Assembly (NCBI RefSeq): GCF_041320705.1
Contig: NZ_JBGGTQ010000002.1
Coordinates: 310,001 to 374,000, forward strand
Reading direction: 5' to 3'
DNA length: 64,000 bases
Origin: Kineococcus mangrovi
GTDB taxonomy: Bacteria > Actinomycetota > Actinomycetes > Actinomycetales > Kineococcaceae
Shown here: piece after piece, positions 1 to 64,000 of the stretch
How positions within the stretch are numbered: position 1 is the first letter of the stretch
How the letters are laid out: each line of letters starts with the position of its first letter
Position numbers and translations under genes: made by a program
The notes under the pieces: model-generated
Told to the model about the DNA's origin: nothing
Seen by the model: only the letters and a program-made list of their open reading frames with translations
The model's database searches: none

Positions 1-2
1 GG

Positions 3-214
3 GCGGTCCGGCGTGAGGATCCCCTCGACCCGGAGGAGCTGCCGACCGAGCAGCGTTCCGTCGTGGCTCTGCGCCACCTGGACGAGATGGCTGACGAGCG
101 GATCGCCGACATCCCCGACACCCCGGTCGGGGCGGCGCGGGTGAGCGCCAGCCGCGGGTCGGCGACACTGCGCGCGGGGACGCGGTCCTCGACCGGCACC
201 CCCACCTGCGGTGA
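3..214 (+). pseudogene. 3' remnant of a SigE-family ECF sigma factor (region 4), partial at window edge
   Basis: Reading from base 3, the translation contains LPTEQRSVVALRHLDEMADE followed by RIADIPDTPVGAARVSASRG, the layout of sigma region 4 (a helix ending in VVALRHL, then an IA-x-VG-x-ASRG helix-turn-helix). This frame runs on with no stop where SigE-family proteins normally end. Shifting frame at about 175-185 gives a natural-looking tail (LDRHPHLR) and a TGA at 212-214. I infer a one-base deletion near the 3' end. The 5' part lies outside the window, so I cannot say how intact the rest is. An intact paralogous pair lies at 46035-46876. Confidence 0.5.
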
Positions 215-350
215 GTGTCCTCGTCGAGACGGCCCGCAGGCGCCCGCACGGGCGATCTCGCTGCCCTGCAGGGCGGTGCCGCCCCGGTGGTGCTCGCGGT
301 GGTGCGCGTGGCCGCCGCCTCTGCGGGTCGCCGAGCAGGCGTCACGGGCG
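211..350 (+). pseudogene. remnant of the gene following the sigma factor (membrane/anti-sigma-like)
   Basis: A GTG at 211 overlaps the sigma-remnant stop as GTGA, the same coupling seen in the intact pair at 46529. It opens VSVLVETARR, then loses frame. The next frame reads GDLAALQGGAAPVVLAVVRV, resembling the start and membrane helix of small proteins encoded after SigE-type sigma factors. It then runs into the 3' end of the convergent permease gene at 342. I read it as a truncated, frameshifted remnant. The match is short, so the assignment is tentative. Confidence 0.3.
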
Positions 351-3263
351 TGGGGTCTCAGCCTCGAGGTCGCGAGACCTGGACGCCATGGTCACGACGG
401 TCACCGCGACACCGGTCAGGCACGTGGTGATCAGCCCGACGCTGCGGGGGCCGTCCACCACCCAAGCCGCGACCGCGGTCGCTGCCACCGCGGGCAGGGC
501 GGCGACCGCGGACTCGACCGCGGTCGCGGTGGACAGGTCGCGGTGGGACCAACCGGCGTTCGCCAGCACCGCCAGGTCGGTGCGGCGCCGCCGAACCCGC
601 AGCCTCCGCACCGAGACCAGAGTGACCCCGGAGGCGATCAGGGCGAGCACCCCCACGATGCTTTGAGTCGCCCCGGTCGCGGCGACTGCGGCTGCGCCGA
701 GCGCCGTGTGGCCCAACACCGCGAGGCCCTCGTCGATGCTCTGGGCTGCGGTGCCGGCACTGAGGCAGGTCATGGCGAGGGCGACGGAGGTGATCGCGGT
801 TCCCGCAGGTGACCGGGTGGCCCAGCGCAGACCCGTTCCCGCCGGGGTCCTCACCCCGAGTCCGGGATGGTGTCCTGCTCTCCGAGGCCGCGTCCGCCGC
901 CGGGCGGCCACCCACCCGGACCGGGCTGACGGTGGACGACGGCTGCGGCGTCGGCTGGTGAGGGGCAACACGGCGCCGCTGACGAGCGTTGCGACGACAG
1001 CGGTCGTCACGACGGCCGCGGCAGGTGCCGCGGACCCGGTACCGGGCCAGGCCGCCGTGGCGGCGGCGGTTCCCGACAGCAGACCCACCCCCCACAGGTC
1101 CGGCCCCACCTCCCACCACACCACGTCTCTGCGTCGCCACCCCCACTGCTCCAGGAGGGCGCCCTCCTGGCGGCGTGCGGACAGCGAGAGCGCGGCGACG
1201 CAGGCCAGGAGCAGACAGGCCGCGACGGCGGCCAGCAGCAGAACGGTGCGCGCGGTGCGCGACAAGCCCGCCGAGACGTCGGCCGCTGCCCCGAGCGACG
1301 GCCACGCCACCTCGGCCCGCACCGGTGCGAGGGTCTGCGGCCCGGCGCCGTTCCCGGTGGGGACGGCGGGAACGAGGACCTGCAACCGTCCGCGGGAGGA
1401 CCCCGCGACGACGGTCACGTGCAACCCGGTGGCCTCGATGCGCCGGGCGACGTCGGCGATGGCCGACCGCGTCCGCGCCGTGTACCCGCCCGTCGCGGCG
1501 ACCCGGACCCGGACGGCGTCGACAGGAGCGGTCAGACCCCACTCCTCGGCGTTGCGCAGGGAAGCGATGGCCGTCGTGGCGCTGCGCCCCGCCGACGTCA
1601 CCGGGCTGCCGGTTCCGTTGAACGTGCCGGGCAAGGTGTCCGCCGGTTCGCCGTAGCCCAGCGGCAGTCCCGCCGGTCCCTGAGTCACCGGGCTCAGCTC
1701 GGCGTCCGTGTACCCGCCCACCGGGTAGGGCGTGGTGTCGAAGGGATCGGTTCCCGGCGAGGGCTCGGCGGTGGTGGCCGCCGTCGGTGACGACAGGTCG
1801 GCTTCTGCCCCCGGGGCCGTCGCCGCCCCCGGAGCCGGATCGGCCTCCGCCGGTCCGCCACCTCCCGTCCCCTGCGTCGACGTCCGCGGCGCGCTGCGGG
1901 CCCGGGCGCCGGAGTACCCCTCCACCCCGAGCACCGTCCGCACGGCCCGGCCGCGCCCGTCGAGGGACGTCCGCGGTGTGGTCTCGCTCTGCGTGGTGAC
2001 GGGGGTCCGCCGTGCGGCCCCGCTGAGCGGTCCGAGCGGGTCGTACAGCGGCAGCCCCCAGTACCAGGGCTCGCCGGCGGTCGGGTCGCTTCCCGGCCAG
2101 GAGGCTCGCAGGGTCCGGGGGTCCGCGCTGGACAGCTCCCCGTGCACGTCGCCGTCGTAGACGGTGCGCGCGGCCCCCGTCGCGGCAGCCGCACCCGCCC
2201 GGGTCAGGTCGGCCGCGGCGCCCTCGACGTCTCCCGTCCCGGCCCGGTCCAGGACGGCGGCGGCGACACCGCCGGGGACGGCCAGGACGTCGACTTCGAC
2301 GTGCACGTGTGCCGTGGCCGCTGCGTCCTCAGGCAGCAGCACGGGGACCGGACGGGACACGACGGCGCTCTCGACGAGACCCGCGAGGCCTTCGCCCGAC
2401 GGGTGGGTGCGGCCGGGATCCCACGACGGGTGGGCCGCACCGATCTGGTCGTCCGCCTGGGCGAGGGGGTCGAGGAAGGCACCCGCATCGCCCAGGAGCG
2501 CCCGTTCGGCGGTGGGGTCCACCAGGACGAGGGAGGTGTTCGCGACCGCGGCCAGGGGGAGCGGGACCCGCAGGACACCCTCGCCGGCGGCAGCCGTCAC
2601 CTCGGGGGCGGCCGGGCCGACTCCGAAGGTGTCACGCAGATCGCGCGCCAGGTCCACCGAACGCGCCTCACCGACGTCCCCGTCGGAACTCACGGCGCGC
2701 GGTCTCTGCCCCGTCTGCCCCGACCACCGGCTCCAGTCGAGGGCGTAGTCACGGGTCGCGGTCGTCACGGTGTCTCGACCGCCGGCTGTCCGGGTGGTCA
2801 CGGTCACCCCGGCGCGGACCACCTGCGTGACCGCTGCGGTCGGCGACGCCGTCGCACCGGGGGGAAGGAGCGCCGGGTCCGACAGGTCGACCGTCAAGAC
2901 GCCCTTGGCAGAACCCGTGGCGGGCAACAGGACCGTCCCCACCGGCGCGGCCACGTCGACCCCGGGCACGGCAGCCACCTGCTGCACCTGACGCAGGCTC
3001 AGGTGGTTCCCGCCGGCGGCCGCCCCGAGGGTCGAGGGGCGCAGGGTCCGCCCGGTGGTGTCCGGGGCGCTCGCGGTGACGACCAGGTCGTACCTGCCTC
3101 GGGCCCGGTCCTGCAGGGACTGGGACAGCGATGCCGCAGCGCGGCTGTCGAGGGCGGCCGACAGCAGCAGGACGGCGGCGCTCACGACGAACGCCAGCAG
3201 GCGCAACCGGTCTCGTGCGAGTCGGCGCAACCCACCTGGCAGCGGTCCCGGGCCGGTCCTCAC
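342..3263 (-). CDS. FtsX/MacB-type ABC transporter permease
   Basis: A 973-residue membrane protein. It has one N-terminal helix (LLAFVVSAAVLLLSAALDSR, about residues 15-35), a very large extracytoplasmic region, then clusters of helices in the C-terminal third. This is the plan of MacB/LolC/FtsX permeases, which move substrates using periplasmic work rather than a closed channel. The extracytoplasmic part includes a low-complexity linker rich in G, A, P, S and T around residues 440-510. The GTG start overlaps the stop of the upstream ATPase gene (GTGA), so the two are translationally coupled and probably form one exporter. The substrate is unknown; such pairs export peptides, drugs or envelope lipids. 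The N-terminal end of the same open frame upstream of 3263 is only a shadow of the ATPase gene. Confidence 0.85.
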   Translation of the reverse strand: MRTGPGPLPGGLRRLARDRLRLLAFVVSAAVLLLSAALDSRAAASLSQSLQDRARGRYDLVVTASAPDTTGRTLRPSTLGAAAGGNHLSLRQVQQVAAVPGVDVAAPVGTVLLPATGSAKGVLTVDLSDPALLPPGATASPTAAVTQVVRAGVTVTTRTAGGRDTVTTATRDYALDWSRWSGQTGQRPRAVSSDGDVGEARSVDLARDLRDTFGVGPAAPEVTAAAGEGVLRVPLPLAAVANTSLVLVDPTAERALLGDAGAFLDPLAQADDQIGAAHPSWDPGRTHPSGEGLAGLVESAVVSRPVPVLLPEDAAATAHVHVEVDVLAVPGGVAAAVLDRAGTGDVEGAAADLTRAGAAAATGAARTVYDGDVHGELSSADPRTLRASWPGSDPTAGEPWYWGLPLYDPLGPLSGAARRTPVTTQSETTPRTSLDGRGRAVRTVLGVEGYSGARARSAPRTSTQGTGGGGPAEADPAPGAATAPGAEADLSSPTAATTAEPSPGTDPFDTTPYPVGGYTDAELSPVTQGPAGLPLGYGEPADTLPGTFNGTGSPVTSAGRSATTAIASLRNAEEWGLTAPVDAVRVRVAATGGYTARTRSAIADVARRIEATGLHVTVVAGSSRGRLQVLVPAVPTGNGAGPQTLAPVRAEVAWPSLGAAADVSAGLSRTARTVLLLAAVAACLLLACVAALSLSARRQEGALLEQWGWRRRDVVWWEVGPDLWGVGLLSGTAAATAAWPGTGSAAPAAAVVTTAVVATLVSGAVLPLTSRRRSRRPPSARSGWVAARRRTRPRRAGHHPGLGVRTPAGTGLRWATRSPAGTAITSVALAMTCLSAGTAAQSIDEGLAVLGHTALGAAAVAATGATQSIVGVLALIASGVTLVSVRRLRVRRRRTDLAVLANAGWSHRDLSTATAVESAVAALPAVAATAVAAWVVDGPRSVGLITTCLTGVAVTVVTMASRSRDLEAETPRP

Positions 3264-4006
3264 GAGAACGCGGTCCGCTCGTCGGCCGCATCGACGAGAC
3301 CCGGGTCGTGGCTGGTGACGAGGACGGCCGTTCCCCGGTCGGCGGTCGCCCGCAGCAGGTCGATGACCCCGTCGGCGGTGGTCCGGTCCAGGCTCGCCGT
3401 CGGCTCGTCGGCCAGCACCGCGGCTGGGCTGAGCAGCAGGGCCCGCGCCAGGGCCACGCGCTGACGTTCTCCGCCCGAGAGGCCGGCCGTGCGGCGCGTG
3501 GCGAGTTGCCGCACGCCCAGCCGGTCCAGCAGGTCCAGCGCCCGTGGGCGCAGCTGCCGGGTCTGACGGGTCGGGACGGCCGGTACGAGGACGTTCTCCA
3601 GGACGCTCAGACCGGGTAGCAGGTGCGCGCCCTGGTCCAGGTAACCGACGGAGCGGCGCCGCAGCGCGGGCAGCTCGCGGTCGGGGACGTCGAGGACGGA
3701 CCGCCGCGACCAGTGCACCGTTCCGGCGCGTGGCACCAGTTGACCGGCGGCGACGCGCAGCACGCTGGTCTTGCCGGAACCGCTGCGACCGGCCAGGCAG
3801 TGCAGGACGCCCGCCGCCACGGACAGGTCCAGCCCCTGCACGATGAGCAGAGGGGGCAGACCCCGCCGGGTGAAGCAGATCTCGACCCCCCGCAGCTGCA
3901 CGGGGAGGGACACGTCCCCGTCCACCTCGGCACTCCGCTGCCCGGCGTCGAGCACGTCGCCCCCCGTCGCCCATCCTCCTGGTCCGTGCGGTCGACTCTG
4001 CCCCAT
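3260..4006 (-). CDS. ABC transporter ATP-binding protein (MacB/LolD type)
   Basis: A 248-residue ATPase with Walker A GRSGSGKT (about 73-80), signature [15 protein letters not shown] (from about 176) and Walker B followed by DEPTASLD. It belongs to the MacB/LolD/FtsE-like subfamily that partners FtsX-fold permeases, and it overlaps such a permease by 4 nt. The start is uncertain. I chose ATG at 4006, but in-frame GTG codons up to about 35 residues downstream precede the conserved domain and one follows a purine-rich stretch. No extra domain is present. Confidence 0.88.
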   Translation of the reverse strand: MGQSRPHGPGGWATGGDVLDAGQRSAEVDGDVSLPVQLRGVEICFTRRGLPPLLIVQGLDLSVAAGVLHCLAGRSGSGKTSVLRVAAGQLVPRAGTVHWSRRSVLDVPDRELPALRRRSVGYLDQGAHLLPGLSVLENVLVPAVPTRQTRQLRPRALDLLDRLGVRQLATRRTAGLSGGERQRVALARALLLSPAAVLADEPTASLDRTTADGVIDLLRATADRGTAVLVTSHDPGLVDAADERTAFS

Positions 4007-4080
4007 CGGCGTGGACGCGGGGTCCGGTCCGGTGGATCCGGTCCCCGGGCGCCTGCCGCGGGCCCGTGGCACTTCCCTGC

Positions 4081-4887
4081 TCAGCGCACCACCACCTGGG
4101 TGCCCATCGGCATCTGGTTCGTCGACCAGATCATGTCCATCGCCGCGTTGGTGACGCGGGCGCACCCGTGCGACGCGGGATAGCCGGGCACGTGGGCGGC
4201 TCCGTGCACCGCGATGCCCTGGGAGGGGTCGAAGTAGCGCGGGCGGTACAACCGCCCCAGAGCCGCGACCCGGACGCCGTCGACCGTGCGGTACACGTGG
4301 AAGCTCCCGGCGGGAGTATCGGCCAGGGCGGTGCGCCCGTCGGGGAAGCGGTAGCGCTGGAAGCTGCCGGTCGAGGTGTGCAGGACCGTGGTGACGCGAC
4401 CGCCGTCGGCGAACGTGAGGGTGCCGGCAGCGCGGTCGATCTCCACCGAGTGACCCGTCCGGACGGAGACCCGCGGCACCACGCCACGGTCCAGGGCGGT
4501 GCGGGTGGCCGGTCCGAGGATGCCGTCCCGGTGCAGACCAGCTGCGCCCTGCAGCGCCATCACGGCCTGCCGGGTCAGCTCTGCGTAGTGACCGTCGGGG
4601 TTTCCCAGCCAGTAGCCCAGCGCCGTCAGGCGCTGCTGCGCGGCCAGGACCCGGGCCCCCTGGGAACCGACCTCGAGGACGCCACCGGGGGAGGTGGTCG
4701 AGCCCACGGGAACGGTCGCGGACACGGAGGCGAACCGGGGGGCGAGCACGGGGGCGCTCGCGTCGGCCTGGGAGCTGAGGGCCGCACCGCACGCGGCTAC
4801 GGCGGCGGTGCAGGCGAGGAGCCGCAGGGCGAGTCGACGCCCGGTTGAACGGGGCGACGGGTGCGTGGGCAGGGACTTCGTGCTCAT
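4081..4887 (-). CDS. L,D-transpeptidase with peptidoglycan-binding domain
   Basis: A 268-residue secreted protein. A basic start and hydrophobic helix (about 18-45) act as signal or anchor. A PG_binding_1 domain occupies about 70-135 (LEVGSQGARVLAAQQRLTAL), followed by a YkuD catalytic domain with the conserved HG...SHGCARVTN motif. The nucleophile is Cys242. YkuD enzymes make 3-3 cross-links in peptidoglycan using tetrapeptide donors and resist most penicillins. It starts at ATG 4887, just before the signal helix. The open frame extends upstream, but that part does not look like a secreted protein. It is transcribed alone, 74 bp upstream of the ABC pair. Confidence 0.92.
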   Translation of the reverse strand: MSTKSLPTHPSPRSTGRRLALRLLACTAAVAACGAALSSQADASAPVLAPRFASVSATVPVGSTTSPGGVLEVGSQGARVLAAQQRLTALGYWLGNPDGHYAELTRQAVMALQGAAGLHRDGILGPATRTALDRGVVPRVSVRTGHSVEIDRAAGTLTFADGGRVTTVLHTSTGSFQRYRFPDGRTALADTPAGSFHVYRTVDGVRVAALGRLYRPRYFDPSQGIAVHGAAHVPGYPASHGCARVTNAAMDMIWSTNQMPMGTQVVVR

Positions 4888-5896
4888 GGGATGCGGGTTC
4901 TTCCGGCTTCTGCGGCGTTCCTGATCGCCGAGGCGGATTCCCCGGCGGTGGGAGGACGCGCACGATCCCGTTCTCGTTGCACCTCGCGTGGACAGGGCGC
5001 CGGACACGCCGGGGGCGGCCACAGCGGAGGTGCCCGCCGACGAGGGCCGGCTCACGACCGAGGGGGACGTGTGGGCCGACAGCGGGCTTCGCGTCTGCAC
5101 GTCGTCGCGGGGCAGGGAGTTCTCCTGCGAGAACTGTCTGCCCGGGTCCGCGTCGACGTCCGCGTCGGTCACCGGGAGGAGCGACACCTGCTGCCGGGAC
5201 GTGACACCACCGCCTTCCTCCTGCGGATGCGACGCGACGATCGTGGCATCCGGATCAACGACGATGCGCCCCTCCTGCAGGACCGGTGAGGCGATCGACC
5301 AGACCTGCGCACGGGCCGCGGCTGTGGCGGTGCGCAGCGCCGCCAGACCGGTCCGCGCGTCCTGCACGAGTCTGGTGATCAGCCGGAGGACCGTGAGGTC
5401 GAAGTCGACCGGGCCGAACAGTCGGGGCTGGGCGCGCGCGACGCCGGTGTCGGCCGGGTGCACCCGGCCAGGACGTCGGTGACAGCGCGTCCGCAGCGAG
5501 GGCGATCACAGCGCAGGGGATGGCGGTGATGCCTTCGCGCTGGGTGACCCGGTCGAGCGTGGCGTCGACCGCCGTCGACTCCACGCCCCGGACGCCGAGG
5601 ACCACTGCTCGCGCGGTGAGGCACCACCCCGCGGAGGGAGGAAGGTCGTCAGCGCGGCGGCAACCGCGTGCAGGGCGGCGGCACCGAGACGGTGGCTCCG
5701 GCGGCCCGTCGTCGGCCTCGTGAACGGAAGACTCGGGGTCGGGTGCTTCGCCGACGCGCGGTGGCGAGGTGGACGACCGATCGGTCGCACCACATCGCTG
5801 TGCTCACCGCTGGTCGCCACCCGTCCATGACGCCCGTCCGCTCGCCCGGCCGGGGGTGAACGTCGCAGTCGTGGCGCACTGCGGGCGACGTCGCGG
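4888..5896. other. about 1 kb without a convincing gene; possible decayed coding sequence
   Basis: No frame here has both a credible start and family-like sequence. On the minus strand, fragments that read like protein occur in successive frames: LGAAALHAVAAALTTFLP (about 5640-5700), VDATLDRVTQREGITAIPCA (about 5520-5590), then FDLTVLRLITRLVQDARTGL (about 5350-5410). Such frame hopping suggests an old gene with several indels, but I recognise no family. I found no clear RNA gene, repeat or mobile element in the interval. Confidence 0.35.
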
Positions 5897-6424
5897 TCAA
5901 CCCGCGTCGTGGGTACCGACGGGGGCGGCCGACCCCTGCTCAACCCGGGGACCGCCACCGACGTCCTGAGGCAGCGCACGCAGGTGGTCCGCGAGGGCCC
6001 GCAGCCGACGAGCGGTCTCCCAGCGGAACGCCCGCAGCGCCACGAACTCGACGGGCCGGCGCAGCGGCGCCGGCGCCCCCGTGAACGTGAGGGTGTAGAC
6101 CACCTCGCTGCGCCCGTCGTCGAGGTCGCGGTGCCGCATCGAGGCCGCCCACGCCTCGAAGAACGGCGAGCGCGAGGTCAACGTCACCGCGGCCAGGTCG
6201 GGACGGCGGAACGTCACGTACCGGGTGCGGAACGAGAGCCCGCCCAGGGACCAGCGGGCGCGGCACACCGCCTCCACGCCGCGGGTGGGCTCGGCACCGC
6301 CGACGGTGAACGCCTCGCGCAGCAGCGTGTCCCAGGCCAGCCGGTGCGGGTAGTCGTGGACCACGTCGAACGCCACGGCGGCGGGCACGGGCAGGACCTG
6401 ACGGACGACGGCGTGCGCGCTCAC
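5897..6424 (-). CDS. SRPBCC-fold protein (polyketide cyclase/START-like)
   Basis: A 175-residue protein opening with VRQVLPVPAAVAFDVVHDYP, the usual first strand and helix of SRPBCC (Bet v 1-like) proteins. An alternating beta pattern and a long C-terminal helix (WETARRLRALADHLRAL) follow. These proteins form a hydrophobic cavity for lipids, sterols or aromatic compounds. Chemistry cannot be inferred from sequence. GTG 6424 is preceded by GGGACGG and keeps the domain complete. Neighbours give no pathway clue. Confidence 0.75.
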   Translation of the reverse strand: MSAHAVVRQVLPVPAAVAFDVVHDYPHRLAWDTLLREAFTVGGAEPTRGVEAVCRARWSLGGLSFRTRYVTFRRPDLAAVTLTSRSPFFEAWAASMRHRDLDDGRSEVVYTLTFTGAPAPLRRPVEFVALRAFRWETARRLRALADHLRALPQDVGGGPRVEQGSAAPVGTHDAG

Positions 6425-6506
6425 CCGTCCCAGACTGCCAGCCCGCGCCGGGAGGCGGGCGCGGACCTGGGGTCGGCCCGACACCCGCTGCACCGGAGGA
6501 GTCCCG

Positions 6507-6745
6507 TGACCGGCCTCACCGCCGACCGCGAGCACCTGGCCCGCGCCGTCGACCTGGCCGGCGCCGACGTCGAGGACGGCGGGGAACTGACGGGGTGCGA
6601 CGTGTTCGTGCCGGCCTCGCCGGACCGACGTGCCTGGGCACCCTCGACCACGCCGCGCCGGGCCGCGTCGTGCACGACGCGACCCGCAGGCCCCCGTCCC
6701 GGCTCACCACGAGCGGCACCCGCAGGGGGCAGACTGACGGCGTGA
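6507..6745 (+). pseudogene. short coding remnant with a strong Shine-Dalgarno (possible nucleoside deaminase N-terminus)
   Basis: GTG 6507 follows a near-ideal GGAGGAG at 5-nt spacing. The first 35 codons (LTADREHLARAVDLAGADVE and on to about GCDVFV) resemble the N-terminal helix and strand of CMP/guanine deaminases. The frame then degenerates into arginine/proline-rich shadow sequence and stops at 6745, just over the start of the next gene. No HxE or PCxxC zinc motif follows. I infer a gene cut off by deletion; the family call is weak. Confidence 0.3.
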
Positions 6746-7596
6746 CGAGTCGGGAGTTCGGTGCAGCGGTCCGCCGGCTGCGCGAGGCGACACCACCGGG
6801 CTCCGTCGAGCTCCCCAGCGCGGGCCGTCGGGTGCGCGGTCTGCGCCGCGAGGAGCTCGGCGACCTCGCCGGCCTGTCGGCCGACTACGTCCGACGCCTG
6901 GAACAGGGTCGCAGCCACCCCTCCGCGGGGGTCGTCGACGCGATCGCCCGGGCCGTGCGCGCACCCCGCGCCGAGTACGAACGACTCGCGGCGCTCGCCG
7001 GGTACGCGGCGGCCGACGGCCTCGTGCCGTCGGAGCTGGGGCCCGGTGCGACCCGGATGCTGGAGCGGTTCCCCGACACCCCGATGTTCGTGGCGGACGC
7101 CGCGATGAACCTCCTGGCCGTCAACAGGGCCTTCCTCGCCCTCGAGCACTGGGAGCGCACCGGTGAGGAGTGGGAGTGGAACGTCGTCTGGCGAACGTTC
7201 TGCTCCCCGTTCGCCGCCTTCCAGCAGAGCCCCGCCGACGCGACCGACCACCAGTCCGTCCTCGTCGCCCGCCTCAAGGACGCGCGGCTGCGGTACCCGC
7301 GCGACACCGCGCTCGTGGCCCTCGTGGACGTGCTGCGCAGCAGCAGCCGGCTCTTCGACGCGCTGTGGCGCGACCCGAGACCGGTCACGGCCTACGAGAG
7401 CAGCGCGACGTTCCTGCGCTCGGACGGCGAACCGGTGACCCTCGTCGGCAACCTGCTGGCCATCCCCGGTGACGACCTGGGGGCGCTGGTGCTCACCGCG
7501 GCGCCCGGGACGGCCGACGCCGTGCGGCTCGCCGAGGTCGTCGACACCGCGACCGGGCCGACCGTGGTGAGGGTGGGCCGATCCGGCCCAGGTTGA
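6742..7596 (+). CDS. XRE-family regulator with MmyB-like ligand-binding domain
   Basis: A 284-residue regulator. An N-terminal helix-turn-helix contains RRVRGLRREELGDLAGLSAD and YVRRLEQGR (about 30-60). The C-terminal half matches the MmyB-like PAS-fold domain (MFVADAAMNLLAVNRAFLAL, then WNVVWRTF). Actinobacteria carry many of these; they usually control an adjacent oxidoreductase or transporter. Here two oxidoreductase genes follow on the same strand at 67 bp and 38 bp spacing, so local control is likely. GTG 6742 lies 6 nt after CAGACT, a possible leaderless start. The longer upstream open frame has no RBS. Confidence 0.88.
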   Translation: MTSREFGAAVRRLREATPPGSVELPSAGRRVRGLRREELGDLAGLSADYVRRLEQGRSHPSAGVVDAIARAVRAPRAEYERLAALAGYAAADGLVPSELGPGATRMLERFPDTPMFVADAAMNLLAVNRAFLALEHWERTGEEWEWNVVWRTFCSPFAAFQQSPADATDHQSVLVARLKDARLRYPRDTALVALVDVLRSSSRLFDALWRDPRPVTAYESSATFLRSDGEPVTLVGNLLAIPGDDLGALVLTAAPGTADAVRLAEVVDTATGPTVVRVGRSGPG

Positions 7597-7663
7597 TCCT
7601 GCGAGAACCTGCGACGTTGGTCCCGTCAGCACGACGAGGGCGCGACGAGAGCGGGGTGGTCCG

Positions 7664-8518
7664 GTGCACGCGGTGCGTTTCCACGAGTTCGGCGGCGCGG
7701 AGGTCCTGCGGCACGAGGACGTCGACGTCCCCGTCCCCGGGCGCGGTGAGGTCCGCCTGCGCGTGGCCGGCACCTCGTTCAACGACCTGGACGCCGCGCT
7801 CCGCTCCGGGACCCTCCCGGGCGTCCGGCTCCCGCACACCCCCGGCGTCGACGTCGCGGGCACCGTCGACGCGCTCGGCCCCGGCCGGGCGCGGTTCCCG
7901 GTCGGCGCGGCGGTCGTGGGTCTCCTGCCCTCCGCCGCTCCCGGCGCCGCGGCCCAGTTCGTCCTGGCCGGCGCGGACGACCTCACCGGGGCCCCGCGCC
8001 AGGTGCCGCTCGCGGACGTCGCCGCCCTGCCCCTCGTCGGCCTCACCGCCTGGCAGGCCGTCGTCGACCACGGCCGGCTGCGCCCGGGTGAGCGCGTCCT
8101 CGTCCACGGCGCCGGGAGCGCGGTCGGCCACTACGCCGTCCAGCTCGCCCGGGAGGTCAGCGCCGACGTGGTCCTCGCCGGCACCGCGACCGCTGCCTCC
8201 GTGGACCTCGCCCTCGTCCTGGCCCCCCTGCCCGGGGACCGGACGCAGGCTCTGCTCGCCGCGGTCCGCGACGGCGGCCGGATCGTCAGCACCGCCGGGC
8301 CCGCCCCCCGCGACCCCACCCGCGGGATCCGCGGTGTCGACGTCGTCGTGCGCCGCGACACCGACCAGCTCGCCGACCTCGTGGCGCGCGTCTGCACGCG
8401 CGAACTCCGCCTGCACGTCGCCGAACGCGTCCCCCTCGTCGATCTTCCCGCCGTGCACGCCCGCGCCGCCGTGGCCGGGCTGCCGGGGAAGGTCGTCGTC
8501 CTGGCCCCCACGGCCTGA
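7664..8518 (+). CDS. zinc-independent MDR oxidoreductase (quinone reductase-like), internally shortened
   Basis: A 284-residue medium-chain dehydrogenase/reductase. The GroES-like N-terminal domain (HAVRFHEFGGAEVLRHEDVD) and the nucleotide-binding start (VLVHGAGSAVGHYAVQLA) are clear. Zinc-ligand cysteines are absent, as in quinone oxidoreductases using NADPH. Against its tandem paralogue at 8557, about 25-30 residues are missing after the first Rossmann strands: the region from [20 protein letters not shown] onward in the paralogue is reduced to GTATAASVDLALVLAPLP. That part normally shapes the coenzyme 2'-phosphate/adenine pocket. The gene is open and codon use is normal, so the product may have altered cofactor binding. 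Confidence 0.82.
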   Translation: MHAVRFHEFGGAEVLRHEDVDVPVPGRGEVRLRVAGTSFNDLDAALRSGTLPGVRLPHTPGVDVAGTVDALGPGRARFPVGAAVVGLLPSAAPGAAAQFVLAGADDLTGAPRQVPLADVAALPLVGLTAWQAVVDHGRLRPGERVLVHGAGSAVGHYAVQLAREVSADVVLAGTATAASVDLALVLAPLPGDRTQALLAAVRDGGRIVSTAGPAPRDPTRGIRGVDVVVRRDTDQLADLVARVCTRELRLHVAERVPLVDLPAVHARAAVAGLPGKVVVLAPTA

Positions 8519-8556
8519 CGATCCCCGTCCCGGAACCCCACCCGAGAGGAACCACC

Positions 8557-9558
8557 ATGACCAGCACCCGGACCAGCACCCGGACCAGCACGAGCACCAC
8601 CACCCACGAGACCTCTCCCGCGACGGGCTGGGGTTTCCGCTTCCACGAGACCGGCGGACCGGAGGTCCTGCGGTACGAGGAACTGCCCACCCCGTCGCCG
8701 GGCCCCGGCCAGGTCCGGGTGCGGGTGGCCGCCTCGGCCTACAACGCCGCGGACAACGGGATGCGCGGGAGTTTCCTGCCCATCCCGGTGGAACTCCCCC
8801 ACGTCCCCGGCTACGACGTGTCGGGCACCGTCGACGCGATCGGTGAGGGGGTCCAGGAGTTCTCACCCGGTGATCCCGTCGTCGGGTTCCTGCCGATGGA
8901 ACGCGACGGCGGGGCGGCGCAGTTCGTCCTCGCACCCGCCGAAGCCCTCGTCGCCGCACCGGCGACGATCCCGCTGGCGGACGCCGCGGCCCTGCCGTCG
9001 GTGGCCCTCACCGCGTGGCAGGCGCTCGTCGACGACGGCGACGTCCACCCCGGGCAGCGGCTGCTCGTCGTCGGGGCCGGCGGCGTCGTCGGGAAGTACG
9101 CGATCGCGCTGGCCGCCCGGGCGGGCGTGCACGTCGTGGCGACCGCGAGCCCGCGCAGCGCCGAGGACGTCCGGGCAGCCGGTGCGCACGAGGTCGTCGA
9201 CCACACCCGCACCGACCTGATCGAGGCGGTCACCGAACCCGTGGACGTCCTCCTCAACCTCGCACCGCTGGAACCGGAGCGGTTCGCCGCGCTGGTGGCC
9301 CTCGTCCGCGACGGCGGTCGCGTGGTGAGCACGACGGCGTTCCTCACCACCCCCGGTGACGAGGCCCGGGGCGTCGACGCCGTCACCGTCTTCGTCCGGC
9401 CGGACCGGGAACGGCTCGCCGAGCTCGTCCGGCTCGTCGACGCCGGGGAACTGCGCGTCGAGGTGACCCGGCGCGTCCCGCTCGCGGAACTGCCGGCGCT
9501 GCACGCCGAGGGGGCCGCCGGGCGGATCCCCGGGAAGGTCGTCGTCGTGGTGGAGTGA
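8557..9558 (+). CDS. zinc-independent NADPH:quinone oxidoreductase-like MDR protein
   Basis: A 333-residue MDR enzyme with GroES-like domain (about 25-140) and Rossmann domain with [20 protein letters not shown] (about 168-187). The VVDHT segment, missing in the upstream paralogue, is present. The enzyme likely reduces quinones or reactive enones with NADPH. ATG 8557 follows GAGAGGA at good spacing. The first 20 residues are almost all Thr, Ser and Arg, encoded by a short tandem DNA repeat. This tail precedes the usual family start and is probably disordered. Likely co-transcribed with the XRE regulator and the first paralogue. Confidence 0.88.
8560..8595 (+). repeat. 12-bp tandem repeat inside the coding start
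   Basis: Two perfect copies of ACCAGCACCCGG (8560-8571, 8572-8583) and a third degenerate copy (8584-8595) encode repeated Thr-Ser-Thr-Arg immediately after the ATG of the second oxidoreductase. As a multiple of three, copy changes would alter length without shifting frame. Confidence 0.85.
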
Positions 9559-9625
9559 GGTGTCGGGGAGGGTGGTCGGTCCTCGGCTTGACCTCCAGTG
9601 CGCTGCAGGTGGCAGCGTGCTGCCC

Positions 9626-10261
9626 ATGACCGACGGATCGACCGCCTACACCCTTCCGGATCTGCCCTACGACTACTCCGCGCTCGAGCCCCACATCTCC
9701 GGGGCGATCATGGAGCTGCACCACGACAAGCACCACGCCACCTACGTGAGCGGCGTCAACACCGCCCTGGAGAAGCTGGCCGAGGCCCGCTCCAAGGACG
9801 ACCTGGCCACGGTCAACCTGCACGAGAAGAACCTGGCCTTCAACCTCGGCGGCCACGTCAACCACTCGGTGTTCTGGCCCAACCTGTCCCCCGAGGGCGG
9901 GGACAAGCCCACCGGTGAGCTGGCCGCGGCCATCGACGCCGACTTCGGCTCCTTCGACGGCTTCCAGAAGCACTTCGCCGCCACCGCCTTGGGCATCCAG
10001 GGCTCGGGCTGGTCGATCCTGGCCTGGGACTCCATCGGGCAGAAGCTGATCAACGTCCAGCTGTACGACCAGCAGGGCAACCTGGCCCTGGGCCTGGTCC
10101 CGATCGTCGTGCTGGACATGTGGGAGCACGCCTTCTACCTGGACTACAAGAACGTCAAGCCCGACTACGTCAAGGCGTGGTGGAACGTCGTGAACTGGGC
10201 CGACGCCCAGCAGCGTTTCGACCGCGCCCGCACCCAGACCAACGGCCTCATCGTCCCCTGA
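9626..10261 (+). CDS. sodA: superoxide dismutase, Mn/Fe family (Mn-like)
   Basis: A 211-residue enzyme converting superoxide to oxygen and hydrogen peroxide. Metal-binding positions are visible: His in [11 protein letters not shown], His in [10 protein letters not shown], and Asp and His in [11 protein letters not shown]. Gln in GIQGSGW is the outer-sphere residue at the place typical of Mn enzymes. No signal peptide, so cytosolic. I chose ATG 9626 because the following [14 protein letters not shown] is the normal N-terminus. A weak promoter (TTGACC 9588, CAGCGT 9613) would put the transcript start at or near the ATG. A strong terminator follows. Confidence 0.95.
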
Positions 10262-10292
10262 CCGGACGCGGCGGCAGGACGGACTGAGCCGA

Positions 10293-10320
10293 GGGGCGGG
10301 ACCTGCACGGGTCCCGCCCC
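10293..10320 (+). terminator. Rho-independent-like hairpin after sodA
   Basis: A perfect 11-bp stem GGGGCGGGACC / GGTCCCGCCCC with loop TGCACG starts 31 bp after the sodA stop. There is no U-run, as is common in high-GC actinobacteria. Confidence 0.75.
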
Positions 10321-10399
10321 TGCGTGCGTCCGGTCCCGCGCCTGCGCCTGCGTCGGGCCGGGCACAGGACCGGGTTCCCCCAGACCGAGGCGGGATCGG

Positions 10400-11263
10400 C
10401 GGCCCGGCACCGCGTGAACGACGCGGACGACGCCCGGTGCCGGGGGCTCGCGAGCGCGACGAGGGTGGCGAGGACGCCGAGGAACCCCGTGACGACGAAC
10501 ACGAGGGCGCTCGTCCGGGCCTGCCCGGTCCCGAACCAGCCCCCATCGCCGCGGCGCCCGCACCGTCGGTCGCGAACGGGACGACGGCGAACTGCGTCAG
10601 CGGCCCGACGCGGGCGACGAGCAACCCGCCGGCGATGACGTCGTCGAAGCAGCTGAACGCGATGATGGGGACCATCCCCGGCACCGGTCGCACGAGTCGC
10701 CACGTCCCGCGCAGGTCCGCTCCCCGGCCGCAGGGGCGTCCTCCCCCGTGCTCAGCACCCGCGTCTCGGGCACCGGGACGCTCGCGAGGTGGACGACCAC
10801 GACCGCAGGAGCCGACGTCGGCGAACACCGCGGCCGGCGCCGGCAGGTGCAGCACGAGGCAGAGGCCGTGGACGAGGGACGACACGATGGCCGACCCCTG
10901 CACGACGGTGCGCTCGTGATGGTCGTCGACGAGGCTGCCGAACCAGATCCCCGTCGCGGCCGTCGCGACGACGACGATCCCGGTGATCGTCCCGGTGGCG
11001 AACACCGACCGGGTCGCCAGGAACACCCAGAACGTCAGGGCGCACCAGACCGTGCAGTTCAGGACGTTCACCACCGCGTGGTTCACGAGCAGGTGCACGA
11101 AGGCCCGCCGGGTGCCGTGCCGCAGGTCCAGGCGGGGAGCCGGTCCGCTGGGAGTGGCGGGAGTGGACGCGCGCTCTCCCGTCGTCGGCTCACGACCTGC
11201 GGGGACGCAGGGCCTGCAGCTCCGACCGGTCCGGTCGCTGGAACTCGTCGTCGAGCGTGCCAC
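10400..11263 (-). pseudogene. decayed MFS transporter
   Basis: GTG 11263 sits one base after the stop of the upstream regulator. It opens a real MFS N-terminus: FVHLLVNHAVVNVLNCTVWC, then WVFLATRSVFATGTITGIVV and WFGSLVDDHHERTVVQGSAI. After VFADVGS the frame is lost. Later membrane segments (MVPIIAFSCFDDVIAGGLLV; TSALVFVVTGFLGVLATLVA) occur in different frames and too close together, so middle helices are deleted. At least two frameshifts plus a deletion make it nonfunctional. The 3' limit is approximate. Confidence 0.7.
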
Positions 11264-11264
11264 G

Positions 11265-12126
11265 TCACGGTTCGCGCACGACAGCCGTTCCCGAGGCGTC
11301 CCAGCTCGCCAACAGCGGCAGCACCCGTGCGGTGGGCGAGCCCGCCTCGACGGTGTAGACGACGAGCCGCTGGTCGGGATCGAGCGGCGCGACGACCGAC
11401 TCGATGCCGAACGCCAGCGGTCCGGCCTCGGGGTGGTCCACGTGCTTGACGACGGAGGTGCGGAACGTGACGCCCTGGTCGGCCCACCACCGCGCGACGT
11501 CGGGGTCGGCCGCGCGCAGCTCCTCGACGAGAGCGGCCAGGCGCCGGTCGTCGGGGCGGCGGCCCAGCTCGTGGCGCAGGGCGCCCACGGCGGGGGCGGC
11601 GAAGTCGTCCCAGTTCGTGATGCGGGTGCGCGCTGCGGGGTCGAGGAACAACCACCGCGCGAAGGAGGACCCGGGAACCATCGCGGTCCCGAGCACGGAA
11701 CTGAGCAACCCGTTGCGCGCCAGCACGTCCGAGCGGCGGCCCAGCAGCAGCACGGGCACGTGCGCGAGCGTGTCGAGCAGCCGCAGCAACCCCGGGTCGG
11801 GACGCTGCGGCGCCTCGGCGCCGGTCCGGCGCCGCCGCGAGGCCGGCGCGGCGAGGTCGTGCAGGTGGGCGCGTTCCAGGTCGTCGAGCTGCAGCGCGCG
11901 GGCCAGGGCCACGACGACGTCCTCGCTCACCGTCGACTGCCGGCCCTGCTCCAGCCGGCTGTAGTGGTCCGGGCTCATCCCGGCCAGCACGGCCAGTTCC
12001 TCCTTGCGCAGCCCGGGCACGCGCCGAGGTCCGGGGAACGGCGCGATGCCCGCCCGCCCGGGCGGGCGTCAGGCGGTCACGCCGGGAGCGCAGGAACGCC
12101 CCGAGGGCGGCACGGTCGACGGGCAC
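11265..12126 (-). pseudogene. XRE-family regulator with MmyB-like domain, frameshifted near the N-terminus
   Basis: The first 25 codons from 12126 (VDRAALGAFLRSRRDRLTPA) are the standard first helix of this family. The frame then breaks. From about 12045 another frame resumes with the expected FPGPRRVPGLRKEELAVLAG and MSPDHYSRLEQGR and runs cleanly to 11265, with an intact MmyB-like domain (NWDDFAAPAVGALRHEL). The break falls in GGGCGGGCGGGC at about 12052-12064, where removing one base restores the family sequence. It may be a real mutation or an assembly error. An internal start would give a 251-residue protein lacking helix 1. It is coupled to the decayed MFS gene. Confidence 0.75.
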
Positions 12127-12158
12127 CCCCGCAGCCTAGGAGCGGACCGGGTCCTGGA

Positions 12159-12179
12159 CCTGGTCACGTCGTGACCAGG
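12159..12179. promoter_or_regulatory. perfect palindromic operator between divergent regulator and SDR
   Basis: CCTGGTCAC-GTC-GTGACCAGG: two 9-bp arms, perfectly inverted, 3-nt spacer. It lies 33 bp upstream of the XRE regulator start and 49 bp upstream of the SDR start, the usual place for autoregulation plus control of the divergent gene. Binding by this regulator is inferred. Confidence 0.65.
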
Positions 12180-12227
12180 CAGGGCGCGCTCTGGTGGTCC
12201 GCGTGGCGAGGGCGTTCGGTGGTGCCC

Positions 12228-12980
12228 GTGACCACGCAGCAGACCGTCCTCGTCACCGGTTCCACCAGCGGGATCGGCGCCGCCACCGCACGGACCCTCG
12301 CCGCCGACGGCTGGACCGTCGTCGTCACGGGCCGCGACAGCACCCGGGGCGAGATCGTCGTCGCCGACGTGCGGGCCGCCGGCGGCTCCGCCCGCTTCGT
12401 CCCCTGCGACCTCGGCGCCTCCCCCGACGCGCTGCGGGCCTTCGCCGCCGAGGCCGTCGAGGCGGCGGGCGGCCGGCTGGACGCCGTCGTCCACGACGCG
12501 GCCCTGTGCCCGGCCGTCGACACCGTGACCCTCACCGACGCCGACCTGGAGGCGACCCTGGCCGTCAACGTCCGCGCCCCGCACGTCTTGACCGCCGCCC
12601 TGGCCCCCGCGATGGCCGAACGCGGCCGGGGGTCCATCGTCGTCGTCGGTTCCTGGATGGCCCACGTGGGGCACCCCATCGTCGGTCTCTACTCCGCGAC
12701 GAAGGCGGCGGAGATCCAGCTCGCCCGGTCCTGGGCCGCGGAGTTCGGACCACGCGGGGTCCGCGTCAACACCGTCTCCCCCGGCGCCACCCGCACCCCG
12801 ATCAACGACGGCGCCGCCGACGCCGTCGCGGCCATGACGCGCGGTCTGCCCGCCGGTCGACCCGGCACGCCCCAGGAGGTCGCGCACGCGGTGGCGTGGG
12901 TGCTGTCCGGGCGTGCGGAGTACCTGCACGGCGCGGAGATCGCCGTCGACGGGGGCATCACGTCCGTGGCGCGCGCCTGA
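12228..12980 (+). CDS. short-chain dehydrogenase/reductase
   Basis: A 250-residue classical SDR: cofactor motif TGSTSGIG near the N-terminus, active-site serine in VVVGSWMAH, YSATKAAE catalytic Tyr/Lys, and the terminal AEIAVDGGITSV typical of FabG-like enzymes. NAD(P)H-dependent interconversion of an alcohol and a ketone; substrate unknown. Divergent from the frameshifted regulator with a perfect operator between, so probably once its target. GTG 12228 chosen; an in-frame GTG two codons upstream is equally possible. Confidence 0.88.
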   Translation: MTTQQTVLVTGSTSGIGAATARTLAADGWTVVVTGRDSTRGEIVVADVRAAGGSARFVPCDLGASPDALRAFAAEAVEAAGGRLDAVVHDAALCPAVDTVTLTDADLEATLAVNVRAPHVLTAALAPAMAERGRGSIVVVGSWMAHVGHPIVGLYSATKAAEIQLARSWAAEFGPRGVRVNTVSPGATRTPINDGAADAVAAMTRGLPAGRPGTPQEVAHAVAWVLSGRAEYLHGAEIAVDGGITSVARA

Positions 12981-12999
12981 ACGACCAGCGGGTGTGCCG

Positions 13000-13803
13000 T
13001 CACCCCGCGGGCGTGCGGACCCGCTCACGCAGGTCCACGACGGACCGGTCCGTCCCGACGGGCACCGGGACGAGGACGACGGGGGCGCGCAGGGTCCGCA
13101 GCGGCAGGTCCCCCACCGACCCGGCCGTGAGCACGACGAGGTCCCCCACCCCGACCCTGCGGGGCAGGACGTCGGCGAGCGCACCCTCCGCGACCTCCGC
13201 GCGCACGGGCCGGTGCGTCCCGGCCGACAGCCGGGCCCGGACGCCGTGGTGCACGGCCACGGCGGCCAGGTGCGCGTGCCGGCGCCCGCTGCCCCCGTCC
13301 GCGTCGCGCCCCGAGGGCGCTCGCCAGGCCGTGAGCAGGTGCACGGGCAGGTCCCGACCGCGCCGCAGGACCCAGTCCGCCGCCGCGCCCCGCGGCGAGG
13401 CCACCACGAGCAGCCGGCGCGTGGGGGTGAGCACCGCGCGGGGCCCCACGAGCACGACGGGTCCGGGCGCGGCGGCCAGCACCGCCCCGAGCACCCCACC
13501 GGCCCCGGGGTGCTGCGGTGCGACGTCGCGGCCGGCGCCGAGGACGAGGTCGGACCCCTCGGCCGCGGCGCTCAGGAGGGCGTGGACGGGGTCGTCGGGG
13601 GTGAGGGTGACGTCGACGGCGGGTTCCCGGCCCGGGACGCGCAGGAGTTCCTCGGCCAGCTGCCCGTCGAGGTCGCCGGGAGCGCCGCCCGGTCCGACGA
13701 GGACGTGCAGGGGACGCCCCGTCGCTGCGCAGGACTGCACGCCCCACCGCAACGCGCGCCGGGACGCCCCGGACCCCGAGAAACCCACCGTCGTCGCTCG
13801 CAC
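13000..13803 (-). CDS. universal stress protein (two-domain UspA family)
   Basis: A 267-residue protein of two tandem Usp-like halves. The first begins TTVGFSGSGASRRALRWGVQ and ends in PVVLVGPRA. The second begins RRLLVVASPRG and ends in PVVLVPVPVG. Usp proteins bind ATP or act in stress and hypoxia responses. The canonical G-2x-G-9x-G(S/T) ATP motif is not clearly kept. It follows potC on the same strand after 84 bp, so may have its own promoter, and converges on the SDR gene. Confidence 0.8.
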   Translation of the reverse strand: MRATTVGFSGSGASRRALRWGVQSCAATGRPLHVLVGPGGAPGDLDGQLAEELLRVPGREPAVDVTLTPDDPVHALLSAAAEGSDLVLGAGRDVAPQHPGAGGVLGAVLAAAPGPVVLVGPRAVLTPTRRLLVVASPRGAAADWVLRRGRDLPVHLLTAWRAPSGRDADGGSGRRHAHLAAVAVHHGVRARLSAGTHRPVRAEVAEGALADVLPRRVGVGDLVVLTAGSVGDLPLRTLRAPVVLVPVPVGTDRSVVDLRERVRTPAG

Positions 13804-13887
13804 GCCGCCTCCTCGCGGTCGGGAGCCGGGCTCGTCGTCCGGCCCTTCGATGGTGCCCCCGGACGACGACGATCACAACGCGTGGGC

Positions 13888-14772
13888 TCAGCCACCGGCC
13901 ATGGTGCGGGCGATGTCGGAGGCGGAGTCCCCCGAGCGGCGCAGCACGAGGGCGACGACCGCCAGCGACACCAGGGTCAGCAGCAGCAGGAGCGTGGACA
14001 CGGCGGCGATCTCCGGACGCAGGCCGGCCCGCAGGGCCGACAGCACGTACACCGGCCAGGGACTCGCCCCGGGCAGCGAGACGAAGCTGGCGACGATGGT
14101 GTTGTCCAGGCTGAGCGTGAAGGCCATGAGCCCACCGGCCAGCACCCCCGGCGCCGCCAGCGGCAGGGTGACGTCGCGGAAGCGGCGCCACGGCGTCGCG
14201 TAGAGGTCGGCCGCGGCCTCCTCCAGCCGGGTGTCGAGCCCGGCGACCCGGGCCCGCACGATGAACGTCACCACGGCGGTCGAGAGCACGGAGTGCGCGA
14301 TGACGAGACGGGCGACGCCGTCGCCGAACAGCGGCAGCCCGACCTCGGTGTCCAGGGAGACGAACCAGCCGAGCAACGAGATCGCGTCCACGATCTCGGG
14401 GGTGACGAGGGTCAGGCCGAGCAGCAGCGTCAGGGCCCCCGCCCAGCGCCCCCCGACCCGGGCCAGGGCCAGGCCGGCGAGGGATCCGATGACCGCGGAC
14501 AGCAGGGCCGCTCCGGCCGCCGCCTGCAGGGAGGTCACCACCGCGGCGCGGATGACCGGCCGGTCCAACCCGGCCGAGTACGCCTCGAACCCCGCCCCGC
14601 CCCACGAGGTGAGCAGCCGGCCGGAGTTGAAGGAGTAGACGACGATGACGCCGATGGGCAGGAAGAGGAACAGCAGGACCAGGACGCCCCAGACGCCCAG
14701 CAGGACGTCGGACCGCGTCCGGCGGCGGGCGGGTCGGGAGCGGACGACGGTGGGTGGGCGTTCGTCGATCAC
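13888..14772 (-). CDS. potC: spermidine/putrescine-type ABC transporter permease PotC
   Basis: A 294-residue inner-membrane permease with about six helices and the EAA loop (EAAADLYATPWRRFRDVTLP) that docks on the ATPase. Partner of PotB in a polyamine-type importer. GTG 14772 overlaps the potB stop (GTGA), so the two are coupled. It is the last gene of the amidohydrolase-potA-potD-potB-potC operon. Confidence 0.9.
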   Translation of the reverse strand: MIDERPPTVVRSRPARRRTRSDVLLGVWGVLVLLFLFLPIGVIVVYSFNSGRLLTSWGGAGFEAYSAGLDRPVIRAAVVTSLQAAAGAALLSAVIGSLAGLALARVGGRWAGALTLLLGLTLVTPEIVDAISLLGWFVSLDTEVGLPLFGDGVARLVIAHSVLSTAVVTFIVRARVAGLDTRLEEAAADLYATPWRRFRDVTLPLAAPGVLAGGLMAFTLSLDNTIVASFVSLPGASPWPVYVLSALRAGLRPEIAAVSTLLLLLTLVSLAVVALVLRRSGDSASDIARTMAGG

Positions 14773-15653
14773 CGGGCGACCTCCACGTGGCGGCGGGCGC
14801 GCCCCACCCGGCGCACGACGAGCACCCCGAGGGCGGTGAGCAGCACCGTGCCCCCGGTGAACAGGATGAGGACGACGGCCATGGCCGACCCGAGCGCCCA
14901 GTTCTGCGCCGACTGGAACTGACCGGCCACGAGCTGGCCGACCATGTTCCCCCTCGCGCCGCCGAGCACGGTGGCCGTGACGTAGTCGCCCATGAGCGGC
15001 ACGAACACCAGCAGGCTGCCGGAGGCGATCCCGGGGAAGGCCAGCGGCAGGGTGACGTCGGTGAACGTCCGCCAGCGGCCGGCGCCGAGGTCGCGGCTGG
15101 CCTCGCGCAACGCGTGGCTGGTGCGTTCCAGCGCGACGTACAGCGGCAGCAGCATGAGCGGCAGGTAGTTGTAGACCACACCGAGCTGGACGGCCCCGCG
15201 GGTGTAGAGCACGTCGAACGGGTCCCCGCCGAGGGCCTGCCAGGCCGTGGAGAAGGGACCCTGGGGCGACAGCGCGATCTGCCAGCCGAGCGTGCGGACG
15301 AGGAAGTTCGTCCAGAAGGGCACCATGACGAGCGCGAGCACCAGACCGCGCCAGCGCGCGGGCACCTTCACCGCGAGCCAGTAGGCGAACGGCAGCGCGA
15401 CGACGAGGCAGACCAGCGTCCCGACCACCGCGATGCGCAGCGTGTTCCAGAACGTGCGCACGAACGTGCCCGACAGCGCCTCCCCGTACCGGTCCAGCGA
15501 CAGCACGTCGTTGGCGTGGGTGCCGAACAGGCCCGGCTTGTAGCCGAAGCTGTACCAGACGACGAGCGCGACGGGGGCGACGAAGAAGCCGAGCAGGAAC
15601 ACCCAGGCCGGCAGGGCGAGCGCGCCGTAGGGGGCCCGCAGCCGGCGGATCAT
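14769..15653 (-). CDS. potB: spermidine/putrescine-type ABC transporter permease PotB
   Basis: A 294-residue permease: N-terminal helix LALPAWVFLLGFFVAPVALV, several further helices, and the EAA loop (EASRDLGAGRWRTFTDVTLP). It forms the channel with PotC. ATG 15653 overlaps the potD stop (ATGA), with GGGGAACGG upstream as RBS. Position in the operon and matching partners make the Pot-type assignment firm, although the exact amine is unproven. Confidence 0.92.
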   Translation of the reverse strand: MIRRLRAPYGALALPAWVFLLGFFVAPVALVVWYSFGYKPGLFGTHANDVLSLDRYGEALSGTFVRTFWNTLRIAVVGTLVCLVVALPFAYWLAVKVPARWRGLVLALVMVPFWTNFLVRTLGWQIALSPQGPFSTAWQALGGDPFDVLYTRGAVQLGVVYNYLPLMLLPLYVALERTSHALREASRDLGAGRWRTFTDVTLPLAFPGIASGSLLVFVPLMGDYVTATVLGGARGNMVGQLVAGQFQSAQNWALGSAMAVVLILFTGGTVLLTALGVLVVRRVGRARRHVEVAR

Positions 15654-16813
15654 CCGTTCCCCGCCGCGGCGCGGATCGCGTCCACGGCCTCGACGATCGA
15701 CTGGTGCCCCTCGTTCAGCTCGCTGGCGGTGAGGCGGTCGACGATCTCCGGCCCGGGGAAGACCAGTTCGGCCCGGTCCAGCCCCGCCGCCTCCGCCTTC
15801 GCGGCGATGTCCTTCAACGCCGTCGGGTACCCCAGGTAGAGCACCTCCTTGACGGAGGTCTCCTCCTCGAGCATGAAGTCGATGAAGGCGTAGGCGGCGT
15901 CGGGGTGCTCGGCACCGGCCGCGATGCACCAGTTGTCGATCCAGAGGTTGGCCGTCGGTGTCGGGAAGACGTACGTCCACTTGTCCGGGGTGTCGGAGGC
16001 GTCGATGCCCAGCCGGGCGTCCCCGTTCCAGCACTGCATCAACGTGAACGTGGACTGGGCGATGGCGCTGCTGCCGGGGTTGGACTCGAAACCCTTCAGG
16101 TGCGGTGCGAGGCCCTCGACGAGCCCCTGCCGGGCCGCGGCGATCTGCGTCTCGTCGGTGGTGTTCGGGTCGACGCCGTTCGCCGCGAACCAGATGCACA
16201 TCACCTCCCAGGGGTCCTCCAGGATCGAGGTGTTCCCGGATGCCTCCTTCTGGGCGGCGTCGAGGAAGTCGGCCCAGGAGGTCAGCGGTCGCGTGATGAC
16301 GGTGTTGTCGTAGACGAAACCCGTCGTCCCCCAGTCCTTCGGGACGGAGTGCGCGTTGTCGGGGTCCCAACTGCGCCCGAGGTAGGCGGGGTCGAGGTTG
16401 CCGTAGTTCGTCAGCCGGGAGTGGTCGATCTCCTGGATCAGGCCGTTCTGGGCCATCTGCGGGACGAACAGCCCGGTCGGGACGACGATGTCGTACCCGC
16501 TGGCCCCGTTCGCGGCGACGAGCTTGGCGATCATCTCCTCGTTCGAGGCGTAGCTGTCGACCTGCAGCCTGGGCCCCGTCGCCTGGAAGGCCGTGAGGTT
16601 GTCCGGGTCGTCGTAGTCGGCCCAGCTGTAGACGTTCAGGCTGTCCTCGACCTCGCCGTCGGGCGCCGCGGCCGACCCGCTCGTGCTCCCGCCGCACGCG
16701 GCGAGCGCGGTGGTGGAGGCGAGGGCGGCCAGCACGCTGCGGCGCCGGGTGAGGGCCCGGTCGATCCGGCCGGCGGTGGTGGCGGGGGCGAGGACGCGGG
16801 GCTGGTCGGTCAC
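15650..16813 (-). CDS. potD: polyamine-type ABC transporter substrate-binding lipoprotein PotD
   Basis: A 387-residue lipoprotein: arginines RRR (23-25), hydrophobic stretch, and lipobox with Cys40 in TALAACGG, so anchored outside the membrane. The body begins LNVYSWADYDDPDNLTAFQA, the hallmark of PotD/PotF binding proteins. It should bind putrescine, spermidine or a related amine. GTG 16813 is the start that places the signal correctly; the open frame upstream is Arg/Ser-rich noncoding shadow. A 37-bp gap separates it from potA, the only real gap in this operon. Confidence 0.92.
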   Translation of the reverse strand: MTDQPRVLAPATTAGRIDRALTRRRSVLAALASTTALAACGGSTSGSAAAPDGEVEDSLNVYSWADYDDPDNLTAFQATGPRLQVDSYASNEEMIAKLVAANGASGYDIVVPTGLFVPQMAQNGLIQEIDHSRLTNYGNLDPAYLGRSWDPDNAHSVPKDWGTTGFVYDNTVITRPLTSWADFLDAAQKEASGNTSILEDPWEVMCIWFAANGVDPNTTDETQIAAARQGLVEGLAPHLKGFESNPGSSAIAQSTFTLMQCWNGDARLGIDASDTPDKWTYVFPTPTANLWIDNWCIAAGAEHPDAAYAFIDFMLEEETSVKEVLYLGYPTALKDIAAKAEAAGLDRAELVFPGPEIVDRLTASELNEGHQSIVEAVDAIRAAAGNG

Positions 16814-16850
16814 GGGGGACTCCCGGGGGTGGGGGACGGTTCGGTGGGGG

Positions 16851-17993
16851 TCACGACGGGAAGACGTGGACGTTCTCGGGGACGAAGTCGCACCACACCT
16901 CGGCGCCGACCTCGCTCGTGCCCGGGCCCGTGCCGCCGCGCGGGGCACGGGCCAGCAGCTCGACGCCGGAGGACGTCACGACGACGCGCTGCACGACGTC
17001 GCCGAGGTGGGCGACACCGGCCAGGCGCCCGCGGACGCGGTTGGCGGCGCCGGTCGGTTCGACCGTGGTGACCTGCACCGCCTCGGGACGCACGGCGGCC
17101 AGCACGGAGGAACCGCCCGCCAGGTCCGTGGCCCGGGTGGCGAGCGTGCCGTCGGGGCAGCGGACCACCCCGGGCTGCACGAGGTGGCCGGGCAGGAAGT
17201 TCTGCTTGCCGATGAACCCGGCGACGAACGCGCTGGCCGGTTCGGCGTAGACCTCCTCGGGCACCCCGAACTGCTGGACCCGGCCGTCGAGCATGACCGC
17301 GATGCGGTCGCTCATCGACAGCGCCTCCTCCTGGTCGTGGGTGACGAAGACGAAGGTGGTGCCCAGACCGGTCTGGAGCAGTTTCAGCTCGACCTGCATC
17401 TCCTCGCGCAGCTTGCGGTCCAGGGCGGAGAGGGGTTCGTCGAGCAGCAGGACCTGAGGGCGGTTGACCAGGGCGCGGGCGAGCGCGACGCGTTGCTGCT
17501 GACCACCGGAGAGGACGCCCGGGGACCGCTGCGCGAAGGCGCTCATGCGCACCATCTCCAGGGCCTCCCCCACCCGGCGGCCGATCTCCCGGGCCTCGAC
17601 CCGTCGGCGCCGCACCCCCTTCTGCCGCAGGCCGTAGGCGACGTTCTCGGCCACCGTCATGTGCGGGAACAGCGCGTAGGCCTGGAAGACCGTGTTGACG
17701 GGACGCCGGTGCGGCGGCAGGCCGAGGACGGACGTGCCGTCGATGGCCAGGTCGCCCTCGTCGGGTTGCTCGAACCCCGCGAGCATCCGCAGCAGCGTCG
17801 TCTTGCCGCAGCCGCTGGGGCCCAGCAGGGAGAGGAACTCCCCGGAGCGCACGTGCAGGTCGACCCGGTCGACGGCCGTCGCCGCCCCGAAGCGCTTGAC
17901 GACGCCGGTGATGTCGACCGAGCCACCGCCGGTGGGGGAGGACGTGTCGGGGGCGGGCACGACCACGGCCGGGTGCTGGTCGATCCGGCTCAC
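16851..17993 (-). CDS. potA: polyamine-type ABC transporter ATPase PotA
   Basis: A 380-residue ATPase with Walker [10 protein letters not shown] (58-66), signature [15 protein letters not shown] (from 161), Walker B VLLLDEP (181-187) and a C-terminal TOBE-type regulatory region. It energises PotBCD. GTG 17993 overlaps the stop of the upstream amidohydrolase (GTGA), so the hydrolase and the importer are translated in concert. An extra 25-residue leader precedes the ABC domain. Confidence 0.93.
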
Positions 17994-19690
17994 CGCGCCG
18001 CCCCCGTCAGGTCCGCCGAGGGGTTCGAGGCGGCCGAGGAGTCGTGGACGGGGTTCCCGGCGACGAACGTCAGGTCGGTCCGCACCTCGTGCAGGTCGCG
18101 GGGGTCCAGGGAGAACGGGTCCACACAGGCGACGGTGAGGTCGGCGACGGCACCGGGGGTGATCGTGCCGGCGTCGTCGTGGCGGTTGATCCAGGCCGAA
18201 CCGGCGGTGTACGCGTGCAGCGCCTCGGTCAGGGTCAACGCCTGCTCGGGCAGGAACGGCGGGGCCTCCTCCCCGGGCGGGGTGCGGTTCACCGCGACGT
18301 GGACCGCCTGCCAGGGGTCCGGCGTGGACACCGGCCAGTCCGAGCCCATGACGAGGCGGGCGCCGGTCCGCAGCAACCCCCCGAAGGGGTACTGCCAGGA
18401 GTTCCGCTCCGGCCCCAGCAGGGGTGTGGTCAACGCGGTCATCTGCTCCTCCTCGCAGGCCCACAGCGCCTGGGCGTTGGCGGTGACGTCGAGCGCGGCG
18501 AACCGGGGCACGTCGTCGGGGTGGACGACCTGCAGGTGCGCCAGGTGGTGGCGGCCGCCCCGGGCGGCGGGGGACCGCCGGGCCGCGGCCACGGCGTCCA
18601 GGGCGTCCCGCACGGCGCGGTCGCCGATGACGTGGACGTGGACGTCGAACCCCGCGGCGTCCAGGGCGGGCACGACGGCCAGCAGCAGGTCCCGGTCGAG
18701 GTGGGACAGACCCGTCCCGCCCGAGCTGCACCCGCAGCCGTCGAGGTAGGGGCTCAGCATGGACGCGGTGCGGTTCTCCGCCACGCCGTCGAGCATGATC
18801 TTGACGCTCGTGGTCCGGAACCGGTCCGACCCGGCGGCGGCCACCCGGTCGCGGTGCGCGACGAACCCGGCCACCACCTCCTCGACCTCCTCGACCCTCC
18901 GGCCGCGCGGCCACCACAGGGCTCCCACGACGCGGGCGGTGAGGGTGCCGGCGGCCGCGGCCCGCTGGTAGACGGGCGTGGTGTCGGAGTGCCCGGCGTA
19001 GGCGCCGACGATGGCGTCCTGCCAGCCGGTGACGCCCACGGAGTGCAGGTACCGCTGGCCCTCGGCGAGCCCGGCCGCGAGGTCGTCCTCGGTGACCGGG
19101 GGGAGCAGGCGGCTGACGAGACCCATCGCACCCTCGTGCAGCGTGCCCGACGGGGTGCCGTCGGCGTCGCGCTCGACCCGGCCGTCGACCGGGTCGGGGG
19201 TCCGCGCGTCGACACCGGCCAGTTCCAGCGCCCGGCTGTTGGCCCAGGCGCCGTGGTGGTCGCGGTTGAGCAGGAAGGCCGGCCGGTCGGGCACGACCCG
19301 GTCGAGGTCCTCCCGCCGGGGGGTGCCGCCGGGGAAGTCGGCCATCGACCACCCCCCGCCGGTGATCCACTCCCCGGGGTGAGCGGCCGCGTGCGCGGCG
19401 ACCTCCTCCAGCGCGGCCCGCGCGCCGTGGACCTCGCTGAGGTCGCAGCCCAGTCGCTCCAGACCGCCCATCACGGGGTGGACGTGGGCGTCGGTGAACC
19501 CGGGCAGCACCAGCCGGCCGGCGAGGTCCACCGTGCGGGTGCCCGGACCCGCCCAGCCCCGGACGTCGGCGTCGGTCCCGACCGCGCTCACTCGGCCACC
19601 GGCGACGGCCACCGCGGTCGCGCTCGGGTGCGGTCCGGAGCCGGTGAAGACCCGCCCGGAGTGCAGGACGAGGTCCGCAGTACCGCTCAT
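17990..19690 (-). CDS. YtcJ-like metal-dependent amidohydrolase (Amidohydro_3)
   Basis: A 566-residue hydrolase with N-terminal composite beta-sandwich, metal motif DAHVHP (His69, His71), later His pairs ([26 protein letters not shown]) and the terminal metal Asp in VMGSDWPV. The family hydrolyses C-N bonds in amides, formamides and cyclic ureas. No signal peptide, so cytosolic. It is the first gene of the pot operon, coupled to potA, so it likely acts on the imported compound (for example an acylated or carbamoylated amine). That substrate role is inference. ATG 19690 lies 8 nt after a -10 box, so the transcript is probably leaderless. Confidence 0.88.
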
Positions 19691-19698
19691 GGCATCGG

Positions 19699-19736
19699 AA
19701 GGTACAAGCAGATCGCCTCCGGAACAACGGATTCGG
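19699..19736 (-). promoter_or_regulatory. promoter of the amidohydrolase-pot operon with shared -35 box
   Basis: Minus strand: TTGTTC (19727-19722), 17-nt spacer, TACCTT (19704-19699), then 8 nt to ATG. The -35 is embedded in CCGAATCCGTTGT (19736-19724), one of three copies of CSRAAYCCSTTGT in this island. Confidence 0.6.
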
Positions 19737-19790
19737 TGTTTCGATCGTGTTGCCGCCGCGCGTTTCCCCCGCGGTCGCCCCCGTCGCGGT

Positions 19791-21161
19791 TCAGTGCGCG
19801 GTGAGCCGGGCCAGGACGCCCGACAGGGGTGTCGGCCGCCCCAGGCCGTTCTCGGCGGCGTCGGCCGCCCGCGCCACCAGCAGGCCGGCGTTGACGCCGA
19901 GCCACCGCAGCGGTTCCGGTTCCCAGCGCGGCGGGACGTGCCCGAACCACGGCAGCCGCAGGAGTTCGGAGTCGCGCCCCGTGATGCTGGCCGCCAGGGT
20001 CCGGCCCGCCAGGTTCGCGGTGCCCACGCCGTCCCCGACGTAGCCGCCGGCGCTGCCGAGGCCGGTCGCCGGGTCGTGCCGCACGCAGGCGTGCCAGTCG
20101 CGGGCGATGCCGAGCGGTCCGCCCCAGGCGTGGGTGAACCGGGCTCCGGCGACGGCGGGGAACATGTCCCGCAGGGTGGCCCTGAGCTTGCCGAACACCG
20201 CCTCGTCCCGGTCGAACCCCGGCCGGATCGAGGACCCGAAGTGGTAGGGCGCACCGCGACCGCCGAAGGCGAGGCGGTCGTCGGCCGTGCGCTGGCCGTA
20301 GACGACGACGTGCCGGTGGTCGGAGAACGTCTCCCCGCCCTCCAGGCCGACCTGGTCCCAGAAGCGCGCCGGGAGGGGTTCGGTGGCGACCATGAGCGAG
20401 TAGACCGGGACGACCTCGCGCGTGCCCGTGGTCGCCGTCCACGCCTCGGTGGCCCGCACGACGTGCCGGGCCCGGACCGTGCCGCGGTCGGTGCGGACCC
20501 GGCCGGCCTCGACCTGCGTGGCGCGGGTGCCCTCGACGACGCGGCCGCCGCGCCGCTCCACCGCCGCGGCCAGCCCGCGCGCCAGGCGCAGCGGGTGGAT
20601 GCGCGCGCAGTCCGGCGCGTACGTGGCGCCGAGGGCGCGCGTCATGCCGACGGTCTTGCGGGTCTGCTCGGCGTCCAGCAACCGCAGCCGCTCCGGGGAC
20701 CCCGCGCGCTCGTCGGCCGCGACCTCGGCCGCGGCCCGGGCCAGCTGGGGCCCGCTGCGCGCCACGACGACGGTGCCCCCGCGGCGGAAGTGGCACTCGA
20801 TGCCCTCGGCGCGCACGACGCGTTCGACCTCGTCGATCGTAGCGCGCATGGCCTCCCGCATCGCGCGGGCCGCGACGGGACCGTGCTCGGCGGCCAGGGC
20901 GTTCTCCCCCTGGGGCAGCAGCGCCGAGCACCAGCCGCCGTTGCGGCCGCTGGCCCCGAACCCGACCCGCTCGGCCTCGACGACCAGGACGGAGGCTCCC
21001 GGGTCGTGCTCCAGGACGTGGTACGCCGTCCACAACCCGGTGTACCCGGCGCCGACGACGCAGACGTCGACCTCGGTGTCGCCGTCGAGGGGTTCGCGGG
21101 CCGGCTCCGGGGGTGCGGTGTCGGCCCACAGGGAACGCACGGGCCGGGGTCGCGCCGTCAC
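19791..21161 (-). CDS. FAD-dependent amine oxidoreductase (DAO/PuuB-like)
   Basis: A 456-residue flavoprotein with dinucleotide-binding motif VCVVGAGYTGLWTAYHVLEH (about residues 28-47), the E-x6-G-A-SGRNGG motif, and a C-terminal FAD-closing segment (GGYVGDGVGTANLAGRTLA). It belongs to the DAO superfamily branch containing gamma-glutamylputrescine oxidase. Such enzymes oxidise an amine to an aldehyde or imine, releasing hydrogen peroxide. GTG 21161 overlaps the aminotransferase stop (GTGA). It lies 100 bp upstream of the amidohydrolase-pot operon on the same strand, which has its own promoter. A paralogue lies at 23155. Confidence 0.88.
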   Translation of the reverse strand: MTARPRPVRSLWADTAPPEPAREPLDGDTEVDVCVVGAGYTGLWTAYHVLEHDPGASVLVVEAERVGFGASGRNGGWCSALLPQGENALAAEHGPVAARAMREAMRATIDEVERVVRAEGIECHFRRGGTVVVARSGPQLARAAAEVAADERAGSPERLRLLDAEQTRKTVGMTRALGATYAPDCARIHPLRLARGLAAAVERRGGRVVEGTRATQVEAGRVRTDRGTVRARHVVRATEAWTATTGTREVVPVYSLMVATEPLPARFWDQVGLEGGETFSDHRHVVVYGQRTADDRLAFGGRGAPYHFGSSIRPGFDRDEAVFGKLRATLRDMFPAVAGARFTHAWGGPLGIARDWHACVRHDPATGLGSAGGYVGDGVGTANLAGRTLAASITGRDSELLRLPWFGHVPPRWEPEPLRWLGVNAGLLVARAADAAENGLGRPTPLSGVLARLTAH

Positions 21162-22552
21162 AGCAGTCGACCCGCCTCGACGAGCACCGACCGCAGCCGC
21201 TGCTCGATGTCGTCGAAGTCGGCGGGACCGATCACCAGCGGCGGCGCGAGCTGGATCACGGGGTCGCCACGGTCGTCGGCGCGGCAGTACAGCCCGGCCT
21301 CCCACAGGGCCGGGGAGAGGAAACCCCGCAGCAGGCGCTCGGACTCGGCCTCGTCGAACGTCTCCCGCGTGGTCTGGTCCTTCACCAGCTCGATGCCGTA
21401 GAAGAACCCCGCGCCGCGCACGTCACCGACGATCGGCAGGTCGAGCAGACGTTCCAGCGCCCGCCGGAACAGCGGGGCGTTCTCGTGGACGTGCTGGACG
21501 AGCCCCTCGCGTTCGAAGAAGTCGAGGTTGGCCATCGCCACGGCCGCCGAGACGGGGTGGCCGCCGAACGTGTACCCGTGCGCGAACACCTCCCCCGGAC
21601 CGCGGAACGGTTCGAAGAGGCGCTGGGAGGCGATGACCGCGCCGAGCGGGGAGTACCCGCTGGTGAGCCCCTTGGCGCAGGTGATGACGTCGGGGACGTA
21701 GTCGAAGTCCTTGCAGGCGAACAGCTCTCCGATGCGTCCGAAGGCGCAGATCGTCTCGTCGGAGACGAGCAGGACGTCGAACTCGTCGCAGATCTCGCGC
21801 AACCGCTCGAAGTAGCCCGGTGGCGGCGGGAAGCAGCCACCGGCGTTCTGGACGGGTTCGACGAAGACCGCGGCCACGGTGTCCGGCCCCTCGAACTCGA
21901 TGGCCTCCCCCACCCGGTCGGCGGCCCAGCGACCGAACGCCTTGGGGTCCTCCCGCAGGTGTGCGGGGGCGCGGTAGGAGTTGGTGCTGGGCACCCGGGA
22001 GGTCCCGGGCACCAGCGGTTCGAAGTCGGCCTTCACCCCGGGGATGCCCGTGATGGACAAGGCCCCGTGCGTGGTGCCGTGGTAGGCGGTGGAACGGCTG
22101 ACGACCTTGTGCTTGCCCGGTTTGCCGACGCGCTTGAAGTAGGCCTTGGCGAGCTTCCAGGCCGTCTCGACGGCCTCGCTGCCGCTCGTGGTGAAGAAGA
22201 CGCGGTCCAGGTCCCCGGGCGCCTCGTGGGCGAGGCGTTCGGCCAGGTCGATCGCGGCGGGGTGGGCGTAGGACCACAGCGGGAAGAACCCCAGGGTGGA
22301 GGCCTGCCGGGCGGCGGCCTGCGCCAGTTCGGTGCGGCCGTGGCCGACCTGGACGGTGAACAGGCCGGCGAGCCCGTCGAGGTACTCCCGGCCGTGGGAG
22401 TCCCAGATGCGGGCGCCCTCGCCGCGGACGATGACGGGGACGTCGGCACCGGCGTCGAAGGGCGCGTGCCGCGTGAAGTGCATCCACAGGTGCTCGCGGG
22501 CGGCCACGGAACGGTCCGTGCCGCGCGGCGTGGTCGCGGGGAGGCTGGACAT
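21158..22552 (-). CDS. class III PLP aminotransferase (putrescine/omega-amine type)
   Basis: A 464-residue fold-type I aminotransferase: TTSGSEAVETAWKLA, PLP Asp in LLVSDETICAFGR, and Schiff-base Lys294 in ITCAKGLTSGY. FFPLWSYAHPAAIDLAERLA and YHGTTHGALSITG fit SpuC-like putrescine/omega-amine:pyruvate transaminases. It would move the amino group of putrescine or a similar amine to pyruvate, giving 4-aminobutyraldehyde. ATG 22552 lies 7 nt after a -10 box. It is coupled to the FAD oxidase downstream. Confidence 0.9.
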   Translation of the reverse strand: MSSLPATTPRGTDRSVAAREHLWMHFTRHAPFDAGADVPVIVRGEGARIWDSHGREYLDGLAGLFTVQVGHGRTELAQAAARQASTLGFFPLWSYAHPAAIDLAERLAHEAPGDLDRVFFTTSGSEAVETAWKLAKAYFKRVGKPGKHKVVSRSTAYHGTTHGALSITGIPGVKADFEPLVPGTSRVPSTNSYRAPAHLREDPKAFGRWAADRVGEAIEFEGPDTVAAVFVEPVQNAGGCFPPPPGYFERLREICDEFDVLLVSDETICAFGRIGELFACKDFDYVPDVITCAKGLTSGYSPLGAVIASQRLFEPFRGPGEVFAHGYTFGGHPVSAAVAMANLDFFEREGLVQHVHENAPLFRRALERLLDLPIVGDVRGAGFFYGIELVKDQTTRETFDEAESERLLRGFLSPALWEAGLYCRADDRGDPVIQLAPPLVIGPADFDDIEQRLRSVLVEAGRLL

Positions 22553-22559
22553 GCGCCGG

Positions 22560-22597
22560 ACACTAGACCGGCCGGTACAGCTCCACAAGGGATTCCG
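22560..22597 (-). promoter_or_regulatory. promoter/operator of the aminotransferase operon
   Basis: Minus strand: TTGTGG (22588-22583), 17-nt spacer, TAGTGT (22565-22560), 7 nt to ATG, predicting a leaderless transcript. CGGAATCCCTTGT (22597-22585) covers the -35. A second element GTGGAGCTGTACCG (22586-22573) fills the spacer; a 13/14 match lies before the FAD oxidase at 23155. Confidence 0.65.
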
Positions 22598-22627
22598 TCG
22601 CCCGATTCCCGTCCTGCCGCGGAAAAG

Positions 22628-23095
22628 TCAGCGAGTGCCCCAGTTGTAGAGCTGTTTGCGCAGGCTCAGGTACACGAACGTTTCGGTGGCGACGACACCG
22701 GGGACGGCGCGCACCTTGGCGTTGATGATCTCCAGGAGACCGTCGTCGTCCTCGCAGACGGCCTCGACGATCACGTCGAACGACCCGGCCGTCATGACGA
22801 CGTAGTCGATCTCGGGGATCTCGGCGAGCCGGTCGGCCACGACGCGGGTGTCCCCCTCGGCGCGGATGCCGATCATGGCCTGGCGGGCGAAGCCCACCTG
22901 GACGGGGTCGGTCACCGCGACGATCTGCATGACCCCGCTGTCCAGGAGGCGCTGCACCCGCTGCCGGACCGCGGCCTCCGACAACCCGACGGCCTTGCCG
23001 ATCGCCGCGTAGGACATCCGGCCGTCCTCCTGCAGGACCTCGATGATCCGTTTGGAGAGGTCGTCCAGGGCGAGTGCGGGCTGTCGGTTCGGCAC
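22628..23095 (-). CDS. Lrp/AsnC-family transcriptional regulator
   Basis: A 155-residue regulator: winged helix-turn-helix (LDDLSKRIIEVLQEDGRMSY, then AIGKAVGLSEAAVRQRVQRL) and a C-terminal RAM domain (about 65-150) that binds small effectors and drives octamer assembly. It sits between the aminotransferase operon and the divergent FAD oxidase, so it is the likely local regulator. GTG 23095 lies 6 nt after TAACAT (23107-23102). Its promoter overlaps the shared box at 23110-23122, suggesting autoregulation. The effector is unknown; an amine or amino acid is plausible. Confidence 0.92.
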   Translation of the reverse strand: MPNRQPALALDDLSKRIIEVLQEDGRMSYAAIGKAVGLSEAAVRQRVQRLLDSGVMQIVAVTDPVQVGFARQAMIGIRAEGDTRVVADRLAEIPEIDYVVMTAGSFDVIVEAVCEDDDGLLEIINAKVRAVPGVVATETFVYLSLRKQLYNWGTR

Positions 23096-23101
23096 TCCCC
23101 G

Positions 23102-23152
23102 ATGTTACGCGAAACCCCTTGTCCCGCCGGAGACGTCGCGGTACAACTCCAC
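23102..23152. promoter_or_regulatory. divergent promoter region of Lrp gene and FAD oxidase
   Basis: Plus strand: TTGTCC (23119-23124), exactly 17 nt, TACAAC (23142-23147), 7 nt to GTG 23155. CGAAACCCCTTGT (23110-23122) overlaps this -35. CGGTACAACTCCAC (23139-23152) overlaps the -10 and is the inverted partner of the element at 22573-22586. The minus-strand -10 of the Lrp gene (TAACAT) lies at 23107-23102. Confidence 0.65.
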
Positions 23153-23154
23153 GG

Positions 23155-24552
23155 GTGCCGTTCCTCACCTCGAGTTCACCGGCCGTCGACGACTCCCTGC
23201 GGGCGGTCGCCAGCACCCCGTTCTGGCTGGACGACCCCGGCCGGCCCGCCCCCGAACCGCCCCTCATCACCGGCACCCGCGCCGACCTCGTCGTCGTGGG
23301 CGGCGGCTTCACGGGGTTGTGGACGGCGTTGCGCGCCAAGGAGCGCGACCCCGGCCGCGACGTGCTGCTGCTGGAGGGGGCCTGGGTGGGCTGGGCCGCC
23401 TCGGGCCGCAACGGCGGTTTCGTCGACGCGAGCCTGACCCACGGCCGCAGCAACGGGGAACTGCACCTGCCGGCGGAGGTCGACCGGCTCGACGCGCTCG
23501 GCCTGGCGAACCTCGACGGGCTGCAGGCCGACGCGGCCCGGTACGGCTGGGACTGCGACTTCGAGCGCACCGGCGGGTTGTCGGTGGCGACCGAGGCGTA
23601 CCAGGTCGACCAGCTGCGCGCCGCACCCGGGTTCCTCGACGCGGCGGCCGTGCGCAGGGAGGTCGACTCCCCGACCTACCTGGCGGGGGCCTGGACGCGC
23701 GACGACACCGCCCTGGTGAACCCCGCCCGGCTGTGCTGGGAGCTGAAGCGGACCTGCCTCGAGCTCGGCGTGCGGATCGCGGAGCACACCGCGGTGCGGG
23801 GGATCTCCTCGACCTCGCGCGAGGTGGTGCTGCACACCGCCGGCGGTGACGTGCACGCGCGACGGGTCGCTCTGGGCACCAACGTCTTCCCCTCGCTGCT
23901 GCAGCGGTACCGGTGGCACACCATCCCCGTCTACGACTACGCCCTCGTCACCGAACCGCTGTCCGGGGAGCAGCTCGCGGCGATCGGGTGGCGGAACCGG
24001 CAGGGCGTCGGGGACCTGGGGAACCGCTTCCACTACTACCGGCGGACGGCCGACGACCGCGTCCTGTTCGGCGGGTACGACGCCGTGTACCACTACGGGC
24101 GACGGCTGTCGGCCGGGTACGACCAGAACCCGGCCTCGTTCCGCACGCTCGCCGCGCACTTCCAGCACACGTTCCCGCAGCTGCAGGACGTGCGGTTCAC
24201 CCACGCCTGGGGCGGGGCCATCGACACCTGCACGCGGTTCTTCCCGTTCTTCGGCACCGGCCACGGCGGCCGGGTCGCGCACGTGGCCGGGTACACCGGG
24301 CTGGGGGTCGGGATGACGCGCTTCGCGGCCGACGTCCTGCTGGACCTGCTGGCGCGCGAGGAGGACGGCCCCACGGAACTCACCGAGCTGGACCTCGTCC
24401 GGACCCCGCCGGTGCCGTTCCCCCCCGAACCCCTGGCGTGGGGCGGGGTGGGGGTGACGACCCGGTCCCTCGACCACGCCGACCGGCACGAGGGGCGGCG
24501 CAACGTCTGGTTGCGGACGCTGGACCGGCTGGGCCTGGGGTTCGACTCCTGA
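23155..24552 (+). CDS. FAD-dependent amine oxidoreductase (DAO/PuuB-like), second copy
   Basis: A 465-residue flavoprotein: LVVVGGGFTGLWTALRAKER (about residues 43-62), GWAASGRNGG, and terminal FAD-binding HVAGYTGLGVGMTRFAADV. It shares the plan of the oxidase at 19791 and the FTHAWGG segment, but is a diverged paralogue with its own promoter. It likely oxidises an amine or N-methyl amino acid with oxygen. GTG 23155 is a leaderless start. Divergent from the Lrp gene, convergent with the aldehyde dehydrogenase across a strong hairpin. Confidence 0.88.
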   Translation: MPFLTSSSPAVDDSLRAVASTPFWLDDPGRPAPEPPLITGTRADLVVVGGGFTGLWTALRAKERDPGRDVLLLEGAWVGWAASGRNGGFVDASLTHGRSNGELHLPAEVDRLDALGLANLDGLQADAARYGWDCDFERTGGLSVATEAYQVDQLRAAPGFLDAAAVRREVDSPTYLAGAWTRDDTALVNPARLCWELKRTCLELGVRIAEHTAVRGISSTSREVVLHTAGGDVHARRVALGTNVFPSLLQRYRWHTIPVYDYALVTEPLSGEQLAAIGWRNRQGVGDLGNRFHYYRRTADDRVLFGGYDAVYHYGRRLSAGYDQNPASFRTLAAHFQHTFPQLQDVRFTHAWGGAIDTCTRFFPFFGTGHGGRVAHVAGYTGLGVGMTRFAADVLLDLLAREEDGPTELTELDLVRTPPVPFPPEPLAWGGVGVTTRSLDHADRHEGRRNVWLRTLDRLGLGFDS

Positions 24553-24556
24553 CGCA

Positions 24557-24586
24557 CCGTCCCGGGCTCGGACGAGCCCGGGACGG
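24557..24586. terminator. bidirectional terminator hairpin
   Basis: Perfect 13-bp stem CCGTCCCGGGCTC / GAGCCCGGGACGG with tetraloop GGAC. It lies between the convergent FAD oxidase (stop 24552) and aldehyde dehydrogenase (stop 24604), so it can end both transcripts. Confidence 0.8.
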
Positions 24587-24603
24587 GCGGGTCACGGGGC
24601 GGG

Positions 24604-26040
24604 TCAGGAGTCGAGGTTCGCCATGACGTGCTTGACGCGGGTGTAGTCCTCGAACCCGTACATCGACAGGTCCTTGCCGTACCCGGACTGCTTGAACCCG
24701 CCGTGGGGCATCTCGGCGACGAGCGGGATGTGGGTGTTGATCCACACGCACCCGAAGTCGAGGGCCGCGGACATCCGCATGGCCCGGCCGAAGTCCTTCG
24801 TCCAGACGCTGGAGGCCAGGCCGTACTTCGTCCCGTTGGCCCAGCGCAGCGCCTCGTCCTCGTCGCTGAAGCGCTGGACGGTGATGACGGGGCCGAAGAC
24901 CTCGTTCTGCACGATCTCGTCGTCCTGCCGCAGACCCGAGACGACGGTGGGCTCGTAGTAGAACCCGTCGGACAGGGAGCCCGCGCCGCGCGCACCCCCC
25001 GCACCGAGCACGGCGTGGTCGGGCAGCCGGTCGACGAAACCGGACACCTGCCGCAGCTGGTTCGGGTTGTTCACCGGGCCCACGGCGGTGTCGGGGTCGT
25101 CCGGCAGGCCGATGCGCGTGGACCGGGCCTGCTCGGCCAGCGCGGCGACGAAGTCGTCGTGGACGCGCGGCGCGGCCAGCACCCGGGTCGCGGCCGTGCA
25201 GTCCTGGCCGGCGTTGAAGTACCCGGCACCGGCGATCGCCTCGGCGGCCGCCTCGACGTCGGCGTCGTCGAAGACCACCACGGGGGCCTTGCCGCCCAGT
25301 TCCAGGTGGACGCGCTTGAGGTCGTGCGAGGCAGCCTCGGCCACCTGCGTGCCCGCGCGGATCGACCCCGTGATCGCAACCAGCCCCGGGGTCGGGTCCT
25401 GCACGAGCGCGCGTCCGGTGTCGCGGTCACCGCAGACGACGTTGAGGACACCCGGGGGCAGGACCTCGTTCGCCACCTGCGCCAGCAGGACCGTCGACGC
25501 GGGGGTCGTGTCGGACGGCTTGAGCACGATCGTGTTCCCCGCCGCGAGCGCCGGGCCGATCTTCCAGACCGCCATCATCAGCGGGTAGTTCCACGGCGTC
25601 ACCTGGCCGACGACCCCGATGGGTTCGCGCCGGACCCAGGAGGTGTGCCCGGCGAGGTACTCCCCCGCGGCCCGCCCCTCCAGGACGCGGGCGGCGCCGG
25701 CGAAGAACCGGATGTGGTCGACGGCGGGCGGCAGTTCCTCGCTGCGGGTGAGGCCGACGGGTTTGCCGGTGTTGCGGACCTCGGCGGCGACGAACTCCTC
25801 GGCGCGGGACTCGATCGCGTCGGCGAGGTCGAGCAGGAACTTCTGCCGCTCGGCCGGTGTCGTGCGGCCCCAGGAGGTGAACGCGGACGAGGCCGCGGCG
25901 TAGGCGGAGCGGACGTCCTGCTCCGAGGACAGCGGGGCCGTCGCGTAGGCGGTGCCGGTCGAGGGGTCGACGACGTCGGTGGTGCGACCGTCGGCCGCGG
26001 GGACGGTCTCGCCGCCGACGACGTTGGACAGGGTCTGCAT
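24604..26040 (-). CDS. aldehyde dehydrogenase (aminobutyraldehyde/betaine-aldehyde type)
   Basis: A 478-residue NAD-dependent [40 protein letters not shown] with the general-base Glu, catalytic Cys281 in [11 protein letters not shown], and [12 protein letters not shown]. In this context it likely oxidises 4-aminobutyraldehyde or related products of the neighbouring amine oxidases and aminotransferase to the acid (GABA). ATG 26040 shares its A with the stop of the copper amine oxidase (TGATG), so oxidase and dehydrogenase are made together. The exact aldehyde is inferred. Confidence 0.92.
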
Positions 26041-27980
26041 CAGTTGGTCTTCCCTCCGGTGGTGCTGGGCTGGTGGTCGCCGGGGTGGCAGTGGCCCGCG
26101 GGGGCGGGCGCGTCCAGGGCGGGGTTGCGGTCGAAGAACCCCGAGGGCGTGAGCCGGAACGCGACGGCGTCCTGCGGCATGACGGGCCAGTCCTCGACGC
26201 GCGGGACGTGGTGGATGCCGAAGACGTGCCACAGGACGACGTCGGTGTCCTCCAGCGGTTCGTCGTCGGCGGTCCAGCGGGTCATGCCCTCGCCCCCGGC
26301 GCTCTGCGTGGGGTGGTCCCCGGCGGGCCACAGCTCGTCGTCGTGGTGGCGGGTGACCCACACGTCGTGCCCGATGACGGGGGCGCGCAGGAACTGCGGG
26401 GCGTCGGGGGCGAACAGGTGCGGGATCGCGTCGGGCGTCGTCAGCTTGTACGCCGTGGGGGTGCCCACCGCGTTGACGCGCCGGGTGCTCGCCACCTTCC
26501 AGACCCGCTGCTTGTGCCAGTCCACGTCGCGGCCGGCCTCCCGCTCGGACCGGACGGGCGTCGAGGTCGTCGTGAGCGCCAGGCCGTGCGGGTTGTCCGG
26601 CCCGGTCGGTGCGACGTGGGTGTCGACCTCGTGGACGGTGGTGCGCTGCCCGTCGACGTCGAGGTCGAGGCGGGCGACGAGGAAGTGCTGGTGGATCGGC
26701 GCGTAGGTGCGCTCGTCGACGAGGACACCCGTCGCGGGGGTGGGGGCGCCCTCGGGCAGCGGGGTCGTCACCATGATCCCCGTCGCGCGCACCTCGCACT
26801 CGATCGTGCCGTCGAGGTACAGCCGCCAGTAGACGAGGTACTCGTAGTTGGCGACGGTCGCGTGGAAGGAGACGACCATGCGCCGCGAGCGCCGCACCTG
26901 GGCGCCGGCGCGTTCGTCGACGTGCTTCCACAGGACGGCGTCGTCCTCCTCGTGCAGGCAGATCGCCTGCGGCACCGTGTAGGGCTCGCCGCGGGAGTCG
27001 GTGAGGACGGCGTCGACGTAGCGGATCTCGCCGAGGCAGTCGCAGCCGAGCTCCAGGGACGTCGTCATGTACCCCAGGCCCCACTCGCCGATGTCGTAGG
27101 CGGTGCGGCGACGGTGGTCGAAGGAGGCGTCGCGGTAGGGCACGACCATCTCCGCGAAGGACAGGCGGTACCCGATCTCGCGGCGTTCGGCACCGTCGTC
27201 CCACGCGAGCTGGTGCAGGACCAGGCCCTCGCGGTGGGTGAACCCGAGGCGGACCGACCAGTTCGCCCAGCACAGTTCCCCGTCCTGGCTGATCGTGAAC
27301 GAGGGCCCGTCGGGCTGGGTGATGTCGAGGGCCCGCAGGTCGGTGCGGGCCGCGATCCCGGTCAGGGCCGGGTCGTACTCGCCCCGCGTCGGCGCGTCGG
27401 GGGCGGCGGGCGCTTCCTCGACGTCGAGCAGCTCGTAGGTGTTCATGTCGAGGACGAACTTCAGCCCGCTGACGGGGTGGGCGTAGGGGTTGCCGCCGGG
27501 CGTCTCGCGCCGCCAGACGTCGACCCAGCCCAGGCGCCGGTCGCGCCACTGCTGCGGCACGACGGCCGCCCCGAAGGTCCAGGTGTCCAGGAGCACGAGG
27601 TCCAGGTCCGTGATCCCGCGCGCCGCGAGCGCCTGCACGACACGGGGTTCGCGCTTGAGGGCCTGCTCGGCCTCGTGGAACTCGTCGAGCGTGAAGTTGG
27701 GCGTCACCCCCGGGAGGTGCTCGAAGCGTTCGACCGTCCCGGCGACGAGGTCGACGAGGACGTCGTGGGTGCGTCCGTCGGCGCGGTCCCAGACGATCGA
27801 GCGAGCCCGCCGCGGGACGTCGTCCCCCGGTCGCCACGCCAGCACGTCGGCCTTGGGCGGTTCGGCCAGGACGACGCCCGCGAAGCGCATGGAGGGGGCC
27901 AGCCGGCCGCTCCCCCGCAGCACCTCGACGTTGCGACCGAACTCCTCGGCGCTCAGCGGGACCAGCGGGTGCGCCGGCAC
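26040..27980 (-). CDS. copper amine oxidase (topaquinone enzyme)
   Basis: A 646-residue primary-amine oxidase. NYEY contains the Tyr379 that self-processes to topaquinone. The catalytic-base region is [17 protein letters not shown]. Copper ligands are the HQH pair (about 429/431) and a His in [15 protein letters not shown] (about 590). It converts RCH2NH2 to an aldehyde with ammonia and hydrogen peroxide. No signal peptide is evident, so probably cytosolic as in Arthrobacter-type enzymes. GTG 27980 follows GGGGGAGG at 5-6 nt. Coupled to the aldehyde dehydrogenase. Length matches the family. Confidence 0.95.
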
Positions 27981-28090
27981 GTCAGTCCTCCCCCGTCGGT
28001 GGGTTCCATCGGCTGATGGACGGCCAGTCTGACGGAGAGGTCGGCGACCGACAAGTGAGACGCGCGTTTCCGTCGCTCCACCCGCCTCCC

Positions 28091-28103
28091 ACGACGGATT
28101 CCG
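28091..28103 (-). promoter_or_regulatory. possible fourth copy of the shared amine-island box
   Basis: Minus strand CGGAATCCGTCGT matches CSRAAYCCSTTGT except for one T-to-C change. It lies in the intergenic space of the copper amine oxidase and the divergent APC permease, facing the oxidase. I see no convincing -10 at 17 nt for either gene, so its function is uncertain. Confidence 0.35.
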
Positions 28104-28167
28104 CTACGGCGTCATCTGGCACTGCTAGGGTCGCCCGGTTTTGCCCCTCTCGACGTCAGGAGTCCCG

Positions 28168-29724
28168 ATGGCCCGTGCCGACCACCCCCCGAGCTCACCG
28201 CACCCCGGCTCGGCCGCGCCCGGCCCCGTCTCCGGCAAGGGGCTGCAGCCCGGAGCGCTCGGGCTGTGGGGCAACACGGTCATCGGTCTCGGCGCGACCG
28301 CCCCCGTCTACAGCCTCGCCGCCACCCTCGGCTACGTCGTCCTCGCCGTCCACGACAAGGCGCCCGCGATGTTCCTCGTGGCGTTCGTGCCGATGCTGCT
28401 CGTCGCGGTCGCCTACCGCGAGCTCAACCGCGCGGCACCGGACTGCGGGACGACGTTCACCTGGGGCACCAAGGCGTTCGGGCCCTGGGTCGGCTGGATG
28501 GGCGGCTGGGGCGTGGCCGTCTCGGCGATCATCGTCCTCGCCAACGTCGCGGAGATCTCCGCCGTCTACACGCTGCGCTTCCTCGGACTGGACGCCGCGG
28601 CGCAGAACCCGGTCCTGCGGGTCGGCCTCGGGCTGGTCTTCATCGTCGCCATGACATGGGTCAGCTACCGCGGCATCACGATCTCCGAACGCCTCCAGAA
28701 CGTCCTCATCGTCGTGCAGTTCGCCGTCCTCGGGGTCGTCTCCGTCGGCGCCCTGCACCTCGTCTACAGCGGCGGGGCCGGGGAGCAGGCCGTGCGGCCG
28801 ACGTGGGACTGGTTCTCCCCGGCCGGGGTCAGCGGGTCGGCGCTCGCCGAGGCGGTCATCCTGTGCATCTTCATCTACTGGGGCTGGGACGCGTGCCTGG
28901 CCGTCACCGAGGAGACCCGCGACGCCGACCGCACCCCGGGCCGGGCGGCGTTGCTGGCGACCGTGATCCTCGTCGTGACCTACGTCCTGGTCGCCGTGGC
29001 GGTGCAGGCCTACGCCGGGTTCGGGACGACGGGGATCGGGCTGGGCAACCCCGAGAACGCCGACGACGTGCTGTCGACGCTCGGCGCCCCCGTCGGCGGT
29101 GCCGTGCTGTCCGGGCTGCTGCTGCTGACCGTCGCGATCTCGGCGGCGTCCTCGACGCAGACGACGATCCTGCCCACCGCCCGCGGCACGCTGGCGATGG
29201 CCGTGTACGGGGCGCTGCCGCAGCGGTTCGCGACGGTGCACCCGCGCTTCAAGACCCCCTCCTTCGGCACGCTCGTCATGGGCGCGGCGGCCGTGGCGTT
29301 CTACCTGGTGCTGAGCCTGGTGAGCCAGGACGCGTTGCAGGACTCGATCGCCTCGCTGGGTCTCGCGGTCGCGTTCTACTACGGCATCACGGCGTTCTCG
29401 TGCGTGTGGTTCTTCCGCCGGACGCTGACCCGCTCGGCGCGCGACCTGTTCCTGCGCGGGGTGTTCCCGGTGCTCGGCGGGCTCACGATGCTGTGGGCGT
29501 TCGTCCAGAGCAGCGTCGACATGCTCTCCCCCGACTACGGGTTCACGGTGTTCGGTCCGCTCGGCGGGGTGTTCGTCATCGGCGTCGGGATGCTGGCCCT
29601 CGGAGTCCCGCTGATGCTGCTGTGCGCCACCCGGCTGCGGGAGTTCTTCCGCGGCCGGACGCTCGACGCGCACACCCCCGTCCTGGTCCCCGACACCGGG
29701 GAGCCACCCGTCGGCGGGCTCTGA
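28168..29724 (+). CDS. APC-family amino acid/amine permease
   Basis: A 518-residue transporter with about 12 helices. The N-terminus has the APC pattern LQPGALGLWGNTVIGLGATA, followed by LGYVVLAVHDKAPAMFLVAF. Polar breaks such as TFTWGTKAFGPWVGWMGGWG lie where the family binds substrate. It should exchange or take up an amino acid or amine. Its divergence from the copper amine oxidase makes amine import the best guess. ATG 28168 has CAGGAG at 8 nt; the open frame extends nine codons further without an RBS. The first 30 residues are Pro/Ser/Gly-rich and cytosolic. Confidence 0.9.
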   Translation: MARADHPPSSPHPGSAAPGPVSGKGLQPGALGLWGNTVIGLGATAPVYSLAATLGYVVLAVHDKAPAMFLVAFVPMLLVAVAYRELNRAAPDCGTTFTWGTKAFGPWVGWMGGWGVAVSAIIVLANVAEISAVYTLRFLGLDAAAQNPVLRVGLGLVFIVAMTWVSYRGITISERLQNVLIVVQFAVLGVVSVGALHLVYSGGAGEQAVRPTWDWFSPAGVSGSALAEAVILCIFIYWGWDACLAVTEETRDADRTPGRAALLATVILVVTYVLVAVAVQAYAGFGTTGIGLGNPENADDVLSTLGAPVGGAVLSGLLLLTVAISAASSTQTTILPTARGTLAMAVYGALPQRFATVHPRFKTPSFGTLVMGAAAVAFYLVLSLVSQDALQDSIASLGLAVAFYYGITAFSCVWFFRRTLTRSARDLFLRGVFPVLGGLTMLWAFVQSSVDMLSPDYGFTVFGPLGGVFVIGVGMLALGVPLMLLCATRLREFFRGRTLDAHTPVLVPDTGEPPVGGL

Positions 29725-29745
29725 GGGCCCTCCGGGGCGGGCTCG

Positions 29746-30867
29746 TCAGGTGAGGACGCGCAGGAGGGCGAGGTCGGCGTCGAGGACGACGGCGCCACCG
29801 CGGGCGCCGGGTTCGAGGTGGCCGACGTCGGTGCGGCCGAGCAGCCGCGCCGGGGTCGCGGTGACGGCGTCGAGGGCGTCGGCGAACGCCAGCCCCGCCT
29901 CGGTCACGGCGAAGCGCAGCGCGCGGTCGAGGGTCAGGGTGCTGCCGGCGATGGACCCGCCCCCGGCGAGCCTGGCCACCCCGTCGGTGACGTCGACGTC
30001 GAGGTCGCCGAGGCGGTAGCGGCCGTCGGCCGCCCCCGTCGCGGCCATGGCGTCGGTGACCAGGGCGACGCGACCCCGGCCGGCGCGGTGGGCGGCGAGG
30101 GCGACGACGAGCGGGTGCAGGTGCACGCCGTCGGCGATGAGCTCGACGGTGACCCGGTCGTCGTCCAGGAGCGCGGGCACGGCCCCCGGTTCGCGGTGGT
30201 GCACCGGCGCCATGGCGTTGAACAGGTGCGTGGCCCACCGGGCCCCGGCGTCGACGGCGCGCCGGGCCGTGTCGGCGTCGGCACCCGTGTGGCCGATGGA
30301 GGCGGTGGCCCCGGCGGCCGCGACCTGCTGCACCGCAGCCAGTCCCCCGGGCAGCTCGGGGGCGATGGTCACCATCCGCACGAGGCCGGTGGACAGCAGC
30401 CGGTCGAGGTCGGCGGGGTCGGGATCGCGCAGCAGGCCCGGGGCGTGCGCGCCGCGGTGGTCCGGGCTCAGCCAGGGCCCTTCGAGGTGGACGCCGGCCA
30501 GCTCGCCGTCGGCGACGAGACCGGCGAGGGCGTCGAGGGTGGCGGCGAGCTCGTCGAGCGGGCTGGTCACGAGGCTCGCGACGAGCGTCGTCGTGCCGTG
30601 CGCGCGGTGGGTGGCGGCGACGGTGCGGGCCGCCGCGACGGCCTCGTCCCCGCGTCCGCCGAAGCTGGCGCCACCGCCGCCGTGGCAGTGCACGTCGACG
30701 AACCCGGGGACGACGTGCGCGCCCCGGACGGTCTCGTGGGCGGCGCCGGGACCGGTGGGCGCGGGCCCCGTCCCCACCTGCACGACCTCGCGGCCGTCCA
30801 GCAACGCCCAGCCGTCGGTCAGCACCCGCGCACCGGTGTGGACGGTTCCGCGCGCCAGGACGGTCAT
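29746..30867 (-). CDS. nagA: N-acetylglucosamine-6-phosphate deacetylase
   Basis: A 373-residue amidohydrolase-fold enzyme: VPGFVDVHCHGGGGASF (metal site), HLEGPWLSPDHRGAHAPG, SIGHTGADADTARRAVDAG, THLFNAMAPVHHREPG, ELIADGVHLHP and LVTDAMAATG with catalytic Asp. All are standard NagA blocks. It removes acetate from GlcNAc-6-P, giving glucosamine-6-P. ATG 30867 overlaps the upstream SIS gene stop (ATGA), so substrate hand-off to that enzyme is likely. Confidence 0.95.
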   Translation of the reverse strand: MTVLARGTVHTGARVLTDGWALLDGREVVQVGTGPAPTGPGAAHETVRGAHVVPGFVDVHCHGGGGASFGGRGDEAVAAARTVAATHRAHGTTTLVASLVTSPLDELAATLDALAGLVADGELAGVHLEGPWLSPDHRGAHAPGLLRDPDPADLDRLLSTGLVRMVTIAPELPGGLAAVQQVAAAGATASIGHTGADADTARRAVDAGARWATHLFNAMAPVHHREPGAVPALLDDDRVTVELIADGVHLHPLVVALAAHRAGRGRVALVTDAMAATGAADGRYRLGDLDVDVTDGVARLAGGGSIAGSTLTLDRALRFAVTEAGLAFADALDAVTATPARLLGRTDVGHLEPGARGGAVVLDADLALLRVLT

Positions 30868-31904
30868 CGCGTCTCGGTGACCTTGCGCAGGCCGCGGGGC
30901 GCGTCCGGGTCCAGACCGCGGGCGACGGCCATCTCCAGGGCCAGGCGCTGCAGCGGCACGATCTGCACGACGGGTGCGAGCTCCTCGGGCATCCCGCCGG
31001 GCAGGGCGAGCCGGACGGTGGCGTCGGGGGCCAGACCCGCGGGGGCGACGGCGCACACGTCGGCGCCCCGGTCGCGCAACGCGTCGAGGACGGGCGCCAT
31101 CGCGTCGCCGCCGCGGCCCTGCGGCACGACGGCGACGACGGGGCGGTCGGCGTCGACCATGGCGAGCGGGCCGTGCATGAGGTCGGCGGCCGAGAACGCC
31201 TGGGCCGACAGGTAGGACGTCTCCATGAGCTTCAGCGCGGCCTCGCGCGCCGTCGGGTAGGAGTACCCGCGGGCGGTGAGGACGAGCCGGTCGACGAACC
31301 GGTAGCGCGCGGCGACGTCGGGGACGTCGGTGGCGGACACGGCTTGCTCCAGGAACCCGGGCAGGGCCTGCGCGGGGGCGAGGTCACCGCCGCGCCAGGT
31401 CGTCGCGAGCAGCCACAGGGTCAGGAGCTGGGCGGTGTAGCTCTTGGTCGCGGCGACGGCCAGCTCGGGGCCGGCGTGCACGTCGAGGTGGTGCTCGGCG
31501 GCCTGCGCGAGCGCGGAGCCGGGGTTGTTGGTGACGGCGAGCGTGGTGGCGCCGGCGCGGCGGGCCGCGGCCGTCGACTCGACGAGGTCGGGCGAGCCGC
31601 CGGACTGGCTGATGCTGATCCACAGCACGCCCCGCAGGTCGGGCGTCGCCTCGTAGACGGTGAGCGTCGAGGTGGACGAGAGCCCGCAGGGCAGGCCGAG
31701 ACCGATCTCGAGGAGGTACTTGGCGTAGAGCGCGGCGTGGTCGCTCGTGCCGCGGGCGGTCAGGAGCACCGCGCGCGGGGCCGCGTCGCGCAGGAGGCCG
31801 GCGACGCGGGCGACCTCCCCGCCCGCGGCGGTCAGGACCCGGTCGGCGACGGCGGGCTGCTCGGCGATCTCGGAACGGACGAGGTGACCACGGGCGGGGC
31901 TCAC
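30864..31904 (-). CDS. double-SIS-domain aminosugar deaminase/isomerase (GlmS-C-like, NagB-II type)
   Basis: A 346-residue protein made of two SIS sugar-isomerase domains (LTARGTSDHAALYAKYLLE; later LVLTARGYSYPTAREAALKL) without the glutaminase domain of GlmS. SISQSGGSPDLVE is the phosphosugar loop. Such proteins deaminate or isomerise glucosamine-6-P. Coupled to nagA, it most likely gives fructose-6-P plus ammonia. I chose GTG 31904, which has TGGAG upstream. An in-frame GTG at 31952 would add 16 residues but start inside the operator. Confidence 0.88.
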   Translation of the reverse strand: MSPARGHLVRSEIAEQPAVADRVLTAAGGEVARVAGLLRDAAPRAVLLTARGTSDHAALYAKYLLEIGLGLPCGLSSTSTLTVYEATPDLRGVLWISISQSGGSPDLVESTAAARRAGATTLAVTNNPGSALAQAAEHHLDVHAGPELAVAATKSYTAQLLTLWLLATTWRGGDLAPAQALPGFLEQAVSATDVPDVAARYRFVDRLVLTARGYSYPTAREAALKLMETSYLSAQAFSAADLMHGPLAMVDADRPVVAVVPQGRGGDAMAPVLDALRDRGADVCAVAPAGLAPDATVRLALPGGMPEELAPVVQIVPLQRLALEMAVARGLDPDAPRGLRKVTETR

Positions 31905-31951
31905 GGGGGCTCCAGACGGGGTGACGGGGACAGTCCTGAAGGAAGTTGACA

Positions 31952-31969
31952 CAACCGTAGCGCCGGTTG
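31952..31969. promoter_or_regulatory. inverted-repeat operator in the SIS/RpiR intergenic region
   Basis: CAACCG-N6-CGGTTG, perfect 6-bp arms, flanked by TTGACA (31946-31951). It lies midway between the divergent aminosugar operon and the RpiR gene, where a local autoregulator would bind. Confidence 0.5.
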
Positions 31970-32001
31970 AAAGTTCTCACCAGACCCCTGGACGGAGACC
32001 C

Positions 32002-32892
32002 GTGACCGCACCCGACCCCACCGCCCTGCGCGCGCACCTGCTCGCCGCCGTCCCCGCGGCGACGGCCTCCGGCGCCCGGGTGCTGACCGCGCTGCTGGAG
32101 GACCCGGCCGCGGCCGCCCAGCTCACCGTCACCGACCTCGCCGCGCGCACCGGGACGAGCGAGGCGACCGTCGTGCGCACGGCCCGGTCCCTGGGGTTCG
32201 CCGGGTACCCGCAGCTGCGGCTGGCCCTGGCCGCCTCCGGCACCGCCCCCGCACCGGCCGCGCTGCTCACCGAGTCCCCCGAGGACGCCCCCGACCTCGC
32301 CGGCGTCGTCGCCAGCCTGGCCGCCCTGGAGAGCGAGGCGCTGCACGCCACCGCCCGCACCCTCGACCTCGCCGCGCTGGGGGCGGCCGCCGACGCCGTC
32401 CACGGCGCGCGGGCCGTGGACTGCTGGGGCATCGGCGCCTCGGGGGTGCTGGCCGCCGACTTCGACCACAAGGCCGTCCGCGCCGGGCTGCTCACCCGGT
32501 TGCGGACGGAGGGGCACGCGGCGCTCGTGAGCTCGGAGACCCTCGGCCCGGACGACACCGCTGTCGTCGTCAGCCACTCCGGGCGCACCCCCGACGTCGT
32601 CGCCGCGGCCGGGCGCGCGCGGGACCGGGGGGCGAAGGTCGTCGCCGTGACGAGCTCGGCGGGCTCACCGCTGGCGGGGGCCGCCGACCACGTGCTCGTC
32701 GCCACCGGGCGCGAGACCGCCTACCGCGCGGGAGCGATGGCCAGCCGGGCCGCGACGGCGCTCGTCCTGGACTGCCTGTACGTCGCCGTCGTGCAGCGCC
32801 TCGGCGACCGGGCCGGGGACGCGTTGCAGCGCACCTACCGCGCGGTGGAGGACCCCCGCCCCGTCCAGGGCCGCCGAGCGCACCGGCGGTAG
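32002..32892 (+). CDS. MurR/RpiR-family transcriptional regulator
   Basis: A 296-residue regulator: N-terminal HTH_6 domain (LTVTDLAARTGTSEATVVRT, then ARSLGFAGYPQLRLAL) and C-terminal SIS domain (WGIGASGVLAADF; VVVSHSGRTPDVV) that senses a phosphosugar. Divergent from the SIS/nagA operon with an inverted repeat between, so it probably controls aminosugar catabolism in response to GlcN-6-P or GlcNAc-6-P. GTG 32002 follows GGAG. It ends 6 bp from the convergent LacI gene. Confidence 0.92.
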   Translation: MTAPDPTALRAHLLAAVPAATASGARVLTALLEDPAAAAQLTVTDLAARTGTSEATVVRTARSLGFAGYPQLRLALAASGTAPAPAALLTESPEDAPDLAGVVASLAALESEALHATARTLDLAALGAAADAVHGARAVDCWGIGASGVLAADFDHKAVRAGLLTRLRTEGHAALVSSETLGPDDTAVVVSHSGRTPDVVAAAGRARDRGAKVVAVTSSAGSPLAGAADHVLVATGRETAYRAGAMASRAATALVLDCLYVAVVQRLGDRAGDALQRTYRAVEDPRPVQGRRAHRR

Positions 32893-32898
32893 GCCCGG

Positions 32899-33972
32899 TC
32901 AGCCGGGTCGTGGGGGGAGGTCCCGGTCGTTCCCACGCGGCGTCGTGGAATCGCGCTGGACGACCCGGCACCCCAGCTCGACGGTCCCCGCCCCGGGGTT
33001 CCCCGCGATCGCCGCGGTCAAGCTCTGCGCCGCGCGCCGGCCCAGCGCCTCCAGCTGCATGTCCACGGTGCTCAGCGCGGGACGCGACTCGCCGGCGATG
33101 ACCTCCCAGTTGTCGAAGCCGATCACCTGGACGTCCTCCGGGACCCGCAACCCCTCCTCCTGCAGGACGTCGAGCACCCCCCGGGCGATCTGGTCGGACC
33201 CGGCGAACACCGCGTCCAGCTCCCGGGTCTGCTCCAGCAGCAGTCTCGTCGCCCGTCGCCCCCAGCTCTCGGTCCACGACCCGAACCAGACCCCGTCCCC
33301 GACCAGTTCCAGACCTGCCTCGGCCAGCCGGTCGCGGGCGCCCCGGGCGCGGTCGTGGGAGGCGCCGTACCCCGGGTCACCGGTGATGTGGGCGATGCGG
33401 GTGCGGCCGCAGGCCAGCAGGTGGTCCACGGCCAGGCGTCCACCGGCGACGTTGTCGCAGACGATGGACAGGTCCGCCGCGTCCTGGGACGGGGAGTAGG
33501 CGTAGACGACCGGCACGGGCAGGTTCGGGCCCAGCGACCGGCGCGAGTCCGGCCGCGCGCCCACGACGATGAGGCCGTCGACCTGCCGCGACAGCAGGGC
33601 CCGCAGGTGGTGCTGCTCGCGGATGGCGTCGCCGCGGGCGTCGCACAGGAACAACGAGGTCCGATCGGCGCCGAAGGCGTCCTCGGCCCCCATGAGGATC
33701 GGCAGCGAGAAGCGCCCCTCCAGGTCGGAGGTCAGCAGGCCGACGGTCCCCGACCGCCCAGCGGACAGACCGCGGGCCATGGCGTTCGGGGAGAACGACA
33801 ACCGCTCGGCCGCCGCCAGCACCCGCGCCCGGGTGCCGGGGTTGACGTCCGGCCGCCCGTTCAGGGCTTTCGAGGCCGTCGCCGTGGAGACCTCGGCCAG
33901 GCGCGCGACGTCTCGCAGGGTCACCGCACGTGACGGCTGGTCACGGCCCGCCGACACCCTCACCTCGTCCAC
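32899..33972 (-). CDS. LacI-family transcriptional regulator
   Basis: A 357-residue LacI/GalR protein: HTH VTLRDVARLAEVSTATASKA with hinge helix ARGLSAGRSGTVGLL, then a periplasmic-binding-protein-like sugar domain ending near GIDNWEVI-type sequence (VQVIGFDNWEVIAGESRPAL). Divergent from the ABC importer/GH127 operon; palindromes lie in the spacer, so it likely represses that operon until its sugar is present. GTG 33972 is 6 nt after TACAAA, suggesting a leaderless transcript. Two further in-frame GTGs lie 3 and 5 codons downstream. Confidence 0.92.
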   Translation of the reverse strand: MDEVRVSAGRDQPSRAVTLRDVARLAEVSTATASKALNGRPDVNPGTRARVLAAAERLSFSPNAMARGLSAGRSGTVGLLTSDLEGRFSLPILMGAEDAFGADRTSLFLCDARGDAIREQHHLRALLSRQVDGLIVVGARPDSRRSLGPNLPVPVVYAYSPSQDAADLSIVCDNVAGGRLAVDHLLACGRTRIAHITGDPGYGASHDRARGARDRLAEAGLELVGDGVWFGSWTESWGRRATRLLLEQTRELDAVFAGSDQIARGVLDVLQEEGLRVPEDVQVIGFDNWEVIAGESRPALSTVDMQLEALGRRAAQSLTAAIAGNPGAGTVELGCRVVQRDSTTPRGNDRDLPPRPG

Positions 33973-34090
33973 GGGACCTTTGTACCCCGCACGAGGTCGC
34001 CCCCCGGGCGCAGGCGCAGCCGACCCCGCACGAGCACGCGGGCGGCATCGACCCCCGAGAAGCCCTTGACAGCCGGCCCGCTTCCCGCGA

Positions 34091-34104
34091 CGCTTTCGAA
34101 AGCG
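34091..34104. promoter_or_regulatory. LacI-type operator CGCTTTCGAAAGCG
   Basis: A perfect 14-bp palindrome with a central CG, the classic form of LacI/GalR operators. It lies 20 nt after TTGACA (34066-34071) in the LacI/ABC importer intergenic region, where it would block the importer promoter. Confidence 0.7.
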
Positions 34105-34193
34105 GTTACGACGAGATTCGTCGGGACTGGCAGCGACGCAGCTCCAACCGTCCTCACCAGGCACGATGTCGCCGCGTCATCTTGACCGAAGAC

Positions 34194-34208
34194 CGAAACA
34201 CCGTTTCG
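34194..34208. promoter_or_regulatory. second inverted repeat upstream of the sugar importer
   Basis: CGAAAC-ACC-GTTTCG, perfect 6-bp arms, 50 bp before the binding-protein start. It shares the CGAAA/TTTCG core of the 34091 palindrome and may be a secondary operator. Confidence 0.4.
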
Positions 34209-34257
34209 ACCGGCGACCGGCGCCGGGTCGAGGAACGTCTTGCTCGAGGAGGAGCAC

Positions 34258-35580
34258 ATGAGAGGCACCAAGCGCGGACCCCTGCGGGGGACGCTCGCCG
34301 CCGTGGCCGCGGCCACCCTGGTCGTGGGGCTCGCCGCCTGCGGCAGCGGGAGCGGCGGCGCAGGTGGCGGCGACCAGACCGCGTCCATCAGCGGCCCCTC
34401 CGGCAGCGACGACGGTGCGGACCTGACCCTGTGGACCCGCGCCCCGCTGGAGCTGCAGGCCAAAGCCCTGGTCGAGGCCTACAACGCCTCCCACGAGAAC
34501 CACGTCGAACTGACGGTCGTCCCCAACGACGACTACGTCACGAAGGTGGGGGCGGCGGCCGGCAGCGGGGGCCTGCCGGACCTGTTCGCCGCCGACATCG
34601 TGTACACGCCGAACTGGACCTCCCAGGGCCTGTTCAAGGACATCACCTCGAACATCGACCAGCTCCCGTCGGCGGGCAGCATCAACGAGGGTCACCTCAA
34701 GGCGGGCACCTACGAGGGCAAGGAGTACGTCCTGCCCTTCGTCGAGGACCTCTCGGTCATGATGTGGAACAAGGAGCTCTACCGCGAAGCGGGTCTGGAC
34801 CCGGACAAGGGGCCCACCACGCTGGCGGAGTTCAAGGAGCAGGCCGAAGCCGTCCAGAAGCTGGGCAAACCCGACACCTACGGCACCTACTTCGGCGGGA
34901 ACTGCGGTGGCTGCACCGTGTTCACCTGGTTCCCGATGATCTGGGCCAGCGGTCAGGACGTCCTGAACGACGACGGCACCCAGTCGCTGCTGAACAGCGA
35001 CACCGCCAAGCAGGTCTACTCGACCTGGCACGACCTGCAGGCCGCGGGCGCCATCGCCCCCGGATCGCGCGACGAGACCGGGGCGACGTGGACGGGCGCC
35101 TTCCAGAAGGGCCAGATCGGGGTCATGCCCTACCCCGCCACCCTGCTGTCGACCGTCAGCAAGACCGTCGACGTCGGCGTCGCGCCCATCCCCGGGGTCG
35201 AGGGCGGCGGCTCCACCTTCGTCGGGGGTGACGGGATCGGGATCTCCAAGGACTCCGAGAAGGCCGACCAGGCCTGGAACTTCCTGTCCTGGCTGATGTC
35301 GGACGATGCCCAGGTCGGCGTCCTGGCAGCCAACGGCACCACCCCCTCGCGCACCGACCTGGCCCAGAACAAGTACACCGCCGACGACCCCCGACAGGCC
35401 ACCATCAACGAGATCGCCGGTGCGGCCGACAGCAAGACCCCGTTCGCGCCGAACTTCCAGACGGCCTTCAACGCCACCGGCAGCCCGTGGATCACCCTGG
35501 TGCGCGACCAGGTCTACAGCGACGACCCCGGTGACCTCGACGCCCAGAACGAGGCGATCACGGCCGCCCTGGCCGACTGA
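34258..35580 (+). CDS. sugar ABC transporter substrate-binding lipoprotein
   Basis: A 440-residue lipoprotein with basic start, hydrophobic helix and lipobox Cys28 (GLAACGSGSGG). Family-1 solute-binding protein: LTLWTRAPLELQAKALVEAY, then NKELYREAGLDPDKGPTTLA and GIGISKDSEKADQAWNFLSW. It captures an oligosaccharide outside the cell for the two permeases downstream. ATG 34258 follows GAGGAGGAG. No ATPase is encoded nearby, so a shared MsiK-like ATPase elsewhere is expected (established for actinobacterial sugar importers). Confidence 0.93.
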   Translation: MRGTKRGPLRGTLAAVAAATLVVGLAACGSGSGGAGGGDQTASISGPSGSDDGADLTLWTRAPLELQAKALVEAYNASHENHVELTVVPNDDYVTKVGAAAGSGGLPDLFAADIVYTPNWTSQGLFKDITSNIDQLPSAGSINEGHLKAGTYEGKEYVLPFVEDLSVMMWNKELYREAGLDPDKGPTTLAEFKEQAEAVQKLGKPDTYGTYFGGNCGGCTVFTWFPMIWASGQDVLNDDGTQSLLNSDTAKQVYSTWHDLQAAGAIAPGSRDETGATWTGAFQKGQIGVMPYPATLLSTVSKTVDVGVAPIPGVEGGGSTFVGGDGIGISKDSEKADQAWNFLSWLMSDDAQVGVLAANGTTPSRTDLAQNKYTADDPRQATINEIAGAADSKTPFAPNFQTAFNATGSPWITLVRDQVYSDDPGDLDAQNEAITAALAD

Positions 35581-35602
35581 CCGACCGGACGCCACCTCCG
35601 TC

Positions 35603-35631
35603 GGCGGTCCCGCGAGCACCGCGGGACCGCC
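35603..35631 (+). terminator. intercistronic hairpin after the binding-protein gene
   Basis: Perfect 12-bp stem GGCGGTCCCGCG / CGCGGGACCGCC with loop AGCAC, 22 bp after the stop and before the permease genes. Such hairpins usually stabilise or attenuate so that the binding protein exceeds the permeases. Confidence 0.7.
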
Positions 35632-35706
35632 CGCGGGGGCACGGTCCGGCCCCGGGGAGCCCCCGAACTCCCACCACGACCACGAACCAGACGAGAGAGC
35701 CGCACC

Positions 35707-36639
35707 GTGGCAGTCAGCAGCCCGTCCTCCACCACCGTCCCCGCAGCCCGCACCTCCCGTCCGCAGCGCAAGGGGAAGTCCCTGACGGGTTGGGCCTACG
35801 CCGCACCCACCGCGTTGTTCGTCGGGCTGTTCTTCCTCGTCCCCACCCTGCTGGTCCTGCAGATGTCCGTCTCGGACTGGGGTCTGTTCACGGGCAACCG
35901 GGGTCTGAACGCACCGGAGAACTTCACCGCGGCGGTGCAGGCCCCGCTGTTCTGGCCGGCGGTCCGGTTCACGCTGCTCTACACGGTGATCACCACCGTC
36001 ATCCTGCTGGCACTGGCCCTGGGGCTGGCGATGCTGGTGCAGGAGTCCACCCGGTGGAGCGCGGTGCTGCGCACGTCCTTCCTGCTCCCGAGCGCACTGG
36101 GGCTGGCGTCGGCGTCGCTGCTCTTCTACGCGCTGTACTCCCCGCAGGCCTCCCCCCTGCCGGGCCTGCTGTCGCTCGTGGGCATCGACATCGGGCGGAT
36201 CTCCTTCCTGGGGACCCCGGGAGCAGCTCTCACCTCGACCGTGGTGCTCATCGTCTGGCGGTTCGCCGGCTTCTACATGCTGCTGCTGCTGGTCGGCCTG
36301 CAGGGGATCCCGGGCGAGGTCTACGAGGCCGCCCGCATGGACGGTGCGAAACCGCTGCAGATCTTCCGGCTCATCACCGTCCCGCTGCTGAGGTCATCCC
36401 TCGCGCTGTGCACCATCCTGTGCGTCACCGGCTCGCTGCTGGCCTTCGACCAGTTCTACATCCTGACCAAGGGGGGCCCGGACAACAGCACGGTGACCAT
36501 CGTCCAGCTCGTCTACAACGCGGCCTTCCAGGGGCAGAACGACCTCGGACGCGCCGCCGCCCTGTCCATCATCGTCCTGGCCGCACTCGTCGTCCTGAAC
36601 GTCCTGCAGTTCCGCGGTCTGCGCGGCAAGGAGAACTGA
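35707..36639 (+). CDS. sugar ABC transporter permease (MalF/UgpA type)
   Basis: A 310-residue permease: WAYAAPTALFVGLFFLVPTL as first helix, about six helices, EAA loop EVYEAARMDGAKPLQIFRLI and DQFYILTKGGPDNSTVTIVQ, characteristic of the MalF/UgpA group. It pairs with the next gene. GTG 35707 follows GAGAGAGCC. The first 28 residues are Ser/Pro-rich and cytosolic. Confidence 0.93.
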   Translation: MAVSSPSSTTVPAARTSRPQRKGKSLTGWAYAAPTALFVGLFFLVPTLLVLQMSVSDWGLFTGNRGLNAPENFTAAVQAPLFWPAVRFTLLYTVITTVILLALALGLAMLVQESTRWSAVLRTSFLLPSALGLASASLLFYALYSPQASPLPGLLSLVGIDIGRISFLGTPGAALTSTVVLIVWRFAGFYMLLLLVGLQGIPGEVYEAARMDGAKPLQIFRLITVPLLRSSLALCTILCVTGSLLAFDQFYILTKGGPDNSTVTIVQLVYNAAFQGQNDLGRAAALSIIVLAALVVLNVLQFRGLRGKEN

Positions 36640-36641
36640 CC

Positions 36642-37535
36642 ATGCCTCAGAACAGCGCTCCCGCCACACCGATCGCCGAACTCGGCGTGCCGGCCCGGAC
36701 GGACCTGCGTCCCTCGGGCCGCCGCACCGCCGCGGTGATGCCGCGGTACGTCCTCACCGGCGGGCTCGCCCTCGTGTTCCTCGCGCCCCTGCTGTGGGCG
36801 GCGGTCGCCTCGGTCAGCCCGCAGGGCGGGACGGCCCAGGCCGTCGGGTGGGGCTTCGGCAACTACGAGACGCTGGCGAACTACCAGGCGGGTCTGCTCC
36901 GGTACCTGTGGAACTCCTCGTACCTGTCGGTCCTCACCGTGGTCCTCACCCTCGTCGTCTCCACCCTGGGCGGTTACGCCTTCGCCGTCTACCAGTTCCC
37001 CGGCAAGAACGTCCTGTTCCTGGCCGTGCTGGCCATCCTCATGGTCCCGTACGCCACCCTGCTCATCCCCCTGTACGTCCTGCTGAACCAGATCGGCCTG
37101 CAGAACAGCCTGGTCGGCACCTCCCTGGTCATGACCATGTTCCAGCTCCCGTTCGCCACGTTCATGATGCGCATCGCCTTCGAGGCGGTGCCCCGCGAAC
37201 TCCTCGAATCCGCTCTCGTGGACGGGTGCAACTCCTTCACGGCGCTGGTGCGGGTGCTGCTGCCGGCGGTCAAACCGGGGTTGATCACGGTGGGGCTGTT
37301 CGCCTTCCTCGCCGCCTGGAACGACTTCATCACCCCCCTCGTCCTCATCAGCGACTCCGACAAGCTCACGTTGCCCCTGGCCGTGGCGAACCTGCGCAGC
37401 CAGGTGATGGGCGTCGTCGACTACGGCGCCACCGAGGCCGGTGTCGTCGTCCTGGCCCTGCCCTGCGTCCTGCTCTTCCTGCTGCTCCAGCGCCACTACG
37501 TCGCCGGCTTCATGTCCGGAGCCCTCAAGGGGTGA
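36642..37535 (+). CDS. sugar ABC transporter permease (MalG/UgpE type)
   Basis: A 297-residue permease: YVLTGGLALVFLAPLLWAAV as first helix, MVPYATLLIPLYVLLNQIGL, and EAA loop ELLESALVDGCNSFTALVRV. The MalG-type partner of the preceding permease. ATG 36642 is two bases after the previous stop, so the two are coupled. The frame is open far upstream, but that part is shadow of the first permease. Confidence 0.93.
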   Translation: MPQNSAPATPIAELGVPARTDLRPSGRRTAAVMPRYVLTGGLALVFLAPLLWAAVASVSPQGGTAQAVGWGFGNYETLANYQAGLLRYLWNSSYLSVLTVVLTLVVSTLGGYAFAVYQFPGKNVLFLAVLAILMVPYATLLIPLYVLLNQIGLQNSLVGTSLVMTMFQLPFATFMMRIAFEAVPRELLESALVDGCNSFTALVRVLLPAVKPGLITVGLFAFLAAWNDFITPLVLISDSDKLTLPLAVANLRSQVMGVVDYGATEAGVVVLALPCVLLFLLLQRHYVAGFMSGALKG

Positions 37536-37599
37536 GCAACCCCCCGGGACGGCCCCGGGTTCACGGACACCGAACGCACGAACGACCACGAGGACCACC

Positions 37600-39555
37600 A
37601 TGACCACCACCTCCCCCGTCCCGGCCGCCGCCGACGCACCCGCGCAGCCCGCGGTGACCGTGACGTCCCGCCCCCTGCCCGTGACGGCCGTCCGCCTCGA
37701 CGACCCGTTCTGGTCCCCCCGCGTCGAGGTGGTGCGCCGACGGACGATCCCGTTCCAGCGCCGGCAGATCGACCGCGTGGGCCACCTGCGGGCCCTCGCC
37801 GGGGCACCCGACCCCGGGGACGCGCCCCCGCACGTGTTCTGGGACAGCGACGTCGCGAAGTGGATCGAGGCCGCCAGCAACAGCCTCGCCGTCACGCCCG
37901 ACGCCCGGCTCGAACGCGACGTCGACGAGGCCGTCGAGGTGCTGGCACGGGCCCAGCACCCCGACGGGTACCTCAACACGTACTTCACCGCCGCGGCGCC
38001 GGGCGAGCGGTTCACCGACCTGCGCGACGCCCACGAGCTGTACTGCGCCGGACACCTCATCGAGGCGGGGGTGGCTCACCACGCCGCGACGGGGAAGACG
38101 AGCCTGCTGGACGTCGTCCGCCGCTACGCCGACCTCATCGGGGAGGTCTTCGGCCCGGGGCCGGGGCAGCTGCGGGGGTACGACGGGCACGAGGAGGTCG
38201 AACTCGCCCTCGTCAAGCTCGCACGGGCCACCGGAGAGGACCGCTACCTCCGGCTGGCGAGCTACTTCGTGGACGAACGCGGCCGCGAGCCGTACTTCTT
38301 CGACGCCGAGACCGCGCGCCGGGGGACGGACGGGTGGTTCGGCGAGCACTTCTCCGGTCTGGACCACCCCGGCCGCACCCGCGAGTACCTGCAGGCCCAC
38401 GCTCCCGTGCGCGAGCAGCACGAGGCGGTGGGGCACGCGGTCCGCGCCACGTACCTGTACAGCGCGATGGCCGACCTCGCGGCCGACACCGGGGACGGCA
38501 CGCTGCTGGCCGCCTGCCGCCGCCTCTGGGACCACCTGGCCGCGACCCGCACCTACGTGACGGGCGGCCTGGGCAGTTCCCGCGTGAACGAGGGCTTCAC
38601 CCGCGACTTCGACCTGCCGGCCGAGGACGCCTACGCCGAGACGTGCGCGGCGATCGGGCTGGTCATGTGGAGCCAGCGGATGCTCACCGTGGACCGCGAC
38701 CGGCGCTACGCGGACACGATGGAGCGCGCGCTCTACAACGCCGTCCTGGCCGGGTTGTCCGCCGACGGGGAGCACTTCTTCTACGACAACCCGCTCGCCA
38801 GCCGGGGTGGGGTGCAGCGGCACGAGTGGTTCGAGGTGGCGTGCTGCCCCCCGAACATCGCCCGGCTCCTGACGTCCCTGGGCGGCTACGCCTTCGCCCA
38901 GGGCCGCGACGAGCTCGTCGTCCACCTGGCGCTGGGAGCCGCGGTCCGCTTCGAGACCAGCGCTGGTCCGGCGACCGTCGACGTGAGCACCGACGCCCCC
39001 TGGGGTGGGCGCACCCAGCTGCGGGTGACCGACTCGCCCGGCGGTGAGTTCACGCTCTCGCTGCGGGTCCCCGGCTGGGCCGAGGGCGGGCAGCTCACGG
39101 TCGACGGGCAGCGGTTCGACGTCGCGGACCTCCTCGGCCCGGACGGCTACGTGTCCCTCACCCGCGCCTGGCAGGTCGGCGCGGAGGTCGTCCTCGACCT
39201 GGACGTCGCGGTGCGCCGGTGGTGGGCCGACCCGAGGGTGACCGGGGAGGCCCAGCACGTGGCGGTGACCCGCGGCCCGTTGGTCTACGCGGCCGAGGAG
39301 GTCGACAACGGCCCCTCGCTCGTCGACCTGCGGCTCGACCGGTCGGCGCCGGCGCGCGTGGTCCAGGTCCCCGGGCTCCCCGACGTCCTCGGGGTGCGGT
39401 TGTCCGGTGGACGCGTCGAGCACGCCGGCGCCGGCCTGTACCGCACCGAACCTCCCCGGCGCGTCCCCGCCGACCTGCTGCTCGTGCCCTACTACGCGTG
39501 GGCCAACCGCGGCGCGGGCGAGATGCGGGTCTGGCTGGGCGACTCCGAGGACTGA
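37600..39555 (+). CDS. GH127-family beta-L-arabinofuranosidase-like glycoside hydrolase
   Basis: A 651-residue cytosolic enzyme with the GH127 blocks. Zinc/cysteine nucleophile site VACCPPN has Cys415 and Cys416; YAETC gives Glu347 and Cys349. Glu331 in NEGFTRDFDLP is at the spacing (16 residues before Glu347) of the acid/base in characterised HypBA1-type enzymes. (Alpha/alpha)6 barrel first, beta-sandwiches at the C-terminus. It should cleave terminal beta-L-arabinofuranose from imported oligosaccharides. No signal peptide fits an intracellular role after ABC uptake. GAGG precedes ATG 37600. Confidence 0.92.
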   Translation: MTTTSPVPAAADAPAQPAVTVTSRPLPVTAVRLDDPFWSPRVEVVRRRTIPFQRRQIDRVGHLRALAGAPDPGDAPPHVFWDSDVAKWIEAASNSLAVTPDARLERDVDEAVEVLARAQHPDGYLNTYFTAAAPGERFTDLRDAHELYCAGHLIEAGVAHHAATGKTSLLDVVRRYADLIGEVFGPGPGQLRGYDGHEEVELALVKLARATGEDRYLRLASYFVDERGREPYFFDAETARRGTDGWFGEHFSGLDHPGRTREYLQAHAPVREQHEAVGHAVRATYLYSAMADLAADTGDGTLLAACRRLWDHLAATRTYVTGGLGSSRVNEGFTRDFDLPAEDAYAETCAAIGLVMWSQRMLTVDRDRRYADTMERALYNAVLAGLSADGEHFFYDNPLASRGGVQRHEWFEVACCPPNIARLLTSLGGYAFAQGRDELVVHLALGAAVRFETSAGPATVDVSTDAPWGGRTQLRVTDSPGGEFTLSLRVPGWAEGGQLTVDGQRFDVADLLGPDGYVSLTRAWQVGAEVVLDLDVAVRRWWADPRVTGEAQHVAVTRGPLVYAAEEVDNGPSLVDLRLDRSAPARVVQVPGLPDVLGVRLSGGRVEHAGAGLYRTEPPRRVPADLLLVPYYAWANRGAGEMRVWLGDSED

Positions 39556-39635
39556 GGCCGCCACCGACGACGGCCCGCAGGACCGGCCCGCCCGGGCGGT
39601 CCGACCCCGTTCGACCACGAGAGAGAAGACGTTCG

Positions 39636-42600
39636 ATGACGAACCCCGCAGAACCCCTGTCCCCGGCGACCGGCCGGGGCGGTGCGCCGCTCCCGTCGGA
39701 TCCGGGGGGATCCACCTCCCGCCGCTCGGTCCTGGCGACCATGCTGGCCGCCAGCGCAGCCGCGGCCCTGGGCCCGGGGGTGCTGGCCCCCTCGCGGGCG
39801 GCGGCGGCCACCCGCCCCCTGCAGTCCGCACGCTTCGACGTGGCCGTCGACGAGGCCACCGGCGGGGTGTTCCGGTTGGTGGACCCGCAGGACCCCTACC
39901 GGACCAACTACCTGCTGAACCCCGACAACCGCCCGAACTTCGTCGTCGACGACTCGCGCTGGCTCGGGGACATGGTCTTCAGCGTCAAGGGCGCCGGGGA
40001 CTCCGCACCGCGGCCGGCGGTCACCGGTCTGTCCGACGACGTGCGGACCGTCACCTCCGACGCGGACGGCGTGACGGTGCGGTACGCGGGGACGGCGGCG
40101 AACCGCTTCGGGATCAGGGGTTTCACCCTGACCCAGCAGTACGCGCTGACCGGACCCGACCGCAGCCGGCTGAGCTGGACCTTCACGGTGACGAACACGT
40201 CCGGCGCACCGCTGGAGTTCCTCGACGTCGGCCTGCCGCTGCCCATGGACTCCTGGTGGGCCAGCGACCAGACCGCGATCTACGAGCAGAACGTCAGCAG
40301 GCACTCGTTCGTGGCCGAGGACGGGTCCTACCTCTACTGGCAGCGCCCGAACGGCGAGGCCCCCTACCTGGTGATGGTCCCGCAGGAGGGAACCAGGCTG
40401 GAGTTCAAGAACAAGGCCCGCTTCAAGGAGGGGCCCTTCGCGGAGAAGGACCCGGCGTGGGAGGGTCTCGTCGAGTACTACGTCCACTCCAAGGACATCC
40501 AGGTGGCCCGCGCGGCCTCCACCGCGGCGTACCTGCCGGCGACCTCGCTCGTCCTGGCCCCCGGGGCCTCCAAGACCTACGGGTTCACGTTCCGGTGGGC
40601 CGGCAGCTACCACGACCTGCGTGACGTCCTGTTCGACGCCGGCGTCGTCGACGTGGTGTCCCTGCCCGGCATGGTCGTCCCCACCGACCTCACCGCGACG
40701 CTGGCCGTCCGGGCCGCCGGGGGCATCACCTCCGTCGTGGGCGAGGCCGGCAAGGGCATCGCCGTCCGGGCGCAGGGCACGCGCAACGGGTACTCCCTCT
40801 ACCAGCTCACGATGCCGACCCTGGGGGCGAACGACGTCACGGTCACCTACGCCGGGAACCGGACCTCCGTCCTGCAGTACTGGGCGATCGAACCGGTCGA
40901 GAAGGTGATCGCGGCGCGCACCGCGTTCCTGGCGGGCAAGCAGCAGGCCCGGACCGCCCGCGGGTACGACGGCGCCTACCTGCAGTGGGACATGTCGCGC
41001 CAGCGGCTCATCACCTGGGACGACTACCCCGGCGGTGGCTGGAAGCAGTGGATGGCCGGTGGGTCCGACGACCTCGGCCTGGGCCCGGCCGCGTTCCTCG
41101 CCCGCAAGAACGTCTCCGACCCGGTACCGTCGGAGATCGCCTCGGTGGACCGGTTCATCCAGCGGTTCCTGCACGGGTACCTGCAGGCCCGCACCGAGAA
41201 CGGCCAGCGCACCTACCAGGTCTACCGGTGGTTCGACGGCCGGGACGGCACCCCCCAGGACCAGGGCGTGTGGCGGGCGTACAACTACGCCCACATCGCC
41301 AACACGTACTTCCACATGTACGAGGTGGCGACCACCTGGCCCGACCTGAAGACCGCGTTCGGCGCGCTGGACTACCTCGACATGGCCTTCCGCACCTGGG
41401 AGGCGATGTACACGAAGATCCCGCTGCCCACCCCCATCGGGGACGCCGCCCACGACCTCGGCCTCATGGGCGAGGGGACCTACCCCGAGCTCCTCGCCGC
41501 TCTGCGGTTCGAGGGGCGCACGGCGCAGGCAGCGACCCTGCAGGGCTTCCTCGACGCGAAGGCGAAGCGGCTGTTCGCCCAGAAGTACCCCTTCGCCTCC
41601 GAGGCCAGCATCGACACCACCGGTTTCGAGGCGAACTACACCCTGGCCAAGGCGTACGGCAACACAGAACTGGCGCGCAAGGTGCAGCGCGCCTCCCTGG
41701 CGTGCCGGGGCCTGCAACCGCTGTGGTACTTCTACGGGTCCGACAACCGCCACATGGGCGAGTCGTGGTGGAACCTCGGGTACGAGACGCAGATCGGCGC
41801 CTGGCAGCAGCAGGACTACCTGAGGAACTACGCCGCACCGGACGACCCGGACTTCGACGACATGGTCCGGTCGACCTACGGCGCCTACCTGGCGGGGTGG
41901 GCCAACGTGAACTCCGGCCAGATCAGCCCCGCCGAGGCGAACCGCGGGGCGGCCTCGTGGCAGTTCCAGAGCGAGAAGGGGCGGGCGAACTACGACTGGA
42001 TCCCCATCCTGGACGGCTGGTGGGCCTGGTCCGGGGAGGCGGACCTCGGGTTCTGGGGTGGGGTCCGCACCGCGTCGACGACGGTCGTCGAGGACCGTGC
42101 GGTGGGGACGTACGCGTACGGCGGCGAGGTGAGGACGACGGGCGCGGGGGGCGAGTACGCGGTCGTGCCCCGCGACGGGGTCCGGCAGCGTCTCATCGTG
42201 CACCCCGCCCGGGGGCTGACCGTCGAGGTCAGCCGGGCCAAGTACTCCCGGGCGACGGTCTCGCGGGCCGCGGACCGGGTCGGCCTGACCGTGCAGGGCG
42301 TGGGCGGGGCGGCGAGCGCGCCGCGCATCGGCCTGGCCAACCTCGCCGCTGGGACCTACGACGTCTCCGTGGGCGGGTCCGCGGTGTCGGCGCAGCTCAC
42401 CAGCGACGGCCGGGGCGCGGCGGTGGCGCTGGGCTCCACCGCGTCCGACGCCGCGGTGCTCGTCTCCCGGACCGGGAACGCTCCGGGCGAGCGGGAGGTC
42501 GGGCGTGACGGTGTCGTCTCGGCCACGTACACGGCGTCGTGGAACCGGGTGGGGGCGCTCAACGACGGGCTCGTGGCCGCGGGCGGTGCGACCGACCAGA

Positions 42601-43364
42601 CGGCGCTGTGGGGCACGTACCGGCGCACCGGCCGGTCGGCGTCGGACACGTTGACCTGCACCTGGGGCGAGCCCGTCACGGTCGCCTCCTCCACCCTGGT
42701 CTTCTGGGCCGACGCGGCGCGGGGTTCCGGTGACGGGGTGGCACTGCCCGACTCCTGGCGGCTGGAGTTCCGCGACGCCTCGGGCTCCTGGCAGCCCGTC
42801 CAGCCGACCGGGGCGGCCGCCTACCCCGTCAACCCCGCCGGGGCCCGGAGCACGGTGACGTTCTCCCCGGTCTCGACCACGGCGCTGCGGGCGGTGCTCA
42901 CGGCCAGTGCCGCCGCCGGCGGTTCCCGTTCGGCCGTGGCCGTCTCGGAGTGGTCGGTGTTCACGCCGGCGCCGGCGCAGCCCGTGCCCCCGACGCAGAC
43001 CCGGCTCTACCAGCAGGTGAACTCCGGGAACCCCGTCCGCGCCAACGTCGGTCAGCCCGTGCAGGTGGTCGTGCAGTTCGGCAACCGCGGAGCGGGCGTG
43101 GTGGACGGGAACACCCTGGTGGAGACCTGCCGGCAGACGAACGCCGGCGCCGCAGGTGCCACGACGTTCTCCCTGGCTCCCGCGGAGGGGACGCAGCAGC
43201 AGATCGCCCGGCCCTACCCCGCCGGGCAGAACGCGAACCTGACGCTGGTCGGGACCCCGACCTCGCCGGGGCGCGCGGTCTTCGAGTGCACCTTGAGCGG
43301 CCAGGACCAGGCGGGCGCACCGGTCAGCGCCACGACCACGGTCACGGTCGACGTGGTGCGCTGA
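39636..43364 (+). CDS. large Tat-exported glycan-active-like protein (DUF5695-like), activity unknown
   Basis: A 1242-residue protein with a twin-arginine signal (STSRRSVLATML, residues 28-39, then Ala-rich helix). About 60-340 is beta-sandwich-like (RFGIRGFTLTQQYALTGPDR). About 430-790 looks like an alpha/alpha barrel, rich in Trp, Tyr and acidic motifs (VWRAYNYAHIANTYFHMYEV; HMGESWWNLGYETQIGAW). About 960-1110 is discoidin/F5-8C-like (CTWGEPVTVASSTLVFWADA). The last 110 residues are Ig/CARDB-like. This plan resembles secreted glycoside hydrolases or lyases, and I recall the DUF5695 family as the nearest match. It is in the GH127/importer operon, so it may release the oligosaccharide that is imported. 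Active-site residues cannot be assigned. Confidence 0.75.
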   Translation: MTNPAEPLSPATGRGGAPLPSDPGGSTSRRSVLATMLAASAAAALGPGVLAPSRAAAATRPLQSARFDVAVDEATGGVFRLVDPQDPYRTNYLLNPDNRPNFVVDDSRWLGDMVFSVKGAGDSAPRPAVTGLSDDVRTVTSDADGVTVRYAGTAANRFGIRGFTLTQQYALTGPDRSRLSWTFTVTNTSGAPLEFLDVGLPLPMDSWWASDQTAIYEQNVSRHSFVAEDGSYLYWQRPNGEAPYLVMVPQEGTRLEFKNKARFKEGPFAEKDPAWEGLVEYYVHSKDIQVARAASTAAYLPATSLVLAPGASKTYGFTFRWAGSYHDLRDVLFDAGVVDVVSLPGMVVPTDLTATLAVRAAGGITSVVGEAGKGIAVRAQGTRNGYSLYQLTMPTLGANDVTVTYAGNRTSVLQYWAIEPVEKVIAARTAFLAGKQQARTARGYDGAYLQWDMSRQRLITWDDYPGGGWKQWMAGGSDDLGLGPAAFLARKNVSDPVPSEIASVDRFIQRFLHGYLQARTENGQRTYQVYRWFDGRDGTPQDQGVWRAYNYAHIANTYFHMYEVATTWPDLKTAFGALDYLDMAFRTWEAMYTKIPLPTPIGDAAHDLGLMGEGTYPELLAALRFEGRTAQAATLQGFLDAKAKRLFAQKYPFASEASIDTTGFEANYTLAKAYGNTELARKVQRASLACRGLQPLWYFYGSDNRHMGESWWNLGYETQIGAWQQQDYLRNYAAPDDPDFDDMVRSTYGAYLAGWANVNSGQISPAEANRGAASWQFQSEKGRANYDWIPILDGWWAWSGEADLGFWGGVRTASTTVVEDRAVGTYAYGGEVRTTGAGGEYAVVPRDGVRQRLIVHPARGLTVEVSRAKYSRATVSRAADRVGLTVQGVGGAASAPRIGLANLAAGTYDVSVGGSAVSAQLTSDGRGAAVALGSTASDAAVLVSRTGNAPGEREVGRDGVVSATYTASWNRVGALNDGLVAAGGATDQTALWGTYRRTGRSASDTLTCTWGEPVTVASSTLVFWADAARGSGDGVALPDSWRLEFRDASGSWQPVQPTGAAAYPVNPAGARSTVTFSPVSTTALRAVLTASAAAGGSRSAVAVSEWSVFTPAPAQPVPPTQTRLYQQVNSGNPVRANVGQPVQVVVQFGNRGAGVVDGNTLVETCRQTNAGAAGATTFSLAPAEGTQQQIARPYPAGQNANLTLVGTPTSPGRAVFECTLSGQDQAGAPVSATTTVTVDVVR

Positions 43365-43365
43365 G

Positions 43366-43626
43366 GTGAGCGCCGGGGCGGCCCGCGACGGTGACGGGGC
43401 TCGGCCCCACCCCGGTGCGGGCCGTCCCGGCGCAGGCCTGGCCCCGGGCGCCGGTGCGCGGGTCCGGACGGCGCCCCCGGACGGTACCGGGACCGGCCGG
43501 AGCACCGGACCGGGGCGTGGCGGTCCACCGGGGACACGTCGTTCCCGGTGGGTGCTGGTGTGGGCGGCGACGCTGTTGCTGCAGGCGGCCACCCTCGCGC
43601 TGGCGCTGCGGCCCTGGTCGTGGTGA
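43366..43626 (+). CDS. small single-helix membrane protein
   Basis: 86 residues starting with GTG one base after the previous stop. The first 55 residues are Gly/Pro/Arg-rich and uninformative. The end is a clear helix, RSRWVLVWAATLLLQAATLA, with inside-positive arginines. No family recognised. The tight spacing suggests co-transcription with the large secreted protein, but coding status rests on the helix alone. Confidence 0.45.
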   Translation: MSAGAARDGDGARPHPGAGRPGAGLAPGAGARVRTAPPDGTGTGRSTGPGRGGPPGTRRSRWVLVWAATLLLQAATLALALRPWSW

Positions 43627-43738
43627 GGGGCGCCACCGCTCGCCACCCGGCCACCCGGCGCCCCTCGCCCGGGGAGGGGAGCCGGAACCGGCGGCCGCGC
43701 CTTGTGCGGCCGCCGCGACCCCGGGTTGACTGCGGGAC

Positions 43739-44293
43739 GTGCTCATCGTCCTCTCCGGTCTGCCGGGCAGCGGCAAGACGTCCCTGGCCCGTGCGCTCGT
43801 CACCGCCGCGGGCGCCACCCACGTGCGCCTGGACACCGTCGAGCAGGCGCTCGTCGACGCCGGGACCGCGACCCACCCCGTGGGTCCCGTCGGCCACTAC
43901 CTCGCCCGCGCCGTCGCCGGTGACCTGCTGCGGCAGGGGCACCTCGTCGTGGCCGACGGGGTGAACCCGCTACCGGTGACGCGCGAGCTGTGGTGGGCGG
44001 TGGCGCGCGCCGCGGGCCGGCCGTGGCTCGACGTCGAGGTGGTGTGCGGCGATCCGGCGCTGCACCGGCGGTGGGTGCAGGACCGGGTGGCCGACATCCC
44101 CGGGCACCCGGAGCCCACGTGGGCCGACGTGCAGAGCGTCGACTACGCGCCCTGGACGTCGGAGCGCGTGCGGGTCGACACGAGCACCACCTCAGCGGTG
44201 CAGGCCGCCGAGGTGGTCATGGCCCACGTGCGCGCTCAGTCCTCCCAGACGATCCCGACCTTGCCGCCGACGCCGGAGTCGGCGGTGGAGTAG
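43739..44293 (+). CDS. P-loop kinase-like ATPase (AAA_33 type)
   Basis: 184 residues: Walker A LSGLPGSGKTSLARAL at the extreme N-terminus, then VRLDTVEQALVDAG and LVVADGVNP, and a lid-like Arg region (HRRWVQDRVADIPGHPEPTW). This matches small AAA_33 kinases that phosphorylate nucleotides, sugars or antibiotics; substrate unknown. GTG 43739 is the only start that keeps Walker A. Its last 58 bases overlap the 3' end of the convergent dehydrogenase. Confidence 0.8.
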   Translation: MLIVLSGLPGSGKTSLARALVTAAGATHVRLDTVEQALVDAGTATHPVGPVGHYLARAVAGDLLRQGHLVVADGVNPLPVTRELWWAVARAAGRPWLDVEVVCGDPALHRRWVQDRVADIPGHPEPTWADVQSVDYAPWTSERVRVDTSTTSAVQAAEVVMAHVRAQSSQTIPTLPPTPESAVE

Positions 44294-45264
44294 GCCCGCG
44301 CCGCCTGCGCGAGCGGGAACCGGTGCGTCACGACCGTCTCGGGGTGCAACCCCCACCGCGCCAGGTTCTCCAGCAGCTCGCCCATGCGGACCGTCGAGGT
44401 CACCCACGACCCGTGCACGGTGAGCTGGCGGTGGATGAGCACCTCGCTGACGTCCACGGACAACTGCCCGCCCTCACCGACGAGCGCGACCCGGCCCCAG
44501 CGGCGGGTGTGCCGCAGCGCGGTGAGCTGACCCCGGCCGTTGCCCGAGCAGTCGACCGCGGCCTCGGCGCCGTCGCCGAGGGCGGCGTCCAGTTCCCCGT
44601 CCGTCCCCGCGAGCGCCTCGTCGACCGCGCCGAGCTCGAGGGCCAGCTCCCGGCGCTGCGGGCTGGGGTCGGTGCCGACGACGCGGGAGGCGCCCATCGC
44701 CTTGGCCAGCAGTCCCGCGGCGAGCCCGACCGGTCCGAGCCCGGTGACGAGCAACCGGTCCCGGCCGGAGACCGCGAGCCGGCACAGCGCCTCGTAGGCC
44801 GTCCCGAAACCGCAGGCGACGCACGCGCCGTCGAGGAACGTCAGCGCGTCGGGCAGGACGAGCAGGTCACGTTCCTCGGCGAGCAGCAGATCGGCGTGCC
44901 CTCCGTCGCGCTGCCAGCCGTAGGCGGCGCGAGCCGGTGCACTGCAACTGATCTGGTACCCGCGACGGCAGTCGTCGCACTGCCCGCAGCCGCTGATGTG
45001 GTAGATGACGACGCGGTCGCCGACACCGATCCGGTCCACCCCGGACCCGACGGCGACGACGCGGCCGGCGGGTTCGTGCCCGCCGACGACGCCCTGGTAG
45101 GCCTCCGGTCCCTCACCGAGGTGCTCGCGGTAGATGGCGCGCAGGTCCGACCCGCAGATCGTCGAGGCGCGCACCGCGACGACGACCTGGCCGTGGCCGG
45201 GGCTGGGGTCGGGGACCTCCCGCAGGTCGACCTCGCGGTTCCCGGGCAGAAACGCTGCGTGCAC
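44236..45264 (-). CDS. zinc-dependent alcohol dehydrogenase (MDR family)
   Basis: A 342-residue zinc MDR: catalytic Cys in STICGSDLRAIY, GHEPAGRVV with metal-site His-Glu, structural-zinc cysteines in CGQCDDCRRGYQISC, and Rossmann LLVTGLGPVGLAAGLLAKA. NAD(P)-dependent oxidation of an alcohol or polyol. I chose GTG 45264 because AGGAG stands 7 nt upstream; ATG 45279, five codons earlier, has no RBS. Convergent with, and overlapping, the P-loop kinase gene. Confidence 0.9.
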   Translation of the reverse strand: MHAAFLPGNREVDLREVPDPSPGHGQVVVAVRASTICGSDLRAIYREHLGEGPEAYQGVVGGHEPAGRVVAVGSGVDRIGVGDRVVIYHISGCGQCDDCRRGYQISCSAPARAAYGWQRDGGHADLLLAEERDLLVLPDALTFLDGACVACGFGTAYEALCRLAVSGRDRLLVTGLGPVGLAAGLLAKAMGASRVVGTDPSPQRRELALELGAVDEALAGTDGELDAALGDGAEAAVDCSGNGRGQLTALRHTRRWGRVALVGEGGQLSVDVSEVLIHRQLTVHGSWVTSTVRMGELLENLARWGLHPETVVTHRFPLAQAARAYSTADSGVGGKVGIVWED

Positions 45265-45279
45265 GGTGGGGCTCCTCAT

Positions 45280-45306
45280 CGGGTGGTACGGGTGGTGCGG
45301 GTGGTC
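45280..45306. repeat. 9-bp tandem repeat upstream of the dehydrogenase
   Basis: Three copies of CGGGTGGTN (45280-45288, 45289-45297, 45298-45306) just upstream of the dehydrogenase start. Noncoding with the chosen start. Confidence 0.75.
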
Positions 45307-45348
45307 GCCGGACGACGGTGCCGAGCATGGCACGGGCCCCCGGGGAGG

Positions 45349-45870
45349 TCAGCGGACCGCGGCGAACAGGAGGCTGTCGCACCGCCGGCCGCGGACCACG
45401 ACGTGCGAGCGCAGCAGACCCTCGCGCTGCATCCCGATCTTCTCCAGGACCCGCCGCGATCCGGTGTTCTCCGGGCGGCAGGTCGCCTCGACCCGCGCCA
45501 GGCCCGCCGGACCGAACGCGAACCCGAGGACGGCGGCGGCCGCTTCCGTCGTGGTGCCCCCGCCCCAGCGGTCCCGGCGCAGCACGTACCCCAGCTCGCC
45601 CCGGGCGTTCTCCGGGCTGGTCACCGTCAGCCCGACGGTCCCGACCAGTTCCCCGTCGAGGACCACCGCCCACGTCCAGGGGCCCCGCTCCCCGTCCCGC
45701 TGCGCCGCGCGGACGGCGTCGGCGACGAAGCGGCGGGTGTCCCCGGGCGAGTTGGGACCCCAGGTCACGTACCGGCAGACCTCCGGGTCGCCGGCGTACC
45801 GGTGCACGGCGGCCTCGTCGCCGGGGGCGAACGCCCGCAGCCGCAACCTCGCCGTCGTGAGCTCCTGCAC
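45349..45870 (-). CDS. GNAT-family N-acetyltransferase (RimJ-like)
   Basis: 173 residues: LTTARLRLRAFAPGDEAAVH opening, GELVGTVGLTV strand, ELGYVLRRDRWGGGTTTEAA acetyl-CoA binding segment, VEATCRPENTGSRRVLEKIG and GLLRSHVVVRGR. These are the Acetyltransf_3 (RimJ/RimL) blocks. It may modify a protein N-terminus or a small molecule. GTG 45870 starts the domain; the longer open frame upstream is shadow of the sigma gene on the other strand. Confidence 0.88.
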   Translation of the reverse strand: MQELTTARLRLRAFAPGDEAAVHRYAGDPEVCRYVTWGPNSPGDTRRFVADAVRAAQRDGERGPWTWAVVLDGELVGTVGLTVTSPENARGELGYVLRRDRWGGGTTTEAAAAVLGFAFGPAGLARVEATCRPENTGSRRVLEKIGMQREGLLRSHVVVRGRRCDSLLFAAVR

Positions 45871-46034
45871 GCCACCAGTGGACCGGCCGCCGGTGACCGG
45901 GTGCAACCGGCCGGGGCCCCCAGCGGTCGTGTGGGGCGAGGGCGGGGACGGTCCCGGCCCGATCGGGAGGTCATCGTGGAGACGTCCAGCACCGGGCCGG
46001 CGCCCGGACGGGCAAGACCGTGAGGGAGGTCGTG

Positions 46035-46532
46035 GTGGACGGAGCCGAAGCGTTCGAGGCGTTCTACCGCACCAGCTCACGACGCGTCCTGGGGCACGTG
46101 CACCTCTCCACCGGGGACTTCGCGGCGTCCGAGGACGCGGTCGCGGAGGCGTTCGCGCGGGCCTGGCAGCGCTGGTCGACCGTGAGCCGGGCCGACTCGC
46201 CCGAGGCGTGGGTGCGGACCGTGGCCCACCGCGTGGCGATCGGCCGGTGGCGCAGGCTGAGCAACCGGCTGGTCGCGCAGCGCCGGGCCCACGAGGACGC
46301 TCCGCTGCCGGGGCTGGGCCCCGACCACGTGGCGCTGGTCGCCGCCCTGCGGGAGCTGCCCGTGCGCCGACGGCAGGCGGTCGTCCTGCACCACCTCGCC
46401 GACCGGTCCGTCGCCGAGATCGCTGACGAGCTCGACGTGGCCGTCGGCACCGTGGAGGCGTGGCTGTCGCGGGGCCGCACGGCGATGCGCGAGCACCTGC
46501 AGGAGGACCCGAGACGAGGAGGGACGACGTGA
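46035..46532 (+). CDS. SigE-family ECF RNA polymerase sigma factor
   Basis: 165 residues: region 2 (FEAFYRTSSRRVLGHVHLST, then AEAFARAWQRW and PEAWVRTVAHRVAIGRWRR) and region 4 (LRELPVRRRQAVVLHHLADR, then SVAEIADELDVAVGTVEAWL). It directs RNA polymerase to stress or envelope promoters. GTG 46035 has GGGAGG at 5 nt; in-frame GTGs at 46020 and 46032 are alternatives. Coupled to a small membrane protein. A decayed relative lies at the window start. Confidence 0.9.
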   Translation: MDGAEAFEAFYRTSSRRVLGHVHLSTGDFAASEDAVAEAFARAWQRWSTVSRADSPEAWVRTVAHRVAIGRWRRLSNRLVAQRRAHEDAPLPGLGPDHVALVAALRELPVRRRQAVVLHHLADRSVAEIADELDVAVGTVEAWLSRGRTAMREHLQEDPRRGGTT

Positions 46533-46876
46533 CGGGTGACGGGACGGGCGAGCGGATCGAGCGGGCCGCGCACGAGGCCGCGCAGGGGGCCCGGCTCCCC
46601 TCGGCCGCCGAGGTGGTGCGCCGGGGTGACCTGCGCCGCCGGCGGGCCCGGACGACGCGCGTCGCCGCAGTGGCGCTGGTCGTCGTGGCGGGGGGCGGGG
46701 GGTGGTGGCTGGCCCAGGACGGCCCGGACCGCGGGGTCCCGACGCTGCGGGCGGACGCCGGGTACGTCTCGACGGGTGCGGACGGGGCGCTGACGACCAC
46801 CACCGACCCGGCCGGGGCCACCCGGTTCACGGTGACGGCCGGGGACGGCGCGGCGGAGTGGACCCCGGGCGGCTGA
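46529..46876 (+). CDS. small membrane protein partner of the ECF sigma factor
   Basis: 115 residues: a cytosolic N-terminal half (ERIERAAHEAAQGARLPSAA), one transmembrane helix (TRVAAVALVVVAGGGGWWLA), and a short outer tail. Overlaps the sigma gene by 4 nt. Position and topology fit an anti-sigma factor or sensor, though no zinc HxxxCxxC motif is present. Function is inferred from coupling. Confidence 0.7.
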   Translation: MTGDGTGERIERAAHEAAQGARLPSAAEVVRRGDLRRRRARTTRVAAVALVVVAGGGGWWLAQDGPDRGVPTLRADAGYVSTGADGALTTTTDPAGATRFTVTAGDGAAEWTPGG

Positions 46877-46950
46877 GGGACGGTTCCCGGGGCCCGGCCG
46901 GTGCGGCGATCAGCGTCCGCGGGCGGTTCGGGGGGACTCCACAGCGGAGG

Positions 46951-47718
46951 TCACGGCAGGGTCAGGACGACGGGGCCGTCGGCCGTCACGGCGACGGTGT
47001 GCTCCTCGTGCGCGCCGCGGCTGCCGTCGGCGCTGCGCATCGTCCAGCCGTCGGGGTCGGTGCGGTACTCCGGGTTCCCCCCGGCGGTGAACCAGGGTTC
47101 GATCGCGACGACGAGGCCGGGTTTCAGCGTCAGCCCCCGGCCGGCCCGCCCGTCGTTGGGGACGGAGGGGTCCTCGTGCATGGTGCGGCCGACGCCGTGC
47201 CCGCCGAACTCGGTGTTCACGCCGCAGCCGTGGGCGTGGCCGACGGCCCCGATGGCGGCCGAGACGTCCCCGACCTTGTTCCCGGGCACGGCTGCGGCGA
47301 TGCCGGCGGCGAGCGCCTCGCGGGTGACGGCGACGAGGGATTCGTCCTCGGGCCTGGCCCTCCCGACGCTGAACGTGGTGGCGGAGTCCCCCGCCCAGCC
47401 GTCGAGGACCGCGCCGCAGTCGACGCTCAGCAGGTCGCCGTCCCGGAGGGCATAGGGCCCCGGGATGCCGTGCAGCACCGCGTCGTTCACGGAGGCGCAG
47501 ATGACGCCGGGGAACGGGGAGTCGGCGAAGCGCGGCTGGTAGCCGAGGAACGGCGACGTCGCACCGGCTCCGAAGATCACTTCGCGCGCGACGGCGTCGA
47601 GCTCGTCGAGCCGCACGCCCACCGCGGCGGCCTCGCGCACGGCGACGAGGGCCTGGCCGACGACGCGGCCGGCGGCGCGCATGGCCTCGACCTCGCCCGG
47701 GGTCTTGAGTTCCACCAC
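46951..47718 (-). CDS. map: type I methionine aminopeptidase
   Basis: A 255-residue enzyme removing N-terminal Met from new proteins. Metal ligands sit in the pita-bread fold: Asp in LLSVDCGAVLDGWAGDSATT, His in FGGHGVGRTMHEDPSVPN, Glu in VAIEPWF and the final Glu in GAHEEHTVAV. GTG 47718 has AGGAGG at 5 nt. It lacks the N-terminal zinc-finger extension. Divergent from a small XRE regulator; the two promoters overlap in 42 bp. Confidence 0.94.
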   Translation of the reverse strand: MVELKTPGEVEAMRAAGRVVGQALVAVREAAAVGVRLDELDAVAREVIFGAGATSPFLGYQPRFADSPFPGVICASVNDAVLHGIPGPYALRDGDLLSVDCGAVLDGWAGDSATTFSVGRARPEDESLVAVTREALAAGIAAAVPGNKVGDVSAAIGAVGHAHGCGVNTEFGGHGVGRTMHEDPSVPNDGRAGRGLTLKPGLVVAIEPWFTAGGNPEYRTDPDGWTMRSADGSRGAHEEHTVAVTADGPVVLTLP

Positions 47719-47760
47719 GAGAACCTCCTGGTAAAAGTATCCCGGTATTACTATCACGTC
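47719..47760. promoter_or_regulatory. compact divergent promoter between map and the XRE gene
   Basis: Only 42 bp and markedly AT-rich. Plus strand TACTAT lies 6 nt before ATG 47761 (leaderless). The minus strand has TACTTT and TAATAC upstream of AGGAGG for map. AGTA-N9-TACT is a small inverted repeat across both promoters, a possible autoregulatory site. Confidence 0.55.
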
Positions 47761-48041
47761 ATGGTCCGTCCCCCGCTGCCCGACGAGGTGCGCGCCCGCG
47801 GCCGCCGCCTCGGCGAACTGCTCCGCGCCGCCCGCGGCGACCGCACGGTCCCCCAGGTGTCGGCGCTGTCCGGTGTCCCCGCCGAGACGCTGCGCAAGAT
47901 CGAGGCCGGCCGGGTCCCGACGCCGGCGTTCTTCACCGTGGTGGCGCTCGCGGACGCGCTGGACCTGCCGCTCGCCGAGGTCGTGAAGCACTGCACCCCA
48001 CCGGTTCCCGCCGCGGGTGGGCCGATCGTGGAGGGGGTCGC

Positions 48042-48045
<4 letters not shown>
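47761..48045 (+). CDS. small XRE-family DNA-binding protein
   Basis: 94 residues that are almost only a helix-turn-helix: RGRRLGELLRAARGDRTVPQ, then VSALSGVPAETLRKIEAGRV and VVALADALDLPLAEVV. It probably controls the divergent map and itself. The downstream FAD oxidase overlaps it by 4 nt. ATG 47761 lies 6 nt from a -10 box. Confidence 0.88.
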
Positions 48046-50976
<2,931 letters not shown>

Positions 50977-50998
50977 GCCAGCGAGGCGGTCGGCTCGG

Positions 50999-51028
50999 AC
51001 CCGCCCGCGTCAGCCGACGTGGGCGGGT
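50999..51028. terminator. bidirectional terminator between argG and ybaK-like gene
   Basis: A 13-bp stem (ACCCGCCCGCGTC / GACGTGGGCGGGT, one G-U pair) with loop AGCC, 22 bp after argG. The stop codon of the convergent gene lies inside the stem. Confidence 0.75.
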
Positions 51029-51474
51029 TCGGCGTCGCACAGGCGGACGAGCTCGGCGAAGCTCGTGGGGAACACGGCGTGCGGGGTGCCCGCCGCGGCC
51101 CACACGACGTCGTAGCGCAGCAGGTCGACGTCGATCACGGTGCGCAGGTGGCGGGGGTGCCCCACGGGCGACACCCCGCCGACGGGCTGACCCGTCGCGG
51201 CCCGCACGGCGGGCGCCTTGGGCCGGGCGAGTTCGGAGACCCCCAGGGCCGCGGCCGTCGCGTCGACGTCGACGCGGTGAGCGCCGCTGGTCAGGACGAG
51301 CACCGGCTCGCCGTCGGCGAGGAACACCCGGCTGTCGGCGATGGCCCCGACGGGGCAACCGAGCGCCTGCGCGGCCTGGACCGCCGTCCGTGCGGAGGCG
51401 GTGAGCTCGACCACCTCCCCCTCGGCCCCGGCCTCGCGCAACGCGCGGGCCACGGCGACTGCGTTGCGGTGCAC
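51010..51474 (-). CDS. YbaK/EbsC-family aminoacyl-tRNA deacylase
   Basis: 154 residues of the YbaK fold: VVELTASARTAVQAAQALGC near the N-terminus, catalytic-region Lys in ARPKAPAVRAATGQPVGGVS, PVGHPRHLRTVIDVDLLRYD and VWAAAGTPHAVFPTS. The family hydrolyses mischarged tRNA (Cys- or Ala-tRNA-Pro). GTG 51474 has GGAGGAG at 6 nt; the longer open frame upstream is noncoding. Confidence 0.9.
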   Translation of the reverse strand: MHRNAVAVARALREAGAEGEVVELTASARTAVQAAQALGCPVGAIADSRVFLADGEPVLVLTSGAHRVDVDATAAALGVSELARPKAPAVRAATGQPVGGVSPVGHPRHLRTVIDVDLLRYDVVWAAAGTPHAVFPTSFAELVRLCDAEPAHVG

Positions 51475-51555
51475 GGCGGCTCCTCCGTCCGGGGGTCGAT
51501 CGCCGTCGCTCGTCGTCGTGGCCCCGGCCGGTCGGGATCGCGCTGCGCGGACCGG

Positions 51556-51640
51556 TCGAGACCGCTTCGACGCGGGACGATGCCCCGAGCTTGGCGAAGA
51601 TGCGCGAGACGTGCACGCCGGCGTCCGGGGTCCAGGCCGA
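51556..51640 (-). pseudogene. remnant of a LuxR-type DNA-binding domain
   Basis: Minus-strand reading GVHVSRIFAKLGASSRVEAV is the second half of a LuxR/GerE helix-turn-helix (usual form V-x-x-H-V-S-x-I-x-x-K-L-G-x-x-S-R-x-E-A). No start, receiver domain or remainder of the HTH is present; upstream lies an 11-G run. A leftover of a deleted response regulator. Confidence 0.55.
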
Positions 51641-51643
51641 TCC

Positions 51644-51654
51644 GGGGGGGGGGG
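51644..51654 (+). repeat. 11-base G homopolymer
   Basis: Eleven consecutive G residues directly beside the LuxR remnant. Prone to slippage and to sequencing error. Confidence 0.9.
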
Positions 51655-51672
51655 ACGGCCCACCCCCTACTC

Positions 51673-51708
51673 ACCGAGCGTCACGTCGTAGAACCGAGCG
51701 TCAGGTCG
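51673..51708 (+). repeat. 16-bp imperfect direct repeat, 20-bp period
   Basis: ACCGAGCGTCACGTCG (51673-51688) and ACCGAGCGTCAGGTCG (51693-51708) differ at one base. Located in the noncoding gap after the LuxR remnant, 80 bp before a small membrane-protein gene. Confidence 0.75.
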
Positions 51709-51787
51709 GGTGGACCACGACGGTGGAGTCCGGCGCCACGCACCGCGACCGGCTGCGACCGGACCGGTGGCGGGCGAGCATGGAGCC

Positions 51788-52033
51788 GTGGCCGTCTGGA
51801 AGTCGTTCATGGACCTCGTGCACCTCATCGGCGCGCTCGGCTGCCTCGCGATGACGGGCGGGTTCGCCGCGCAGGGCGAGGCGGCGCGCGCGGTCTTCTA
51901 CGGGCTGTGCACGATGGCGTTCGCCGTCGCCCTGGCACGGCGCTGGCCCGCCCACGGCGCCGGGACCGTCCGGCCCCCGGCCGTGGTCGACCTGCGCGAG
52001 CAGGCCCCGGTCCGCGTGGTCCACCCGTCCTGA
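51788..52033 (+). CDS. small hypothetical membrane protein
   Basis: 81 residues: VWKSFMDLVHLIGALGCLAM and AVFYGLCTMAFAVALARRWP make two probable membrane segments, then a short basic/polar tail. No family recognised. GTG 51788 has GGAG immediately upstream at very short spacing, so an internal ATG nine codons on is possible. Composition is protein-like. Confidence 0.6.
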   Translation: MAVWKSFMDLVHLIGALGCLAMTGGFAAQGEAARAVFYGLCTMAFAVALARRWPAHGAGTVRPPAVVDLREQAPVRVVHPS

Positions 52034-52080
52034 CGACCAGCCCGGCTCCCCCGCCCCGGACGGCTCGGTAGCGTCACGCC

Positions 52081-52695
52081 ATGGCCACCACCACCGCCAC
52101 CGCCGTCCTCGACGAGGCCCACGTCGGCCCGATGGACAACGTCGCCTACGTCGTGCAGTGCCGCAGCACCGGGCGCCGGCTCCTCGTCGACGCGGCGGCC
52201 GAACCCGAGACGCTGCTGGCGCTCGTCGAGGAGGCCCTCGACGTCGTCGTCACCACCCACCGCCACCACGACCACGTCGGCGCGCTCGCCGCCGTCGTCG
52301 AGGCCACCGGGGCGCGGACCGCCGCGGGCACCGAGGACGCCGACGAGCTGCCGCTGCCGGTGCAGCAGCGGCTCGAGCACGGTGACGTGCTGCGCGTCGG
52401 GGACGTGCTGCTCGAGGTCGTCCACCTGCGCGGCCACACGCCCGGGTCCGTCGCCCTGCTGCTGCGCGACCCCGACGGCCCCGACCACGTCTTCACGGGC
52501 GACTCGCTGTTCCCCGGCGGGGTGGGGAACACCTCCGGCGACCCCGCCAGGTTCACGCGACTGCTCACCGACGTGACGGAACGGCTGTTCGACGTCCTGA
52601 CCGACGACACCGTCGTGCACCCCGGCCACGGCGCGCCCACGACGATCGGCGCCGAACGCCCCCACCTGGCGCAGTGGCGAGAACGCGGCTGGTGA
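52081..52695 (+). CDS. metallo-beta-lactamase-fold hydrolase (glyoxalase II-like)
   Basis: 204 residues with TTHRHHDHVGAL (the HxHxDH zinc motif), a later metal His in LRGHTPGSVALLL, GDSLFPGGVGNT with bridging Asp, and HPGHG near the C-terminus. The order matches glyoxalase II/persulfide-dioxygenase-like MBL enzymes. Hydrolysis of a thioester or related bond is likely; substrate unknown. ATG 52081 is 6 nt after TAGCGT, predicting a leaderless transcript. Confidence 0.9.
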   Translation: MATTTATAVLDEAHVGPMDNVAYVVQCRSTGRRLLVDAAAEPETLLALVEEALDVVVTTHRHHDHVGALAAVVEATGARTAAGTEDADELPLPVQQRLEHGDVLRVGDVLLEVVHLRGHTPGSVALLLRDPDGPDHVFTGDSLFPGGVGNTSGDPARFTRLLTDVTERLFDVLTDDTVVHPGHGAPTTIGAERPHLAQWRERGW

Positions 52696-52747
52696 CCGCC
52701 CGGCACCCCTGCCCCCACCACCACCCCGGGAGTGGGAACCTGGGGGC

Positions 52748-53332
52748 ATGGGACTGGGCGGCGGACCGGGCGAGTACGCCGACTACGAGTGGTTCCGCCT
52801 CGAGGACGTGCCCGCCGCGGAGGTGGTGCGACCGGGGCCGGACCCGCTGAGCGACGCCCTGCGCGAACTCGTCGCGGGTTACCCCGTGTGGGCCGGGCAG
52901 GGCGCCACCCGGGTCCTGCTCGTCGACCTCGACAACCTGCGCGCCGGCCCGGCGCGGTTGCGGGCCCGCCTGTCGGTCGTCCTCGACCTGGCCCGCCAGG
53001 CCGACCGCGTCGCCCTCGCCGGGCAGGTGGGCGCGGTCGCGCGGTCCCGGCCGTGGCTGGAGGAGTTCGCCGACCGGGCGCAGGCCGTGCCGGACGGGGC
53101 CGACGTCGCCGACCTGGCGCTGCTCGCCGCGGCCCGGAAGGTGCCGGACCCGGTGGAGTTCGTCGTCGTGAGCAACGACGGCATCTTCGCCGACCTCGCC
53201 GAGCGCGGTGACCTCACGCTGCTGTCGCCGGGCACCAGCGCCCTGAGCGACCGCCTGCACGGGGAGGCCAGCCTGCTCGTCGACCTCGCCGCCCTCGAGA
53301 CCGAGGCCGCCGCCGGCCTGGTGCGGCGCTGA
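52748..53332 (+). CDS. NYN/PIN-like domain protein
   Basis: 194 residues. VLLVDLDNLRAG, then ADVADLALLAAARKVPDPVE and FVVVSNDGIFADLAERGDL carry the spaced Asp residues (DxDN, DVAD, SNDG) of NYN-type PIN-like nucleases, suggesting an RNA-cleaving fold. The N-terminal 55 residues are acidic and unassigned. Ten bp upstream of the tautomerase gene, so probably co-transcribed. Confidence 0.65.
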   Translation: MGLGGGPGEYADYEWFRLEDVPAAEVVRPGPDPLSDALRELVAGYPVWAGQGATRVLLVDLDNLRAGPARLRARLSVVLDLARQADRVALAGQVGAVARSRPWLEEFADRAQAVPDGADVADLALLAAARKVPDPVEFVVVSNDGIFADLAERGDLTLLSPGTSALSDRLHGEASLLVDLAALETEAAAGLVRR

Positions 53333-53342
53333 GGCAGGCGCT

Positions 53343-53732
53343 GTGGCCCAGTTCAAGGTCTACGGCCGGGCCGACGTGCTGCGCCCCGCACGCGCAGGAC
53401 TGTCCGACCTGCTGCACCGCGCCGCCGTGGAGGTCCTCGGCCTGCCGGAGGCGAAGCGCTTCCACCGGTTCTTCCCGATGGACCCCGAGGACTTCCCCAC
53501 CCCCGAGGGCCGGACGCACCGGTACACGGTCGTCGAGGTCGTCATGTTCCCCGGCCGCAGCGTGGCGACGAAGAAGGCGTTCCTGCGGCGCCTGTTCGCC
53601 GACGCGCAGGCCCAGCTCGACCTGGACCCGGTGGACCTGGAGGTCGTGGTCCTGGAACCCCCGCGCCACGACTGGGGCATCCGCGGCCTGCCGGGCGACG
53701 AGCTCGACCTGACGTACCGCGTCGACGTCTGA
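53343..53732 (+). CDS. tautomerase-superfamily protein without Pro-1
   Basis: 129 residues: FKVYGRADVLRPARAGLSDL, AKRFHRFFPMDPEDFPTPEG, RYTVVEVVMFPGRSVATKKA and PPRHDWGIRGLPGDELDLTY. The beta-alpha-beta plan and FPGRSVATKKAFLRRLF helix match the tautomerase_2 group. The residue after the initiator is Ala, not the catalytic Pro-1 of classical tautomerases, so chemistry may differ. GTG 53343. Convergent with the MFS gene through a shared stop-codon palindrome. Confidence 0.8.
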   Translation: MAQFKVYGRADVLRPARAGLSDLLHRAAVEVLGLPEAKRFHRFFPMDPEDFPTPEGRTHRYTVVEVVMFPGRSVATKKAFLRRLFADAQAQLDLDPVDLEVVVLEPPRHDWGIRGLPGDELDLTYRVDV

Positions 53733-53744
53733 CCCGCGGGGTCA
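53730..53744. terminator. stop-codon palindrome between convergent genes
   Basis: TGACCC-GCG-GGGTCA: each arm contains the TGA stop of one convergent gene. Only 6 bp per arm, so a weak terminator at best. Confidence 0.4.
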
Positions 53745-55049
53745 GTCCAGGGCCAGCCCACGCCGTTCGGGCAGCAGGAAGCTCGCCGACGCCGCCACGG
53801 CGAACGCGACGCCGAACACCACGAACACGAGGGGCCTCCCGCCGCCGTCGGACAGGAACGGCACCGACAGCGGCGCGAGGATCGAGGCGATCCGCCCGAA
53901 CCCCGCCGCCGCGCCGGTGCCGCGCCCGCGGACGCTCGTCGGGTACACCTCGGGCGTCACGGCGTACAGCGCCCCCCACGCCCCGAGGTTGCAGAACGAC
54001 AGGGCCATCCCCGCCGCGAGGATCGAGCCCGGGGTGTCGGCACCCGCGTAGGCGAGGGCCGAGACCGCCGAGCCCAGCAGGAACACCGACAGCGTCCGGC
54101 GCCGGCCCCACGTCTCGACGAGGATTGCCGCCACCGCGTACCCCGGCAGCTGGGCGAGGGTGATGAGGAGGGTGAACTCCAGGGACCGGACGAGGGTGAA
54201 CCCGTCGTCCAGGAGCAGGCTCGGGATCCAGGTGAAGGCGCCGTAGTAGCTGAAGTTCACGAAGAACCACACGATCCACAACCCGGCCGTCCGGCGGCGC
54301 AGACCCCCCGACCAGATGCCCCGCCCCGCGACCGGGGGCGGGTCCGGCACCAGCGGGGCGTCCGAGGCCCGCCCCGCCGCCGCCTCGAACTCCCGGACGA
54401 CCCGCGCAGCCTCCCCGGTCCGCCCCCGCGACAGCAGGAACCGCACGGACTCCGGCAACCCCCACCGCACGACCACGGCGTACAGCGCCGGAAGCGCACC
54501 CAGCGCGAGGGCCCACCGCCACCCGTCGTCGGAGGTGGGGACGAGCCAGAAACCCACGAGGGCGGCCAGCGTCCAGCCCACGGCCCAGAACGCCTCGAGC
54601 ACCACGACGACCCGGCCGCGGATGCGGCGCGGGGCGAACTCGCTCACCAGCGTGGAGGCGACGGGCAGTTCGGCGCCGAGCCCGAGACCCACGAGGAACC
54701 GGAACACGAGCAGGGCCGCCAGCGACCAGGACAACGCGGCGGCGCCGGTGGCCAGGCCGTAGACGAGCAGCGTGAGGGCGAACACCTGCCGGCGGCCGAT
54801 GCGGTCGGCCAGCAGACCACCGAGCGTCGCCCCGAGCGCCATCCCGGCGAACCCCACCGAGGCGATCCAGGACTGCTCGGTGGCGGTGAGGTTCCACTGC
54901 ATCCTGAGCGCGAGGAGGACGTAGGCGACGAGACCGACGTCGAAGGCGTCGAGCGCCCAGCCCACCCCCGACCCCAGCAGCAGACGGCGGTGCCGGGAGG
55001 TGAACGGCAGCGCGTCGAGACGTTCGGAGACGGTGACGGGCTGGCTCAC
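53742..55049 (-). CDS. MFS transporter (sugar/acid porter-like)
   Basis: A 435-residue, 12-helix transporter. ALDAFDVGLVAYVLLAL in helix 1, LADRIGRRQVFAL (MFS loop 2-3 motif), RFLVGLGLGAELPVASTLVS with SEFAPRRIRGR, and PEVYPTSVRGRGTGAAAGFG in the second half are typical of the SV2/AAHS-like metabolite:H+ symporter group. It probably imports an organic acid or sugar by proton symport. GTG 55049. It lies 10 bp downstream of the SDR gene on the same strand, so the two may be one unit. Confidence 0.9.
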   Translation of the reverse strand: MSQPVTVSERLDALPFTSRHRRLLLGSGVGWALDAFDVGLVAYVLLALRMQWNLTATEQSWIASVGFAGMALGATLGGLLADRIGRRQVFALTLLVYGLATGAAALSWSLAALLVFRFLVGLGLGAELPVASTLVSEFAPRRIRGRVVVVLEAFWAVGWTLAALVGFWLVPTSDDGWRWALALGALPALYAVVVRWGLPESVRFLLSRGRTGEAARVVREFEAAAGRASDAPLVPDPPPVAGRGIWSGGLRRRTAGLWIVWFFVNFSYYGAFTWIPSLLLDDGFTLVRSLEFTLLITLAQLPGYAVAAILVETWGRRRTLSVFLLGSAVSALAYAGADTPGSILAAGMALSFCNLGAWGALYAVTPEVYPTSVRGRGTGAAAGFGRIASILAPLSVPFLSDGGGRPLVFVVFGVAFAVAASASFLLPERRGLALD

Positions 55050-55059
55050 GCACCCGAGC

Positions 55060-55851
55060 CTAGATGGTGGCGACGGACCCGGAGTCGACGCGGTAGTTGC
55101 TGCCGTTGACGAAACTGGCCCGTTCGGAGGCCAGGAACGCGATGACCGCGGCGACCTCCTCCGGTTCCCCGCGCCGCTTCAGCTCCATGAACGGGCGTTC
55201 CTCGTCCAGGAAGCTGGTGATGGCTTCCTCGACGCTGACCCCGAGTTCGGAGGAGCGCTTCTCCATCATCTTGTCGGTCATCGGGGTGGAGATGAACGCC
55301 GGGGACACGGCGTTGACGAGGATCCCCTCACCGCCGTACGTCTTCGACAACCCCTTGACCAGGCTCAGCACCGCGGCCTTGGCCGCGCAGTACGGCAGTT
55401 CGTCGGAGTACGGCTGGACGGCGTCCTCGGAGGCGAGCAGGACGATCCGCCCCCAGCCCTTGCCGCGCATCCCGTCGAGGAACGTGCGGACCACCCGGAC
55501 GGCGGAGAAGAAGTCGATCTCGAGGGTGGAGCGCCAGCCCTCCTCGTCGATCTCGTGGAAGAGCCCCTGAGCGCCGGTGACGCCCGCGGCGTGGACGAGG
55601 ACGTCGGGGTCACCCACGCCCACGACGACCTCGCGGTGCAACCGGGCGACGTCGTCGGGGTCGGTCAGGTCCGCGGCGACGGCGAGGACGTCCCCGGGCA
55701 GCTTCGCCGCCGCCGCCTCCAGCGAGTCCGCGTCCACGTCGGTGATCGCGACCTTCGCGCCCTCCTCCAGGAGCAGACGCGCTGTGTGCCAACCGATACC
55801 GGAATCGCCGCCCGTGACCAGGGCGACGCGTCCCGCGAGTTCGAGATCCAT
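55060..55851 (-). CDS. short-chain dehydrogenase/reductase
   Basis: A 263-residue SDR: cofactor motif TGGDSGIGWHTARLLLEEG, Ser in VLLASEDAVQ, Tyr/Lys in YCAAKAAVLSLVKGL, and C-terminal NYRVDSGSVATI. Substrate unknown. ATG 55851 is 7 nt after TAGCGT, so leaderless. The MFS gene follows at 10 bp, hinting at uptake and oxidation of one compound. Confidence 0.9.
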   Translation of the reverse strand: MDLELAGRVALVTGGDSGIGWHTARLLLEEGAKVAITDVDADSLEAAAAKLPGDVLAVAADLTDPDDVARLHREVVVGVGDPDVLVHAAGVTGAQGLFHEIDEEGWRSTLEIDFFSAVRVVRTFLDGMRGKGWGRIVLLASEDAVQPYSDELPYCAAKAAVLSLVKGLSKTYGGEGILVNAVSPAFISTPMTDKMMEKRSSELGVSVEEAITSFLDEERPFMELKRRGEPEEVAAVIAFLASERASFVNGSNYRVDSGSVATI

Positions 55852-55895
55852 GCCACTCACGCTAGGCACGGCTCAGCAGCACCGCGCGGCGAAAC

Positions 55896-56648
55896 TCACC
55901 GGGGTGCGCGCCGCCACACCGACCGCGGGGTGACGGCCATGGCCGCGGCCAGCGCGCGCAAGGCCCCCGGCACCCACACCACCTCCCGACCCGCGGCCAG
56001 CCCGGCGGCCACGGCGTCGGCCACCTGGGCGGGCGTACTGGCGAGCGGCGCCGGCGACATCCCCGCCGTCATCCGGCCGACGACGAACCCCGGCCGGACG
56101 AGCAGCAGCCGGACCCCGCTGCCGTGGAGCGCGTCCGCGAGGCCGGAGGCGAACCCGTCCAGGCCGGCCTTGGCCGAGCCGTAGACGTAGTTCGCGCGCC
56201 GCACCCGGGCCCCGGCGATGGAGGAGAACACGACGAGCCGCCCACCGCGCAGGGGCCGCAACAGGCGCGCCAGGTGGGACACGACGCTGACCTGCGCGAC
56301 GAAGTCGGTGTGCACGACGGCGAGGGCGTGCGCGACGTCGCGCTCGGCGCGGTCCTGGTCCCCGAGGACCCCGAACGCGACGACCACGTCCAGCGCACCG
56401 TGCCGGGCGACGAGGTCGGCGAGCAGCGGCCCGTGCGACGGCAGGTCGTCGGCGTCGAACTCCACCGTCTCGACGGTGGCGCCGAGGTCCTCCAACCGAG
56501 CGGTCTCGGCGGTCAGCTCACCGGACCGGCGTGCAGCCAGGACGACCGTCCGGGCGCCGGCGCGCACGAGCCGGTCGGCCACCTCGAGCCCGATCTCGCT
56601 GCGCCCGCCCAGCACCAGCACGGGGTCCACCCCGCGGTCCGCCGTCAT
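55896..56648 (-). CDS. DprE2-like SDR (decaprenylphosphoryl-2-keto-ribose reductase family)
   Basis: A 250-residue SDR resembling DprE2 over its length: VLVLGGRSEIGLEVADRLVR, then VVAFGVLGDQ, VFSSIAGARVRRANYVYGSA, KAGLDGFASGLADALHGSGV, LLVRPGFVVGRMT and ending TPRSVWRRAPR. DprE2 reduces the keto intermediate when decaprenylphosphoryl-ribose is epimerised to the arabinose donor of cell-wall arabinan. The DprE1 partner is not in this window. ATG 56648 fits the cofactor motif; an earlier in-frame start adds eight residues. Confidence 0.78.
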   Translation of the reverse strand: MTADRGVDPVLVLGGRSEIGLEVADRLVRAGARTVVLAARRSGELTAETARLEDLGATVETVEFDADDLPSHGPLLADLVARHGALDVVVAFGVLGDQDRAERDVAHALAVVHTDFVAQVSVVSHLARLLRPLRGGRLVVFSSIAGARVRRANYVYGSAKAGLDGFASGLADALHGSGVRLLLVRPGFVVGRMTAGMSPAPLASTPAQVADAVAAGLAAGREVVWVPGALRALAAAMAVTPRSVWRRAPR

Positions 56649-56732
56649 CCGTGCCCCCCGTCCGAGGACCACGCCGTGCTGCCCGGTCCCGGGCCCAGCC
56701 TGCCCGAGACCGGCGCTGCACCGGGAGGCGGG

Positions 56733-57578
56733 TCAGCGCAGCCGGGTCGCCAGGTGCACCTTGCTCCCGTCCCGACTGCGGACGGCGCTGCTCCACCCGT
56801 CGCCCTCGCGCCGCGCGACGTGCCGGACGGTGGACGGCAGGTGCAGGGGGGATCCGAAGTCCACCTCGTACCGTGCGGCCCCGAGGGCCGGACCGCCCAG
56901 GTCGGCCAGGGCACGGGAGGCGGTCCACATGCCGTGCGCGATGGCCCGGCGGAACCCGAACGCGCGGGCGGTGAGCGGGGAGACGTGGACGGGGTTCAGG
57001 TCCCCGCTGACGGCGCCGTACCGGCGGCCGAGGTCGGCGGGGACGCGCCAGAGCGTCCCCTGGCCCGCCGGGGCGTCCAGCCGGGCGGCGTCGCGCGGGA
57101 TCCCCGGCCAGTCCACGCCCCGGGCGAGGTACCGGCTCCGCCCGGTCCAGACGGGGGCCCGCTGTCCGGCGACGGTGAGCTCGGTGCGCAGCTCGACGGT
57201 CGCCCCGCGGCGGTGCGGGAGCATCCCGACCGCCCGCACGGACAGGTCGAACCGCTCGCCGACGCCGATCGCGCGCGTCTGCTCGAACTCCTGCTGCACG
57301 TGCAGGACGCCCACGACGGAGAAGGGGAACGGCTCGCGGACCATGAGGTCGACCTGGAGGCCGAAACCCGCGACCTGGGGGAACGGCAGCGGCACCTCGT
57401 CCCGGACGGGGAACCCCGTGAGGCGGCAGAACTCCGTCAGCCGGCCGGGGTCGAAGCGCTGGTCCCGCAGCACGACCCGGGTGCGGGGGAAGTCCAGCCG
57501 CCGGGTGGGCCGGTGCAGCAGGGACCGGGCGTAGAGCGCCGGGAAGGACGGTGGCGCGGTGAGTTCGCGGGTGTCCAT
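56733..57578 (-). CDS. MaoC-family dehydratase (double hot-dog)
   Basis: A 281-residue protein. The C-terminal hot-dog carries the hydratase-2 motif (YGAVSGDLNPVHVSPLTARA, then HGMWTASRALADL) with catalytic Asp and His. The N-terminal half is a degenerate hot-dog, as in single-chain enoyl-CoA hydratase 2. It hydrates enoyl-CoA in beta-oxidation or dehydrates in synthesis. ATG 57578 shares a base with the fabG stop (TGATG), completing a thiolase-FabG-MaoC operon. Confidence 0.88.
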   Translation of the reverse strand: MDTRELTAPPSFPALYARSLLHRPTRRLDFPRTRVVLRDQRFDPGRLTEFCRLTGFPVRDEVPLPFPQVAGFGLQVDLMVREPFPFSVVGVLHVQQEFEQTRAIGVGERFDLSVRAVGMLPHRRGATVELRTELTVAGQRAPVWTGRSRYLARGVDWPGIPRDAARLDAPAGQGTLWRVPADLGRRYGAVSGDLNPVHVSPLTARAFGFRRAIAHGMWTASRALADLGGPALGAARYEVDFGSPLHLPSTVRHVARREGDGWSSAVRSRDGSKVHLATRLR

Positions 57579-58900
57579 CACGCCCCCAGGAGGTTCTGGC
57601 CGCACACGCGCAGCACCTGGCCGTCCACGCCCGCCGCGTCGGGCCGGGCCAGCCAGGCGATCGTCTCGGCGACGTCGACCGGCAGGCCGCCCTGCTGCAG
57701 GCTGGAGGTCCGCCGACCGAGTTCGCGCGGGACGGGCGGCATGGCGGCCGTCATCGGGGTCTCGATGAAACCGGGCGCCACGGCGTTGACGGCGAAACCC
57801 CGTTCGGACAGCGGACCGGCGAGCGCCTGGACGAGCCCGACCAGACCCGCCTTGCTCGTCGCGTAGTTCGTCTGCCCCTTGGCCCCGGCGATGCCGTTCA
57901 TCGAGGACAGGCACACGAACCGCGCCCCCGGCGCCAGGGCCCCGGGGTGGTCCAGGAGGGCGGTGGTGAGGCGGATCGGCGCACCGAGGTTCACGGCGAG
58001 CACGGAACCCCAGGCGGCCTCGTCGAGGTTGACGAACGAGCGGTCACGGGTGATGCCGGCGTTGTGCACGACGACGTCGGCACCGTCGAACCGGTCGGCG
58101 AGGTGCTCGGCGAGCGTCCGCGGGGCGCTGTCGGCCGTGACGTCCAGGTGCAGCGTCGACCCGCCGACGCGGTTGGCGACGGTGGCGAGCTTCTGCCCGG
58201 AGGCGGCGATGTCGACGCAGACGACGTGGTGCCCGGACCGGGCCAGCACCTCGGCCGTGGCCGCGCCGATCCCCTGCGCCGCACCGGTGACGACGGCGAC
58301 GCGGTGGTCCCGCACGGGGTGCGGCTCCCCGGGCCCGACGACGATCGGCTGACCGTCGACGTAGGCGGAACGGGCCGAGCAGAAGAACTCCACCGCGCTG
58401 CGCAGGGCGGACGTGGCCCCCTCGGCGACGCGCAGGAGGTTCACGGTCGTGCCGCCGCGGGCCTCCTTGGCGAGGCTGCGGACGAAACCCTCCAGTCCCT
58501 GCTGGACGGCGCGTCCCTCGGGGTCCGCCACGTCCGACGGGACGGCGGACAGCACGAGGACCCGGCCGCGGGTGCGCTTGAAGTCCGCAGCGGTGGCGAG
58601 GAGCCCGGCGAGCTGGTCGACGGTCCGCAGCCCGGACGCGTCGACGACCAGGGCCCCCGGGCTCCCGGTCCCCGCGTCGTCGAACTCCGCCCCGGCGGAC
58701 CGCAGCGCGTCGCGGACGGCGTCGACGTGGGTGGCTCCGGTGAGCCCGGTGACGAGAGCGGGACCGGTCAGCAGGTCCTGCCCCTCCTCGTACCGGCGCA
58801 GGCGCGGAGGCCGCGGCAGGCCGGTGCGGGCCGCCAGGAACTTCCCGGGCCCGGTGCGGACGAAGGCGCCGTACGGGTCGCCGCCGCTCGCGCCGGCCAT
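57578..58900 (-). CDS. high-molecular-weight 3-oxoacyl reductase (FabG4-like)
   Basis: A 440-residue two-domain SDR. About 1-205 is a flavodoxin/Rossmann-like, probably non-catalytic domain. About 210-440 is a complete SDR (VTGAAQGIGAATAEVLARSG, SSMNGIAGAKGQTNYATSKA, FAVNAVAPGFIETPMTAAMP). This matches the actinobacterial FabG4 class, which uses NAD(H) and acts on acyl-CoA. In this operon it would oxidise 3-hydroxyacyl-CoA. Its start and stop share single bases with the thiolase stop and MaoC start. Confidence 0.9.
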   Translation of the reverse strand: MAGASGGDPYGAFVRTGPGKFLAARTGLPRPPRLRRYEEGQDLLTGPALVTGLTGATHVDAVRDALRSAGAEFDDAGTGSPGALVVDASGLRTVDQLAGLLATAADFKRTRGRVLVLSAVPSDVADPEGRAVQQGLEGFVRSLAKEARGGTTVNLLRVAEGATSALRSAVEFFCSARSAYVDGQPIVVGPGEPHPVRDHRVAVVTGAAQGIGAATAEVLARSGHHVVCVDIAASGQKLATVANRVGGSTLHLDVTADSAPRTLAEHLADRFDGADVVVHNAGITRDRSFVNLDEAAWGSVLAVNLGAPIRLTTALLDHPGALAPGARFVCLSSMNGIAGAKGQTNYATSKAGLVGLVQALAGPLSERGFAVNAVAPGFIETPMTAAMPPVPRELGRRTSSLQQGGLPVDVAETIAWLARPDAAGVDGQVLRVCGQNLLGA

Positions 58901-60141
58901 CAGGCTTCCACCAGCGCGACGATGCCCTGACCGCCCGCGGCGCAGACGGAGATGAGCGCCCGGCCACCGCCGCGCTCGTGCAGGAGCTTCGCGGTGGTCG
59001 CGAGCAGGCGGGCCCCCGTCGCCGCGAACGGGTGGCCGGTGGCCAGCGAGGACCCCGCCACGTTGAGCTTCTCGCGCGGGACGGCGCCCAGCCCCCTGTC
59101 CTCCCACGCGGAGAGCGTGGCGAGGACCGTCGAGGCGAACGCCTCGTGCACCTCCACGAGGTCGAGGTCACCCAGGCTCAGACCGTGCCGGGCGAGCAGG
59201 CGCGGGGCCGCCTCGACGGGGGCGGTGAGCAGACCCTCCCCGTGCACGTGGTCGACCGCCGCGGTCTCGGCGTCCAGCAGGTGGGCCAGGACGGGCAGCC
59301 GGCGCTGGGCGGCCCACTCGTCGGAGGCCAGCAGGACGGCGGCCGCGCCGTCGGTCAGCGGGGTGGAGTTGCCCGCCGTCATCGTCGCCTCGCCGTCCAG
59401 GTCGCGCCCGAACACCGGCTTCAGCGCGGCCAGCTTCTCCAGCGTGGTGTCCGGGCGCAGCAGGTCGTCCCGGCGGACCCCGAGGTAGGGCGTCAGCAGG
59501 TCGTCGAAGAACCCGCGCTCGTACGCGGCGGCGAGGTTGCGGTGGCTGGCCAGGGCCAGCTCGTCCTGCGCCTGGCGGGTCACGCCGGACGCCAGGGCGG
59601 TGCGCGCCGCGTGCTCGCCCATCGACAGCCCCGTGCGGGCCTCGGCGTTGCGCGGCGGGAGCGGGCGCAGCTGCCCCGGGCGCAGCTTCGCGACGGCCGC
59701 CAGCCGCTGCCCGGCGGTGCGGGCGCGGGACAGCTCCAGCAGCACGCGGCGCAGGCCGTCGTCGACGGCGATGGGCGCGTCGGACGCCGAGTCGGTGCCC
59801 CCGGCGATGCCCGCCTCGATCTGGCCGAGGGCGATCTTGTTGGCGACGAGGACGGCCGTCTCCAGGCCCGTCGCGCACGCCTGCTGGACGTCGTACGTCG
59901 GGGTGGCCGGGTCCAGGGCCGTCGAGAGGACGGCCTCGCGGGTGAGGTTGAGGTCGCGGCTGTGCTTGAGGACGGCCCCGGCGACGACCTCCCCCAGGCG
60001 CTCCCCGGCCAGGCCGTAGCGGGCGACGAGCCCGTCGAGGGCGGCCACGAGCAGGTCCTGCGCCGAGACGTGCGCGTACCGCCGTCCGGCGCGGACGAAC
60101 GGTGTGCGGTTGCCTCCGACGATCGCGGCTCTGCGTGTCAC
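58900..60141 (-). CDS. acetyl-CoA acetyltransferase (thiolase)
   Basis: A 413-residue thiolase: nucleophile Cys in VQQACATGLETAVLVANKIA, EVHEAFASTVLATLSAWEDR, NVAGSSLATGHPFAATGARL and second catalytic Cys in ISVCAAGGQGIVALVE. It cleaves 3-ketoacyl-CoA with CoA, the last beta-oxidation step. GTG 60141 has GGGAGA upstream. It leads the operon, divergent from tetR across a perfect operator. Confidence 0.94.
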   Translation of the reverse strand: MTRRAAIVGGNRTPFVRAGRRYAHVSAQDLLVAALDGLVARYGLAGERLGEVVAGAVLKHSRDLNLTREAVLSTALDPATPTYDVQQACATGLETAVLVANKIALGQIEAGIAGGTDSASDAPIAVDDGLRRVLLELSRARTAGQRLAAVAKLRPGQLRPLPPRNAEARTGLSMGEHAARTALASGVTRQAQDELALASHRNLAAAYERGFFDDLLTPYLGVRRDDLLRPDTTLEKLAALKPVFGRDLDGEATMTAGNSTPLTDGAAAVLLASDEWAAQRRLPVLAHLLDAETAAVDHVHGEGLLTAPVEAAPRLLARHGLSLGDLDLVEVHEAFASTVLATLSAWEDRGLGAVPREKLNVAGSSLATGHPFAATGARLLATTAKLLHERGGGRALISVCAAGGQGIVALVEA

Positions 60142-60189
60142 GGGTCTCCCTGCGGTCCGAGTGGGCGAAGTCCTCCGAAGTTAACAGGT

Positions 60190-60214
60190 ACTCCGGGTAC
60201 CCGATACCCGGAGT
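60190..60214. promoter_or_regulatory. perfect TetR-type operator in the lipid divergon
   Basis: ACTCCGGGTA-CCCGA-TACCCGGAGT: perfect 10-bp arms, 5-nt spacer. It lies 49 bp from the thiolase start and 19 bp from the TetR start, covering the space where both promoters must sit (TACCGT at 60221-60226 for tetR; TAACTT on the minus strand for thiolase). Confidence 0.75.
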
Positions 60215-60232
60215 GCGAGGTACCGTCGAGGA

Positions 60233-60901
60233 GTGGAGGTCATCGAGGACGGCACCGCCGTCGCAGCCGTCGCGACCGAGGACGGGCGCCGGACCCGCTG
60301 GGCCGAGCACCGCCGTCGCCGGCGCGAGGAGCTCGTGACCGCCGCCCTGCGGGCCATCACGGCCAAGGGGGCCGGGGTCGGGATGGACGAGGTCGCCGCC
60401 GCCGCCGGCACGAGCAAGACCGTCCTGTACCGCCACTTCGCGGACAAGGAGGACCTCTACCTCGCCGTCGCCGAGCGGGTGAACGCGCGCATCCTGCGCG
60501 AACTGTCCCGGGCCGTCGACAGCGCCGACGACCCCCGCGCCGGCCTCGTCGCGATCATCGGCGCCTACGTGCGGATGGTGGAGGCCGACCCGGAGGTCTA
60601 CCGGTTCGTCGTCTCGCACCCCTTCCTCGAACGCCCCCTCACCACCGACCCCGTCCAGCGGATCTCCGGCACGATCGCCGCCGAGACCGCCCGCACCATC
60701 ACCGCGCACCTGCGGGTGGGCGGCGCCCGCGGAGCCTCCGCGGACGTCCTGGCGCACGGGGTCATCGCGATGATCCGCACCGCCGCGGACCGGTGGATCT
60801 CCACCCCCGACCGCGTCCCCGCCGACACGCTCGTCGCCGATCTCACGCAACTCGCCTGGGGCGGCCTGCAGGCCGTCCTGACCCCGGAGGAGGTTCAGTG
60901 A
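60233..60901 (+). CDS. TetR-family transcriptional regulator
   Basis: 222 residues: HTH in LVTAALRAITAKGAGVGMDE, then VAAAAGTSKTVLYRHFADKE, and an all-helical ligand domain. It likely senses an acyl-CoA and releases the palindrome upstream, derepressing both the thiolase operon and its own acyl-CoA oxidase operon. GTG 60233 is 6 nt after TACCGT, a leaderless start. Confidence 0.92.
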   Translation: MEVIEDGTAVAAVATEDGRRTRWAEHRRRRREELVTAALRAITAKGAGVGMDEVAAAAGTSKTVLYRHFADKEDLYLAVAERVNARILRELSRAVDSADDPRAGLVAIIGAYVRMVEADPEVYRFVVSHPFLERPLTTDPVQRISGTIAAETARTITAHLRVGGARGASADVLAHGVIAMIRTAADRWISTPDRVPADTLVADLTQLAWGGLQAVLTPEEVQ

Positions 60902-62883
60902 CCACCGTCGAACTGCCCGCAGGAACCCCCGTCGAGACCCCCGCCGCAGCGAGCGTCGCAGCACCGGCCGACCCGACCGCGCCGCTGGACACCGACGTGC
61001 TGCGCCGCCTGCTGGACGGCCGCTTCGCCGACGTCAAGGAGCAGTTCCGGGCCGAGGCGCCGGACCACCTGTTCAGCCCGTCGCACGACCTGACCACCGC
61101 CGAGCACCGTGACGTGACCCGCGCCCGGCTGCGCACGCTGGCCGAGCTGGGCGGTCACGAACTCGGGTTCTCCTCCCGGTACGGCGGTGGCGACAGCCCC
61201 GGTGGGCAGGTCGCCCAGTTCGAGATGCTCGGGTTCGGCGACGCCTCGCTCATGATCAAGTCCGGTGTCCAGTGGGGGTTGTTCGGCGGCGCCGTGCAGG
61301 CCCTGGGCACCGGGCGCCACCACGCCGAGCTCCTCGGCCCGCTGCTGCGCCTGGAACTGGTCGGCTGCTTCGGCATGACCGAGTCGGGGCACGGCTCGGA
61401 CGTGTCCTCGATCGGCACGACCGCGACGTACGACCCGGCCACCCGCGAGTTCGTGGTGCACACCCCCGAGGAGTCCTGCCGCAAGGACTACATCGGCGGG
61501 GCGGCCGAGGACGCCGACGTCGCCGTCGTGTTCGCCCAGCTCCTCACCGGCGGCGAGGGGCGCGGCGTGCACGCCTTCGTCGTCCCGCTGCGCCGCGACG
61601 GGCAGGACCTGCCCGGGGTCTGGCGCGGTGACGACGGCCGGAAGATGGGGCTGAACGGCGTCGACAACGGCCGGCTCGCCTTCGACCACGTCCGCGTCCC
61701 CCGCGAGGCGCTGCTCAACCGGTACGCCGACGTCGCCGAGGACGGCACCTACTCCTCCCCCATCGCCAGCGCCAACTCCCGGTTCTTCACGATGCTCGGC
61801 GCCCTGGTCAAGGGCCGGGTCAGCGTCTCCGGCGGGGCGCAGTCGCAGACGAAGGTCGCCCTGGAGATCGCCCTGCGCTACGGCGCCGGGCGCAAGCAGT
61901 TCAAGACCCCCGGCGGGTCCGAGGAGGTCACCGTCCTGGACTACCTGGCGCACCAGCGCCGCCTGCTGGTCCCCCTCGCCACGACGTACGCCCTGTCGTT
62001 CGCGCAGGACGAGCTCATGGGCGAGATGGACGAGCTGCTGCGCGTCCAGCTCGCGGGCGAGGAGGCCGACTCCGCGCGCCAGCGCGCCTTCGAGGCGCAC
62101 GCGGCCGCGATGAAGGTGGCCTCCACGTGGCACGCGACGCGGACGATCCAGACGTGCCGCGAGGCGTGCGGCGGCAACGGCTTCCTCGCCGACTCCCGGT
62201 TGCCGCTGCTGAAGGCGGACACCGACGTGTTCACCACGTTCGAGGGCGACAACACCGTCCTGCTGCAGCTCGTCGCGAAGGGCCTGCTGACGAGCTACGC
62301 CCAGCAGTTCTCCGACCTGGACACCCTGGGCATGGCCCGCTTCGCGACGAAGGACTTCATCTCCACCTACGCCGGGCGCAGCCCCGCGGCCTCGCTCGTC
62401 GCGGACGTCGTCGAAGCCGGCCGCGCCCCCGACGACCTGCACGACCGGGCGTGGCAGATCCGGATGCTCACCGACCGGGAACGGCACGTGGTGGAGTCGC
62501 TGGCCAAGCGCATGCGCAAGGCGCGCAGCAAGCCCGAGGGCGAGCGCTTCGCCGCCATCGACGACCTGCAGGACCACCTCCTGCTCGCCGGCCGGGCGCA
62601 CACCGACCGCATCGTCGCCGAGGCGTTCGCCGCCGCGATCGCGCGGTGCGAGGACCCGGCCGTCGCGGCCCTGCTCTCCGACGTCTGCGACCTGCACGTG
62701 CTGGCGCTGCTGGAGGCCGAGAAGGGCTGGTACCTGGAGCACCGCCGCATGACCACGTTGCGCGCCAAGGCCATCACGAGCGCCGTCAACGCGCTGTGCC
62801 GCAAGCTGCGCCCGCGCACCGAGGAACTGCTCGCCGGGTTCGGGACGCCGCGGCACTGGCTGGGGTCGCGCCTGGTCGGCTGA
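60898..62883 (+). CDS. acyl-CoA oxidase/dehydrogenase
   Basis: A 661-residue flavoenzyme. Middle domain GCFGMTESGHGSDVSSIGTT binds FAD; RKMGLNGVDNGRLAFDHVRV follows; the C-terminal part has EACGGNGFLADSRLPLLKAD and TFEGDNTVLLQLVAKGLLTS with the probable catalytic Glu. The length and second helical domain fit acyl-CoA oxidase rather than the 380-residue dehydrogenases. It introduces the trans-2 double bond, producing peroxide if an oxidase. GTG 60898 overlaps the tetR stop (GTGA). With thiolase, FabG and MaoC it completes a beta-oxidation set. Confidence 0.92.
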   Translation: MTTVELPAGTPVETPAAASVAAPADPTAPLDTDVLRRLLDGRFADVKEQFRAEAPDHLFSPSHDLTTAEHRDVTRARLRTLAELGGHELGFSSRYGGGDSPGGQVAQFEMLGFGDASLMIKSGVQWGLFGGAVQALGTGRHHAELLGPLLRLELVGCFGMTESGHGSDVSSIGTTATYDPATREFVVHTPEESCRKDYIGGAAEDADVAVVFAQLLTGGEGRGVHAFVVPLRRDGQDLPGVWRGDDGRKMGLNGVDNGRLAFDHVRVPREALLNRYADVAEDGTYSSPIASANSRFFTMLGALVKGRVSVSGGAQSQTKVALEIALRYGAGRKQFKTPGGSEEVTVLDYLAHQRRLLVPLATTYALSFAQDELMGEMDELLRVQLAGEEADSARQRAFEAHAAAMKVASTWHATRTIQTCREACGGNGFLADSRLPLLKADTDVFTTFEGDNTVLLQLVAKGLLTSYAQQFSDLDTLGMARFATKDFISTYAGRSPAASLVADVVEAGRAPDDLHDRAWQIRMLTDRERHVVESLAKRMRKARSKPEGERFAAIDDLQDHLLLAGRAHTDRIVAEAFAAAIARCEDPAVAALLSDVCDLHVLALLEAEKGWYLEHRRMTTLRAKAITSAVNALCRKLRPRTEELLAGFGTPRHWLGSRLVG

Positions 62884-62935
62884 CCGGGGGGCGCGTGCCG
62901 GTGCTGCGGGCGCGCTGAGGACGTAGCCTGCGTCC

Positions 62936-63985
62936 GTGCACGGTGAGTACAAGGTCCCGGGCGGCAAGCTCGTCGTCGTCGACCTCGACGTCCGGGACGG
63001 CCGGCTCGCCGACGTCCGGCTGAGCGGGGACTTCTTCCTCGAACCCGACGACGCCCTGGAGTCGATCGACGCGGCCCTGACGGGGTTGCCGGCCGACGCG
63101 GAGGCGGCCGACGTCGCCGGCCGGGTCCGTTCGGCCCTGCCCCGCGGCGCGGTGCTCCTGGGGTTCACCCCCGAGGCCGTCGCGACGACGGTCCGCCGCG
63201 CCGTCGGCGGGGCCACCGGCTGGCTCGACCACGACTGGCGGTTCGTCCACACCGGTCCGCAGTCCCCGCTGACGCACATGGCCCTCGACGAGGTGCTGAC
63301 GCGGGAGGTGGCCGCGGGCCGGCGCGGGCCGACCCTGCGGGTGTGGGAGTGGGCGAGCCCGGCCGTCGTCCTCGGCAGCTTCCAGTCCGTGCTCAACGAG
63401 GTGGACCGCGAGGCCGCCGACCGGCTCGGGGTCGAGGTCGTGCGCCGGGTCTCCGGGGGCGGGGCGATGTTCGTCGAACCCGGGAACACCATCACGTACT
63501 CGCTCTACGCACCGGGTTCCCTCGTCGAGGGCCTGAGCTTCACCGAGTCCTACGCGTTCCTCGACGACTGGGTGCTCGTCGCCCTCGGCGACCTGGGGGT
63601 CAGGGCCTGGTACCAGCCCATCAACGACATCACGACCGACCAGGGCAAGATCGCCGGGGCGGCGCAGAAGCGGCTCGGTGACGGGACCGTCCTGCACCAC
63701 GTGACGATGTCCTACGACATCGACGCCGCGAAGATGCTGCAGGTCCTGCGGATCGGCCGGGAGAAGCTGTCGGGCAAGGGGCTGGCCAGCGCCGCCAAGC
63801 GCGTCGACCCCCTGCGCCGGCAGACGGGCCTGCCGCGCGAGGAGGTCATCGACTCGATGGTCGCGACGTTCCGCCGCCAGTACGGGCTGACCGACGGGCC
63901 GCTGACGGAGGCCGAGCTCGCCGCGGCGGGCGAGCTCGTGCGCACGAAGTTCGCGACGCCGGCGTGGACCGGCCGCATCCCCTGA
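62936..63985 (+). CDS. lipoate-protein ligase family protein with N-terminal accessory domain
   Basis: 349 residues. About 1-90 (YKVPGGKLVVVDLDVRDGRL, LSGDFFLEPDDALESIDAAL) matches the small accessory domain that is C-terminal in E. coli LplA. About 95-349 is the biotin/lipoate ligase fold (SPLTHMALDEVL, VVRRVSGGGAMFVEPGNTIT, DITTDQGKIAGAAQKRLGDG with catalytic-site Lys). It should attach lipoate or octanoate to 2-oxoacid dehydrogenases. GTG 62936 is 6 nt after TAGCCT, leaderless. Confidence 0.85.
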   Translation: MHGEYKVPGGKLVVVDLDVRDGRLADVRLSGDFFLEPDDALESIDAALTGLPADAEAADVAGRVRSALPRGAVLLGFTPEAVATTVRRAVGGATGWLDHDWRFVHTGPQSPLTHMALDEVLTREVAAGRRGPTLRVWEWASPAVVLGSFQSVLNEVDREAADRLGVEVVRRVSGGGAMFVEPGNTITYSLYAPGSLVEGLSFTESYAFLDDWVLVALGDLGVRAWYQPINDITTDQGKIAGAAQKRLGDGTVLHHVTMSYDIDAAKMLQVLRIGREKLSGKGLASAAKRVDPLRRQTGLPREEVIDSMVATFRRQYGLTDGPLTEAELAAAGELVRTKFATPAWTGRIP

Positions 63986-64000
63986 GGTCAGCCTCCGGCC

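Follow-up and report, generated by a model that had tools for sequence, protein, structure and literature searches.

A secreted DUF5695 protein encoded beside a GH127 beta-L-arabinofuranosidase: a possible PL27-fold enzyme for hydroxyproline-linked arabinosides

What does a large exported protein do when its gene follows directly on those of a sugar importer and an arabinose-removing enzyme? The question is raised by the window, a stretch of 64,000 nucleotides of Kineococcus mangrovi DNA, in which a protein of the Pfam family DUF5695 (PF18951) is encoded behind a GH127 beta-L-arabinofuranosidase (Table 1). The answer argued for here is that DUF5695 appears to help strip arabinose sugars from the hydroxyproline (Hyp) glycoproteins of the plant cell wall – a class that includes extensin, an abundant, little-studied wall glycoprotein.

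The extents of both genes given in the initial annotation proved exact from ATG to stop codon, and the Tat export that it proposed is consistent with an N-terminal twin-arginine stretch (STSRRSVLATMLAASAAAALG) in the translation, which makes the DUF5695 protein a putative secreted one. Its match to PF18951 (E 1.6e-70, 238.7 bits against a gathering cut-off of 25.2) covers profile positions 90-809 of 857 and places it in the family; an NCBIfam search returned no name for it, and two scans of viral contigs gave no confirmed relatives. A search of published papers returned no functional study of DUF5695 – the mention in the available part of PMC10845976 is unrelated – and the family appears to be unstudied within those papers, an assignment in CAZy or elsewhere being possible.

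The neighbouring GH127 (Pfam 343 bits against a cut-off of 24.9) matches a Geobacillus GH127 (PDB 4qjy, presumably Ara127N; 610 bits) over nearly its full length, and its residues E331, E347, C349, C415 and C416 are invariant in all five aligned GH127s; their catalytic and zinc-site roles, and their spacing (Glu, Glu, Cys, Cys, Cys), we take to be those of HypBA1. According to the available part of PMC10850190, GH127 enzymes combine a cysteine nucleophile with Zn coordination. As no signal peptide was seen in its translation, the window's enzyme is probably cytoplasmic. The GH127 that occurs throughout the window's family of genomes is a different one, its best copies being ~42-48% identical to the window copy. 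Further upstream, the same strand encodes a solute-binding protein and two permeases, with gaps of 2 bp between the permeases, 64 bp from permease to GH127 and 80 bp from GH127 to DUF5695, and each of the three terminator-like sites found between 33900 and 44300 belongs to the minus strand. Judged from this layout, co-transcription of importer, GH127 and DUF5695, as asserted at the outset, is plausible. Within this operon, an export signal was seen in no enzyme other than the DUF5695 protein. GH43 was not seen in the gene run, and a hydroxyproline epimerase was not found in the window genome, which would therefore at best use the sugar and not Hyp.

Table 1. Features of the gene run, in positions of the window
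Feature	Position	Strand	Basis
LacI-family regulator, divergent from operon	32899..33972	-	Pfam; start codon chosen by eye
Perfect 14-bp palindrome CGCTTTCGAAAGCG, operator-like	34091..34104	.	Read from sequence
Inverted repeat CGAAAC-N3-GTTTCG, operator-like	34194..34208	.	Read from sequence
ABC sugar importer solute-binding protein (PF01547)	34258..35580	+	Pfam; start codon chosen by eye
ABC sugar importer permease 1 (PF00528)	35707..36639	+	Pfam
ABC sugar importer permease 2 (PF00528)	36642..37535	+	PF00528
GH127 beta-L-arabinofuranosidase, 651 aa	37600..39555	+	Pfam; 4qjy 610 bits
DUF5695 protein, 1242 aa, Tat-type secreted	39636..43364	+	Translation; PF18951 238.7 bits, residues 162-889
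N-terminal region, twin-arginine signal (STSRRSVLATMLAASAAAALG)	39636..39806	+	Read from translation
DUF5695 core, aa 59-905, PL27 fold	39810..42350	+	Model; Foldseek 5nok E 7.7e-28; VIA 5no8 Z 30.0
D478, 49/49 invariant, Asp in PL27 too	41067..41069	+	Alignment
W546-R547-x-x-x-Y551-x-H553 motif, start of barrel helix	41271..41294	+	Model, alignment
S655-E656-x-x-x-D660 motif, loop before barrel helix, 49/49 invariant	41598..41615	+	Model, alignments
Accessory module, aa ~967-1122	42534..43001	+	Shared with GH121-like and GH43 proteins of related loci

This arrangement recalls the hyp cluster of Bifidobacterium longum, which – as described in the available part of PMC7263609 – comprises GH43 HypAA, GH121 HypBA2, GH127 HypBA1 and an ABC importer for Hyp-linked arabinosides. 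Cluster and window have in common one binding protein with two permeases, an intracellular GH127 and a large extracellular enzyme, in the same order of importer, GH127 and large secreted enzyme (PMC7263609, same part); the last of these is GH121 in B. longum and DUF5695 in the window. A GH121 search with a query from Isoptericola had hits in that genome and in Modestobacter and gave no match in the window genome, which thus has importer and GH127 with no GH121 match. A LacI regulator presumably belongs to the B. longum cluster as well. In its place in the run, DUF5695 would stand where GH121 HypBA2 stands in B. longum, with a PL27-type fold and no detectable sequence relation: GH121 6m5a, present in the PDB file searched, was matched neither by the single sequence (E<=1) nor by a 50-row profile (E<=10), and hhalign gave probabilities of 0.3 against a thin GH121 side of two sequences and 1.65 against a GH127 side of five, so that a direct sequence relation to either family was not found.

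Structure prediction and fold comparison, a check that the initial annotation had proposed, yielded the PL27 fold as the clear best match. A single-sequence prediction was set aside (pLDDT 34.7); the model of the core used here (pLDDT 82.1, pTM 0.87) predicts a beta-sandwich, then an (alpha/alpha)6 barrel and then a small C-terminal beta part, so that sandwich and barrel are both present as claimed, and mutarotase-like sandwiches match model residues 1-266. Among the matches listed, the best is PL27 BACCELL_00875, an L-rhamnose-alpha-1,4-D-glucuronate lyase (PDB 5no8, 5nok): VIA gave two PL27 entries Z scores of 30.0 (5no8; rmsd 4.1, 631 residues aligned, PL27 chain of 669) and 25.5, against 19.3 for the next family, and Foldseek gave E 7.7e-28 for 5nok against 8.6e-9 for the next family. 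GH121 does not figure among the 50 VIA matches listed, which carries no weight either way. The family profile of 50 rows found PL27 in the PDB (E 3e-17), where single-sequence phmmer had no real match (one row, E 0.94), and two PL27 stretches scored separately against PF18951 reached 22.0 and 16.2 bits (cut-off 25.2). PL27 and DUF5695 would thus share the fold of the whole core, beta-sandwich and (alpha/alpha)6 barrel alike; this does not amount to close similarity to a characterised family, since identity is about 17% and the relation is visible only by profile or fold. On the best reading of sequence and model, DUF5695 is probably an uncharacterised, distant sister family of PL27. Of the original suggestion of a secreted carbohydrate enzyme of a possibly new family, the secreted type, the unstudied family and the link to GH127 and importer stand, while relatives are known, in DUF5695 and, distantly, in PL27.

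The C-terminal part departs from what had been proposed: for an F5/8C-like domain there was no Pfam match at E<=1, and what residues ~967-1122 do resemble is an accessory stretch in a GH2 beta-galactosidase (PDB 8q2h, E 9.4e-9). A GH121-like protein of Modestobacter (L087) shares this module at 48% identity, and GH43 proteins of related loci carry a similar one.

The relation to PL27 bears on substrate and on chemistry. Gum arabic, on which PL27 acts, is a plant Hyp-rich glycoprotein (PMC8377490, available part), and the fold, as that of a plant-glycoprotein enzyme, was counted for a role in Hyp-glycoprotein use; counted against the arabinoside reading was that the one relative by fold that has been characterised, a lyase, acts on Rha-GlcA caps. 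Because of this relation, the chemistry of DUF5695 could be lyase-like: a PL27-like enzyme would act by beta-elimination next to a uronic acid of a glycoprotein glycan cap (e.g. Rha-alpha1,4-GlcA of AGP), clearing the way for GH127 and others. The fold and profile scores speak for such a lyase, as does the alignment of PL27 Asp370, Asp390, Arg447, Tyr451 and Arg593 with invariant DUF5695 residues; in the primary PL27 paper (J Biol Chem 2017), a tyrosine is reportedly proposed as the base. The conserved carboxylates expected in the barrel region were found, D452, D478, E656 and D660 being invariant in 49/49 sequences of an alignment derived from 88 aligned rows: rows with 82% identity or more to a retained row, together with a short clade II fragment (L012), were omitted to give 50 rows, and L005 was additionally omitted to give 49. 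In the model, D478, E656 and D660 sit in loops that precede barrel helices, and D452 is part of a short strand; several stretches bearing invariant carboxylates have low or modest pLDDT. D452, D478, R547 and Y551 are no mark of a hydrolase, because the PL27 lyase has them too. PL27 differs at two invariant positions, with Trp453 in place of H553 – in a motif whose R and Y it shares – and Gln in one alignment or Glu in the other in place of D660; the two alignments disagree on whether the PL27 Glu pairs with E656. These differences at H553 and D660 count against the lyase, as do the substrate context, arabinosylated Hyp, in which a uronic acid would not be expected, and the occurrence of a GH88-type partner for unsaturated uronate in 1/83 loci, the very one that supplied the query (a single GH88 query, which may miss others); we judge a lyase improbable.

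As a glycoside hydrolase, DUF5695 would bind chains of arabinosylated Hyp within the pocket that its (alpha/alpha)6 barrel forms, with candidate catalytic acids among D478, E656 and D660 and W546, R547, Y551 and H553 as helpers. It would free a beta-L-arabinofuranosyl oligosaccharide, e.g. Araf-beta1,2-Araf, from Hyp, which the ABC importer would take up and cytoplasmic GH127 would convert to L-arabinose. To this specific claim, a hydrolase releasing a beta-L-Araf oligosaccharide, we give an even chance.

Substrate evidence comes from the neighbourhoods of DUF5695 relatives, sampled as the best 80 of 271 candidates, dominated by Sphingomonadales and counted over 83 loci (79 scanned loci of up to 22.6 kb, some shortened by contig ends, and four plasmid loci of up to 32 kb). 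In this best-80-of-271 sample, the stretch retrieved around DUF5695 contains GH127 in 64/83 loci: 55/64 of those labelled Sphingomonas, Novosphingobium, Sphingobium or (two) only Proteobacteria, and 9/19 of the remainder, these nine spanning five phyla. Peptidase-type genes (DUF885 53/83, S9/DPP IV-type 45/83, M24 prolidase-type 25/83) and hydroxyproline catabolism genes (DHDPS-type 21/83, hydroxyproline epimerase 13/83) recur in the same sample, and DUF885, S9, M24, DHDPS-type and epimerase genes were each found in 0/8 other GH127 loci, controls of 20 kb from seven of the same sphingomonad genomes – a comparison that is close rather than exact because stretch lengths differ. In 11/83 of the sampled loci, GH127, GH43, peptidase and Hyp genes were all absent. 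One Limisphaera locus holds in a single run beside DUF5695 a 4-hydroxyproline epimerase (413 bits, slightly below the NCBIfam cut-off of 442), an FAD D-amino acid dehydrogenase-type gene, a DHDPS-type gene, an aldehyde dehydrogenase and GH127. Peptidase-type and hydroxyproline genes fit the breakdown of a proline-rich protein and of hydroxyproline, and so support Hyp-glycoprotein use. The initial suggestion that the protein may release arabinofuranosyl oligosaccharides is sharpened by these neighbours, which favour an extensin-type substrate over arabinan, arabinogalactan or D-arabinan, and tempered by the possibly lyase-like chemistry.

GH43 and GH27 serve less well as marks of extensin: at 29/83 and 8/83 in the best-80-of-271 sample and 3/8 and 1/8 in controls, they do not separate the loci from the controls. 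GH27 would fit the Ser-alpha-Gal of extensin (PMC8012813, available part), and the GH43 tested is closest in the PDB to xylosidase/arabinofuranosidases and is no more than a candidate for the HypAA type.

In Isoptericola, a GH121 (E 1.1e-109 to 6m5a) adjoins DUF5695, and the Modestobacter contig with DUF5695 has a GH121-like gene ~15 kb away, which weakens the case for an exact GH121 replacement. Because of this co-occurrence, DUF5695 is not simply a GH121 substitute and may cut another bond. It would then be a glycosidase for the core Araf-beta-Hyp, the terminal alpha-1,3-Araf or the Ser-alpha-galactose bond of the same glycoprotein and act as a complement to GH121 or GH43. That account, which we hold to be unlikely, draws further on the sampled GH43 count and on three Acidobacteria loci (L010-L012) where two DUF5695 clades stand side by side, suggesting that more than one bond is cut; it is countered by the export signal seen in DUF5695 alone among the enzymes of the window operon and by GH43 and GH27, which could handle alpha bonds where loci have them.

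The neighbours also vary with the branch of the family, in a tree of 33 rows (<75% identity, without the L012 clade II fragment) whose bootstrap is unsettled and in which one clade I row (L010) has a very long branch. Peptidase and Hyp genes accompany clade II loci or one Acidobacteria locus (L011); the scan of the window-type loci L006-L009 found neither, with GH127 in 4/4 and an importer in 3/4, L007 being a short contig stretch. The Hyp link of other phyla may then not hold for the actinobacterial clade, the substrate being another beta-L-arabinofuranoside polymer (a pectic side chain, RG-II or type III arabinogalactan), as might also be read from two sphingomonad loci (L005, L082) that adjoin RG-I genes. 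We consider this very doubtful: Isoptericola and Modestobacter, of the window's own clade, carry GH121 or a GH121-like gene, and characterised GH121 members act on Ara3-Hyp (PMC7263609 and PMC6085000, available parts).

Taken by itself, a role of DUF5695 in Hyp-glycoprotein use is likely. The odds are even that DUF5695 is the enzyme that frees glycans outside the cell in a system feeding on arabinosylated, extensin-type Hyp-rich glycoproteins. More tentatively, and somewhat short of even, DUF5695 may be a new CAZyme family that uses the PL27 lyase fold to hydrolyse Hyp-linked beta-L-arabinofuranosides and is unrelated in sequence to GH121 and GH127. The family would then form the core of loci for extensin use, with arabinan removal, prolyl-type peptidases and hydroxyproline catabolism, in plant-associated Sphingomonadales, Acidobacteriota and Verrucomicrobiota; Actinomycetota and gut Bacillota would have a reduced version for the sugar alone.

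If this is true, substrate, fold and candidate catalytic residues could be assigned to a Pfam family of unknown function, and hydrolases would join a fold family of lyases, with a bearing on how the two kinds of enzyme interconvert; an enzyme tool for deglycosylating extensins and arabinosylated peptide hormones would also come within reach. It would further suggest that common leaf and soil bacteria use extensin as a source of carbon and nitrogen through recognisable gene loci.

Exactly where the initial annotation had placed them lie a GH127 gene and the gene for a 1242-residue protein, residues 162–889 of which match the Pfam family DUF5695 (PF18951). On the same strand, 5′ of the GH127 gene, we find the genes of one solute-binding protein and of two permeases; the gene of a LacI regulator has the opposite orientation. 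No NCBIfam model matched the window protein, and a PDB search with it as a single sequence gave no match (sole row at E 0.94).

Features in and around the window operon (window positions)
Feature	Position	Remark
Amidohydrolase, SIS-domain protein and RpiR-type regulator	29746-32892	Adjoins the operon; by resemblance, a putative amino-sugar cluster
Operator-like palindrome	34091-34104	Between LacI and operon; read from sequence
Operator-like palindrome	34194-34208	Between LacI and operon; read from sequence
GH127 gene	37600-39555	
DUF5695 protein gene (1242 aa)	39636-43364	Twin-arginine signal at start

Since the GH127 protein has no visible signal peptide and retains E331, E347, C349, C415 and C416, it most probably functions as a cytoplasmic enzyme; judged by sequence, the DUF5695 protein is the sole enzyme in the run bearing an export signal. 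The most economical reading of the operon is a route in which the exported DUF5695 enzyme would free a β-L-Araf oligosaccharide, the importer would take it up and GH127 would split it inside the cell.

A profile of 50 DUF5695 members found only one protein in the PDB at E ≤ 10 – BACCELL_00875 (5no8/5nok; E 3e-17), the L-rhamnose-α-1,4-D-glucuronate lyase of family PL27. With an AlphaFold2 model of aa 59–905 of the window protein, built on a 49-row alignment (pLDDT 82.1, pTM 0.87), Foldseek put 5nok top at 7.7e-28 (next family 8.6e-9), and VIA-align gave 5no8 a Z of 30.0 across 631 residues (next family 19.3). PF18951 scored 22.0 and 16.2 bits (cut-off 25.2) against two PL27 stretches taken separately; the whole protein might pass. 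The most fitting description of DUF5695 is that of a PL27 sister family.

Invariant across 49 aligned members are, among others, D452, D478, W546, R547, Y551, H553, S655, E656, D660 and R705. Judged by the secondary structure of the model, loops preceding barrel helices hold D478, E656, D660 and R705, one helix opens with W546–H553, and D452 sits in a short strand. Model confidence around this candidate site is uneven, with means between 43 and 91 for blocks of ten residues. PL27 shares Asp, Asp, Arg, Tyr and Arg at positions 452, 478, 547, 551 and 705, but has Trp in place of H553 and Gln or Glu, depending on the alignment, in place of D660; one alignment pairs a PL27 Glu with E656 and the other does not. 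Because PL27 keeps both Asp residues and the alignments disagree at E656 and D660, the carboxylates by themselves do not separate hydrolase from lyase. We regard a hydrolase activity of DUF5695 as an evenly balanced proposition, the counterpoint being that its only characterised fold relative has lyase chemistry.

Among 12 genomes of its family and 396 drawn from its phylum, only the window genome carries DUF5695; GH127 matches are present in all 12 family genomes. The best copies in the other family genomes, like the second GH127 of the window genome itself, are only ~42–48% identical to the operon GH127, which scores 610 bits against Geobacillus 4qjy and 400 against the best same-family copy – values from two different programs, comparable only roughly. 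By this distribution and the higher score with the Geobacillus enzyme, the entire run appears to have been acquired.

A scan of genome contigs gave 271 candidate DUF5695 relatives, of which the best 80, forming 79 loci, were kept together with four plasmid loci. The DUF5695 tree has two clades (support 100/100; bootstrap not settled): clade I, with the window protein, Modestobacter (64% identity to the window protein), Isoptericola, Blautia, a Lachnospiraceae MAG (two copies) and Acidobacteria, and clade II, with Sphingomonadales, Acidobacteria, Limisphaera and others. Acidobacterial clade I genes occur in three loci (L010–L012; copies partial in L012), each time adjacent to a clade II gene, an arrangement suggestive of two separate activities directed at a single substrate. 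The MAG (locus L007:922-13192) encodes two tandem DUF5695 proteins of 2423 and 1511 aa, both with Ig-like repeats and one with FIVAR, and the Blautia protein (L008:8708-13852) combines FIVAR with dockerin domains; these features suggest anchoring of a wall or cellulosome type. Two loci labelled Bacillus sp. 2B10 (L067) and Microvirga (L045) carry DUF5695 of sphingomonad type, by tree grouping and by similar score, respectively; mislabelling or contamination of the contigs may explain this.

Across the resulting 83 loci (best 80 of 271 plus four plasmid loci), tblastn at E ≤ 1e-20 found GH127 in 64, Ldh-type oxidoreductase in 55, DUF885 in 53, S9/DPP IV-type in 45, GH43 in 29, M24 (creatinase/prolidase) in 25, DHDPS-type in 21, GH2 in 19, DUF6055 in 17, hydroxyproline epimerase in 13, amino-acid permease in 9, GH27 in 8, POT peptide transporter in 7, rhamnogalacturonan lyase, GH28 and the window-type binding protein in 2 each, and GH88 and GH121 in 1 each. 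GH127 occurs in 55 of 64 loci whose label is Sphingomonas, Novosphingobium, Sphingobium or, for two, just Proteobacteria. Among the other 19, which include one Sphingopyxis and two doubtful labels, it occurs in 9, belonging to Actinomycetota, Bacillota, Acidobacteriota, Verrucomicrobiota and Pseudomonadota. At least one hydroxyproline (Hyp) gene, epimerase or DHDPS-type, is present in 22 of the 83 and at least one of three peptidase types in 63; in 11, no GH127, peptidase, Hyp gene or GH43 was seen.

For a matched comparison we took eight further GH127 loci, drawn from 7 of these sphingomonad genomes. None of the eight contained DUF885, Ldh, S9, DHDPS, epimerase or M24, but GH43 was present in 3/8 and GH27 in 1/8, so that neither of the last two discriminates DUF5695 loci. 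With 1 to 7 GH127 matches per genome in 15 genomes of 3.2–6.5 Mb (picked for DUF5695–GH127 linkage and usable for GH127 copy number only), chance proximity should not exceed a few per cent. In Limisphaera, a run of 4-hydroxyproline epimerase, FAD D-amino acid dehydrogenase-type, DHDPS-type, aldehyde dehydrogenase and GH127 genes, which we take to be the trans-4-hydroxyproline degradation pathway, faces DUF5695 and an S9-type match.

DUF885 proteins (e.g. L038:4145-5929, L005:6852-8594) may be peptidases for Hyp-containing peptides, and DUF6055 (e.g. L050:12349-14247), seen in 0/8 controls, is a candidate further part of a Hyp-glycoprotein pathway. A protein of ~800 aa (L063:4582-6990, with a Tat-like start, L058:1784-4222 and relatives) occurs in 8 of the same 83 best-scoring and plasmid loci, 5 of them acidobacterial; it reached no Pfam cut-off, gave a faint GH127 middle-domain signal and, with no GH127 seen in three of the eight loci (L063, L070, L076), is perhaps a divergent GH127-like enzyme.

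According to PMC8012813, extensins carry Ser-α-Gal and Hyp with one to three β-1,2-linked Araf, possibly extended by α-linked Araf; the known bacterial route, described in PMC6085000 and PMC7263609, removes α-1,3-Araf by GH43, β-Ara2 by GH121 and the rest by GH127. DUF5695 loci bring together GH127, prolyl-type peptidases, Hyp catabolism and often GH43, a set that would fit extensin as the substrate. That DUF5695 simply replaces GH121 is countered by their co-occurrence in clade I genomes: in Isoptericola, GH121 (E 1.1e-109 to 6m5a), GH43, GH127 and an importer adjoin clade I DUF5695, and in Modestobacter a GH121-like gene, with an in-frame module matching the window protein's C-terminus (48% identity), lies ~15 kb away on the same contig.

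Hyp and peptidase genes turned up with clade II loci and the mixed acidobacterial locus L011, and were not seen in the window-type loci L006–L009. The window genome gave no GH121 match in searches for which Isoptericola and Modestobacter were the positive controls, nor did it yield a hydroxyproline epimerase; its use of the glycoprotein would then be confined to the sugar, as in the B. longum system. A role for DUF5695 in Hyp-glycoprotein use is, in our estimation, quite probable. The system is real, coherent and under-studied: Hyp-linked arabinoside use is of a known kind, and at its centre is an uncharacterised sister family of PL27.
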